Source: an uncultured Holophagaceae bacterium (lineage in GTDB: Bacteria; Acidobacteriota; Holophagae; Holophagales; Holophagaceae). Taken from it: a stretch of DNA of 44,785 nt. The first letter of the stretch is position 1. The number at the start of each line of letters is the position of its first letter. Location: the NCBI GenBank assembly GCA_903840385.1, contig CAIMFT010000207.1, positions 1 to 44,785 on the forward strand, written 5' to 3'. A program made the translations under genes and the position numbers. Below are positions 1 to 44,785 of this stretch, in pieces. Under the pieces are notes generated by a model, which worked only from the letters and a program-made list of their open reading frames with translations, made no database searches and had not been told where the DNA came from.

Positions 1-208
1 CCTATCTTCTATCCGGTTTTCAAAGACGCTCCCATGCCTCGCATGGCCTCCACGATCGGTTCGCACCCACCGCAGATCCCCACAGCCTCAACTGCGCAGG
101 ACATACAGACTACCACTCGGGTAGGTTCGTGCAAGAAAAAATTTCAGAGGAGGCCGTCAAACCTTCTGCTGGAGCCAGCCTTCGGCCATCATGATCACCG
201 GAGACGCC
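1..208. other. intergenic region upstream of galU
   Basis: No convincing gene is seen here. The strip is less GC-rich than the coding DNA around it. On the minus strand a TTGCAC hexamer (129-134) and a TAGTCT hexamer (107-112) lie 16 bp apart and could be a promoter firing out of the left edge. A small dyad (CTACC/GGTAG, 110-124) overlaps this spacer. No clear sigma-70 promoter for galU is visible on the plus strand. A 31-codon minus-strand reading frame (9-104) is discussed under rejected items. Confidence 0.4.
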
Positions 209-1081
209 ATGAACAAGCTGCGGAAAGCGGTCATTCCCGTCGCCGGACTGGGCACCCGGTTCCTGCCGGCTACCAAGGCCCAACCCAAGGAAATGCTTCC
301 ACTTGTGGACAAGCCGGTGATCCAGTACGTGGTGGAGGAGGCCGTCCGGGCCGGGGTGGAGAGCCTCGTCCTGGTCACGGGCCGGGGGAAGGCCGCCATC
401 GAGAACCACTTCGATGTGGCCTTTGAGCTGGAGGACACCCTCCGGCGCCGTGGCCGCCAGGAAGACCTCGACCTCGTCCAGGGCATTGCCCAGCTGGCCC
501 AGTTCGCCTACGTCCGCCAGGGGGAGCCCCTGGGGCTTGGGCATGCCGTCCTCTGCGCCCGCCATGCGGTGGGCAACGAGCCCTTTGCCCTCCTGCTCGG
601 CGACGACGTCTTTGATGAAGCCGACTCCGCCCTGGAGGCCCTCATTACCGCCCACCACGCCACGGGCTTCTCTGTGGTCGGTGTCCAGGAGGTTCCTCTC
701 GAGCATGTGTCGCGCTATGGCATCGTCAATGCGCCCCCCGCCACCCCTGGCCCATGGAGTGTGACAACCATTGTCGAAAAGCCAGAGCCGGGCGCTGCCC
801 CGAGCCGCTGGGCCGTGGTGGGGCGCTACGTCCTGGAGCCCCGCGTGTTCGACCACCTCGCCGCCCTGGAACCCGGTGTGGGCGGGGAATACCAGCTGAC
901 GGACGCCCTCGCCGCCCTGGCCCGGGAGGGCCGCCTGGTGGCCGCTCCCATCCCCGCCAAGCGCTGGGACACCGGCAACAAGCTGGACTACCTGAAGGCC
1001 AACGTGGAGTACGCCCTGAAGCGTGCCGAGCTGCGGGAGGACTTCGCCGCCTACCTCAAAGAGCTGGCCCGGGGCCTCTGA
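209..1081 (+). CDS. galU: UTP--glucose-1-phosphate uridylyltransferase
   Basis: Cytosolic nucleotidyltransferase making UDP-glucose from UTP and glucose-1-phosphate, the precursor for LPS core, capsule and other glycans. The 290-residue protein opens with the nucleotide-binding signature GLGTRFLPATKAQPKEMLP, then has LGDDVF (metal/nucleotide site), EKPEPG, and the C-terminal RWDTGNKLDYL typical of GalU. Length fits the family (about 280-300). I prefer the ATG at 209 over the in-frame ATG at 191 because GGAGA lies about 6 bases before 209 and the family normally starts just before this KAVIPVAG strand. It stands alone on the plus strand and its TGA abuts the copA stop codon on the other strand with no gap, so no intrinsic terminator fits between them. 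Confidence 0.95.
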   Translation: MNKLRKAVIPVAGLGTRFLPATKAQPKEMLPLVDKPVIQYVVEEAVRAGVESLVLVTGRGKAAIENHFDVAFELEDTLRRRGRQEDLDLVQGIAQLAQFAYVRQGEPLGLGHAVLCARHAVGNEPFALLLGDDVFDEADSALEALITAHHATGFSVVGVQEVPLEHVSRYGIVNAPPATPGPWSVTTIVEKPEPGAAPSRWAVVGRYVLEPRVFDHLAALEPGVGGEYQLTDALAALAREGRLVAAPIPAKRWDTGNKLDYLKANVEYALKRAELREDFAAYLKELARGL

Positions 1082-3184
1082 TCAGCGCCGGAGCCGGAGG
1101 GCGTTGAGCACCACGGTGAGGGAGCTGAGCCCCATGGCCACGCCCGCCAGCATGGGGCCGCCGAAGCGCTCCAGCTGGCCGGTGGCGGCCAGCGGCACCA
1201 GCAGCAGGTTGTAGCCGAAGGCCCAGGCAAGGTTCTGGCGGATCACCCGGTGGGTCCGGAGGGCCAGGCGGCGGGCGGCCAGGATCGGCTCCAGGCCTGG
1301 CCGCAGCAGCACCAGCGGTGCCGCAGCCATGGCGGCGCCCGTGCCCTGCTCACCAGCGCCAGAGCCCATGGCGATGCCGCAGTCAGCCTGGGCCAGGGCC
1401 GGGGCATCATTCACGCCGTCCCCCACAAAGCAGACCACGGCGCCCTTGGCTTGAAGGCGCTGAAGGTGCTCCAGCTTGCCCTCGGGCCGGACCCCGGCCA
1501 CCACCTCCTGGATGCCCGCCGAGGCCGCCATGGCCTGGGCTGCGGAGGCTCGATCCCCGGTCAGCAGGTGCAGCCGCAGGCCCTGGCGGCGCAGCTCTGT
1601 GACCACAGCCGGAGCTTCACTCCGCAGACGATCGCCGAGGATGAACACGGCCTGGAGGCCCTGTTCGTCGGCCAGTCCCACCGCGGTGACATCGGCCTCC
1701 AGCGCTGGGAAGACAGCCTCCAAAAAGGCTTCACTGCCAAGGCGCCAGGGGGCCCCCTCCACGGTGCCGGAGACCCCGCCCCCCGGGTGAGCGCGGAAGG
1801 CCTCGATGGGGAGCAGTGCCCCACCGTGAGCGTCCCGGATCCCCCGGGCGATGGGATGTTCCGAGTCCCGCTCCAGGCTCGCCGCCAGTCTCAGGAGATC
1901 GGCCTCCCCGAGGGTTCCGCAGACCACCACCTGCCGCAGGGTGGGCCGGCCCTCGGTGAGGGTGCCCGTCTTGTCGAAGACCAGGTCCGTGGCTTGTCCG
2001 AGGGCCTCCAGTGCGGCAGCATCCCGCACCAGCACGCCCTGCCGCGCCGCAGCGCCCAGGCCCACCATCACTGCCACCGGCGTGGCCAGGCCCAGGGCGC
2101 AGGGACAGGCAATCACCAGCAGGGTCACCGCCGGTCGCCAAGCCTGGGCCACGCCGCCGCCCAGCCACCAGCCCAGGAAGGTGAGTGCCGCCAGTGCCAG
2201 GATGGCGGGGACGAAGACGGCGCTGATGCGGTCGGCGAGATCCTGGGCCGGGGCCTTGGAGCCCTGCGCCTGCGCCACCAGGGCCGCCATGCGCGCCAGC
2301 TGCGTGGCGGCCCCGACTGCCTGGACCTCCAGCTCCAGGGCCGAGCCGTGGACCACCGTGCCCGCCACCAGGGAATCGCCCGGAACCTTGGGCACCGGGA
2401 GCGGCTCGCCCGTCAGCATGGACTCGTCCACCTCGGCAGCCCCGGAGCGCACCCGCCCATCCGCAGGCACCGACTGGCCCGGCAGGATCCGAACCACATC
2501 GCCGAGGACCAGGACCGCCACCGGAACCTCCAGCACGCTGCCATCGGGTTCGACCCGCAGGGCCGTGGGGGGAGCCAGGGCCAGCAGGGCCTTGAGGGCA
2601 TCCGTGGCGCGGGCCTTGGCCCGGGCCTCCAGGTGCTTGCCGGTGAGGAGGAAGGCAACCAGGGAGGCGGCCGTCTCGAAGCTCAGGTGGTGGGCACCCT
2701 GCAACCATTCCGCCATGGCGAAGGCCCAGGCGATGCCGGCGCCCAGGGCAATGAGGGTGTCCATGGAGGCCTGGCCATGGAGGGCCTGACGGCCGGCCCG
2801 ACGAAAGAAGCCCAGGCCCGCCCCGAAGACCACAGGGGTGGCCAAGGCCGCCTGGACCCAGCCCGGCAGGTGCCAGGGCACACCCGGCAGCATGCTGAGG
2901 AGCATGGGTGCGGAGAGGGCCAGGGCCAGAATCATCCGGTTCCGGCTGGGTCCCAGGTCCTCCCCGAGGGGTGCCTCAGCCTCGATTCGGACCAGGCCGT
3001 AGCCCGCATCCTCGAGTTGGGGAGCCAGGACCTCGAAGGTGGCGCTGCCATCAATATCGACGGTGGCCGTGGCCAGATTCACCCGGGCGGCAGTGACGCC
3101 CTCGGTGCTCGTGATGGCCTTTTCAACGTGCCGCACGCAGGCGGCACAGGTCATGCCCGTGACACTGAAGGTCTGCGTGGCCAC
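1082..3184 (-). CDS. copA: copper-exporting P1B-type ATPase
   Basis: Inner-membrane ATPase that pumps Cu(I) (possibly Ag(I)) out of the cytoplasm. At 700 residues it is at the short end of the family, with one N-terminal HMA domain (GMTCAAC, Cys13 and Cys16). Next come the actuator loop TGEPLPV, the transmembrane CPCALGLATP (about residue 360), the phosphorylation site DKTGTLTEG (about 400) and the hinge GDGVNDAPALAQAD (about 590). The last two helices carry the YN and MGLSS motifs that mark the Cu(I) subclass P1B-1. The start is GTG with GGGGGA about 5 bases upstream. It is the last gene of merR-copZ-copA, 15 bp after copZ, and should be induced by the MerR promoter upstream of merR. Confidence 0.95.
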   Translation of the reverse strand: MATQTFSVTGMTCAACVRHVEKAITSTEGVTAARVNLATATVDIDGSATFEVLAPQLEDAGYGLVRIEAEAPLGEDLGPSRNRMILALALSAPMLLSMLPGVPWHLPGWVQAALATPVVFGAGLGFFRRAGRQALHGQASMDTLIALGAGIAWAFAMAEWLQGAHHLSFETAASLVAFLLTGKHLEARAKARATDALKALLALAPPTALRVEPDGSVLEVPVAVLVLGDVVRILPGQSVPADGRVRSGAAEVDESMLTGEPLPVPKVPGDSLVAGTVVHGSALELEVQAVGAATQLARMAALVAQAQGSKAPAQDLADRISAVFVPAILALAALTFLGWWLGGGVAQAWRPAVTLLVIACPCALGLATPVAVMVGLGAAARQGVLVRDAAALEALGQATDLVFDKTGTLTEGRPTLRQVVVCGTLGEADLLRLAASLERDSEHPIARGIRDAHGGALLPIEAFRAHPGGGVSGTVEGAPWRLGSEAFLEAVFPALEADVTAVGLADEQGLQAVFILGDRLRSEAPAVVTELRRQGLRLHLLTGDRASAAQAMAASAGIQEVVAGVRPEGKLEHLQRLQAKGAVVCFVGDGVNDAPALAQADCGIAMGSGAGEQGTGAAMAAAPLVLLRPGLEPILAARRLALRTHRVIRQNLAWAFGYNLLLVPLAATGQLERFGGPMLAGVAMGLSSLTVVLNALRLRR

Positions 3185-3199
3185 GGGGTCCCCCGGGCC

Positions 3200-3406
3200 T
3201 CAGGCCAAGCCGACCAGCTGATAGCCGGCGTCCGCCACGCTGGCGGCCAGGGCGTCCTGGCTGGCTTCCCCTTCAACCGTGGCCGTGCCTTGGGCCAGGT
3301 CGATGGTCACCGCAGCCACTCCGGCCACGGCGCGCAGGGCCTTCTCAGCGTGGCGGACGCAGCCGCCGCAGGTCATGCCGGTGATTCGGTAGGTCTGGGT
3401 GGACAT
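3200..3406 (-). CDS. copZ: HMA-domain copper chaperone
   Basis: A 68-residue single heavy-metal-associated domain with metal site GMTCGGCVRH near the N-terminus, no signal peptide and no membrane segment. Such proteins carry Cu(I) in the cytoplasm and hand it to the N-terminal HMA domain of CopA. Its sequence is clearly related to the CopA HMA domain encoded 15 bp downstream. TGGAG sits about 6 bases before the ATG. It lies between merR (18-bp gap) and copA in one transcription unit. It could in principle be a detached HMA module of the ATPase, but the separate start and ribosome site argue for an independent protein. Confidence 0.9.
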   Translation of the reverse strand: MSTQTYRITGMTCGGCVRHAEKALRAVAGVAAVTIDLAQGTATVEGEASQDALAASVADAGYQLVGLA

Positions 3407-3424
3407 CGTTGACTCCAGTGGGCT

Positions 3425-3907
3425 TCAGGCCCGGTGCCCTGCGAAGGCCGGCAAGCGGACGGCCTCCGACAAGAGGGTTTCCATGAGGTTGCAGCCCAGC
3501 TCACTGCTCTGGCCGTCCGGCGTGCCGAGGGTGATCCGAAGGATATCCACCAGCAGCCCGATCTCCTTCAGCTTCGTCTCCAGAGCTTCCAGCTTGGCGC
3601 CGAGGGCCTCCCGCACATGGTCGCAGGGGGCCGAGTCCTGGCGCAGCGAGCGCAGCAGCTCCTGGACTTCTTCCAGGCTGAAGCCCGCCGCCTGGGCCGC
3701 CCTCAAGATCCGCACCCAGTGGATGGCCTCGACCGGGAAGAGGCGGTAGCCCTTGGGGGAGCGGGGCAGGTCGCCGAAGACCCCGGCATCTGCGTAGAAG
3801 CGCAGGTTCCGGGCCGTGATGCCGGAGCGGCCAGCCAGCTGCCCGATCTTGAGCAGGGGCAGGGACCGGGTTCCGGTCGGGACGGGGGCCTCAAGGACAG
3901 CTGCCAT
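3425..3907 (-). CDS. MerR-family metal-responsive regulator
   Basis: A 160-residue regulator: winged helix-turn-helix at about residues 17-85 (IGQLAGRSGITARNLRFY, then SPKGYRLF), then a long dimerisation helix and a short C-terminal metal loop. It should bind and twist the promoter just upstream of its own gene and activate merR-copZ-copA. The start at 3907 is chosen over the in-frame ATG at 3970 because GGAGG lies 5 bases upstream and the promoter elements (3934-3964) would otherwise fall inside the gene. The Cys set is odd. Cys95 sits at the start of the dimer helix, where Cu(I) sensors such as CueR have Ser. Only one C-terminal Cys (139) is present, matching CueR Cys120, and the Cys112 equivalent is missing. 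Copper is inferred from the neighbours rather than from its ligands. Confidence 0.9.
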   Translation of the reverse strand: MAAVLEAPVPTGTRSLPLLKIGQLAGRSGITARNLRFYADAGVFGDLPRSPKGYRLFPVEAIHWVRILRAAQAAGFSLEEVQELLRSLRQDSAPCDHVREALGAKLEALETKLKEIGLLVDILRITLGTPDGQSSELGCNLMETLLSEAVRLPAFAGHRA

Positions 3908-3933
3908 GGATCCTCCAAGCGTGCACTGAAAGC

Positions 3934-3964
3934 AGAATAACCCTCCAGTTCCATGGAAGCTCAA
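3934..3964 (-). promoter_or_regulatory. MerR-type promoter with 19-bp spacer and dyad operator
   Basis: On the minus strand a -35 box TTGAGC (3964-3959) and a -10 box TATTCT (3939-3934) are separated by exactly 19 bp, the over-long spacer that defines MerR-activated promoters. Inside the spacer lies an imperfect dyad CTTCC...GGAGG (3959-3955 and 3946-3942), close to the CTTCC-N-GGAAG operators of copper-type MerR proteins. Transcription should begin near 3927, giving a leader of about 20 bases before merR. The site lies between the mnmG stop and the merR start. Confidence 0.85.
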
Positions 3965-3984
3965 GGACAAAAATCACAAGTAAA

Positions 3985-5868
3985 CTATATGCTCCAGTGG
4001 CGATGAATATACAGGTGCAGGAGGGTCACGGCAGCCGGGGTGATCCCGGGGATGCGGCTGGCCTGCCCGAGGGTCTCCGGGCGGTGCAAGACCAGCTTCT
4101 CCATGACTTCTCTGGAGATACCCTGCAGGCGCTCCACCCGCAGGTCGGTGGGAATGAGCACCTGGTCCCAGGCCCGGTGGCCCTCGAGCAGGCGCGCTTC
4201 CCGCTCCCGGTAGGGGGCATAGCGCAGGTCAAAGAGGAGGAGGTCCCGCTCCCGGACCGCATCCCAGCCGGGCACCCCGCCTTTGGTCTCCTCCAGCAGG
4301 GCCAGGCAGGCATCCGCCTCGGCGGGCCCGATCTGCTGGCGGCGGAACAGCTCCGCCAAGCTCAGACCGGCCTCCAGGCGGATGCCGACCCCGGCGGCAA
4401 TGGGACCGAAGGCACTGGTCTGGGTCACCCAGGCTCCCTCGCAGCGCTGCCGCAGGGTCGCCCGGGCGGCCACCCGAGCCTCGACCTGGGCCAGCTCCGC
4501 CGGGGTCAGGGCCCCAACCTCCTGGGCCAGCGCCAGCAGCCGACCGTCGGCCAGGTCGCAGGCCAGCCCCAGGCGGTGCTCGGCCCGGGCGGTGAGCATG
4601 CGGTACGGCTCGTCCGTGCCCTTGGTCACCAGGTCGTCCACCATGACGCCCAGGTAGGCCTGGTCCCGGCCCAGGATCACGGGCTCCTGCCCTCGCAGCC
4701 AGCGCACCGCATTGATGCCAGCCAGCAGACCCTGACCGGCGGCCTCCTCGTAGCCCGTGGTGCCGTTGATCTGGCCGGCAAACCACAGGCCTTCCAAGGC
4801 CTCCACGGCCAGGTCCCGCTGGAGCTGCAGGGGATCGAAGCTGTCGTACTCAATGGCGTAGCCCGGGCGCAGGATCTCGGCGGCCTCGAAGCCCGGCAGG
4901 CTCCGGACCATGGCCTGCTGAACCGCCGGGGGCATGGAGGTGGAGAGGCCCGCCAGGTAGATCTCGTCGGTCTCCAGGCTCTCGGGCTCCACAAAGATCT
5001 GGTGCCGACCCTTGTCTGGGAACTTCACGAACTTGTCCTCGATGGAGGGGCAGTACCGGGGGCCGACGCCCTCAATATGGCCGCCGTAGAGGCTCGACTC
5101 GGAGAGGTGCTCCCGCACGATGGCCTCGGTCTGGGCCGTGGTGTGGACGATGTGGCAGGGCACCTGGCGCTGGGGGATGCCGGGGCTGAAGAAGCTGAAG
5201 GGCCGGGGCGGGTCGTCGCCCGGCTGGACCAGCAGGCGGGTGAAGTCGATGGACCCGGCGGCTAGGCGGGGACTGGTCCCAGTCTTCAGGCGGCGGTGGC
5301 GCAGGCCCAGGGCCCGGAGCTGCAGGGCCAGGTGGGTGCTGGCAGGCTCGCCGGAGCGGCCGGCCTCGATCCGCCGGTCCCCGATGAGGATCTGGCCATT
5401 GAGGAAGGTGCCGCTGGTGAGGACCACGGCTTCGCAGGGCAGGAAAGACCCATCCAGGAGCTCCACCCCCTCGAGGCCCCGGGTCCCCTCCCGCCAGCGC
5501 AGGCCGGCAGCCGTCCCCTGCCGCAGCCGCAGGCCCGGGGTGCGCTCCAGCAGCAGCCGGGCGGCGATGCGGTACTTCACCTTGTCCGCCTGGGCCCGGG
5601 GCCCGCGCACGGCCACCCCGCGGCTCTCGTTGAGGATGCGGAAGTGGATGCCGGTGGCGTCGATGAGCCGCCCCATGGCGCCACCCAGGGCGTCCAGCTC
5701 CCGCACCATGTGGCCCTTGCCGACCCCACCGATGCTGGGGTTGCAGCTCATCTGGCCGATCTGGTCCAGGTTCATGGTCAGGAGGGTTGTGGGCAGGCCC
5801 ATGCGGGCCGCCACCTGGGCCGCCTCCAGCCCCGCATGTCCCCCCCCGATGACCACCAGCCGCTGCAC
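3985..5868 (-). CDS. mnmG: tRNA uridine-34 5-carboxymethylaminomethyl modification enzyme
   Basis: The 627-residue MnmG (GidA) protein uses FAD and, with MnmE, installs the cmnm5 group on wobble U34 of several tRNAs in the cytoplasm. The N-terminus has the FAD-binding GGGHAGLEAA, followed by the family hallmark MSCNPSIGGVGKGH. The second signature TGYEEAAGQGLLAGINA and the DEPYRMLTARAEHRL block are also present. The C-terminal helical domain is complete (RIPGITPAAV). Length is normal. It is not next to mnmE or rsmG here. It reads away from pssA across a 75-bp divergent gap and toward merR, whose own promoter starts about 20 bp after its stop, so some read-through into the copper operon is possible. 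Confidence 0.97.
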   Translation of the reverse strand: MQRLVVIGGGHAGLEAAQVAARMGLPTTLLTMNLDQIGQMSCNPSIGGVGKGHMVRELDALGGAMGRLIDATGIHFRILNESRGVAVRGPRAQADKVKYRIAARLLLERTPGLRLRQGTAAGLRWREGTRGLEGVELLDGSFLPCEAVVLTSGTFLNGQILIGDRRIEAGRSGEPASTHLALQLRALGLRHRRLKTGTSPRLAAGSIDFTRLLVQPGDDPPRPFSFFSPGIPQRQVPCHIVHTTAQTEAIVREHLSESSLYGGHIEGVGPRYCPSIEDKFVKFPDKGRHQIFVEPESLETDEIYLAGLSTSMPPAVQQAMVRSLPGFEAAEILRPGYAIEYDSFDPLQLQRDLAVEALEGLWFAGQINGTTGYEEAAGQGLLAGINAVRWLRGQEPVILGRDQAYLGVMVDDLVTKGTDEPYRMLTARAEHRLGLACDLADGRLLALAQEVGALTPAELAQVEARVAARATLRQRCEGAWVTQTSAFGPIAAGVGIRLEAGLSLAELFRRQQIGPAEADACLALLEETKGGVPGWDAVRERDLLLFDLRYAPYREREARLLEGHRAWDQVLIPTDLRVERLQGISREVMEKLVLHRPETLGQASRIPGITPAAVTLLHLYIHRHWSI

Positions 5869-5943
5869 ACGCCCCCCAGGCCTTCAGGATACCCTCGGGT
5901 CCCGGATCCCCCGGAGCGCCCCCGAATGTGGGAAACTGGGTCC

Positions 5944-6783
5944 ATGAAACCCCGCCTGACCCCAGAGGAACGCCGCGACCGGAGGCAAAAGGCCGTGCGC
6001 CGGTCCATGTTTGTGCTGCCCTCCAGCATCACCATGGCCTCCATCTTCTGCGGCTTCTCCAGCGTGGTGATGTCCATCAATGCCGCCGGGGCAACCCCTG
6101 AGCGCTACTTCCTGTGGGCCGGTGGCCTGCTGGTGCTGGCCGGGGTCTTCGATGGCCTGGACGGCCGGGTGGCCCGGGCCACCAACACCGCCACGGAGTT
6201 CGGCGTGCAGCTGGACAGCCTGGCGGATGTGATCAGCTTCGGCATGGCGCCCGCCATCCTGGCCTACCGCTACGCCTTCTTCCACCTGGGCATCCACGAC
6301 AACCACCTGCGGGCCGCCGGCTGGGCCGCCTGCTTCGTCTTCATCGCCTGCGGCGCCCTGCGCCTGGCACGCTTCAATGTGCAGGTGAAGGCCGTGGATC
6401 CCCGCTACTTCGTGGGCCTGCCCATCCCCGCCGGCGCTGCCGCCGTGGCCTCCGTCATCATCTGGCACCCGGTCCCGCCGGTCCGGGCCTCCCATGCCTA
6501 CGCCTTTGCCGTGGAGCTCTTCCTGGTGGGCCTGCTCATGGTCTCCACGCTCCGCTTCCCCAGCTTCAAGAAGGCCTCGGCCAGCCCGCGCACGGCCATG
6601 GTCACGAGCCTTATGGTGGTCCTGCTCTTTGCGCTGATGATCCTCTTCCAGCAGCGCTTCTTCATTGGGTTCTTCAGCACCTACATCACCCTCGGCCTGC
6701 TCCTGAACCTGGCCTGGCTGGCCGGCTGGCGTGGCGTGACGCCCCCCCAGGATGGGGTGGAAGAGCCCGAGACGGTGCACTGA
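5944..6783 (+). CDS. pssA: CDP-diacylglycerol--serine O-phosphatidyltransferase
   Basis: Integral membrane enzyme that makes phosphatidylserine, the precursor of phosphatidylethanolamine. The 279-residue protein carries the complete CDP-alcohol phosphotransferase motif DGLDGRVAR...G...D...D at about residues 70-95. Around it are at least six hydrophobic segments, and the N-terminus is basic (RRDRRQKAVRR). An open frame runs upstream to 5296 but is only the antisense shadow of mnmG. The real start is the ATG at 5944, because membrane homology begins within 20 residues of it. There is no partner psd gene in the window. It converges on the transporter gene with 19 bp between stops. Confidence 0.93.
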   Translation: MKPRLTPEERRDRRQKAVRRSMFVLPSSITMASIFCGFSSVVMSINAAGATPERYFLWAGGLLVLAGVFDGLDGRVARATNTATEFGVQLDSLADVISFGMAPAILAYRYAFFHLGIHDNHLRAAGWAACFVFIACGALRLARFNVQVKAVDPRYFVGLPIPAGAAAVASVIIWHPVPPVRASHAYAFAVELFLVGLLMVSTLRFPSFKKASASPRTAMVTSLMVVLLFALMILFQQRFFIGFFSTYITLGLLLNLAWLAGWRGVTPPQDGVEEPETVH

Positions 6784-6802
6784 GCCTGACGGCGAGGTCT
6801 CC

Positions 6803-8176
6803 CTAGGAGAGGACCCCGGCGATGCAGGCACTGATGAAGTTGGCCAGGGTGCCGGCCAGCATGGCCCGGAAGCCCAGGCGCGCCAGATCCCCACGCCGCT
6901 CGGGCACCAGGGCCCCGATGCCCCCCACCTGGATGGCGATGCTGCTGAAGTTGGCGAACCCGCACAGGGCAAAGGTGGAGATCAGCCGGGACTTGGCCGA
7001 CAGGCCGGTCATGTTGCCCAGGTCCAGGAAGGCCACGAACTCGTTGACCACCATGCGCTTGCCCAGCAGGCCGCCCACCTGCCCCGCCTCGGTCCAGGAC
7101 ACCCCCATGAGGAAGGCTGGGACCTTGAAGGCATAGCCCAGCACCAGCTCCAGGGTGAAGGCTGGGTGAATGGCCTTCATCAGGCCGTTCACGAGGTAGA
7201 TGAGGGCGATGAAGGCGATGAGCATGACGGCCACGTTGAAGGCCAGCTGCCCGCCCTCGAAGGCGCCCCGGGCGGCGGCGTCCAGGAGGTTGGCATCGTG
7301 GTTCGGGATGTCCACCTTGATCTCGCCCTGGGTCTCGGGGACCTCGGTCTCCGGCTCCAGCATCTTGGCCAGCATCACGGCGCCGGGGGCGGTCATGATC
7401 ACGGCCGTCAGCAGGTGGACGATGTCCACGTGGGCCACCTGCACGTAGGCCACCATGATGCTGCCGGACACGTGGGCCATGCCTGCGGTCATGACGAGCA
7501 TCAGCTCGCTGCGGGTCATGCGGGCCAGGAAGGGACGGATGGTGAGGGGGGCCTCGGTCTGGCCCATGAGGATGCTGGCGGCCACGCTGACACTCTCGGC
7601 CCCGGAGACCTTCAGGAACCGGCCCATGGCCCGGGCGGCGGCGGTGACCACCCACTGCATCACGCCCAGGTAGTAGAGCACCGCAAAGATGGACGCCACG
7701 AAGATGATGGTGGGCAGGACGGCGAAGGCGAAGACCATGCCCACCTTGCTGCCGGGACCGTCGGAGAGGGACCCGAAGACGAAGCTGGCACCCTCGTGGG
7801 CATAGGCCATGAGGTGTTCCACCACGATGCGCATGCGGTCGAAGGCCGAGCCCACCAGGTTGCCCCGGAGGAGGCCCAGCACGATGAGGCCAAACAGGCC
7901 CCAGTTCAGGGAGCGGTTCTCATAGGACGCGAAGCGACGCAGGGCCATGGGAACGAACATCAGAGCCAGCACCACCCACCCGGTCCCCCGGGGGAAGGGC
8001 AGAAAGCCCAGCAGGCCGGCGATGACGGTGCCCTTCAGCACCACCAGGGCGAAGATCCACTGCAGGCCCAGACCCCAGGCCACGGTCCGCCAGTGGATGG
8101 CCGCGCGGTTTCTCGACAGGCCGTAGGCAAGGGCCACAAAGGCCGCGATTCCGACCAATCCCATGAGGCGATCCAT
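6803..8176 (-). CDS. concentrative nucleoside transporter, NupC/CNT family
   Basis: A 457-residue inner-membrane protein with many hydrophobic helices. It carries the CNT-family signatures GQTEAPLTIRPFL (about residue 210) and NEFVAFLDLG (about residue 380), which form the two substrate-binding loops. Family members import nucleosides with sodium or protons. The insertion around KVDIPNHDANLLDAAARGAFEGG is as in bacterial CNTs. Which nucleoside is taken up cannot be told from sequence. It lies 9 bp downstream of the Roadblock gene on the same strand and is probably co-transcribed with it. Confidence 0.9.
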   Translation of the reverse strand: MDRLMGLVGIAAFVALAYGLSRNRAAIHWRTVAWGLGLQWIFALVVLKGTVIAGLLGFLPFPRGTGWVVLALMFVPMALRRFASYENRSLNWGLFGLIVLGLLRGNLVGSAFDRMRIVVEHLMAYAHEGASFVFGSLSDGPGSKVGMVFAFAVLPTIIFVASIFAVLYYLGVMQWVVTAAARAMGRFLKVSGAESVSVAASILMGQTEAPLTIRPFLARMTRSELMLVMTAGMAHVSGSIMVAYVQVAHVDIVHLLTAVIMTAPGAVMLAKMLEPETEVPETQGEIKVDIPNHDANLLDAAARGAFEGGQLAFNVAVMLIAFIALIYLVNGLMKAIHPAFTLELVLGYAFKVPAFLMGVSWTEAGQVGGLLGKRMVVNEFVAFLDLGNMTGLSAKSRLISTFALCGFANFSSIAIQVGGIGALVPERRGDLARLGFRAMLAGTLANFISACIAGVLS

Positions 8177-8185
8177 GCAAGGCTC

Positions 8186-8542
8186 CTATAGTTCCTGGTT
8201 CAGGGCCTGGATGGCCTGCTCCATGTGGTACCGGGCACGGCCCAGCAGTCCTTCCCGCGCCATCACCAGCACCAGCGTGCACTGCTCCTGGGCACCCAGC
8301 ATGAGGATCCAGTGCCGGTCCGTGGCGAAGGCCACCTGCCTGACCTCGCCCTGGTCAAGCTCCTCCAGGGCCTGCTGCAGCTGCCGGCGGATCGCCTTGT
8401 CGTAGGCGGCGAGCAGCTGGAGGGCCTCCTCCGGGACCTGGGCCGCCCGGCAGCAGAGGGGCTCCCCATCGCGGTCGTTGAAGGTTGCCGCCAGGGCCTC
8501 GGGCACCCGTTCAATCAGCTGATCCAGAACCTTCTGGAACAT
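8186..8542 (-). CDS. Roadblock/LC7-domain protein
   Basis: A 118-residue soluble protein with the alpha-beta layout of the Roadblock/LC7 fold. A helix at the N-terminus (MFQKVLDQLIERVPEAL) leads into ATFNDRDGEPL, a central amphipathic helix (AYDKAIRRQLQQALEEL), and the strands VRQVAFATDRHWILML and CTLVLVM. Bacterial relatives such as MglB act as partners of small Ras-like GTPases or as polarity factors. No GTPase gene is in the window. The start at 8542 has AGGAG about 7 bases upstream and removes a poorly supported 13-residue extension. It is closely followed by the nucleoside transporter gene. The function is not known. Confidence 0.75.
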   Translation of the reverse strand: MFQKVLDQLIERVPEALAATFNDRDGEPLCCRAAQVPEEALQLLAAYDKAIRRQLQQALEELDQGEVRQVAFATDRHWILMLGAQEQCTLVLVMAREGLLGRARYHMEQAIQALNQEL

Positions 8543-8610
8543 GGTCGGGCTCCTGTCTGCGTGCCCAAAGCATGACCGCAAGGGCGCCCCTGCGCCACCT
8601 GGGGTGACCC

Positions 8611-9291
8611 TCAGCGCTTGAGGAAGAGGGTCTCGAAGTCCCGGAGGGCCTCGGGATCCCCATCCCGCTTCAGGGGGCGGTGGAAGTCCTGGGGGCTCAG
8701 CTCGGCGAACTCGCCGAAGGTGGCCACATTGCCATTGATGTAGGCGATGAACTCATCCTGGCGGCCCTTGATGTAGCCCCGGAAGGGTCGGGCCACCAGG
8801 CCCAGGAGGGCCGAGTCCAGGGCCGTCCAGGTCTCCAGGTGGGTCTCAAAGCCCTTCTTCCCCTCCCAGTACTTGTAGGAGGTGAGCATGCGGGCGCCCA
8901 CAGCAAAGGGTGTCTTCAGGCGGCCCCGCTCGGCCCGGCCCTCCACCAAATAGACCCGGTGTCCAGGCCGCTGCAGGATGAGCCGCAGGCTGCCTGTCAG
9001 GCCCCGGGTGTCGTTGATGCTCCAGGCCCCATCCGGGTGGGTGAAGGCATAGAAGGCCGGCACGAACTGGCAGTGCCGCCACATGGCCGCCCCCAGGCGG
9101 GGATGGTCGAAGAGCTTCTCCATGGTGGCGAGACGGACATGCTTGGGCGTGGTCCGGGTGTCGAAGATGAAGTCCGCCCGCTGGATGATGTCCAGGGCCT
9201 CCTCCCGGGGGCCATGGGGGATCTGGTCCAGGAAGGCCGGGGGCTGAGCCTGGAGGGCAAGGGCCAGAAGGACAGGGACCACGGCGCGCAT
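8611..9291 (-). CDS. secreted or periplasmic protein of unknown function
   Basis: The 226-residue product begins with a short signal peptide (MRAVVPVLLALALQAQ) and has no later membrane segment. I do not recognise the family. The mature part has many aromatic residues and several turn-rich stretches (TSYKYWEGKKGFETHLETWTAL is trimmed here to its core YKYWEGKKGF), and a repeated phrase about ranges of charged residues is absent. The C-terminus (DPEALRDFETLFLKR) is likely helical. It is divergent from the HEAT-repeat gene across 65 bp and lies 68 bp upstream of the Roadblock gene, so the three minus-strand genes may be one unit. Confidence 0.7.
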   Translation of the reverse strand: MRAVVPVLLALALQAQPPAFLDQIPHGPREEALDIIQRADFIFDTRTTPKHVRLATMEKLFDHPRLGAAMWRHCQFVPAFYAFTHPDGAWSINDTRGLTGSLRLILQRPGHRVYLVEGRAERGRLKTPFAVGARMLTSYKYWEGKKGFETHLETWTALDSALLGLVARPFRGYIKGRQDEFIAYINGNVATFGEFAELSPQDFHRPLKRDGDPEALRDFETLFLKR

Positions 9292-9308
9292 GGGAAAACG
9301 CTACCACT

Positions 9309-9332
9309 TTCCGGTTAGTTCTTGACCCGGAA
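9309..9332. promoter_or_regulatory. candidate dyad operator in divergent gap
   Basis: A perfect 6-bp inverted repeat TTCCGG (9309-9314) and CCGGAA (9327-9332) with a 12-base spacer sits in the 65-bp gap between the secreted protein gene and the HEAT-repeat gene. Placement between divergent starts is what makes it of interest. No regulator is known to match and the arms are short, so chance is possible. Confidence 0.25.
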
Positions 9333-9356
9333 GGGGGCTGAACCGATGGGAATGGC

Positions 9357-12026
9357 ATGGCCCTTCCGGTTCGCTACCTGCCCACGACCCCCCTGGAGGA
9401 GCTCCGGGGCTGTCTGGGCGGCCACCTGGAGAGCGATTCGACCACCCAGGTGCGGGTCCAGCAGCTGCTGGGCCAGCTCCGGCAGCCGGCCCTCCCTGAG
9501 CTGGGCGAGCGCCTGGTCAGGGCCTCCTCCACCCCGGGCATGAAGCGCTTCATCCTGGGCCTGACCACCAAGTTCGACTGGCCCGAGTGGACCCCCTGGA
9601 TCCTGCGGGCCCTGCTCCATGAGACCGACCTGGGGGTGTTTGATGACGGCTGTGCTGCCCTGGGTCGCCTGGAGCTGCGCACTGCCCGGGAAGCCCTGGA
9701 GAAGCTGGCGGCCCAGCGCACGGACCCGGACCGCCAGCTGATCCTCCGGCGGGAGCTGAACCTGCCCGAGGGCCAGACCCTGGCCTTCTGCCTGGGTCGC
9801 CTCCTGGAGGGGGCCGACAACCTCCGGCTGGCCCACCAGGGCGCCAGGGGCCTGGCCGCCCTGGCCCGCCCCGAGGACGCCCCGGCCCTCAACGCAGCCA
9901 TGGAGGGGGCCGATCCCCTCGCCTTCCGTCTGCTCCTGCGGGCCCTTGCGGATCTCCCGGGCGAGGCCCCAGGGCCGGTCCTGGTGGCCCTCTTCCAGGA
10001 CACCTTCCGGAACCTCCAGGATCAGGAGGCCCTGGAGCCCCTGGCCTCCCGACTGCAGACCAGCCCGCGGGGGTCCACCCGCGCCGAGCTGGGGCGAGCC
10101 ATCGCCGAGCACATGGGCGCCGCCCACCCCGAGGTGGTCCAGGCCCTGAGCAAGGCCCTGGCCGCCGGTGAGGTCGGCAACCCGGGGCCGCCCCTGGAGG
10201 CCCTGCGCGGGGTGGCCCAGGGGGCCTGCGAGCACTTCCTGACCGAAGCCGCGGCGGTGCACCTGGAGGGGAAGGTCGCCCGCTTCAGCGCCATGGTGGC
10301 CGAGGCCCAGGAATCCGCCAACCAGGCGTGCGCCCTCCTGGGCGCGCGGCTGGACCTCCTGTGCGAGTGCCTGGTGCGCCAGACCCAGGAAGGCAGCCTG
10401 GCCGCAGCCCAGGTGGTCCCCCTGCTGCAGGCGGCGTTCTATAGCCACACCGGCAGTGAGGGACTGGACCAGGCCTTCTGCCGCTTGGTGCCGGCCGCAG
10501 ACGCCCCGGCCCTGGAGGGGATCCTCAGCCTGCACGACCCCCAGCGCCGGACCGCCTGCCTGGATGCCCTCGGTGCCCGGGAGGACGACGCCCTCGGCCC
10601 CTTCTTCCTCCGGGCCATGCAGGACGGCATCGTGGAGGTGGGCCACTGTGCCATGCACCACTTCAGCCGGCTGCCCTCCAGCTTCCCCACGGTCATGGCC
10701 ATGTTCGAGTCAGGGCAGCCCGAGAAGCTGCGCCTGGCGTTCCGGATCTTCACCGAGAACGCCACCCAGGCCGCCGCCGAGCCTCTGATGGGCTACCTCC
10801 GGGGCGATGTCCGGGATGACCTGCTCCTCGATGCCGTGCAGGCCCTGGGCGCCATCCGGAACCCGGCCGCCGCCCCGGTCCTCCTCGACCTGCTGCACGA
10901 TGGGAAGCCCGCCCGCCTGCAGGAGGCCCTCGTGGAGGCCCTGGCCGCCCTGGCCACCCCCGAAGCCGCCCAGGGACTCCTGGCCAAGTCCGCCAACCTG
11001 AAGCTACCCCAGGTGCTCATCGTGGCCCTGGACGGCGCCCTGGCGGCCTTCCCCGGCTTCGAACAGCCCCTCCCCCAGGACTGCGTGGGCGCCATCGAAG
11101 CACTCATCACCCGCTGCTGCGATGACCGGGAGGGAGAGGGTCGCCGCCTCCCGGCGATCCTGGCAACCCAGCACCTCTACTGCTTTGACCAGGCCCTCTA
11201 CGCCCGCCTGAAGGATGCCTTCTCGGACTTCCTGTTCGACCTCCGCACCAAGGGCGGCTGGGACCGGGAGGCCAACGACCAGGTGGCTGCCGTCCTCAAG
11301 GAGCTGGGTCGGCGCAGCGCCAGCCTGGGCCTGATCGCCGCCAAGGAAGAAAAGCTCCGGGCCCTGGCCCAGGCCGTGCCCCCCCTGGGACCCAGCCGGG
11401 CGCCGGCCCTGCTCGTGCTGCGAGAGACCCTGCAGGACCCGGAGTTCATCCTGCGCGCCGAGCTGGCCCAGGAGCTGGCGACCTTCACCACCCTGGAGCT
11501 CGACCGCAAGGACCAGGACTGGCGCGACCTCGCCCGCCTGTGCGAGATCGCCGGCCTGACCCGCCGCCGGGAGCTCGCCGAGCCGCTCAAGGAGGTCCTC
11601 CAGCGGGCCACCGGGCTGGGCCTGCGGAGTGCCGCCAAGGAAGGCCTGCTGGCCCTGGGCCTCAGCGAGGCGGACCTCGCCCGTCGGGCCCCCATCCATA
11701 GCCTCCTCCTCCTCGACCCCAGCGCCTTCTTCCGCAAGCGCCTGCTGGTCGCCCTGGGGACAACCTGGGAGGTGCGGGAAGCGGGCAGCCGGATCGAAGC
11801 CGCCCACCTCCTCGCCGAGCACCCGGTGGACCTGCTGGTCTCCGAGCAGGCCGATGCGGCGGGGGACCTGGTCCCCTGGCTCAAGATGCAGTGCGAGGCC
11901 CGCCGCTGCCGCCAGGTCCTGCTGTCCACCTCGGCCCGCGACCTGGAGGCCGGCGGGCCCTGGCTCCTGGGCATCCTGCACAAGCCCTACGCCCCAGAGG
12001 CCCTCCTCCGGGCGCTGGAGCCCTGA
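9357..12026 (+). CDS. HEAT-repeat protein with C-terminal pseudo-receiver domain
   Basis: An 889-residue cytoplasmic protein. Residues 1 to about 775 are a long run of paired helices rich in Leu/Ala with HEAT-like units (for example DDLLLDAVQALGAIRNPAAA). The last 110 residues look like a response-regulator receiver: SLLLLDPSAFFRKRLL (strand 1 and helix 1), VDLLVSEQAD (strand 3), VLLSTS (switch Ser) and HKPY (the conserved Lys-Pro). The position of the phospho-acceptor Asp is Glu830, and the usual acidic pair after strand 1 is reduced to one Asp, so phosphorylation is unlikely. Its job is unknown, but HEAT scaffolds usually bind proteins. It is the first of six closely spaced plus-strand genes. 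The start ATG has only a weak ribosome site. Confidence 0.8.
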   Translation: MALPVRYLPTTPLEELRGCLGGHLESDSTTQVRVQQLLGQLRQPALPELGERLVRASSTPGMKRFILGLTTKFDWPEWTPWILRALLHETDLGVFDDGCAALGRLELRTAREALEKLAAQRTDPDRQLILRRELNLPEGQTLAFCLGRLLEGADNLRLAHQGARGLAALARPEDAPALNAAMEGADPLAFRLLLRALADLPGEAPGPVLVALFQDTFRNLQDQEALEPLASRLQTSPRGSTRAELGRAIAEHMGAAHPEVVQALSKALAAGEVGNPGPPLEALRGVAQGACEHFLTEAAAVHLEGKVARFSAMVAEAQESANQACALLGARLDLLCECLVRQTQEGSLAAAQVVPLLQAAFYSHTGSEGLDQAFCRLVPAADAPALEGILSLHDPQRRTACLDALGAREDDALGPFFLRAMQDGIVEVGHCAMHHFSRLPSSFPTVMAMFESGQPEKLRLAFRIFTENATQAAAEPLMGYLRGDVRDDLLLDAVQALGAIRNPAAAPVLLDLLHDGKPARLQEALVEALAALATPEAAQGLLAKSANLKLPQVLIVALDGALAAFPGFEQPLPQDCVGAIEALITRCCDDREGEGRRLPAILATQHLYCFDQALYARLKDAFSDFLFDLRTKGGWDREANDQVAAVLKELGRRSASLGLIAAKEEKLRALAQAVPPLGPSRAPALLVLRETLQDPEFILRAELAQELATFTTLELDRKDQDWRDLARLCEIAGLTRRRELAEPLKEVLQRATGLGLRSAAKEGLLALGLSEADLARRAPIHSLLLLDPSAFFRKRLLVALGTTWEVREAGSRIEAAHLLAEHPVDLLVSEQADAAGDLVPWLKMQCEARRCRQVLLSTSARDLEAGGPWLLGILHKPYAPEALLRALEP

Positions 12027-12075
12027 CCGGGCCCCCGGGCGGCTATTCTTTTTTTAGATCAGATCCGAGGCCTCC

Positions 12076-13545
12076 ATGCCCGCCTTCCCCTTCCGGCTCC
12101 GCCCGATGGCTGCGCTGCTCTGCGCAGCCTCAGCCGTGCTGTCGGGGCAGGACCTGGCCCTGGCTGAGCGGCTCTTCCGGAGCGGAGAGCGGGCCTATGC
12201 AGCCCAGGACCACAAGGCCGCCCTCGAGACCTGGGGGCAGCTCCTGCAGGCCACCCCCACCAGTCCCTTCGCCCCCCGGGCCCTGCTCCGCCTGGCCCGC
12301 CACCAGGTGGAGGTGGAGCTGCGTCCGGAGGCCGCCCTGCCGTACCTGGACCGCCTCCGGACCGACTACCTCCGCTCCCCCGAAGCCGCCGAGGGGCTGC
12401 TGCTCCGGGGCGAGCTGCTGGTGCGCCAGGCCCGGCGCCCCGCCGACCTCAAGGACGCCATGGCGGAGTTCAACCGGGTGCTGGACCTGTTCCCGGACGC
12501 CCCGGCCTGCGCCAGCGCCCGGCTGCAGCTGGGCCTGGCCTGGCGCGCCCAGGGGCAGCCCGGGCGGGCTCTCCAGTCCCTGGTGGACGCCTTCCGCCTC
12601 CACCAGGATCCCCGGGTCGCCCCGATCGCCATGCTCGAGGCCGCCCGCACTCTGGATGCGCTGGGCGACCTGCCGGCCTGCCTGCGGATGCTCCAGGACC
12701 TGCGCACCCGCCACCCGGCGACCCCGGAAGCCGCCGAGGCCACCTGGCGCACCGCCCTCCTGGTGAAGCACCGCCTGCAGAAGCCCCCCCTGCGCCTCGA
12801 GGGGCCCTGGCCCGCTGGCCAGACCAAGTGGCTCAAGACACCGATCCTGCTGACCACCGGCACCAGCGGCGAGCTGCTCATCTACCAGAACGACCTGGAC
12901 CAGACCTTCCGCCTGGTGGACGGCGACCTGAAGCCTGCGGGCCCCAAGGTGCCCGGTGCCCGGGTCCTGTTCACCGCCCCTGGCGGCGCGCTCTGGGTAC
13001 TGACCCGCTCCGGCCTCTGGCGGGATGGCGCCACGGCCCAGGCCCCCCTCGACCCCCTGGGTGCCATCTGCGGGGCGGCACTGGACCGCTGGGGCAGCCT
13101 CTGGGTGGCCGATGCCAAGACCGCCGCCCTCACCGTCTTCCCCTCGGAGGGTTCCGCCCGCACCGTGGCCTCCCCCACCCCCTCGGCTCTGGTCGCCCTG
13201 GGCGACGGCAGCCTGCTGGTGGCCTCGGACACAGACCGGAAGTTCCTGTTTCTGGATCCTGACGGCCAGCCCCGCACCATCGTGCCCTATGGCAAGGGCC
13301 TCCCGGCCGCCTTCCGGACCGTGACGGCCCTGGCCACGGATGGGGCAGGGCAGGTGGCGGCGCTGGTGGATGGGGGTGACTTCGGCGAGGGGGTACTCAT
13401 CCTGGGTCCCGACGGCACGGTGCTGCGCCAGGCCACCCTCAAGGCCCTGGGCGTCAGTGGGCGCATCACGGCCCTGGCCCTGGACCGCTCCGGTGGCCTG
13501 CTCCTCTGCGACCGCCGCAACGACCTCCTGCTGCGGGTGGACTGA
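12076..13545 (+). CDS. exported TPR and beta-propeller protein
   Basis: A 489-residue protein with an N-terminal signal sequence (RLRPMAALLCAASAVLSGQ). Residues about 27-235 are TPR-like helical pairs of the BamD/YbgF style (RLFRSGERAYAAQDHKAALETW is the first, shortened here to ERAYAAQDHKAALETW). From about residue 255 to the end there are repeated strands with the pattern DRWGSLWVAD, DGSLLVAS, DGAGQVAALVDGG and DRSGGLLLCDRR, typical of NHL-type propeller blades. Both halves are protein-binding folds and no catalytic motif is seen. It lies 49 bp after the HEAT gene and ends one base before the next ATG, so it is surely co-expressed with the PEGA/PDZ gene. Function unknown. A periplasmic scaffold is plausible. 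Confidence 0.75.
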   Translation: MPAFPFRLRPMAALLCAASAVLSGQDLALAERLFRSGERAYAAQDHKAALETWGQLLQATPTSPFAPRALLRLARHQVEVELRPEAALPYLDRLRTDYLRSPEAAEGLLLRGELLVRQARRPADLKDAMAEFNRVLDLFPDAPACASARLQLGLAWRAQGQPGRALQSLVDAFRLHQDPRVAPIAMLEAARTLDALGDLPACLRMLQDLRTRHPATPEAAEATWRTALLVKHRLQKPPLRLEGPWPAGQTKWLKTPILLTTGTSGELLIYQNDLDQTFRLVDGDLKPAGPKVPGARVLFTAPGGALWVLTRSGLWRDGATAQAPLDPLGAICGAALDRWGSLWVADAKTAALTVFPSEGSARTVASPTPSALVALGDGSLLVASDTDRKFLFLDPDGQPRTIVPYGKGLPAAFRTVTALATDGAGQVAALVDGGDFGEGVLILGPDGTVLRQATLKALGVSGRITALALDRSGGLLLCDRRNDLLLRVD

Positions 13546-13546
13546 G

Positions 13547-15556
13547 ATGCGCCCTCGTCTGCTCCTTGCCCTCCTGCTCCTCGGCCCCACCCTCTGGGGC
13601 CAGGATGCCGCCCTCCGGGACACCTTCGTCCAGGCCAAGGCGCTGTGGGCTACCCAGGGGGACCGGGAGGCGGCCTCGGACCGCTTCGATGCGGTGGTGG
13701 CCGTCCTGGCTCCCCGGGCCGGCGCCCTCGAGCCCGCCTGGCGCCAGGTGCTCTGCGAGGCCTACAACTGGCTTGCCGTCCTGGATGACCGCAGCCCACA
13801 GAACAAGGCTCGGGCCACGGTCCGCCTCCAGGCCCTCATCGATCTGGAGCCGGACTTCGATGTGGACCGGGCCCTCACCTCCCAGCGCCTGGCCGGGGTC
13901 TTCGACCGCCTGAAGGCCGAGAGGTTTGCCCCCCTGCGCCTCACCTTCGACCCCGAGGGCGGGAGCCTGACCGTGGACGGCAAGCCCGCCGCAGCCCTCC
14001 CCCGGAAGCACCTCCCCTTCGGGCCCCACACCCTGGTCTATGCCCGCCCCGGCTACACCCCCATGGAGGTCCCCCTGGAGCTGGGGCCAAAGGATGCCAA
14101 GGCCGTGGCCTTCGCCCTGAAGCGGGTCTCCTCCACCGTGACCTTCCAGGTCCATCCACCCGATGCGGAGGTCCTGCTCGATGGCCGCAGCCTCGGTCCC
14201 ACCCGGGGCCTGGCGGTCGCAGGGGGCGCAGGGACAGAGTCCCAGGACTTCTCGGCCCCCTTCCTCATTGCCGATCTGCCGGCCGGGAAGCACCGCCTGG
14301 AGCTCCGGGCGGCCTGCCACCGGACCCGGATCCTCACCCTGGACCCAGACCTGGCCACCCCGCTGGCCGACCACACCCTGGAGCCCATCCGCCTTGAGGA
14401 TGCCCGGGGCACCCTGAGCCTCAGCTCTCCCTGGCCCGGCGGGGAGGCCTTCCTGGCCGGCCAGAGCCTGGGGCCTTTGCCCCAGAAGGGCTTGCCCCTC
14501 TGCCCGGGCACCTACAGCCTGCAGGTGCGCTTCCCGGGCGGCGGCTTCGCCAAGACCCTCACCGTGGAGGACGCCAAGACCTTGGACCTGGAGGTCCAGC
14601 CCAGGCCCCGCCTCGCACTCCTGGGCCTGGCGGCCGGCGACTTCACCGGGCGGGCCCGCTTCCTGGCGCAGCTGGAGACCCTCGGGGACCGCCTCCAGCA
14701 CCTGGCTGTCCTGCCCCCACGCCCCGACGAGAGCCCCGCCGAGGCCCTGACCCGCCTGAAGGCCTCCCGGGAGGTGGAGCTGGTGCTCACCGCCACCCCC
14801 ATCCTGGAAGAAGGGGTCCACTACATCGAGCTCGGTGTCGCCACCCTGGACGGCGAGGCCGAGCGCCTGCGGGTGAAGCCACTGGAGCAGGACCCCCTGG
14901 CAGGCCTCGCCCTGCGCCTGAACACCCTGCCCCCCTTTGGGCAGCCCGGCCTGGGCCTGACCCTCCTGGACGTACCGGGCCAGCCCGGGCCCTGGGTGCT
15001 TGCCGCACCGGATGCCGCCCTGAAGGCCGGCCTCGAGGTGGGGCGCCCCATCCTCCAGGTCGGAGGCAACGCCGTCGCCACCACCCAGGCCCTGCGCCAA
15101 GCCCTCACCGGAGCCAAGGGCACCGTGACCCTCAGCCAGGGCGGCCCCGAGGTCACCCTGCCCCTGGAAACCGAAGGCCTGGAGCTCCCCCTGGGCGCCC
15201 CGGACCTCTGCTACCCGGCCCTGCTGGCCCAGCTGCGGCTGCTGGCGCTCCGGGCCAAGGGGGACGAGGCCCACCTCATCCGCCTCAACCTGGCCCTCGC
15301 CCTCATGCAGTTCCGGCGCTTCGATCGGGCCGTGGAGCTGCTGCGGGACACCCGCCTCAGCGCCACCCGCGGCGTCAGTCAGGGCAGCATCGACTTCCAC
15401 ACGGGCGTATGCTTCCTCCACCTGGGTCCGGCCTATCTGGCCGAAGCCACCCAGGCCTTCCGCCAGGCCCTGAAGTACCCTCAGTCCACCCTGCTCGGCC
15501 CGGATGGGCCCCTGGTTGCCCCTCTGGCCAGGCAGGCCCTTGAAGCGCCGAACTGA
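13547..15556 (+). CDS. exported PEGA/PDZ/TPR protein
   Basis: A 669-residue protein. It has a signal peptide (MRPRLLLALLLLGPTLWGQ) and a helical region to about residue 125. A PEGA-like beta domain follows, with PDAEVLLDGRSLGP at about residue 200 and a second copy-like stretch (LTVDGKPAAALPRK) before it. A PDZ-like domain is at about residues 467-560 (LKAGLEVGRPILQVGGNAV), and TPR-like helices run from about 580 to 650 (MQFRRFDRAVELLRDTRL). PEGA domains occur in surface-layer and envelope proteins and PDZ domains bind peptide ends. The start ATG lies one base after the previous stop, with GGGTGGACTGAG as ribosome region. A longer open frame upstream (from 13340) is only the out-of-frame overlap with the previous gene. 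Confidence 0.75.
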   Translation: MRPRLLLALLLLGPTLWGQDAALRDTFVQAKALWATQGDREAASDRFDAVVAVLAPRAGALEPAWRQVLCEAYNWLAVLDDRSPQNKARATVRLQALIDLEPDFDVDRALTSQRLAGVFDRLKAERFAPLRLTFDPEGGSLTVDGKPAAALPRKHLPFGPHTLVYARPGYTPMEVPLELGPKDAKAVAFALKRVSSTVTFQVHPPDAEVLLDGRSLGPTRGLAVAGGAGTESQDFSAPFLIADLPAGKHRLELRAACHRTRILTLDPDLATPLADHTLEPIRLEDARGTLSLSSPWPGGEAFLAGQSLGPLPQKGLPLCPGTYSLQVRFPGGGFAKTLTVEDAKTLDLEVQPRPRLALLGLAAGDFTGRARFLAQLETLGDRLQHLAVLPPRPDESPAEALTRLKASREVELVLTATPILEEGVHYIELGVATLDGEAERLRVKPLEQDPLAGLALRLNTLPPFGQPGLGLTLLDVPGQPGPWVLAAPDAALKAGLEVGRPILQVGGNAVATTQALRQALTGAKGTVTLSQGGPEVTLPLETEGLELPLGAPDLCYPALLAQLRLLALRAKGDEAHLIRLNLALALMQFRRFDRAVELLRDTRLSATRGVSQGSIDFHTGVCFLHLGPAYLAEATQAFRQALKYPQSTLLGPDGPLVAPLARQALEAPN

Positions 15557-15570
15557 TCCCGGAGGCATCC

Positions 15571-15960
15571 ATGAAGCGGCAGCGCGGTGAAGGCAAGGTA
15601 GGGTGCCTGGTGTCCCTCCTCCTCCTGGGCATCCTGGGTGCGGCGGCCTTCAAGGCCGTGCCCATCTACTACGGCAACAGCGAGCTGGTGGACGCCTGCG
15701 AGTTCATCGCCAGCGGAGCCAGCCGCAAGCCGGTGGACGTCCTGGAGCGCGAGGTCAAAGAGAAGGCCCGGGCCCTGGGCGTCACCGAGCTGCTGGCCGA
15801 CAAGACCGCTCTGCGCATCACCAAGTCCGGCGGCGGCGAGGTGGGCAGCTGCACCATCACCCTGCGCTACGTGCAGGTCATCGACTTCTATGGGGTCTAC
15901 CAGTGGCCCCTGACCACCGAGAAGCGGATCACCAAGCCGATCTTCGAAAACATCAACTGA
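15571..15960 (+). CDS. small single-pass membrane protein (DUF4845-like)
   Basis: A 129-residue protein: basic N-terminus (MKRQRGEGKVG), one hydrophobic helix at about residues 11-28 (CLVSLLLLGILGAAAFK), then VPIYY and a soluble alpha/beta tail. This layout is shared with small pilin-like membrane proteins annotated as DUF4845 in Acidobacteriota and Proteobacteria. Assignment is from memory of that pattern, not a search. No prepilin Gly-Phe/Met-Thr-Leu cleavage site with Glu5 is present, so it is not a normal type IV pilin. It lies 14 bp after the PEGA/PDZ gene with GGAGGC before the ATG. Confidence 0.7.
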   Translation: MKRQRGEGKVGCLVSLLLLGILGAAAFKAVPIYYGNSELVDACEFIASGASRKPVDVLEREVKEKARALGVTELLADKTALRITKSGGGEVGSCTITLRYVQVIDFYGVYQWPLTTEKRITKPIFENIN

Positions 15961-16021
15961 CCTCCAGGGGGTCCAGGCTTTAGCCCTTGCGGCGCGGCCC
16001 ACGTCACGGCAACCTGCCCCC

Positions 16022-17290
16022 ATGCCCTTGTCACTCCCTCAAGACCGCCCACTCGGACCCGGCGAGGCCCTGCACCCCGTGCGGATTCCCGGTTCCAAGT
16101 CCGTGACCAACCGGGCGCTGCTCCTGGCGGCCCTGGCCCCGGGCCAGAGTCGCCTGGGCGGCGGCCTCGAGGCCGAAGACACCCAGTGGATGCGCCAGGC
16201 CTTGCGCGGCCTGGGTTTTCCGCTGACGGAAGCGGCCGGAACCTGGCACCTCCAGGGTGGCTCGCGGCCCCGGGCCGAGGCCCCTCTCTGGCTCGGTGCT
16301 TCCGGGACCACCCTGCGCTTCCTGCTCCCCTGGCTCGCCCTGTGCGCCCCGGGCCCCGTGCGGCTGGAGGGCGATCCCCGCCTCTTTGAGCGGCCCCTCG
16401 GCCCCCTGCTGGAGCCCCTCCAGGCCCTCGGTGCCCGCTGGACACCGGATGCCACCGGGGCCTGGCTCCAGCCCGTGGCTGAGCCGCCGCACTCCCTGGA
16501 CCTGCTCGTGGATGCCCGGCTCAGCAGCCAGTTCCTGTCGGGCCTGGCCCTGGGGGCCGCCGCTCTGCCCGGCGACAGCCGCCTCACCTGGAAGGCCGCT
16601 GCCAGCGCCAGCTACCTGGAGCTCACCACCCAGTGGCTGCGGCGCTTCGGCTGCCAGGCCCACCTGGACGCCGGCCAGTGGCTGATTCCGGGCGGGGCCC
16701 TGGCCTGCCGGGAGCTGGAGCTGCCCGGGGACTGGAGCGGCGCCGCCGCCTTCCTCGCCGCCGCCGCTGTCACCGGGCGGACCCTGCGGGCCGGTCCACT
16801 GGACCCCGAGGACGCCCAGGGCGACCGGGCCATGGCTGACATCCTGGCCGCCGCCGGGTGCCAGGTCACGTGGGTGGCGCCTCAGACCCTGGAGGTCTCC
16901 GGCCCCCTGCGCCGGGGCCTGGATGCGGACCTGACGGACTGCCCGGACCTGGGCCCCGTCCTGGCGGCCCTGGCGGCGCTGGCCCCCGGCCCCTCGGAGC
17001 TCCGCGGCCTCCACACCCTGCCCCTCAAGGAGTGCGACCGCCTGGACGCCTCCGCCGAGCTGGTGCGCTGGCTGGGCGGGCAGGCCGAGGTCATCGGGGA
17101 TCACACCCTGCGCATCACCCCGGGGACGCCTTCGGCCCCCAGGGCGCCCTTCAACCCCCGCAACGACCACCGCATGGCCTTCGCCGCCGCGGTGGGGGCC
17201 CTCCGCTGGGGCGGCGACCTCCTGGATCCCCACTGCGTGGCCAAGACCTTCCCCGATTTCTGGGAGGTCTGGCAGGGCATGCTGGGATGA
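16022..17290 (+). CDS. aroA: 3-phosphoshikimate 1-carboxyvinyltransferase (EPSP synthase)
   Basis: Cytosolic sixth step of the shikimate pathway: phosphoenolpyruvate plus shikimate-3-phosphate to EPSP. The 422-residue protein has PGSKSVTNRALLLAALA at the N-terminus, LGASGTTLRFLLPW, SSQFLSGLALGAA, LPLKECDRLDA and NDHRMAFAAAVGA, so all blocks of the fold are present. Two blocks differ from the enteric enzyme. The usual LGNAGTAMRP loop reads LGASGTTLRF, with Ala at the Asn position, and KESDR is KECDR. No strong ribosome site is visible before the ATG. Its stop overlaps the start of the sigma-54 activator gene by ATGA. Confidence 0.92.
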   Translation: MPLSLPQDRPLGPGEALHPVRIPGSKSVTNRALLLAALAPGQSRLGGGLEAEDTQWMRQALRGLGFPLTEAAGTWHLQGGSRPRAEAPLWLGASGTTLRFLLPWLALCAPGPVRLEGDPRLFERPLGPLLEPLQALGARWTPDATGAWLQPVAEPPHSLDLLVDARLSSQFLSGLALGAAALPGDSRLTWKAAASASYLELTTQWLRRFGCQAHLDAGQWLIPGGALACRELELPGDWSGAAAFLAAAAVTGRTLRAGPLDPEDAQGDRAMADILAAAGCQVTWVAPQTLEVSGPLRRGLDADLTDCPDLGPVLAALAALAPGPSELRGLHTLPLKECDRLDASAELVRWLGGQAEVIGDHTLRITPGTPSAPRAPFNPRNDHRMAFAAAVGALRWGGDLLDPHCVAKTFPDFWEVWQGMLG

Positions 17291-20200
17291 TCCGGGCCGC
17301 CTGGCTGGGTCACTGGAAGCCTCCGTGGGGGGTGGACCGGGGTCAGCGCTGGGGGGATCCCATCTGGGCGCTGGCGGCCATCTCCCAGGCCTGGCTGTTG
17401 GGGGGACGAGAGGGCCGCTGGCCCCGCTTGAGCCAGGAAGCCCGACGGCCCCTGGGACCCCAGGTGCTGCAGCCGCCAGGGGTCTGGGAGCCCCGCCCGG
17501 ATCCCGCCTGGGTGGCCCGCCTGCGGCACGGCAGTCCCGCCGTGCCGGCGGAGCGCCGGGGGGCAAGGGAGAGCGAGCTCCTGGCCTGGGCCTGGGAGGC
17601 CCTGCTGCAGGGAGATGGCGCCCCCTGGATGGCGGCCGGGACGGTCCTCCTGGACCGACCGGCCCGCCTGGCCTGGGTGGCCCGCCTGGGGGCCGTGGAT
17701 GCCGCCGGCAAGCTCCTCCTGCCCCCCTGGCTGGACCTCGTGCCAGAGGCTCTGCGCTCCCTGCCCCCCGGCTGGTGGGAGACCCTCCTCCGGGCTCAGG
17801 ATGCCGAGGGGCGCCTGCTGCCGGAAGGGGCCCTGGACCCAACCGTCCCCTGGGCCCGCCTCCAGCCCTGGACCGGGCCCCTGGCGCTGGGCAACCTGCC
17901 CCCGGAGCTGGCTCCCGACCAGGGCTCGCCCTGGCTGCAGGGACTGCCGGATGGGACCTGGATGCTGGACCCCGCCCTCCGGGCCTGGGGCCGGGGCTGG
18001 GGCGCCTCACCCGGAGGCCTGGGCCCCCAGCTGGCGGAGAACCTGGCGAGCGGAGCCCCGCCCGCTCCCGCCCTGGCAGCGGTGCTGGCCCTGCGGCTGC
18101 CCACCGACGGCCCCGCCGGCTGGGGACCAGCCCTGGCGGCGGACCTGGGGGAGGAACACCAGCGACCGCCCCTGCCACCGGCCTGCGGCCACCCCACCTG
18201 GGACCGCCTCCGCATGCGCTGGGGGGGCGAGGCGGCGGCCTCCGCCCCGGGCTACCCGGCCTGGGAGACGCCCGCTCATCCCTGTGCGGACCCCTTCCAC
18301 TGGATGGCCGAGGGTCGGCGGGCGCTCCTGGGCTACGACCCGGAGGCTGCCCTGCGGGCCTTCACCCTGGCCCATGCGCACTTCACCCGCCTGCGGGCCA
18401 CAGCCTGGGGTGACCGAGCCGCCTCCAACGCAGCGGTGGCGGCCCTCCAGTGGGCGGATCTGCCCGGCCATGCTCGCTGGGCGGCTCTGCGGGGGCCGCT
18501 ACCCCAGCCCTGGCGAGCCATGGAGGCCGCCCAGCTGGCGGAGGTCCACCAGGACCCCGAGGTGGCGCTGGCGCAGATCCGGGTGCTGGTGAGTGCCCAC
18601 CCGACCTTCCCCGAGGCCTGGGGCCTCCTGGCCAGCCATGGGGCAGACGAGGCGCGCTGGGACTTGGTGCGGGAGGGCCTGGAAGGGGCCGGGACGCACC
18701 CCTACACCCGCTTCCTCAGCGCCGCCCTGGGCGACCTGGCCGAACCCCCGCCCGAGGATGCGGACCCGGAGACCCGCCTCAGCTGGGAGGCCCACCGCCT
18801 GTTCCGAGGGACCGGCACCCCCCAGGCCTTCTGGGCGGCCTGGCGGGCCTGCCCCACCCAGATCATGTGCCTGGAGCTGGGGGTCCAGGTGCTGGAGCGC
18901 ATCGCCAGTGAGCGGCGACCCCGGGAGCTCCTGGCCCTCCAGGCCATCGCCGACCGGGCCGACTCGCCTCGGCACCAGCGCCGCCTCGCAGCCCTCTGGC
19001 CTCGCCCGGAACAGGCCCCGGATCTTGCCCCCCGCCAGCTGCTGGAAGCAGTCCTGGCCAGCCGCACCGCACCGGCCTGGATCGCCTGGGAGGAGGGCGG
19101 CACCCTGCAGACCCTGGGGACCGGCGAGCCCCCACCGGCAGGCGCCCTCAGCCGCCTGGCCCGGGAGGGGTCCCTGCCACCCTTCGCCCACGGCCCCTGG
19201 GTCTGGCAGGGCCATGCCCTGCGCTGGGAGGGCTTGACCGTGGGAGGCCTGCTCCTGGGCCAGCCCCCGGACGCCCTCCCGGGTCAGGCCCTGGAAGCCC
19301 TGCTGCTGGCCCCCTGGGTCGCCCGCCTCCGGGAGCGGCCCCCCGAACCGTCCGACCTGGAGCCGGGACTGCTGCTCACGGACGGCAGCGAGCCCATGGC
19401 GACCCTGCTCCGGGAGCTGGACCGGGTGGCGCCCACCACCCTGCCTGTGCTCATCCTCGGCCCCACAGGCAGCGGCAAGGAGCTGGCGGCCCGCCAGTTG
19501 CACCAGCGCTCCGGGCGCCGGGGGGACCTGCAGGCGGTGAACTGCTCGGCTTTTGCAGAGGGCCTCCTGGAGTCCGAGCTGTTCGGTCACGTGAAGGGCG
19601 CCTTCACGGGGGCCGACCGGGACCGCCGCGGGGCCATCGAGGCCGCCCGGGACGGCACCCTGTTCCTGGACGAGGTGGCCGACCTGTCGCCGCGCCTGCA
19701 GTCCCTCCTCCTGCGGGTGATCCAGGAGCAGGAGGTCCGCCGGGTGGGCTCGGATCGCGCCGTGAGGGTCGATGTGCGCTTTGTGGCCGCCACCCACCGG
19801 CCGCTGGAGGACCTGGCGACAGCCGGCGCCTTCCGCCGCGACTTGCTGTTCCGCCTCCAGGGGGCGGTGCTGCACCTGCCCGCCCTGGCCGCCCGCCGTC
19901 AGGAGTTCCCCTTCCTGCTGCCGAAGCTGGTGGCCCGTGCCGCCCAGGGCCTGCAGCGCCCGGCGCCGGCCCTGGCCCCCGGGCTGGCCCAGGCCCTGGG
20001 GCGCCTGCCCTGGCCCGGCAATGTGCGGGAGCTGCTCCATGCCCTGGAGCGGGCGCTCCTCCGCTGTGGCGAGGGCCCCCTCCGCGTCGCCCACTTCCCG
20101 GAGCTGGCCGCCCCCGCAACCCAGGCCCACACCTGGGAGGAGGGCACCCGGGCCTTTCAGCGGCGCCTCCTGCTGGACACCTTGCAGGCCTGCGGCCACC

Positions 20201-20310
20201 GAGCTGCGGAAGCCGCCGAAACCCTCGGCCTCGCCCGCCCCGCCTTCTACGCCACCGCCAAACGCCTGGGCGTGGACCTCCTCGCCGAGCGCCTCCAGCG
20301 GCCGGAGTGA
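17287..20310 (+). CDS. sigma-54-dependent activator with a very long TPR-type N-terminal region
   Basis: A 1007-residue protein. The last 300 residues are a complete sigma-54 activator: Walker A GPTGSGKE at about 725, the sigma-54 contact loop GAFTGA at about 771, Walker B GTLFLDEV, arginine-finger region FRRDLLFRLQ, LPWPGNVREL and a Fis-type helix-turn-helix at the end (AAEAAETLGLARPAFYATAK). The first 700 residues contain no receiver, GAF, PAS or FHA domain that I recognise. They are Trp-rich and then helical with TPR-like pairs (YDPEAALRAFTLAHAHFTRL and EVALAQIRVLVSAHP). The start at 17287 overlaps the aroA stop (ATGA), and the open frame further upstream is antisense-like shadow of aroA. 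Signal and target genes are unknown. Confidence 0.88.
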   Translation: MIRAAWLGHWKPPWGVDRGQRWGDPIWALAAISQAWLLGGREGRWPRLSQEARRPLGPQVLQPPGVWEPRPDPAWVARLRHGSPAVPAERRGARESELLAWAWEALLQGDGAPWMAAGTVLLDRPARLAWVARLGAVDAAGKLLLPPWLDLVPEALRSLPPGWWETLLRAQDAEGRLLPEGALDPTVPWARLQPWTGPLALGNLPPELAPDQGSPWLQGLPDGTWMLDPALRAWGRGWGASPGGLGPQLAENLASGAPPAPALAAVLALRLPTDGPAGWGPALAADLGEEHQRPPLPPACGHPTWDRLRMRWGGEAAASAPGYPAWETPAHPCADPFHWMAEGRRALLGYDPEAALRAFTLAHAHFTRLRATAWGDRAASNAAVAALQWADLPGHARWAALRGPLPQPWRAMEAAQLAEVHQDPEVALAQIRVLVSAHPTFPEAWGLLASHGADEARWDLVREGLEGAGTHPYTRFLSAALGDLAEPPPEDADPETRLSWEAHRLFRGTGTPQAFWAAWRACPTQIMCLELGVQVLERIASERRPRELLALQAIADRADSPRHQRRLAALWPRPEQAPDLAPRQLLEAVLASRTAPAWIAWEEGGTLQTLGTGEPPPAGALSRLAREGSLPPFAHGPWVWQGHALRWEGLTVGGLLLGQPPDALPGQALEALLLAPWVARLRERPPEPSDLEPGLLLTDGSEPMATLLRELDRVAPTTLPVLILGPTGSGKELAARQLHQRSGRRGDLQAVNCSAFAEGLLESELFGHVKGAFTGADRDRRGAIEAARDGTLFLDEVADLSPRLQSLLLRVIQEQEVRRVGSDRAVRVDVRFVAATHRPLEDLATAGAFRRDLLFRLQGAVLHLPALAARRQEFPFLLPKLVARAAQGLQRPAPALAPGLAQALGRLPWPGNVRELLHALERALLRCGEGPLRVAHFPELAAPATQAHTWEEGTRAFQRRLLLDTLQACGHRAAEAAETLGLARPAFYATAKRLGVDLLAERLQRPE

Positions 20311-20339
20311 GGCCTCTGCGCATGATGGGAATCACCAGA

Positions 20340-20525
20340 AATGAGTGACAAAGAGAAGGCGACAAAGCTACACCGCCAAGACGCCAAGAACGCCAAGAGG
20401 CGCCGGGGCCGCACCCCCAATAGCACAGCCTTGGAGCCCGGCTTTCTTCGTGGTCTTAGTGGTCTTCCTGGTTAATTGTTTTTTGTAGTTCTTGGCGTCT
20501 TCGCGTCTTGGCGGTGATCTTTTCC
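20340..20525. repeat. long inverted repeat, probable dispersed intergenic element
   Basis: This lies in the 234-bp gap between the converging activator gene and mutL, which holds no gene. The left arm (20371-20397) and right arm (20491-20516) are near-perfect inverted copies built from the phrase CCGCCAAGACGC and CGCCAAG, differing by one substitution and one extra base. The loop of about 90 bases contains internal repeats of GTGGTCTT. Base composition is lower in G+C than the genes. Similar CCGCCAAGACGCCAAG palindromes are, as far as I recall, dispersed in many environmental genomes. It could serve as a two-way terminator for both genes. Confidence 0.7.
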
Positions 20526-20544
20526 CCTTAGATGCGAGTAGGCA

Positions 20545-22341
20545 TCAGACCCGCCGCCCAAAGCTCCGTTCAAGGTCCCCCAGGCTGAGCTTTTTCAGGA
20601 TGGGCCGGCCGTGGGGGCAGGTGTTGGGGACCTCGCAGGCCAGCAGGTCCCGGATGAGGAGCAGGGCCAGCTCCGGGGGCAGGGCGTGGTGCTTCTTGAT
20701 GGCGGCACGGCAGGCCAGCTCAGCGTTGAGGTCCCGACGGAAGGTGTCCAGGTCCACCCGGCCCTCCCGCTCCAGGCGGATGAGCAGGTCGTCCAGCAGG
20801 GTCTGCGGGTCCCGGTCCACCAGGAAGTCCGGCAGGCCGCGCACCACCAGGGCATCGGCACCGAAGGCCTCGGCCTCCACCCCAGCCACCGCCAGCTCCG
20901 GCAGGAAGGGCTGGAGCCGGGCCAGGTCCGCCGGTCCCACCTGCACCACCTGCGGCGGCATGAGGGGCTGGACAGCGGGGGCATGGCGGCGCAGGAAGAG
21001 GCGCTCGAACAGCACCCGCTCGTGGGCCACATGCTGGTCGATGATCCAGAGCTCCGGTCCCGCCTCGCCCGTGACCTCGGCCAGGAGGTAGGTCCGCTGG
21101 AAGGCCCCCAGGTAGCGGATGGCCGGCGCCTCCGCCTCGCCTTCTGCCACCTGCGGCGGCGGAGCTGAGGAGGGATAGGTCTGGTCCAGGGTGCGGGGCT
21201 CAAAGGCCCCGGCCAGGGCCTCATAGGTGGCCAGCCCACCGCCGGAGTGATCCGACCAGAGGCGCGGGTGCTGGGGGGCACTGCGGCGGGAGGGGTCCAG
21301 GTCGAACTCGGCCTCCATGGGCTTGGGCGGCATCTCCAGCACCGAGGCCAGGCCGCCCCGCAGCTGGGACCAGGCCTCTTCCGTGGCGCTGCGCACCCAG
21401 GCGAAGATGCGCTGAGGCTCGCGGAAGCGCACCTCGGCCTTGGTGGGATGCACATTCACATCCACGGCCTCGGGGGGCAGCTCCAGGAAGAGCACCGCCG
21501 CCGGGTAGCTGCCCTTGGCGAAGGTCCCGGACCAGCCTTCGGAGAGTGCCGCCAGCAGCAGGCGATCCCGCACGGCCCGGCCATTGACGAAGAGGTACAG
21601 GTGGTTGCGATCCCGGAAGCTCAGGTCCGGCGGTGACAGGAAGCCCCGCAGCTGCCAGGGGCGCTCGCCGTTCACGAAGGGCATCAGGCGACCCAGCTTC
21701 TCCCCCAGCAGGGGGCCCAGGCGCTGACCTGCATCCGCCACGGGCGGCAGGATCAACGGTGCGCCCCGGTCTGGCCGGAGGGTCCAGTGAACACCTGGCG
21801 AGCTCAGCGCCAGCCGGGCCACCACGCCCCAAAGCTGGGCGTGCTCCGTGTCCGTGAACTTGAGGAAGCGGCGCCGCGCCGGCAGCTGAGCAAAGAGGTC
21901 CCGGACGGCCACCGTGGTCCCTCGGCTGCGGGGCGTGGGGGTGACTTCCTTGATGATGCCAAACTCGCAGCGCAGGCGCTGGCCGGCGCCCTCGGTCTCG
22001 GCGCTGGTGAGGTCGAAGCGGCTGACGCTGGCGATGCTGGGCAGGGCCTCGCCCCGGAACCCGAAGGTGGCCAGGTGGCCCAGGTCCTCGGCGGTGCGCA
22101 CCTTGCTGGTGGCGTGGCGCTCCAGGGCCAGGTAGAGGTCGTCCCGGGCCATGCCGGAGCCGTCGTCCGCCACCTCCAGCAGGCGCTTCCCGCCCTCTTC
22201 CCAGCGCACCTCGATGCGCTGCGCCCCGGCGTCCAGGGCGTTCTCCACCAGCTCCTTGAGGACCGAGGCGGGCCGCTCCACCACCTCTCCGGCGGCGATC
22301 TGGTTCGCCACCTGGTCGCTGAGGATGCGGATCTTGGACAT
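20545..22341 (-). CDS. mutL: DNA mismatch repair protein MutL
   Basis: A 598-residue MutL that couples mismatch recognition by MutS to strand incision. The N-terminal GHKL ATPase domain is complete: ELVENALDAGAQ, DDGSGM, TFGFRGEALPSI and the RGTTVAVRDLF block. The C-terminal part keeps the metal-dependent nicking-endonuclease motif (DQHVAHERVLFE, matching DQHA-x2-E-x4-E), ACRAAIKK and CPHGRP. So this is the endonuclease-type MutL found in bacteria without MutH. mutS is not in the window. No ribosome site precedes the ATG. Instead, a heptamer array ends 9 bases upstream. It is downstream of the flavin operon on the same strand and may be read from it. Confidence 0.96.
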   Translation of the reverse strand: MSKIRILSDQVANQIAAGEVVERPASVLKELVENALDAGAQRIEVRWEEGGKRLLEVADDGSGMARDDLYLALERHATSKVRTAEDLGHLATFGFRGEALPSIASVSRFDLTSAETEGAGQRLRCEFGIIKEVTPTPRSRGTTVAVRDLFAQLPARRRFLKFTDTEHAQLWGVVARLALSSPGVHWTLRPDRGAPLILPPVADAGQRLGPLLGEKLGRLMPFVNGERPWQLRGFLSPPDLSFRDRNHLYLFVNGRAVRDRLLLAALSEGWSGTFAKGSYPAAVLFLELPPEAVDVNVHPTKAEVRFREPQRIFAWVRSATEEAWSQLRGGLASVLEMPPKPMEAEFDLDPSRRSAPQHPRLWSDHSGGGLATYEALAGAFEPRTLDQTYPSSAPPPQVAEGEAEAPAIRYLGAFQRTYLLAEVTGEAGPELWIIDQHVAHERVLFERLFLRRHAPAVQPLMPPQVVQVGPADLARLQPFLPELAVAGVEAEAFGADALVVRGLPDFLVDRDPQTLLDDLLIRLEREGRVDLDTFRRDLNAELACRAAIKKHHALPPELALLLIRDLLACEVPNTCPHGRPILKKLSLGDLERSFGRRV

Positions 22342-22350
22342 GGGGTAAAA

Positions 22351-22413
22351 GCTATCAGGTATCGGCTATCGGCTGTCAGCTATCAGCTGTCAGCTGTCAG
22401 CTATCGGCTGTCA
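22351..22413. repeat. nine tandem copies of a heptanucleotide
   Basis: Nine uninterrupted 7-base units, consensus GCTRTCR on the plus strand (GCTGTCA four times, GCTATCA twice, GCTATCG twice, one GGTATCG). The array runs from 10 bases before the mutL ATG to the stop codon of the upstream membrane-protein gene. That TGA is itself part of the outermost unit. Read on the minus strand the unit is TGAYAGC, so TGA appears in many units and in all frames. The unit is nearly self-complementary, so the array can fold into imperfect hairpins. Length change by slippage would alter the mutL 5' region without touching its coding sequence. Confidence 0.95.
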
Positions 22414-22821
22414 GCGGTTGGTGGCGAGGTGGCCTAGGTAGGCCAGCAGGAACACGCCCGAAGCAAGGCCGTGGGTCCAGGCGAAGCCGGTCCGCACGGC
22501 CGGGCTGGTCACCACCTGGATGGCGCCGCCGCTGAGCACCATGGGGGCGATGAAGAGCGCCGCCCCCAGCCCCGTGCGACGGCCCTCGGCACCCCCCTGC
22601 AGCCGCGCCCAGAGGTGGCCGCGCACCAGCATCCCCAGGGTGAAGACCAGCAGCGGACCCACCAGCACGTGCAGGTGCTGGGCCGTCCCCAGCCAGGGGT
22701 GGGCCTCCGGTCCGAAGGGGCCCGGCCGCTCGCCATACCAGCGCAGCAGGCCGTCCAGCAGGCCTGTGCCCGCAGTGACCAGGGCGGCGAGGTGCAGGCT
22801 CCAGCGCTCCAGGGGGGTCAT
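22411..22821 (-). CDS. four-helix, His-rich membrane protein (possible b-type cytochrome)
   Basis: A 136-residue inner-membrane protein with four predicted helices at about 8-26, 48-66, 84-104 and 112-131. Histidines 10, 49, 51, 69, 117 and 131 lie in or at the ends of helices, as in small cytochrome b or DUF4405-type haem proteins that partner flavinylated proteins. I cannot assign a named family with certainty. Its ATG overlaps the stop of the FMN-binding gene (ATGA), so the two are translationally coupled. The inferred job is passing electrons between the quinone pool and the extracytoplasmic FMN protein. The stop codon is made from the first unit of the heptamer array. Confidence 0.75.
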   Translation of the reverse strand: MTPLERWSLHLAALVTAGTGLLDGLLRWYGERPGPFGPEAHPWLGTAQHLHVLVGPLLVFTLGMLVRGHLWARLQGGAEGRRTGLGAALFIAPMVLSGGAIQVVTSPAVRTGFAWTHGLASGVFLLAYLGHLATNR

Positions 22822-23336
22822 CTCGCCTCCCGGTAGAGCACCTGGTGGAGGGCCAGGCAGCGGCGGGCCGCATCGGTCATGGCATGAGCCGTGAGGGTGG
22901 CACCGGACAGTGGGTGAATGGCCCCCTTCAGGCTGAGCTGAGGGTCCAGGCCCTTGCCGTCAAACTGCCGGACCCAGGCCTCCTTGGCCAGGTACTCGGC
23001 GGGCTCGCGGAACACCACCGCCTCCACCCGCAGGATCCGGCCCTCGGCAGAGATCGCCACCAGGAGAGTCTCGTTCAGGGTGCGCACCCGGTGGGTGTCG
23101 AAGAGCCCGACGCCCACCAGCACTCCGCCCCTGCGAGCCTCGTAGGCCACGATCCAGGTCCCGGCCAGGTCCACCTGGGCCAGGGCTTTGACTCGCCCCG
23201 CCTGGGCCTCGCTGAGGGTGTGCTCCTGGCGCAGCAGCTGGGCCCCGGGGAAGGCCAGGGCCAGGGCCTCCTGGGGGGAGGGCAGGGCCGCACCGAGGGG
23301 CAGGGTCAGCAGCAGGAGGGCGAGCAGACGGAGCAT
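22818..23336 (-). CDS. exported FMN-binding-domain protein (RnfG/NqrC type)
   Basis: A 172-residue protein with a signal peptide (MLRLLALLLLTLPLGAALP) and one FMN-binding domain. The flavinylation motif SGATLT is at residues 144-149. By analogy with NqrC and RnfG, Thr149 would be esterified to FMN by ApbE outside the cytoplasm. The apbE gene is two genes upstream in the same operon, which strongly supports this. The ATG at 23336 is preceded by GAGG at about 8 bases. The open frame extends further upstream but that part shadows the porin gene. It overlaps the next gene by ATGA. Electron donor and acceptor are not shown by the sequence. Confidence 0.88.
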   Translation of the reverse strand: MLRLLALLLLTLPLGAALPSPQEALALAFPGAQLLRQEHTLSEAQAGRVKALAQVDLAGTWIVAYEARRGGVLVGVGLFDTHRVRTLNETLLVAISAEGRILRVEAVVFREPAEYLAKEAWVRQFDGKGLDPQLSLKGAIHPLSGATLTAHAMTDAARRCLALHQVLYREAR

Positions 23337-23344
23337 TGGGGACC

Positions 23345-24610
23345 TCAGAAGGTGTAGCCCAGGGCGAGGCTGAACTGGTTGCGGCCGGTGCGGGCGTGGC
23401 TTTCGTCCCGGGTCCAGTCGGCCTTCACCGCCACCTGGGGGATGGGCTTGAAGGCCAGGCCCGCCGTCAGCAGGGTCCGGTCCTCGGCGAGGTCCCTCAC
23501 AACACCCGGCACCACCGCCTGCTGGGGGTCGAGCCGCTCGTACCGGACATAGGGGACCAGGGCCATGCGGGAGCCCTGCAGGACGTCGTAGCCCAGCTCC
23601 AGGTAGCCGCCCCACTGCTGCGTACCCACGGTGCGGGCGGGGTCGGTCGGCTCCAGGGCGGCGACCCCGGCGGCCCGGTTGGTGGTGGCGGCGTAGAGGC
23701 CCCGCACCTGGAGGCCCTGGCCCCGGTACTCGGCGTGGACGTCCCAGAGGGTGGTGGTGAGGGCCGGGCCCGTCCCCGACTGATTGCTGTTGCCCGTGTA
23801 GAAGCTGGCCCCGAGGAGCACACCGTTCCGAGGGGTCCAGTCCAGCCGACCGGTCCAGGCGAGGCTCTGGGCCTGGGCCTTGTTGCCGTCCTGGCGGCCA
23901 TCGGCGATGCCGCTGGCGGAGAACCGGGCACCGTTGAGCCCGTTCATGAGGTAGACCCGGTAGCTGAGGCCGCCGGCCAGGTCCCCATGCACGCCCACGC
24001 CGACCTCGTGCCAGGTGCTCGGGATGATGGTCTGCTCCACCTGGGGGCGGCGGGCCCCCAGGAAGGCCGGCGGCTCGTGCAGCTCATTGACGAAGCCCAT
24101 GGGCACGAGCAGCTGACCGGCCCGCAGGTTGATGGCTTTGTGCAGCAGAAAGTCCAGGTAGTAGAACTCGGCAATGGCCTCGCCCTCGGGATGTTCGTCG
24201 CTGAAGCCCCCATGCTCGAACTCGATCTCGGCGTTGAAGACGATGCGGTCGCTGAACTTGTAGCCGGTGTAGAGGACCATGCGCAGGGCGTCTGCGGTCT
24301 TCTCGCTGCCGACGTGCGTGCCGTCCTGCAGGGTGCTGGCCTTCCCCTGGTAGAGCAGCTCGCCATAGCCCCCCACACTGAGCCCCGGCGCTGCGCCGTA
24401 GACCTTGCTGGCGCTGGCCCCCAGGCCGAAGCGGCCCTCCTCGGTCAGGACTGGGGCGGTGCTGCCTGTCTTCAGAGACTCCAGCTCCCTGGACAGGGCC
24501 TCCAGGCGGCGCTCCAGGTCGGCCATGCGCTGGTCCGGGTTCGGCTTGTCCTGGGCCCAGACAGCGCTGGCCAGCAGGGTGCAGAGGAGGGGGCGAAGGA
24601 GCAGGTTCAT
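23345..24610 (-). CDS. outer-membrane porin-like beta-barrel with N-terminal coiled coil
   Basis: A 421-residue protein with a signal peptide (about 1-19) and a short coiled coil (about 27-48, MADLERRLEALSRELESL). A long barrel follows of alternating strands rich in Gly and aromatic residues, ending in Phe as outer-membrane proteins do (LALGYTF). It resembles the phosphate-selective (OprO/OprP-like) porin superfamily, but substrate cannot be told. It starts inside the end of apbE (ATGA overlap at 24607-24610) and is followed 8 bp later by the FMN-binding gene. Being bracketed by two flavinylation genes suggests a role in letting an electron acceptor or metal complex through the outer membrane. 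Confidence 0.85.
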   Translation of the reverse strand: MNLLLRPLLCTLLASAVWAQDKPNPDQRMADLERRLEALSRELESLKTGSTAPVLTEEGRFGLGASASKVYGAAPGLSVGGYGELLYQGKASTLQDGTHVGSEKTADALRMVLYTGYKFSDRIVFNAEIEFEHGGFSDEHPEGEAIAEFYYLDFLLHKAINLRAGQLLVPMGFVNELHEPPAFLGARRPQVEQTIIPSTWHEVGVGVHGDLAGGLSYRVYLMNGLNGARFSASGIADGRQDGNKAQAQSLAWTGRLDWTPRNGVLLGASFYTGNSNQSGTGPALTTTLWDVHAEYRGQGLQVRGLYAATTNRAAGVAALEPTDPARTVGTQQWGGYLELGYDVLQGSRMALVPYVRYERLDPQQAVVPGVVRDLAEDRTLLTAGLAFKPIPQVAVKADWTRDESHARTGRNQFSLALGYTF

Positions 24611-25578
24611 CGGGACTCCCGGGGCAGCAGGGTGGGTTGCAGGGACAGGAAGGCCTGGGTCATCCGGAGCTCACCGTCGTTGAGCAGGAAGGCGGCCGCG
24701 ACGCCCTGGTGCTCGGCCCAGGCCAGGCCGGCCTCGGGGCCCAGGACGTAGAGGGCCGTGGACAGCACGTCGGCACTGAGGGCTTCGCTGGCCACCACGG
24801 CGGTGCTGCCCCAGGCCGCACAGGGCTGGCCGCTGCGGGGGTCCAAGAGGTGTCGCCCCCGCTCGGACGTGCCGCTGCAGGACAGGGAGGCGTCCCTCAG
24901 GAGGAGGCTGCAGCAGGGTCGGAGTCGGTCCAGGGGGTCAGCGATGTCGACCCTCAGGGCGTGGCCCCAGGCCAGCACCTGGCCGCCGAAGTCCAGCCAC
25001 CCGGAGGGTACCCCCGCCGCCTTGCGCATGGCCTCCAGGGCATAGCCCTTGAGGAAGCCGCCCTCCTCCACACCGGCCCTGGGGTGCGCCAGCCGGGCCG
25101 TACCGCTGCTCGGATCCAGCACCAGCAGGGCCGAGCCAGAGGCCTGGCGGGCCGCTGCCAACGTGGCGGCAGCCGGCGTCCGCCCCCCCTGGCGGGTACC
25201 CCAGGCCTGGAGCAGGGCCATGAGCACGGGGTTGAAGGCCCCCTCCGTCCGTCGGTGCCAGGCCTGGACCTGCGCCAGCAGCTCCATCCATTCCGCCGCC
25301 AGGGGCACTGCGCGACCTTCGGCGGCGTTGAGGCGGCTCCAGGCCGAGGCGGGGTTCCAGGTGGAGCAGGCGGCCTCGATGCGGGCTGTCTCTGCCAGGG
25401 CCAGCTCCGAGGCCTGGCCCAGGTCCCCATCCCCCTCCAGGTGCAGACGGAGCTGGGTCCCCATGGCCAAGACGGTGCGGTCCAAGACCGGGCGAGGGCT
25501 GAGCCCGGAGACCTCGGCCACCGGGGTCGCGGTCAGCAGGAAGGGGAGGGCAAGCACGATCATGAGACCGAGTCTCAT
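24607..25578 (-). CDS. apbE: FAD:protein FMN transferase
   Basis: Exported ApbE-type enzyme that moves FMN from FAD onto a Thr of target proteins. N-terminal hydrophobic signal (MRLGLMIVLALPFLL), then VLAMGTQLRLHL, the helix with STWNPASAWSRLN, GAFNPVL, GGFLKGYAL, WLDFGGQVLAWG, and the C-terminal metal-binding VVASEALSADVLSTALYVLG. It is about 323 residues from the ATG at 25578. A TTG at 25599 could extend it by 7 residues, and neither has a good ribosome site. First gene of the operon. The target is almost certainly the SGATLT protein encoded two genes downstream. A palindrome and a CRP/FNR-like dyad lie just upstream. Confidence 0.93.
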   Translation of the reverse strand: MRLGLMIVLALPFLLTATPVAEVSGLSPRPVLDRTVLAMGTQLRLHLEGDGDLGQASELALAETARIEAACSTWNPASAWSRLNAAEGRAVPLAAEWMELLAQVQAWHRRTEGAFNPVLMALLQAWGTRQGGRTPAAATLAAARQASGSALLVLDPSSGTARLAHPRAGVEEGGFLKGYALEAMRKAAGVPSGWLDFGGQVLAWGHALRVDIADPLDRLRPCCSLLLRDASLSCSGTSERGRHLLDPRSGQPCAAWGSTAVVASEALSADVLSTALYVLGPEAGLAWAEHQGVAAAFLLNDGELRMTQAFLSLQPTLLPRESR

Positions 25579-25606
25579 CTTGCGACCAGCCCGCTTCAAG
25601 GCTTAT

Positions 25607-25623
25607 TTGAGAATATGTCTCAA
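25607..25623. promoter_or_regulatory. 17-bp palindrome upstream of apbE, Fur-like
   Basis: Perfect 6-bp arms TTGAGA and TCTCAA flank five bases. The general form (TTGAGAAT...TCTCAA) resembles Fur-family operators of the TGAGAAT-N-ATTCTCA style. On the minus strand it covers a TATTCT hexamer (25616-25611) that could be the -10 box of the apbE operon, so binding would block the promoter. The regulator is inferred only from this resemblance. Confidence 0.4.
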
Positions 25624-25626
25624 TTA

Positions 25627-25640
25627 GTGACGACGGTCAC
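25627..25640. promoter_or_regulatory. CRP/FNR-family-like dyad
   Basis: GTGAC and GTCAC arms flank four bases, giving GTGA-N6-TCAC, the exact half-site spacing used by CRP/FNR-family regulators. It lies 3 bp from the Fur-like palindrome in the divergent gap between apbE and the metallopeptidase gene. A single 14-bp match can arise by chance. Confidence 0.4.
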
Positions 25641-25680
25641 GCCTTGGACAACCGGACAGAGGGTCTCGGCCTCCCCTGTC

Positions 25681-25709
25681 GAGACCGCCACGACGCGCAC
25701 GGCGGTCTC
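25681..25709. promoter_or_regulatory. perfect 9-bp hairpin upstream of metallopeptidase gene
   Basis: GAGACCGCC (25681-25689) and GGCGGTCTC (25701-25709) are exact inverse complements with an 11-base loop. The structure ends 20 bases before the metallopeptidase ATG and would form in its 5' leader if transcribed. There is no T-run, so it is not a standard terminator. An operator or a translation-control stem are both possible. Confidence 0.45.
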
Positions 25710-25729
25710 TCCCGGGTCAGACTGGAGGC

Positions 25730-28270
25730 ATGCGCCGACCAACCCTCCTCTCCAGCCTCCTTCTGCTGCCCGCCCTGGTGCAGGCCGGTCCGCGCACCCA
25801 GGCGCCGGACGCGGCCTGGATCACGTTCACCACGCCCCACTACCGCATCCACTGCCCGGCGGCCTTCGAGGCCTTCGGCCGCGAGGTGGCAGGCCGGGTG
25901 GAGGGCGTCCACGCCCAGTACTTGGATCTGGTGGGCTATGTGTGGGAAAAGCCCATCGACATCGTCATCCAGGACCCGGTGATGGAGGCCAATGGCAGCG
26001 CCTGGCCCTTCCCCCAGCGGCCCATGGTGATCCTCTGGAAGACCGAGCCGGAGCCGGACTCCGCCATCGGCCACCACCACGGGTGGGCGGAGCTGCTGGT
26101 GACCCATGAGCTGGCCCACATGCACCACCTGCTGCGGCCCCAGCGGAAGCCCACCTTCTGGCAGCGCTGGACCGACGTGGTGGGCCCCCTGGTGGGCAAG
26201 ACCCCGCGCTGGGTCACGGAGGGCTACGCCACCCTCATCGAAGGCAAGCTCACGGGCAGCGGCCGCCCCCACAGCGCCATCCGGGCGGCGGTGCTGCGCC
26301 AGTGGGCCCTGGAGGGCAAGCTGCCCACCTACGGGGCCCTCAGTGGCATGGACGGCTTCCTGGGGGGCAGCATGGCCTACCTGGGCGGCAGTGCCTACCT
26401 GGCCTGGCTCGAGGACCGCTCCGGGGATCCCAAGGCCCTCCAGACCCTCTGGACCCGCCTGGCGGGCAAGCGCGAGTTCGACGAGGCCTTCAAGGCCACC
26501 TTCGGCTTCGGCCCCCAGGACGGCTACCAGCGCTTCTGTGCCGAGCTGACCCACACGGCCCTGGAGCTGGAGCGCCGCACCAAGGTCCAGGGCCTGCGGG
26601 AGGGCGAGGTCTTCACCCAGCTGAGTGGCTGGGCCTCGGACCTGACCTTCAGCCCCGACGGCACCAAGCTGCTGGCCCGGGTGATGGATCCCAAGAAGCC
26701 CGGCCTGTACGTCTGGGACCTGAAGGCCCCGGCGGCCCCCAAGAAGCCCAAGCCTGTGGACCCGGACGAGCCCGCTGACCGCAAGCCCCTGGCGCCGACC
26801 CTGGCCCCCAACCAGCGCCTGGGCCGGGTCCACGGCGCCCTGCCCTGGAAGCCCATCTGGACCGCCAACGACACCATCGGCTTTCAGCTGCGCCTGCCGG
26901 ACGGCGAGGGCGTGCTGCAGGCCCAGCCCTGGCAGTGGCAGCCCGGGAAGGTGCCCCACCCGGGCGCCGTCGCCCCGAAGGCCACAGCTGGTGCCGTCAG
27001 CTGGAAGGAGGTCGACGGCATCTGGAACCTGGTAGACGCCGCCAGCCAGCCCCTCACCCGCACCCTGGCGGCCGCCTGGAACCCGGCGCCGTCCCCGGAT
27101 GGGAAGTGGATCTACTACACGCAGCTCAGCGCCACGGGCCTCCAGATCCGCCGCCTGGACACCAGCCTGCCACCCCTGGAAGCCAAGGCCCTGCCTGCGG
27201 ACACCGCCCCCCTCGTGGCCCACGTAGCCCTGCCCAAGGCCGACGAGCCCAGCCCCCTGCCTGCGCCGGTATCCGTGACCCCCCACGCCTACCGGGTGGG
27301 CGAGACCCTGGACACCATGTCCCTCTTCAGCATGACCAGCACCCCCTCCGGCGAGTCCGCGCAGGTGGGCCTGGGTGGCAGCGACCTCCTGGGCCGCCTC
27401 AACTGGCAGGTCCTGGCGGGCCTGGGCAATGGGGCCGGCCCCCGGGGCGCCATGGCCGGCGCCGCCTGGCGCGGCTGGCTCTGGGCCCCCTCCTTCCACG
27501 CCTTCTCGATCCTGGAGCGGCCCTCGAGCCAGCGCTTCCTGCCCCTCCCGGGCCTGGACCAGGAGCGCCGAGGTGTGGAGCTGGCCCTCACCCGCGAAGG
27601 CCTGGGTCGACCGCGCTTCAGCTTCCGCCCTTATGTCGCCACCGAGCGGGTGAGCCTCGACGACCGCGCCGAGGTCAGCCGCACCCTGGTGGGCGGCGAG
27701 GCCCGCCTGGCCGAGTCCTGGGGCCTCGATGACCAGGCCCTCCGGCTCGACCTGACCACCAAGGAGCAGTGGGGCCACACGGATGGGCAGGCCTGGCGTC
27801 TGACCCGGGTGAGCCTGGGCGCCGCCTGGAGCAACCCCTGGATCCCCCTGGGCGTGCACTTCGAGCAGGGCCAGATCAGCGGTGCGCCTTCGGTCCTGGA
27901 CCGCTTCCACCTGGGTGGCACCACCACCTCCCTGCTGCCCACCGCCCTGGATGCCAACCGAGTGGAGCAGGTGGCCCTGCCCGCCCACACCGCCAGCGGC
28001 AACCGCCTGCAGCGCCTGCGGGCCAAGGCAGGCGCCCAGGGCATCGTCGCCTATGCCGAGCGCAGCAGCGTCTGGCAGGATGCCGCCCCCAAGCCCGCCG
28101 CTCAGCGGGTCGTCGGCCTGGAGCTGAGCAGCCGGAACATGGGCCTACCCCTGGACATCCTGCGGCGCCTCCCGGGCAACCTCTCCTTCACCCTGGGGGT
28201 GCACCGACCCCTGGATGGCATCATGAAAGGCCGCACGGTGGGGACCGTCTCCCTGCTCCTGCGCCCCTGA
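25730..28270 (+). CDS. exported gluzincin-type metallopeptidase with propeller and barrel-like C-terminus
   Basis: An 846-residue protein with a signal peptide (about 1-19). Residues 30-290 are a peptidase-MA-like zinc domain: HELAH with His126, Glu127 and His130, and the third ligand probably Glu164 in TEGYATL. From about 300 to 520 there are TolB-like propeller strands (LTFSPDGTKLLA, PSPDGKWIYYTQ). The last 300 residues have alternating strands resembling an outer-membrane barrel or beta-sandwich (RVSLGAAWSNPWIPLG). GGAGG lies only one base before the ATG, unusually close, but the signal peptide requires this start. Substrate unknown. Confidence 0.8.
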   Translation: MRRPTLLSSLLLLPALVQAGPRTQAPDAAWITFTTPHYRIHCPAAFEAFGREVAGRVEGVHAQYLDLVGYVWEKPIDIVIQDPVMEANGSAWPFPQRPMVILWKTEPEPDSAIGHHHGWAELLVTHELAHMHHLLRPQRKPTFWQRWTDVVGPLVGKTPRWVTEGYATLIEGKLTGSGRPHSAIRAAVLRQWALEGKLPTYGALSGMDGFLGGSMAYLGGSAYLAWLEDRSGDPKALQTLWTRLAGKREFDEAFKATFGFGPQDGYQRFCAELTHTALELERRTKVQGLREGEVFTQLSGWASDLTFSPDGTKLLARVMDPKKPGLYVWDLKAPAAPKKPKPVDPDEPADRKPLAPTLAPNQRLGRVHGALPWKPIWTANDTIGFQLRLPDGEGVLQAQPWQWQPGKVPHPGAVAPKATAGAVSWKEVDGIWNLVDAASQPLTRTLAAAWNPAPSPDGKWIYYTQLSATGLQIRRLDTSLPPLEAKALPADTAPLVAHVALPKADEPSPLPAPVSVTPHAYRVGETLDTMSLFSMTSTPSGESAQVGLGGSDLLGRLNWQVLAGLGNGAGPRGAMAGAAWRGWLWAPSFHAFSILERPSSQRFLPLPGLDQERRGVELALTREGLGRPRFSFRPYVATERVSLDDRAEVSRTLVGGEARLAESWGLDDQALRLDLTTKEQWGHTDGQAWRLTRVSLGAAWSNPWIPLGVHFEQGQISGAPSVLDRFHLGGTTTSLLPTALDANRVEQVALPAHTASGNRLQRLRAKAGAQGIVAYAERSSVWQDAAPKPAAQRVVGLELSSRNMGLPLDILRRLPGNLSFTLGVHRPLDGIMKGRTVGTVSLLLRP

Positions 28271-28282
28271 GGCCGTTCCTGG

Positions 28283-29470
28283 ATGACCTTTCTTGTTGCG
28301 CTGATTCTTGTCCTGCTCCTCCAGTGGCTCCACCTGCGCCTGCTGCGCCTGGAGCTGCCGGAGCGGTTCCACCGCAGCCTGCCGTGGCTGCTGCTGGCCT
28401 GCCACCTGCCGCTGGCGCTCTTTGGTCTGCTGCGCCTGGCGGGTCTGGGGGGCCACTCGGCCCTGCCGCTGCTGCGGAGCCTGGCCCGCCTCGGGTTCTA
28501 CTTCCAGGCCATCACCGTGCTCCACCTGGCCATCGCCATGCTGGCGGAAGGGGCCTGGCGCCTCTGGCGGCGGAAGCGCCCGGCCGAAGATACCCCCGAA
28601 GAGGCCCCCATCGAGCCCGGGCGGCGGGTCTTCCTCCGCACCGCCGCCCTGGCCAGCGCGGGGGCTGCTTCGGTGCTGGGGGCCGGTGGTGCCCGGCAGG
28701 CGCTGGGAGATCCCATCCTCACCCGCCGGGACCTGGCCTTCGCCGACCTGCCCCCGGGCCTGGACGGCCTGCGCATCGCCCACCTCAGCGACCTCCACGC
28801 CGGCCCCCTGGTGAGTCCATCCCTGCTCCGGCGCTGGCGGGTCCTGGCAGAGCGGGAGCGGCCTGAGCTGGTGGTCTTCACGGGCGATCTGGTGGACAGC
28901 CGCCCGGAGGAACTGGCGGCCCTGCTGGAGGCCTTCCAGGGCTTTGAGCCACCCCTGGGCCGCTTCGCCGTCCTGGGCAACCACGACTACTTCGACGACC
29001 CCCGCCCCATCTGGCGGGACCTGGAGCAGGCCGGCATCCGCACCCTGGAGAACGCCGCCGCCCTGGTGTCCCGGGGGGGCGATGTCCTGGCGGTCATGGG
29101 CCTGCAGGACCCCATGGCCCGCAACGGCCGCTTCCGCCGCCTGATCTTCGGCCCCGGCCCTCGGCCCGAGGAAGCCACCCGGCAGGTCCCGGCCCGGGCC
29201 TTCCGCATCTGCCTCAACCACCGCCCCTCGGAGTGGGAGCAGGCCCGCCTGGCTGGCGCCCGCCTCACGCTGTCCGGCCACACCCACGGCGGGCAGATCA
29301 ACCTGATCCCGGGCTTCAGCAGCGCCCACCTGCTCGGCCCCCGCACAGACGGCCTCTACCGGGAGGACGACGACCTCCTCTACGTCAGCCGCGGCCTGGG
29401 CGTGGTGGGCCTCCCCGTCCGCATCGGCGCCCCCCCCGAGCTGCCAATACTCACCCTACGCCGGGGCTAG
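28283..29470 (+). CDS. membrane-anchored metallophosphoesterase (YkuE/YaeI type)
   Basis: A 395-residue protein. About three hydrophobic segments lie in the first 95 residues, followed by RRVFLRTAALASAGAA, a twin-arginine-like stretch, then a calcineurin-type phosphoesterase domain. Its metal-site motifs are all present: LSDLHAG, FTGDLVDS, LGNHDYFDD, CLNHRP and SGHTHGGQ. Relatives act on phospholipid- or UDP-lipid-type substrates at the membrane surface. The substrate here is not known. It starts 12 bp after the metallopeptidase gene and its stop lies 2 bp from the stop of the converging GDT1-like gene. Confidence 0.88.
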   Translation: MTFLVALILVLLLQWLHLRLLRLELPERFHRSLPWLLLACHLPLALFGLLRLAGLGGHSALPLLRSLARLGFYFQAITVLHLAIAMLAEGAWRLWRRKRPAEDTPEEAPIEPGRRVFLRTAALASAGAASVLGAGGARQALGDPILTRRDLAFADLPPGLDGLRIAHLSDLHAGPLVSPSLLRRWRVLAERERPELVVFTGDLVDSRPEELAALLEAFQGFEPPLGRFAVLGNHDYFDDPRPIWRDLEQAGIRTLENAAALVSRGGDVLAVMGLQDPMARNGRFRRLIFGPGPRPEEATRQVPARAFRICLNHRPSEWEQARLAGARLTLSGHTHGGQINLIPGFSSAHLLGPRTDGLYREDDDLLYVSRGLGVVGLPVRIGAPPELPILTLRRG

Positions 29471-29472
29471 CC

Positions 29473-29742
29473 TCACCCCTTGATAAGCACCCAGAGGCCT
29501 ACGGCGATGAAGGCGGTGCCGGCGGCCCACTTGATGGCGGCCTCGGGGATGTGGCGGAAGAGCACGCCCCCCACGGCCACACCGATGGCCGTGGCGCAGA
29601 CCAGGGCGGCGCTGGCCGCCAAGAAGACCGTCCAGATCTGGCCGCTGCGGACGGTGGCCGTCATGGCAGCGAGCTGAGTCTTGTCACCCACTTCCGCCAG
29701 GAAAACCGTGACGAAGGTGGTCCAGAAGAGGGAGCGGTTCAT
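29473..29742 (-). CDS. half-size GDT1/UPF0016-family membrane protein
   Basis: An 89-residue inner-membrane protein with about three hydrophobic helices and the signature EVGDKTQLAAM in the first helix. Full-size GDT1 proteins carry two copies of this motif and move Mn(2+) or Ca(2+). Single-repeat bacterial members are thought to pair up. The partner half is not in the window, so it may be a homodimer. CCGGAGA about 6 bases before the ATG is a good ribosome site. It stands alone, divergent from the RNase D gene. No manganese riboswitch is visible in the short leader. Confidence 0.88.
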   Translation of the reverse strand: MNRSLFWTTFVTVFLAEVGDKTQLAAMTATVRSGQIWTVFLAASAALVCATAIGVAVGGVLFRHIPEAAIKWAAGTAFIAVGLWVLIKG

Positions 29743-29777
29743 GGCGATCTCCGGAATGCACAGGATGCTTCAGGGTA

Positions 29778-30755
29778 ATGGATCGCCAAGTGCGGCACAC
29801 TGGTCAGATGGCGCTTGAGCTCTTCGACCTCCCAACGACCTTCGTAGATACGCCCGAGAAGCTGCAGGCAGCCCTGCCGCTGTGGCACGCTGCCGGCCTG
29901 CTGTCCGTGGACATCGAGTGCAGCCTCACCGGCATGCACCACTGCGTGCTGGCCCTGATGCAGGTGGCGACCCACGACCAGGCCTGGCTGGTGGACCCGC
30001 TGCCCCTCGAGGACTACATGCGGCCCGCCCTCCAGGCCATGAGCCAGGTGCCCTGGATCGTCCACGACTTCTCCGGCGACGGCATCGTCTTCAAGCGCCT
30101 CTACGATGTGGTGCCCGACAGCATCTTCGACACCATGCTCCTGTCCCGGGCCCTGGGCTATCCCCAGCCCGGCCTCAAGACCATGGCCCGCCTCAAGCTC
30201 GGCCTCGACATCCCCAAGGAGGAACAGGACTCCAACTGGATGCTGCGGCCCCTGCGGGAGGCCCAGATCAGCTACGCCAGCCGGGACGCCGCCCTGCTGC
30301 TCCCCCTCCTGCGCATCCTCGCCGACGAGGCCGAGGCCAAGGCCGACGATCCCGAAGCAGGCCCTCGTCTGGCCGCCCTGCCCAAGGAGATGCGCCACCT
30401 CCTCCGCCGGGTGCGGGCCTACACGCCCCCCAGGCACGACCCGGTCGTGGACAAGATCAAGCACCTCGGCGAGCTGGCCCGGGAGCGGGCCATCAAGCTG
30501 ACCAACCTGCGCTGGGCCTGGGGCAACGAGGGCGACGTGGCCGCCGTCATGGAGATGGGCAACCGCTGGATCACGGCCCGCCTGGCCCATCCGCCCACCA
30601 CCCAGGAAGCCCTGGAGCGCACCATTCCCAACCCCCGGTTCCGCCGCAAGCGGGGGGAGGCCCTGTGGGAGGTCTTCCGTGAGGGAGCCCATGAAACTCA
30701 GGAAGATGCGGATTCGTCCGATGGGTTGATCTGGAACAACCCTGGGAACCCATGA
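29778..30755 (+). CDS. RNase D-like 3'-5' exonuclease
   Basis: A 325-residue DEDDy-type exonuclease. Exo I is VDIECS (Asp45, Glu47), Exo II lies around IVHDFSGDGIVFKRLYD, and Exo III has the Tyr-x3-Asp form in ISYASRDAALL. A partial HRDC-like helical tail follows (RARERAIKLTNLRWAWG-like, residues about 225-300). RNase D trims 3' ends of tRNA and other small RNAs. A second in-frame ATG at 29808 is an alternative start, and neither has a strong ribosome site. Its stop overlaps fliW by ATGA, so it heads the fliW-csrA-yjfB unit and links RNA processing to motility genes by position only. Confidence 0.87.
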   Translation: MDRQVRHTGQMALELFDLPTTFVDTPEKLQAALPLWHAAGLLSVDIECSLTGMHHCVLALMQVATHDQAWLVDPLPLEDYMRPALQAMSQVPWIVHDFSGDGIVFKRLYDVVPDSIFDTMLLSRALGYPQPGLKTMARLKLGLDIPKEEQDSNWMLRPLREAQISYASRDAALLLPLLRILADEAEAKADDPEAGPRLAALPKEMRHLLRRVRAYTPPRHDPVVDKIKHLGELARERAIKLTNLRWAWGNEGDVAAVMEMGNRWITARLAHPPTTQEALERTIPNPRFRRKRGEALWEVFREGAHETQEDADSSDGLIWNNPGNP

Positions 30756-31168
30756 ACCCTCCACTTGTACTCCCGAACGACGACGGCATCCTCATCTCCT
30801 TCCCCAAGGGCCTCCTGGGCTTCCCCCAGCTGACCTCCTTCCGCCTCTACGAGCCCCACGACGGCTACCCGCTGAAGTTCCTGCAGTCCGTGGAGGATCC
30901 GGAAGTCTCCTTCACCTGCATCAACCCGGCGGTGATCAAGCCGGACTACAACGTGCCCTTGAGCGAGGAGGAAGCCCAGGCCCTGAGCCTGGAGTCCCCC
31001 GAGGACGCCCTCATCCTGACCTTGGTGGTGGTCCCGGAGGACCCCCGGCAGATGACCACGAACCTGGCCGGTCCCCTGGTGCTGAATGGGAAGACCCGGG
31101 TGGGCTACCAGATCGTGTTCAGCTCCGAGAAGTTCCCCCTGCGGTTCCCGATCCTCCCCCAGGACTGA
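30752..31168 (+). CDS. fliW: flagellar assembly factor FliW
   Basis: A 138-residue FliW: ISFPKGLLGFPQLTSFRLYE near the N-terminus (trimmed from a longer conserved block), CINPAVIKPDYNVPL and the closing RFPIL. FliW binds both flagellin and CsrA, so that free flagellin releases CsrA repression. The csrA gene lies 22 bp downstream, the usual neighbour. It overlaps the RNase D-like gene by ATGA. No flagellin gene is in the window, but FliW is only useful in a flagellated cell. Confidence 0.95.
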   Translation: MNPPLVLPNDDGILISFPKGLLGFPQLTSFRLYEPHDGYPLKFLQSVEDPEVSFTCINPAVIKPDYNVPLSEEEAQALSLESPEDALILTLVVVPEDPRQMTTNLAGPLVLNGKTRVGYQIVFSSEKFPLRFPILPQD

Positions 31169-31190
31169 TCCGGTCTGGTAGCCTTCGAGC

Positions 31191-31442
31191 ATGCTGGTCA
31201 TCACCCGGAAGCTGGAGCAGTCCATCGTCATCGGCGGCGAGGTCGAGGTCATTGTCCTCGGCGTCACCAAGGATGGGGTCCGCCTGGGCATCAGGGCGCC
31301 CCGCAGCGTCCAGGTCCACCGGCGCGAGGTCTTTGACGCCATTGCCGCCGAGAACCGCGCCGCCACTGAGACGAAGGTTCCGCTCCAGGATGCCGCCGCC
31401 CTCCTCCGGGCCGCTCATGCCCCGAAGGCAAAAGACCGATAA
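31191..31442 (+). CDS. csrA: carbon storage/translational regulator CsrA
   Basis: An 83-residue CsrA starting with MLVITRKLEQSI and carrying GVRLGIRAPRSVQVHRREV. It is an RNA-binding dimer that blocks ribosome sites containing GGA, with flagellin mRNA a common target. The tail (about 55-83) is longer than in E. coli CsrA, as in FliW-type systems where the C-terminal extension contacts FliW. It is preceded by fliW and followed 18 bp later by the yjfB-like gene. Confidence 0.96.
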   Translation: MLVITRKLEQSIVIGGEVEVIVLGVTKDGVRLGIRAPRSVQVHRREVFDAIAAENRAATETKVPLQDAAALLRAAHAPKAKDR

Positions 31443-31460
31443 GGACCCACCGAGGTCCAC

Positions 31461-31634
31461 GTGAACGTCTCTCCCGCCGGTGCCATTGCCCAGAGCCAGC
31501 AGCTGCTCCAGAGCAGCATCGCCATGGGTGTGCTCCGCAAGTCCCTGGACATCCAGGCCCAGGTGGGGGCAGACCTGGTGAAGCTTATGGACCAGCAGGC
31601 GGGCCTGGGCCAGACCATCGACACCAGCGCCTGA
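31461..31634 (+). CDS. YjfB-type putative motility peptide
   Basis: A 57-residue product starting at GTG (31461), with GAGG about 5-6 bases before it. The sequence begins MNVSPAGAIAQSQQLLQSSI and contains IAMGVLRKSLDIQAQVGADL, then KLMDQQ and GLGQTIDTSA. This matches the YjfB family layout of about 60 residues (N-terminal MDVS, a Gln-rich helix, VLKKALDLQ, and a terminal DT). Family members lie among motility genes and their role is unknown. The gene follows csrA by 18 bp and its stop is 3 bp from the uvrA stop. Confidence 0.8.
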   Translation: MNVSPAGAIAQSQQLLQSSIAMGVLRKSLDIQAQVGADLVKLMDQQAGLGQTIDTSA

Positions 31635-31637
31635 GCC

Positions 31638-34469
<2,832 letters not shown>

Positions 34470-34528
34470 AGATCCTCAGCTTACTCCGTTTTTTTTTCGC
34501 TTTCCCGTATTGCGTCTAGAATCATCTG

Positions 34529-35434
34529 ATGCATCCAGCCGCGCTGGCAATCCTTCTGCACCGCGCCCTCGAGGTGCGCTTGGCGCGCCTGCAGGAACTC
34601 CTGGGCCAACCGCACTGGGCCGATGACACGGAGCGATTGCATCAGGTCCGGGTAGCTGCCCGAAGGCTGGGGGCTGTGCTGGACCTGGTGGATCTCGAAA
34701 TCTACCCGAACCACAAGTCCCAGCGGCGGGCTCTCAAGGAGCTGGTGGACACCCTGGGCCTCCCCCGGGAGCTGGATGTCCACGCCGGAATCCTGCGCAC
34801 CTACCTGGCGGGGACCGTCAGGGTGGCTCACGCCGCCTCCATCGAACACGTGCTGGTGCGGGTGGACCGGGACCGAGCCAAGGCCCGGCGGAACATGACC
34901 AAGAGCCTGAAGCGCCTGCGGCTCCCGGACCTGGACCGCCTGCTGGAGGTGCCGACTCTACCCGACCCCTTCCAGCCCATCACCCTTCAGGAGGGTGCCT
35001 GGGCCTGCCTGGAGCCCCGGGCGGAGGCGGCCCTAGGGGGCCTGGCCGCTCTGACCGAGCGGGAGAACCCCTCCGCCATGCACAAAGCCCGGGTGCGCAT
35101 CAAGAAGCTGCGCTACGCCGTTGAAGCCCTGGAGGCGGCCTTTCTGGACCCCCCGGAGGCTTGCCTCAAAGACCTGCGGAACCTCCAGACCCTCCTCGGA
35201 GACCACCACGACCTGGCGGTCCTGGAGGATCTCCTTTGGACCACCGAGGCCGGGCTTCGGGCCGGCGGCCACGGAACGCTGGGTGAAGGGACCCTCGACC
35301 TGCTGGGAGAGGTGGCCGAGGACCGGCGAGCCCTGTTCGGTCGCTTCGTACAGGCGGCCGAAGGCCTGAACCAACCCGCTTTCACAGGTGCGATGAGGCC
35401 CCTGCTTGGGTTGGACGCAGGCGGCTCCCTGTGA
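34529..35434 (+). CDS. CHAD-domain protein
   Basis: A 301-residue all-helical cytoplasmic protein with the CHAD pattern: LHQVRVAARRL in the first half and MHKARVRIKKLRYAVEAL in the second, giving basic helices with conserved His. CHAD domains bind polyphosphate. No CYTH triphosphatase domain is attached. There is no ribosome site before the ATG, and a TAGAAT hexamer (34517-34522) lies only 6 bases upstream, so the message may be leaderless. Its stop overlaps the start of the histidine kinase gene (GTGA), which suggests that CHAD and kinase work together. Confidence 0.85.
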   Translation: MHPAALAILLHRALEVRLARLQELLGQPHWADDTERLHQVRVAARRLGAVLDLVDLEIYPNHKSQRRALKELVDTLGLPRELDVHAGILRTYLAGTVRVAHAASIEHVLVRVDRDRAKARRNMTKSLKRLRLPDLDRLLEVPTLPDPFQPITLQEGAWACLEPRAEAALGGLAALTERENPSAMHKARVRIKKLRYAVEALEAAFLDPPEACLKDLRNLQTLLGDHHDLAVLEDLLWTTEAGLRAGGHGTLGEGTLDLLGEVAEDRRALFGRFVQAAEGLNQPAFTGAMRPLLGLDAGGSL

Positions 35435-37056
35435 AGCCCTGGCCCCTCCGCTTCCGTCCCGCAGCTTGGCTCCACAGCCTGCACGCCAAGCTGTTCCTTC
35501 TCCTGGGCCTGGTGACCAGCCTGATCACCGTAGCCGTGGCCTACTCCATCGTCCGCAACAGTGGTCGGGAATTGGAGAGCTACACGCAGAGGCTGGTCAT
35601 CGAGGCCGCCGGCACGGTGGAGACCGATATCCTGGAGCGCGATCCCACCTTCCGGGATGCCGACAAGCTGGATCAGCTGCTGGCCAGCATTGCTGGCCCG
35701 GACCGCAGCGTCTTCCAGATCGATGTGTTCCGCCGGGTGGGTCGAGGCAACGAGGTGGAACTGGTCCGCTCCTCGGGGGACGAGGCGGCCATCGAGTGGG
35801 GCCCGGAGATTGGCTCCTACCTCTCCCTCAAAGGCCCCCAGGCGGAGCTGGTGGACCTCAACACCGGCGGGCGGGCCTGGAAGGTGTACCTGCCCATCCG
35901 CGCCCACCGACCGGGGCAGCCGCCTCTGGGCCTGATCCGCGCCTACATCGACCTGGAGCGGTGGGAGGTCATCTGGAACAAGAACTTCAACCGCACCCTG
36001 AAGACCCTTCCGGGGGTCCTCCTGGGCGAGTTCATCCTGCTCTGGCTCATCCTCCGCATGCTCATCAGCGACCCCATCGATGCCATGGTCGAGACCATGC
36101 AGCGCCTGGAACGAGGCGATCCCAGCGCCCGCGCCCCGGTGCGGCGGAGCGACGAGCTGGGCCTGATCGCCCACCGCTTCAATGACATGGCCATCCAGCT
36201 GGAGCTGGCGGGGGAGGAGCGCGAAGCGCTCATCCGCGAGGTGCGCGGCCTGAACAGCAACCTCCAGGACCGCATCGACGCAGCGCTGGCCGAGCTCAAG
36301 GCCAAGAACGATGAGCTGGCGGCACAGGTGGAGCGAAACGCCCTCCTGCGGGAGGAGCTGGGGGCCCAGGAACGCCTGGCTGTGGCGGGCCAGCTCACGG
36401 CCACCTTCGCCCACGAGGTGGGTACCCCCCTCAACCTCGTGGCGGGCCACCTCCAACTCCTGGAGTCCCAAAAGGGCCTGCCGGACAAGGCCCGGGAACG
36501 GCTCCAGGTCATCCAGTCCCAGATCCAGCGGGTGGGTGACATCGTGCGCCGCCTCCTGGACCTCACCCGCCGCCCCCAGCTGCACCGGGAGCCCCAGACC
36601 TTCGCCGACCTTCTAGCGGATCTGCAGCAGCTCTGGACCCCCACCCTGGCCGCCCATTCCGTCACGGTGCAGACGGAGGCACCTCCCGGCTGCTCCCTGG
36701 ATGTGGACCGCAAGCAGATGGAGCAGCTCTTTTTGAACCTCATGAACAACGCCATGGACGCCATGCCCGGTGGAGGCTCAGTGCAGCTCACGGTGGGTCC
36801 CTCCGGGGACAGCACGCCAGGCGACCTGTGGTGGGAGCTGCGCTTCCGCGACTCTGGCCAGGGCATCCCCGCCGAGGTGCTTGGCCAGGTGTTCCGGCCC
36901 ATGTTCACCACCAAGCCCGAAGGCGAGGGCACGGGCCTGGGCCTCAGCATCTGCCGCGAGATCGTCCGCAACCACGGCGGCGAGATCCACATCGAGAGCA
37001 CCGAAGGCCAGGGCACCTGCGTCGTGTTCACCCTTCCAGGTGCGCCCAGCGCCTAG
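35431..37056 (+). CDS. membrane sensor histidine kinase
   Basis: A 541-residue kinase. TM1 is at about 17-40, an extracytoplasmic sensing region of about 150 residues follows, TM2 is at about 193-211, then a HAMP domain, a coiled coil (about 270-315), a HisKA domain with His328 in FAHEVGTPLN, and an ATPase domain with NNAMDAMPGG, DSGQGIP and GTGLGLSICREIV. The NtrB/AtoS-like style often partners sigma-54 response regulators. There is no adjacent regulator gene. The start is GTG, overlapping the CHAD stop. Its TAG stop and the murI stop share the same CTAG on opposite strands. Confidence 0.92.
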   Translation: MKPWPLRFRPAAWLHSLHAKLFLLLGLVTSLITVAVAYSIVRNSGRELESYTQRLVIEAAGTVETDILERDPTFRDADKLDQLLASIAGPDRSVFQIDVFRRVGRGNEVELVRSSGDEAAIEWGPEIGSYLSLKGPQAELVDLNTGGRAWKVYLPIRAHRPGQPPLGLIRAYIDLERWEVIWNKNFNRTLKTLPGVLLGEFILLWLILRMLISDPIDAMVETMQRLERGDPSARAPVRRSDELGLIAHRFNDMAIQLELAGEEREALIREVRGLNSNLQDRIDAALAELKAKNDELAAQVERNALLREELGAQERLAVAGQLTATFAHEVGTPLNLVAGHLQLLESQKGLPDKARERLQVIQSQIQRVGDIVRRLLDLTRRPQLHREPQTFADLLADLQQLWTPTLAAHSVTVQTEAPPGCSLDVDRKQMEQLFLNLMNNAMDAMPGGGSVQLTVGPSGDSTPGDLWWELRFRDSGQGIPAEVLGQVFRPMFTTKPEGEGTGLGLSICREIVRNHGGEIHIESTEGQGTCVVFTLPGAPSA

Positions 37057-37841
37057 ATCTCCACGACCTCGATGTCGCCCAGCGCTTCTTCCAGGAAGCG
37101 ACTGCCGACCTCTTTGAGGCGGGTGCTGGCGTCGGTCAGCTGGACGGTGAGCCCACCGCGGGACCCGGCGGTGCGGTAGCCCAGGCTGCCCCGCAGCAGG
37201 TGGTCCACCGCCCGGGCCGTGACCTGGCCGCTGTCGATCCAGCGGGTGCCGGGGCGGCTGCGCTCCAGGCTGATCATGAGCGTGGGGTAGTGGGTGCAGC
37301 CGAGCACGACGGTGGCCACCTCGGGGGGCAGCTGCTCCAGATAGCGGCGACAGATGGCGTCGGTCAGCGCGTCATCAAACCAGCCCTCCTCTGCCAGGGG
37401 CACCAGCAGGGGGCACGCCACGCTGTGGATGGTGCGGGTGGGGTCGTGCCGCAGGACCGCCGCCTCGTAGGCCCCGCTGCTGACGGTGGCCAGGGTCCCG
37501 ATGATGCCGATGGCGCCCGGATGCTGCACCGCCGCTTCGGCGCCGGGCTCGATCACGCCGATCACGGGGCAGGGGCTTACCGCCTGGAGCGCCGGCAGGC
37601 CGTGGGCGCTGGCGGTGTTGCAGGCGATGACGATGAGCTTGGGTTGGTGCCGCTGGAGCAGCTCCCCCATCTGGAGCGTGTAGCGCTCGATGGTGCGGTG
37701 GCTCTTGGTGCCGTAGGGCAGACGGGCCGTGTCCCCCAGGTAGACCAGCTCCTCCTGGGGCAGCAGCTGACGCAGGGCGTGGATGACCGTGAGGCCCCCG
37801 ATGCCCGAATCGAAGACCCCAATGGGCTGGTCCGGGTTCAC
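37053..37841 (-). CDS. murI: glutamate racemase
   Basis: A 262-residue enzyme making D-glutamate for peptidoglycan. N-terminal IGVFDSGIGGLTVIHAL with the catalytic-site region, YLGDTARLPYGTKS, the first catalytic Cys in VIACNTASAHGLP, PVIGVIEPG, and the second Cys in VVLGCTHYPTL. The start is GTG at 37841, overlapping the prmA stop (GTGA). The open frame continues upstream into prmA but that part is a shadow. It is the second gene of prmA-murI and shares its stop tetranucleotide with the converging histidine kinase gene. Confidence 0.95.
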   Translation of the reverse strand: MNPDQPIGVFDSGIGGLTVIHALRQLLPQEELVYLGDTARLPYGTKSHRTIERYTLQMGELLQRHQPKLIVIACNTASAHGLPALQAVSPCPVIGVIEPGAEAAVQHPGAIGIIGTLATVSSGAYEAAVLRHDPTRTIHSVACPLLVPLAEEGWFDDALTDAICRRYLEQLPPEVATVVLGCTHYPTLMISLERSRPGTRWIDSGQVTARAVDHLLRGSLGYRTAGSRGGLTVQLTDASTRLKEVGSRFLEEALGDIEVVEI

Positions 37842-38707
37842 CGGGCCTCCCGCTCGGCCAGGATGGCGATCCACTCGCCTTCCTGCACCACCTGGACCGG
37901 CTTGAACCCATAGGCCACCAGGCTCACCAGGGCCTCGTCCGTGCGCTCCGCCAGGATGCCACTGGCCACCAGCCAACCGCCGGGCGCCGCCACCTCCGCC
38001 ATGCGGGGTAACAGCTCCTGGATGGTCTCCAGCAGGATGTTGGCCAGGAGCCCTGCATAGGGTCCGCTGACCTGGGGAGCATCCAGGGTCCCCACGAAGC
38101 TGGTGTAGGGTTCGGCGCCTCCCAGGAGGTGGGCGTTCAGGTCGATAAGCTCCCCCATGGCGGGGCCGCAGTCGGGGTCGATGTCGAAGGCCGTGATCCG
38201 CTGGCCCCCCAGGAGGAACGCCGCCAGGGAGAGGATCCCGGTGCCGGCGCCGATGTCCAGGATGGGTCCGGCCAGGCGGTCTGCGGCTGCCAGGTCCTCC
38301 AGCAGGGTCATGCACAGGCGGGTGGTCTCGTGGCCGCCGGTACCAAAGGCCAGGCCCGGGTTCACCACCAGGTCGAGGCGGCCGGCCGGGCCCGGGGTCT
38401 CATCCCAGAGGGGGCGTACATGAAAGCGGCTGCCGACCTCGAAAGCGCCGAAGCCGTCCCGGCTCCGGGCCAGCCAGTCCTCATCGCCAAACCCTTCCGC
38501 CGCCAGGAGGCCCACGCCGGGGAAGGCCAGCAGGCCTGCGGCGTCAGGGGCGGCAACCTCTGGAGGGAAGTAGGCGTAGCAGGTGCGGGGAGGGTCCGCC
38601 TCCCGGTAGAAGGCCGAGGAGCCCCGGGCCTCCAGCCAGGCACAGAGGCCCTCTTCCTGAAGGTCAGGGACCTCGAGTTTCCACCTGAGATGCAGCACGT
38701 TCGCCAT
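37838..38707 (-). CDS. prmA: ribosomal protein L11 methyltransferase
   Basis: A 289-residue SAM-dependent methyltransferase. The N-terminal substrate-recognition domain is about residues 1-95. The catalytic domain has the PrmA signature NPGLAFGTGGHETTRL, the SAM site LDIGAGTGILSLAA, and NILLETIQEL (in place of the usual NI-L). PrmA trimethylates L11 in the cytoplasm. It is 20 bp downstream of the sigma-54 activator gene on the same strand and overlaps murI. Confidence 0.93.
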   Translation of the reverse strand: MANVLHLRWKLEVPDLQEEGLCAWLEARGSSAFYREADPPRTCYAYFPPEVAAPDAAGLLAFPGVGLLAAEGFGDEDWLARSRDGFGAFEVGSRFHVRPLWDETPGPAGRLDLVVNPGLAFGTGGHETTRLCMTLLEDLAAADRLAGPILDIGAGTGILSLAAFLLGGQRITAFDIDPDCGPAMGELIDLNAHLLGGAEPYTSFVGTLDAPQVSGPYAGLLANILLETIQELLPRMAEVAAPGGWLVASGILAERTDEALVSLVAYGFKPVQVVQEGEWIAILAEREAR

Positions 38708-38727
38708 GCTCCCAGGGTAGCAGGGGC

Positions 38728-40149
38728 CTACTCGGCCTCGACTTCCGCATCCTCGAGGTCCAGGCGCTTCATCTTCTCCAGGAAGGTGGTGCGCTTGAGG
38801 CCCAGCAGGTCAGCTGCCCGCTTCTTGTTGCCCCGGGTAATGGCCAGGCTCTGGAGCATCAGGGTCTTCTCCATCTCGGACACCACCTGGTTGAGGTCCA
38901 GCCCCTCGGGGGGCAGATCCATGCTGTTGCTGGAGACGAACTGGAGGTGGGTGAAGGCCTCTGCCGGCAGCTCCGGTGGCAGCGCCGAGCCGGCCGGGGC
39001 CGACAGGCCCATGCGGTCCGCCAGGAAGGCGAAGTCCGCCCGGGTGAGCACGGGGCGCGTGCCGGACAGCACGATGGCGCGCTCGATGGCGTTCTCCAGC
39101 TGCCGGACATTGCCGGGCCAGGCGAGCTCCATGAGCAGGGGATCCACGCTGGGGTGCAGGGCCTTGGGGTAGAGCCCATGCTCCCGCGCCTTGCGGTTGA
39201 GGAAGTGCTGGGCCAGGTAGGGCACCTCTTCGGGCCGGGCCCGCAGGGGCGGCAGGACGATGGGCACCACTTCCAGGCGGTAGAAGAGGTCCTCCCGGAA
39301 GGCGCCCTCCTGGACCTTCTGCCAGAGGTCGACGTTGGTGGCGGCCACCACCCGCACTTCCACTCGCACCGGAGCGCCGCCGCCCAGCGGCTGGACCTCC
39401 CGCTCCTGGAGCACGCGCAGCAGGCGCACCTGGGCCGCCGGTGGCATGGTGCCGATCTCATCCAGGAAGATGGTGCCGCCGTGGGCCTCACGGAACTTGC
39501 CCGGCGTGTCCTTGCGGGCATCCGTGAAGGCGCCCTTGTTGTAGCCGAAGAGCTCGGACTCCAGCAGGTTCTCGGGAATGGAGCCGCAGTGCACGGCCAC
39601 AAAGGGCTGGGCGGCCTCGGCGCTCATGCGGTGGATGGCCTTGGCGATGACTTCCTTGCCGGTGCCGCTCTCGCCGAGGAGGAGCACCGTGGCCCGGGTG
39701 GCGGCGGCACTGCGGGCGCGCCCCAGCACCTCGCGCATGGCCTGGCTGGCCCCCACCAGGCCGAGGGAGAGGGCCTGGGAAGCACTCAGGGCGGGGACCG
39801 TGGTCGCCCGGGGGCGGAGTCCGCCTTGGGGAGGCTCAGGGCCGAGGGTGCCCCAGCGCACGGAGCCTAGCCGACCCCACTCCGCCAAGTCAGCGGGAGT
39901 CAGGGCCGGAGCCTGGGGATCCAGGAGGAGCAGGATGGGCAGGGCCCCGACCTCGGGGACCAGGCGGAGGAGCTCCGGCAAGGGCCGCTCCCCTTTGGCG
40001 TTGAGCACCCAGAGATCCGTCTCCGTGGGCGGCAGAGCCGGTGCCGCGCCGCGGTCCACGGTCACGTCCCACAGGGTGGACCAGCGCTGCTCCAGACCGC
40101 CGGTGACCCCCCCGAGGGTGGACCAGTGCAGACGCGGGAGGGAGGTCAT
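38728..40149 (-). CDS. sigma-54-dependent activator with degenerate receiver-like N-terminus
   Basis: A 473-residue activator. Residues 1-115 resemble a receiver in layout, but the phospho-acceptor position reads VLNAKGER (Asn50 instead of Asp). The AAA+ domain has LVGASQAM, Walker A GESGTGKE (159-166), GAFTDA (206-211, where GAFTGA is the rule), Walker B GTIFLDE (225-231), VAATNVDL and [10 protein letters not shown] Fis-type helix-turn-helix ends the protein ([20 protein letters not shown]). The start at 40149 has GAGGA about 5 bases upstream, and the 29-residue extension to 40236 lacks support. Target genes are not evident. Confidence 0.9.
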
Positions 40150-40541
40150 GGGGTCCTCGGGCCGGGAAGCCTGTTCCCACCCGAGACCAAGGAATGTCCC
40201 GAAGGGGAAAGGAGGGTGGGCGGAAAAAGGGGGCAATAAGTAATAAAGCGTATGTCCAACAAAATCTCTGTCCTTTGAACCCCTGTCAAGGAGGGACGTG
40301 ACCTAATACCGTCACCCCTTCCCTTTCAGGTCCTGCGATTTTCAGCGGAAACACAGTGTGGGACTGGGTTTTCGGCCAGGCAAACGATACCTTCCAAAAA
40401 TAATCTGGTCATCGATTTTTTCCTCATTAAGTCGTTGACCAATTTGCATGTTGCCGTTTTTTTCTTACGCCGACTTCCCTACATCCCTCCGTGCTTCCTT
40501 TACGCCAGAGCGTATGCTGTGGTCCTCACCCGGAGGCTGTC
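40150..40541. other. 392-bp gap between divergent genes
   Basis: No gene is seen. This is the longest non-coding stretch in the window and the least GC-rich. It contains a minus-strand TTGACA hexamer (40289-40284) that may be part of the promoter of the activator gene, although a good -10 is missing. A 38-bp imperfect palindrome (40288-40325) starts inside it, and a T-rich stretch lies around 40458-40464. No riboswitch or sigma-54 promoter (GG-N10-GC with flanks) could be recognised. Confidence 0.5.
40288..40325. promoter_or_regulatory. imperfect palindrome with GTGAC/GTCAC core
   Basis: GTGAC (40298-40302) and GTCAC (40311-40315) flank eight bases and extend outwards to 15-base arms matching at 10 positions (AAGGAGGGA and the facing CCCTTCCCTT). 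It could be an operator for the divergent genes or a stem in the activator leader. The spacing between core arms (N8) differs from the GTGAC-N4-GTCAC site near apbE, so they are not the same operator. Confidence 0.35.
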
Positions 40542-41084
40542 ATGTCGCTCAAGGAATCCACCATGGTTCCCCTTGGCACCGCCTGCCCGGACTTCACCCT
40601 GCCGGGCGTGGACGGTCGCCTGTGGTCCCTCCATGACTTCCACACCCCCGCCCTTCTGGTGGTGGTCATGTGCAACCACTGCCCCTATGTCCAGGCCATC
40701 GATGGGCGCCTGGACGCCTTGGCCCGAGCCCAGGCCGGCCGCTGTGCCGTGGTCGCCATCAATGCCAACGACGCCGTCAGCCATCCAGAGGACAGCTTCG
40801 AGGCCATGCGCAAGCGCGCCCTGACCCGGGGCTTCACCTTCCCCTACCTGTGGGACGAGGAGCAGACCGTGGTCAAGGCCCTCGGGGCCGTCTGCACCCC
40901 GGACTTCTTCCTCTACGACTCCCACCGGCGCCTGGCCTACCGGGGCCGCCTGGACGACAACTGGAAGGACGCCACCCGGGTCACCCGCCAGGAGCTGAGC
41001 GAGGCCATCGACGGCGTCCTGGCAGGCCGGGACCCCCTTGAGGTCCAGCACCCCAGCATGGGCTGCAGCATCAAGTGGAAGTAG
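40542..41084 (+). CDS. thioredoxin-fold AhpC/TSA-type redox protein
   Basis: A 180-residue cytoplasmic protein of the thioredoxin-like superfamily. PLGTACPDFTLPGVDGRLWSL opens the fold (shortened here from the full strand), CNHCPYV holds a CxxC redox pair, and the TPDFFLYD segment has the cis-proline. The CNHCPYV form is typical of a subfamily of small thioredoxin-like peroxiredoxin relatives. No signal peptide. CGGAGG lies 5 bases before the ATG, which decides this start over an earlier in-frame ATG at 40491. Its partner is unknown. Confidence 0.87.
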   Translation: MSLKESTMVPLGTACPDFTLPGVDGRLWSLHDFHTPALLVVVMCNHCPYVQAIDGRLDALARAQAGRCAVVAINANDAVSHPEDSFEAMRKRALTRGFTFPYLWDEEQTVVKALGAVCTPDFFLYDSHRRLAYRGRLDDNWKDATRVTRQELSEAIDGVLAGRDPLEVQHPSMGCSIKWK

Positions 41085-41118
41085 GCCCTGCGGACTGACC
41101 TGGGCCTCGGCGGGGGGT

Positions 41119-41787
41119 ATGATCAAGGTTCTCCCTGGAGCCCCTGTGCGCCTGCCTCTGCTGCCTCTGCTGTTGTTGGCCCTGCCCCTCTGCGCCCAGT
41201 GGGACCTCCGGGTGGAGCTCCCCCGCCCCTCGGGTCAGAGCCTCCCCCAGACCATGCTGGTGGGCTCCGGTCAGCTGGTGGCCGGAGACCTCGGCACTGG
41301 CAGCGGCTACATCGCCACCCTCAGCCACCAGCTCTTCCAGCTGGGTCCCCTCCTGCGCCTGGAGGGGGGGGTCGAGTACTCCCAGCTGAACGCCAGCGGC
41401 GACCTCAACAAAGGCAGTGCCGTTCAGGGCACCCGGCTCAAACAGCAGGGCCTAGGGGCCGGCATCAACGCCCAGGTGTGGGTGCCCTTCGTGGGCCTGG
41501 CAGGGGAGATCGGCCTCATTCAGCGCTTCCAGCGCTACACCTTCGACACGCCGGGTGCCAGCAACACCAAGGACCTGAGCCGCACCTGGCTGCGGGTGGG
41601 AACCCGCTACCGCCTCCCTTCCATGGGGGTCCAGCCCTACCTCATCGCCAGCTACCAGCAGCCCGTCAGCAAAGACCGTCCCGTGAAGCTCTCCTCCGTA
41701 TCAGACCTGGCCTCCTACTTCTCTGCCCAGGGCAGCGGACAGGAGTTCGACCGCCTGTGGACCTTCGGTGTCGGAGTGAACTTCTGA
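41119..41787 (+). CDS. outer-membrane beta-barrel protein
   Basis: A 222-residue protein with a signal peptide (VRLPLLPLLLLALPLCAQ). Alternating strands with Gly and aromatic residues follow (LLRLEGGVEYSQL, RTWLRVGTRYRL, QPYLIASYQQ), and the C-terminal Phe (GVGVNF) is as expected for outer-membrane barrels. The size suggests an 8-stranded OmpA/OmpW-like barrel. GGGGGG just before the ATG serves as ribosome site. Its stop overlaps the start of the phosphatase gene (TGATG), so both are coupled. Confidence 0.75.
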   Translation: MIKVLPGAPVRLPLLPLLLLALPLCAQWDLRVELPRPSGQSLPQTMLVGSGQLVAGDLGTGSGYIATLSHQLFQLGPLLRLEGGVEYSQLNASGDLNKGSAVQGTRLKQQGLGAGINAQVWVPFVGLAGEIGLIQRFQRYTFDTPGASNTKDLSRTWLRVGTRYRLPSMGVQPYLIASYQQPVSKDRPVKLSSVSDLASYFSAQGSGQEFDRLWTFGVGVNF

Positions 41788-43451
41788 TGGCCCATCGGCT
41801 CCCATTGACCCTGCTCGTGCTGTTGGCCCTGCCCCTGCCGGCAGCCCCTCCAGCACCCCGCCCCAGCCTGGTGGTGGTGGTGTCCGTGGATCAGCTCAGC
41901 GCCCAACTGCTGGAGGCCTTCGGCCCGGGACTGCCCGGTGGCCTGGGGCGGCTCCAGCGGGAGGGGCTCTGGTTCTCCGAGGCCTACCACGACCACGGCC
42001 TCACCGAGACCGGGCCGGGCCACTCCGTCATCCTCTCGGGCCGCTTCCCCGCCCACACGGGCATCGTGGAGAACCGCTGGATCGACCGCACCACAGGAAA
42101 GGCCGTCTACTGCGTGGAGGACCCCAACGGCAAGGCTCTGCACAACCTCAGCCAGCCGGGTTCATCCAACGTCCGCTTCCTGGGCGATGCCCTGGGCGAC
42201 TGGCTGCAGGCCCAGGTCCCAGGCAGCCGCGTCTTCGCCATCTCCGGCAAGGACCGCGCCGCCATCCTCATGGCCGGGCGGCGCCCCACCGGCGTCTACT
42301 GGTTCTCCGGCGCTGCTGGCTTCACCAGCTCCACCGCCTACCAGGGGCAGCTGCCCAGCTGGCTGGTGCGCTTCGATGCCGGGCTTTCCGAGCGCCTCAC
42401 CGCCGACACCTGGCTCTGGCTGAAGGACCCAGCCACCCCCGAGGGCCGCACCGCCCAGTGGACCTTCGGCACCACAGTCCTGCGCAATGGGGCCCTGCCC
42501 CGCCTCATTCATGGCTCGGGCATGCCCATGGACAAGGGCTTCGAGAACCGCTTTCGCCGCTCCCCCTTCCTGGACGCGGTGACCCTCGAGGCCGCTGAGG
42601 CCCTGCTGGCGGGCGAGGCCCTGGGCAAGGGGCCCGGCACCGACCTGCTGGCGTTGAGCTTCTCCGCCACGGACTACATCGGCCACGCCTATGGCATGTT
42701 CGGGACCGAGATGCGGGACCAGATCCACCGCCTGGACCGGGCCCTGGGTCGCCTCCTGGACCAGGTCCGCAGCAAGAACCCGGATGCGTGGGTGGTGCTG
42801 ACCGCCGACCACGGTGCCCTCGACATCACCGAGGCCCTGGTCGAACAGGGCTTCCCGGCCAAGCGCGTGGAGGTCGGCCCCTTCATGGCCGCACTCCAGA
42901 CCGAGCTGCGCACCACCTTCAAGACCGACAACGACCTGCTGCTTCCGGCCTACGATCCCACCACCCTCTACCTGAACGAGGCGGTGGTGAAGGCCGCCGG
43001 CCTGGATCGCGAGGCGGTGCTGGTGAAAGCCCAGGCCTGGCTGAGGGCCCAGCCTGACATTGCGGATGCCTTCACGGCCCGGGAGATGCAGGCCACCGAT
43101 CCCGCGGCCACCGGCAGCCCCCGGGACAGCAGCAACCGCATGCTGCTGCGCCGCAGCTTCCACGCCGAGCGCAGCGGCGACCTCATGGTGGCGGCCAAGC
43201 CTTTCGTGGTCTTCGGCACGCCCCCTGCGGAGTACCCCGCGGGCCACGGCTCCCCCAACGCCTATGACCGCCGGGTGCCCCTGATCTTTTTAGGGCCCTG
43301 GCAGGGCGGCCGCCGCCGGGAGCCGGTGCGCATCGTCGACCTGGCCCCCACCCTGGCAAAAGAGCTGGGCATCCAGCCCGGCACCGTGGATGGCAAGGCC
43401 CTGGACCTGGGAGCCCGCACCCCAGCCAAAGCGGCGAAGCCCCGCCGCTGA
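41787..43451 (+). CDS. exported PafA-like alkaline phosphatase
   Basis: A 554-residue protein of the alkaline phosphatase superfamily with a signal peptide (about 1-20). The metal-ligand Asp is in VVVSVDQLS, the Thr nucleophile in TETGPGH (Thr75), the Lys-x-Arg pair typical of PafA-type monoesterases in SGKDRAA (Lys155, Arg157), SATDYIGHAYG and LTADHGAL hold further metal ligands, and GHGSPNAYDRRVPL the last. PafA acts as a periplasmic phosphomonoesterase that is not repressed by phosphate. The start overlaps the preceding barrel gene. Confidence 0.88.
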   Translation: MAHRLPLTLLVLLALPLPAAPPAPRPSLVVVVSVDQLSAQLLEAFGPGLPGGLGRLQREGLWFSEAYHDHGLTETGPGHSVILSGRFPAHTGIVENRWIDRTTGKAVYCVEDPNGKALHNLSQPGSSNVRFLGDALGDWLQAQVPGSRVFAISGKDRAAILMAGRRPTGVYWFSGAAGFTSSTAYQGQLPSWLVRFDAGLSERLTADTWLWLKDPATPEGRTAQWTFGTTVLRNGALPRLIHGSGMPMDKGFENRFRRSPFLDAVTLEAAEALLAGEALGKGPGTDLLALSFSATDYIGHAYGMFGTEMRDQIHRLDRALGRLLDQVRSKNPDAWVVLTADHGALDITEALVEQGFPAKRVEVGPFMAALQTELRTTFKTDNDLLLPAYDPTTLYLNEAVVKAAGLDREAVLVKAQAWLRAQPDIADAFTAREMQATDPAATGSPRDSSNRMLLRRSFHAERSGDLMVAAKPFVVFGTPPAEYPAGHGSPNAYDRRVPLIFLGPWQGGRRREPVRIVDLAPTLAKELGIQPGTVDGKALDLGARTPAKAAKPRR

Positions 43452-43465
43452 AGGCCTGCGCCACC

Positions 43466-44164
43466 ATGGCAGCCTCCATCGTCCTCCTGACCGGTGCCGG
43501 CATCTCGGCGGAGAGCGGCGTGCGCACCTTCCGCGATGGGGATGGCCTCTGGGAGCAGCACCGCCTGGAGGACGTGGCCACGCCCGAGGCGTTCCGCCGG
43601 GATCCCGCCCTGGTGCACCGCTTCTACAGCGAGCGACGGCGGGCGCTGGCTGAGGTGGTACCCAATGCTGCCCACCAGGCCCTGGTCCGCCTGGAGCAGG
43701 CGTGGCCCGGCGAGGTGCTGCTGGTCACCCAGAACGTGGATGACCTCCATGACCGGGCGGGCTCCCGCAGCCTCATCCACATGCACGGTGAGCTGCTGAA
43801 AGGCCGGTGCACGGCCTGCGGCGCGGTGTTCGCCTGGCCCGGGGCCATGGGCTGCGACAGCCAGTGTCCAGCCTGCGGCGGGGTGGGCCGGGTGCGTCCC
43901 CACATCGTCTGGTTCCACGAGCTGCCCATGGCCATGGACCGCATCTACGACGCCCTGGAGCGCTGCAGCCTGTTCGCGGCCATCGGGACCAGCGGCCACG
44001 TGTATCCAGCCGCTGGCTTCGTGGAAGCCGTGGGCCCGGACACCCGCACCGTAGAGCTGAACCTGGCGCCCAGCCTGGTAGCCAGCGCCTTCCACGAGCT
44101 CCGCACCGGCCGCGCCACCGACCTCGTGCCAGCCTTCGTCGACGAGCTGCTGGCGGGGCTCTGA
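43466..44164 (+). CDS. cobB: NAD-dependent protein deacylase, sirtuin family
   Basis: A 232-residue cytosolic sirtuin. NAD site GAGISAESGVRTFRD, catalytic TQNVDDLHDRAGS and HMHGEL, and zinc Cys pairs CTAC and CPAC. The AxxY-x2-R type motif (FYSERR) is that of sirtuins that accept succinyl and malonyl groups as well as acetyl. Length is like bacterial CobB. It begins 14 bp after the phosphatase gene and is probably the last gene of that unit. Confidence 0.94.
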   Translation: MAASIVLLTGAGISAESGVRTFRDGDGLWEQHRLEDVATPEAFRRDPALVHRFYSERRRALAEVVPNAAHQALVRLEQAWPGEVLLVTQNVDDLHDRAGSRSLIHMHGELLKGRCTACGAVFAWPGAMGCDSQCPACGGVGRVRPHIVWFHELPMAMDRIYDALERCSLFAAIGTSGHVYPAAGFVEAVGPDTRTVELNLAPSLVASAFHELRTGRATDLVPAFVDELLAGL

Positions 44165-44168
44165 GCTC

Positions 44169-44232
44169 CCCTTCATCCCCTTCATCCCTGTTTTAAAAAG
44201 CATTTTTGACAGGGATAACTGCGGATGAAGGG
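44169..44232. repeat. nested inverted repeat between converging genes
   Basis: Outer arms CCCTTCATCC (44169-44178) and GGATGAAGGG (44223-44232) and inner arms ATCCCTGT (44184-44191) and ACAGGGAT (44209-44216) are perfect inverse complements. The loop is AT-rich (TTTAAAAAGCATTTTTG). It occupies the gap between the sirtuin gene and the CocE-type gene and may act as a bidirectional terminator. The CTTCATCCC phrase repeats itself, as in dispersed intergenic repeats. Confidence 0.65.
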
Positions 44233-44289
44233 ATAAAACCGTAGTGCTCCTTTGAATGCTGCCAGCTTGTTTAGGCTTGCGTGCAGTCC

Positions 44290-44785
44290 CTACTTCCCTG
44301 TGGTCGCCAGGGGCACCACGGGCAGCTCGACGAAGCTGTCTTTGCCGGGGGCGTGCCAGATGCGGTGGGTGGCGGGGCGGTAGTCGGTGGGCTTGGCCAG
44401 GAAGATGTTGGGCACGAAGGTCTGGGGGTTCCGCTCGTAGAGGGGGAACCAGCTGGACTGCACCTGCACCATGATCCGGTGCCCCGGCAAGAAGACATGG
44501 TTGGCCGTGGGCAGGGCGAAGCGGTAGGGCAGCGCCTCCCCGGGCTTGATGGGCACAGCCTGCTCCAGGCTCTCCCGGTAGCGGCCCCGGAAGATGTCCG
44601 CCGAGACCATCTGCTGGAAGCCACCCAGGCCAGGCTGGGCCGGGACCTCGTCCGGGTACACATCGATCACCTTCACCACCCAGTCCGCATCCGTCCCCGT
44701 GGTGGAGGCCACGAGGTTGGCCACGGGCTCACCGCTGATGCGCAGGGGGGCCTTCAGGGGCTCGGAGACGAAGGCCAGCACATCG
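44290..44785 (-). CDS. CocE/NonD-family hydrolase, C-terminal part (cut by window edge)
   Basis: About 165 residues of the C-terminal jelly-roll (X-Pro dipeptidyl-peptidase C-terminal) domain of CocE-type serine hydrolases. LRISGEPVANLVASTTGTDADWVVK (trimmed in the quote to ISGEPVANLVA and TGTDADWVVKVIDVYPDE) and QVQSSWFPLYERNPQTF are characteristic. The alpha/beta-hydrolase catalytic domain lies beyond the right edge, so the substrate class cannot be judged. The 3' end faces the sirtuin gene across 125 bp holding the nested inverted repeat. Confidence 0.85.
   Translation of the reverse strand, partial: DVLAFVSEPLKAPLRISGEPVANLVASTTGTDADWVVKVIDVYPDEVPAQPGLGGFQQMVSADIFRGRYRESLEQAVPIKPGEALPYRFALPTANHVFLPGHRIMVQVQSSWFPLYERNPQTFVPNIFLAKPTDYRPATHRIWHAPGKDSFVELPVVPLATTGK

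Follow-up and report, generated by a model that had tools for sequence, protein, structure and literature searches.

What could a bacterium do with a compact operon that encodes an FAD:protein FMN transferase (ApbE), a porin, an FMN-binding protein and a small membrane protein with several histidines? Such an operon lies in the window analyzed here, a 44,785-nucleotide stretch of DNA (contig CAIMFT010000207.1) from an uncultured Holophagaceae bacterium. The host is a Geothrix-like soil bacterium, and iron reduction is a known trait of the genus Geothrix. In the original prediction, the four proteins were interpreted as a flavinylation operon that could form a quinone-to-surface electron pathway. 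The flavinylation operon, the FMN protein and the membrane protein with paired histidines all stood up to the analysis described below; the path to the cell surface did not.

Conservation of the four-gene operon

The tight gene order initially described was borne out when the coordinates were re-derived (Table 1): 4-bp ATGA overlaps join apbE to the porin gene and the FMN gene to the membrane protein gene, and 8 bp separate the porin gene from the FMN gene. The start of apbE (candidates: TTG at 25599, ATG at 25578 and ATG at 25563) is uncertain because a palindromic box overlaps the ATG at 25578. A consensus search at the operon detected neither a sigma-70 promoter nor a terminator.

Table 1. 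Coordinates of the operon, its genes and its predicted sites in the window
Feature	Position	Strand	Basis or remark
apbE–porin–FMN protein–4-TM protein operon	22411–25578	minus	all four genes on the same strand
apbE (exported FAD:protein FMN transferase; 323 aa if ATG 25578 is the start)	24607–25578	minus	Pfam ApbE; leads the conserved gene order
Porin, 421 aa (signal peptide, N-terminal coiled coil, predicted 16-strand barrel)	23345–24610	minus	AF2, Foldseek
Secreted FMN_bind protein of 172 aa with one flavinylation motif	22818–23336	minus	Pfam FMN_bind (PF04205)
SGATLT flavinylation motif, residues 144–149	22890–22907	minus	predicted FMN site Thr147
Four-helix membrane protein, 136 aa, predicted diheme cytochrome b	22411–22821	minus	AlphaFold model, structural matches
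Codon of His51 (TM2; haem ligand predicted on the periplasmic side)	22669–22671	minus	invariant, 73/73
Codon of His69 (TM2; haem ligand predicted on the cytoplasmic side)	22615–22617	minus	invariant, 73/73
Codon of His117 (TM4; haem ligand predicted on the periplasmic side)	22471–22473	minus	invariant, 73/73
Codon of His131 (TM4; haem ligand predicted on the cytoplasmic side)	22429–22431	minus	invariant, 73/73
Upstream Fur-box-like palindrome TGAGAATATGTCTCA	25608–25622	.	10/12 consensus positions
Second Fur-box-like palindrome TGAGACCGAGTCTCA, across the apbE start	25563–25577	.	paired boxes in the genus

To follow the operon beyond the window, public genomes were scanned with the FMN protein as the query. 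All four genes were found together in 60 of 80 cross-phylum loci, mostly in the same order, so that the recurrence of this order in other genomes, on which the original prediction depended, was confirmed. The phyla with four-gene loci include Acidobacteriota, Planctomycetota, Gemmatimonadota, Myxococcota and others, and the porin and FMN genes adjoin almost everywhere. The order is repeated in every same-genus locus checked that spans the operon and in most sampled loci of other acidobacterial families; the operon was not found in the complete genomes of the window's genus. ORFs were clustered across loci by BLAST on selected ORFs, and large clusters of shadow ORFs antisense to the operon were disregarded. 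By these sequence comparisons, the four-gene flavinylation operon is conserved and not a local arrangement. A search of the operon and related loci for multihaem proteins recovered at most two CXXCH motifs per ORF, a maximum reached by two ORFs, in agreement with the earlier statement that the operon encodes no multihaem cytochrome.

Predicted flavoprotein, cytochrome and porin

The ApbE product scores 157.3 bits against PF02424 (curated cut-off, 25.6; E = 7e-46) and the FMN protein, with SGAT at residues 144 to 147, scores 24.8 bits against PF04205 (cut-off, 22), which places each in its family. The single motif and the above-cut-off score support the earlier description of one ApbE-type FMN protein. 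The FMN residue had been placed at Thr149; however, the published [S/T]GA[S/T] rule for the residue targeted by ApbE (PMC8238504) points to Thr147 instead. Position 147 is Thr or Ser in all 81 relatives (81/81), and Thr147 is the predicted attachment residue. An Rnf/Nqr subunit was rejected as an identity for this protein: the RnfG model gave 16.7 bits versus 205, and the only FMN_bind protein in the genome assembly, which is 91% complete, is the one in this operon.

The membrane protein contains seven histidines (residues 10, 41, 49, 51, 69, 117 and 131), not the six counted initially, and four of them, His51, His69, His117 and His131, are invariant among the 73 aligned relatives. In the AlphaFold (AF2) model (pLDDT 90.5), the protein forms four helices with the invariant histidines on TM2 and TM4, which confirms the anticipated pairing of histidines in the fold. 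The best natural structural matches of the model are diheme cytochromes b (HyaC, b6 and CybB), and it also matches the designed diheme protein 4D2. The features of a diheme cytochrome b fold, a four-helix bundle and two bis-His sites, are both present, with the site geometry taken from the helix positions. The model thus suggests a diheme cytochrome b with b haems. No family was matched in a Pfam scan of this protein, and no relative was found among solved structures, by sequence search, or among viral contigs. Prokaryotic cytochrome b561 (PF01292) matches 9 of 29 relatives (best E = 3.7e-6; 16.6 bits against a cut-off of 30.1 for relative L098), the window protein itself being unmatched. DUF4405 (PF14358) was rejected: the window protein is unmatched, the best of the individually scored relatives reaches 18.7 versus 26.7 bits, and there are four helices, not six TM segments.

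The AF2 model of the porin (pLDDT 86.1) has 16 strands, as in general porins, and its Foldseek matches are OmpC, PorB and OprP (E = 1e-12 to 1e-13). The window porin is unmatched by Porin_O_P (PF07396), which matches 9 of 27 relatives (best E = 1.9e-5), and a sequence search of solved structures returned no relative, only one coiled-coil match. Weak matches of the porins to DUF3375 and ABC_tran_CTD are probably coiled-coil artefacts. An MtrAB-type porin-cytochrome conduit was rejected, given 16 strands (not 24 or more) and no multihaem partner in the operon. Because the porin is predicted to be an ordinary 16-strand channel, it would not provide a wire to the surface.

Fur-type operators and neighboring genes

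Fur-box-like palindromes were called at a threshold of 10 or more matches to the 12 consensus positions. The upstream box meets this threshold exactly, a score reached by none of 100 shuffles. The strict box pattern occurs at three sites in the 3.1-Mb genome, two of them at this operon, against an expectation of 0.03 in the window. The third site (L226, 2814 to 2828) adjoins a TetR-type gene and is read as chance or as an operator of the TetR-type gene itself.

Of 108 upstream regions compared across loci, 43 contain such a palindrome, versus 0.3 expected from shuffles, and 28 of these 43 are outside the window's genus. Within the genus, most relatives carry paired boxes ∼45 bp apart. In two loci (L123 and L120), the boxes have the same sequence as sites given for iron transporters under Fur control in Enterococcus faecalis (PMC6056675). 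In Planctomycetota, many of the boxes have the sequence TGAGACTNAGTCTCA, which departs from the classic Fur center; no good boxes were found at the distant proteobacterial versions of the operon, and an examination of feoAB of the same genus yielded no convincing site. The hallmark of a Fur regulon member, a Fur-type operator at the promoter, was found at this operon, which probably is under Fur-type control. With no convincing box at feoAB and hardly any strict box elsewhere in the genome, a dedicated paralogue of the Fur family, and not the global Fur, could be the regulator.

In other lineages, the neighborhood also includes iron genes. Fur genes lie beside the operon in ∼17 distinct loci, albeit below the NCBIfam equivalog cut-off, and FeoB, above its curated cut-off, in 6 loci; FTR1 is directly upstream in L110, and a DtxR-type regulator is divergent from the operon in L156. 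An adjacent iron transporter is missing from most loci. Distant proteobacterial and plasmid versions adjoin cytochrome c peroxidase, copper oxidases and a ferritin-like protein; for example, the Methylocystis version adjoins multicopper oxidases and a ferritin-like protein. The window's genome encodes FeoB and, elsewhere, one DUF3570-type ApbE operon.

A probable periplasmic ferric reductase and its alternatives

Given the Fur-type operators and the Fur, FeoB and FTR1 neighbors, iron assimilation is preferred over metal respiration. The operon probably encodes a module for assimilatory ferric reduction in the periplasm that is repressed by iron, a reading favored because of the conserved order, the invariant histidines, the boxes, the iron-gene neighbors and the psp and PepSY precedents discussed below. 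Under iron scarcity, Fur would leave the operators, and small ferric complexes would enter the periplasm via the porin. ApbE would join FMN to Thr147, and the membrane protein would hold two b haems, one between His51 and His117 on the periplasmic side and the other between His69 and His131 on the cytoplasmic side. Electrons would pass from quinol through this protein to the FMN, which would reduce Fe(III) to Fe(II) for import by FeoB or FTR1. Counting against the ferric reductase are the feoAB genes without a convincing box, the near confinement of the strict box to this operon, the off-center Planctomycetota boxes, the scarcity of adjacent iron transporters and the distant proteobacterial versions, without good boxes and with peroxidase or copper oxidase neighbors.

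The pathway originally proposed, taken here as dissimilatory electron transfer to external metals or shuttles with the flavoprotein lodged in the porin or passing through it, is unlikely. It would accommodate the FMN protein and the predicted b-type cytochrome, the near-universal adjacency of the porin and FMN genes and the general association of Geothrix with iron reduction. However, an OmpC/OprP-like porin of 16 strands is no wide barrel of the kind that encloses a haem wire, the outer membrane is too wide for one FMN motif to span, and the operon is absent from complete genomes of the genus; the Fur-type operators and the Fur, FeoB and FTR1 neighbors argue in the same direction. There is also a small chance that the porin imports a non-iron acceptor (copper, manganese, peroxide or an organic compound) for reduction, under a metal- or stress-specific Fur-family regulator. 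The oxidases, peroxidase and ferritin-like protein beside the distant plasmid versions, and Fur-family neighbors that fall under the equivalog cut-off, are compatible with such an acceptor, whereas FeoB and FTR1 next to the operon and boxes identical to known Fur sites are not what it would predict. Finally, the electrons might flow inward, from Fe(II) or another donor oxidized by the FMN protein to the quinone pool. Sequence cannot reveal electron direction, and the neighbors of the Methylocystis version would suit an oxidation, but Fur-type repression at iron sufficiency and the FeoB and FTR1 neighbors fit uptake better, and inward flow appears very improbable.

According to published surveys, about half of the genomes with ApbE machinery have no characterized flavinylation system (PMC11334425). 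If the ferric reductase reading is true, the module would account for part of this deficit in Acidobacteriota, Planctomycetota and Gemmatimonadota, many members of which are uncultured, and would have a defined role, reductive iron uptake via a general porin and not siderophore receptors; the membrane protein would be among the smallest natural diheme membrane cytochromes. We see an even chance for the broader proposal, that a cross-phylum, Fur-controlled envelope ferric reductase forms an undescribed flavinylation class in which a dedicated porin is combined with a single carrier of covalent FMN and with minimal four-helix diheme cytochromes b (∼136 to 150 aa) of a new family; in some lineages, an unrelated membrane protein with histidines would take the slot of the cytochrome. 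Flavin-plus-porin operons in iron-reducing genera should be read as respiratory conduits only with caution.

Comparison with known systems

No description of the four-gene module was found in the literature, though relatives (PepSY/DUF2271, DUF4405 and psp) are known. PepSY flavinylation clusters have been described as Fur repressed and tied to iron reduction (PMC8238504). The PepSY-like/DUF2271 clusters and FoxB (PMC8238504, PMC11334425) share with the module ApbE, an extracytosolic flavoprotein, a small diheme membrane protein, Fur control and iron reduction, the last three as predicted or proposed here. These clusters combine a three-TM PepSY cytochrome with a DUF2271 substrate, whereas here a four-TM protein accompanies FMN_bind, and a Pfam scan of the four operon proteins detected neither PepSY nor DUF2271; if those clusters have an outer-membrane partner at all, it is a TonB receptor, in contrast to the porin here. 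DUF4405 cytochromes likewise are membrane proteins that belong to apbE clusters and have four conserved histidines in central positions, and recombinant DUF4405 binds haem b (PMC11334425). However, they have six TM segments, a Flavodoxin_4 partner and no porin described, whereas the window protein has four predicted helices and is unmatched by the DUF4405 profile.

The porin, singled out originally as the unusual element, has precedents both in psp and in operons for ∼420-aa DUF3570 proteins. The psp gene of Geobacter metallireducens and Desulfuromonas (PMC545781), a predicted Fur-regulated porin gene, combines weak PF07396 similarity with two tandem Fur boxes; its product, a possible counterpart of the window porin, was reported as a ferrous-iron porin, with no mention of flavinylation partners. 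The DUF3570/DUF4266/thioredoxin system (PMC8238504) shares an ApbE operon with a ∼420-aa protein, but there DUF3570 itself is flavinylated and linked to DsbD-type thiol chemistry, whereas here the carrier is separate from the porin and a predicted cytochrome is added. MtrAB-type conduits (PMC5566968) also encode an outer-membrane barrel together with a periplasmic redox protein; theirs are decahaem cytochromes and barrels of 24 to 32 strands, in contrast to the one flavin and 16 strands predicted here.

Operon layout and gene neighborhood

The window is part of contig C207 of a 3.1-Mb assembly, 91% complete, of an acidobacterial genus. The tight operon of the original prediction was confirmed: apbE, a porin gene, an FMN protein gene, and the gene of a small four-helix membrane protein follow one another on the minus strand. 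Their order recurs in all same-genus loci checked that cover the operon. Downstream of the operon is mutL; on the upstream side is a divergent gene, named by inspection only as a predicted peptidase/TolB-like protein. The operon and its flanks are common to the window and the related locus L163. A 7-bp unit (AGCTATC/GGCTGTC) is repeated about nine times at 22350-22415, between the membrane gene and mutL, and the membrane protein ends within this array at 136 aa; most relatives reach ∼150 aa.

Features of the operon and of related loci
Feature	Position	Strand	Remark
apbE	24607–25578	-	first gene of operon
Porin	23345–24610	-	second gene
FMN protein	22818–23336	-	third gene
Membrane protein	22411–22821	-	last gene
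TGAGAN5TCTCA	25563–25577		site in window
TGAGAN5TCTCA	25608–25622		site in window
Replacement membrane protein	L142 3745-4257		after FMN gene
Replacement membrane protein	L145 1751-2263		after FMN gene
Replacement membrane protein	L154 5877-6395		after FMN gene
Replacement membrane protein	L169 6613-7125		after FMN gene

The operon encodes the only FMN_bind protein of the assembly. The other ApbE is part of the genome's second flavinylation operon (L183, 5983-9242, on contig C20 of assembly G000), which is of the known DUF3570/DUF4266/thioredoxin type and encodes a thioredoxin–DUF4266 fusion, DUF3570, ApbE, and a short DsbD_N-like protein.

Distribution

The membrane protein was present in 99 of 396 acidobacterial genomes sampled (53 of 210 genera) and was not found in some complete genomes of the window's own genus, and is therefore accessory. 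Loci of other acidobacterial families are arranged either as apbE–porin–FMN–membrane or as porin–FMN–membrane–apbE; at L088 the membrane gene is divergent, and at L089 (1501-2922) the four-helix protein and ApbE are naturally fused in a single ORF. When public genomes were scanned with the FMN protein as the query, all four genes were found in 60 of 80 loci, some of which duplicate the acidobacterial-family loci. They include Planctomycetota, Gemmatimonadota, and Myxococcota, plus some labeled Gammaproteobacteria and Leptospiraceae; the label of an individual MAG may be wrong. Strong matches to the membrane protein occur in 17/294, 14/200, and 2/189 sampled genomes of the first three phyla (those of loci L108, L116, and L130, respectively). 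A more distant branch, ordered porin–FMN–apbE–membrane, is plasmid-borne in the isolates Methylocystis heyeri, Ideonella dechloratans, and Bradyrhizobium, where the porin and membrane protein are annotated as hypothetical. On the M. heyeri plasmid (L232, 2234-10114), this version adjoins multicopper oxidases and a ferritin-like protein. In addition, one operon of a Holophagaceae relative (L096, 8409-13966) contains two tandem genes of this porin family, and four loci (L100, L102, L117, and L125) carry a second, weakly ApbE-like gene (∼80-100 bits), convergent and directly 3′ of the operon.

Predicted functions of the encoded proteins

The FMN protein combines a signal peptide with a C-terminal FMN_bind domain and an SGATLT motif (residues 144–149). 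By the [S/T]GA[S/T] rule (PMC8238504), Thr147 is the predicted FMN target; this residue is Thr or Ser in 81/81 FMN proteins, and Asp80, His82, Arg85, Glu111, and Tyr115 are invariant among relatives.

The membrane protein matched nothing in Pfam or NCBIfam. The structural part of the original prediction was largely borne out: the AlphaFold model is a four-helix bundle (mean pLDDT, 90.5), with His51 and His69 on TM2 and His117 and His131 on TM4, all four invariant in 73 aligned members, as are Gly84 and Gln102. With TM2 and TM4 parallel, and with the His spacings (18 and 14 residues) placing the two His of each helix on one face, two heme sites are possible: His51/His117 and His69/His131 could each hold one heme, as in cytochrome b of bc1/b6f. 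The top natural structural matches include the hydrogenase cytochrome b HyaC, cytochrome b6, the superoxide oxidase CybB, and FdnI, with the designed diheme 4D2 also near the top; helical bundles reach high Z scores by chance, and the same list holds unrelated bundles, so it is the His pattern that bears the diheme argument. Both termini are probably cytoplasmic, judging from the positive charges at the two ends of the protein and in the TM2–TM3 loop. For some relatives, weak hits to cytochrome b561 (best E, 3.7e-6) or to DUF4405 (best E, 0.0026) leave room for remote kinship. Four loci that lack the membrane gene encode in its slot another small membrane protein (∼171 aa), unrelated to the four-helix protein and without a Pfam family, with conserved His73, His75, and His88; thus, the electron-input part of the module seems exchangeable.

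The porin model comprises an N-terminal coiled coil and 16 strands, and Foldseek matched it to OmpC, PorB, and OprP (E, ∼1e-12 to 1e-13). Strand 3 has Glu128, Glu130, and Glu132 at alternating positions; all three are invariant in 27/27 porins, as are His133, Glu148, His178, Glu179, Glu192, and several Arg residues. The alternating charges are expected to face the lumen, which makes a metal- or chelate-selective pore plausible.

Proposed iron regulation and mechanism

The original prediction suggested that these proteins could form a minimal quinone-to-surface electron pathway. We did not retain this respiratory or surface reading and, with moderate confidence, propose Fur-controlled reductive iron assimilation in its place. 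A Fur-box-like palindrome (TGANAATNATTNTCA), called at ≥10 of 12 fixed positions matching, precedes the operon in 43 of 108 loci versus 0.3 expected from shuffles; 28 of these loci do not belong to the window's genus. Besides the two TGAGAN5TCTCA copies in the window, the whole genome has just one further site; in most members of the genus, the boxes are paired, ∼45 bp apart. The boxes of L123 and L120 are the same as Fur sites of Enterococcus faecalis iron transporters (listed in PMC6056675). In other lineages, Fur-family regulator genes adjoin the operon in ∼17 distinct loci, mostly directly upstream and co-directional; with a few Fur genes among thousands, chance would roughly account for well under one per 100 such flanks. 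FeoB adjoins the operon in 6 loci of other lineages, FTR1 in L110, and a DtxR-type repressor in L156; in the window's genome, FeoB is encoded elsewhere.

Under iron limitation, Fur would leave the operators, and the porin would admit ferric complexes. Electrons from quinol would pass through the two b hemes of the membrane protein to the covalent FMN, which would reduce Fe(III), and Fe(II) would be imported via FeoB or FTR1. In this scheme, where the electrons come from, which way they flow, and what is reduced are all inferred.

Comparison with known systems

Surveyed flavinylation systems include NapH-like, MsrQ-like, PepSY-like, DsbD, and NQR/RNF-like types and, later, DUF4405 (PMC8238504, PMC11334425); the main text of these surveys describes no such four-part set. 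For the iron reading, the nearest precedent is the prediction, in a 2004 study, of psp, a porin under putative Fur control in Geobacter and Desulfuromonas, which is weakly similar to PF07396 and preceded by two tandem Fur boxes (PMC545781).
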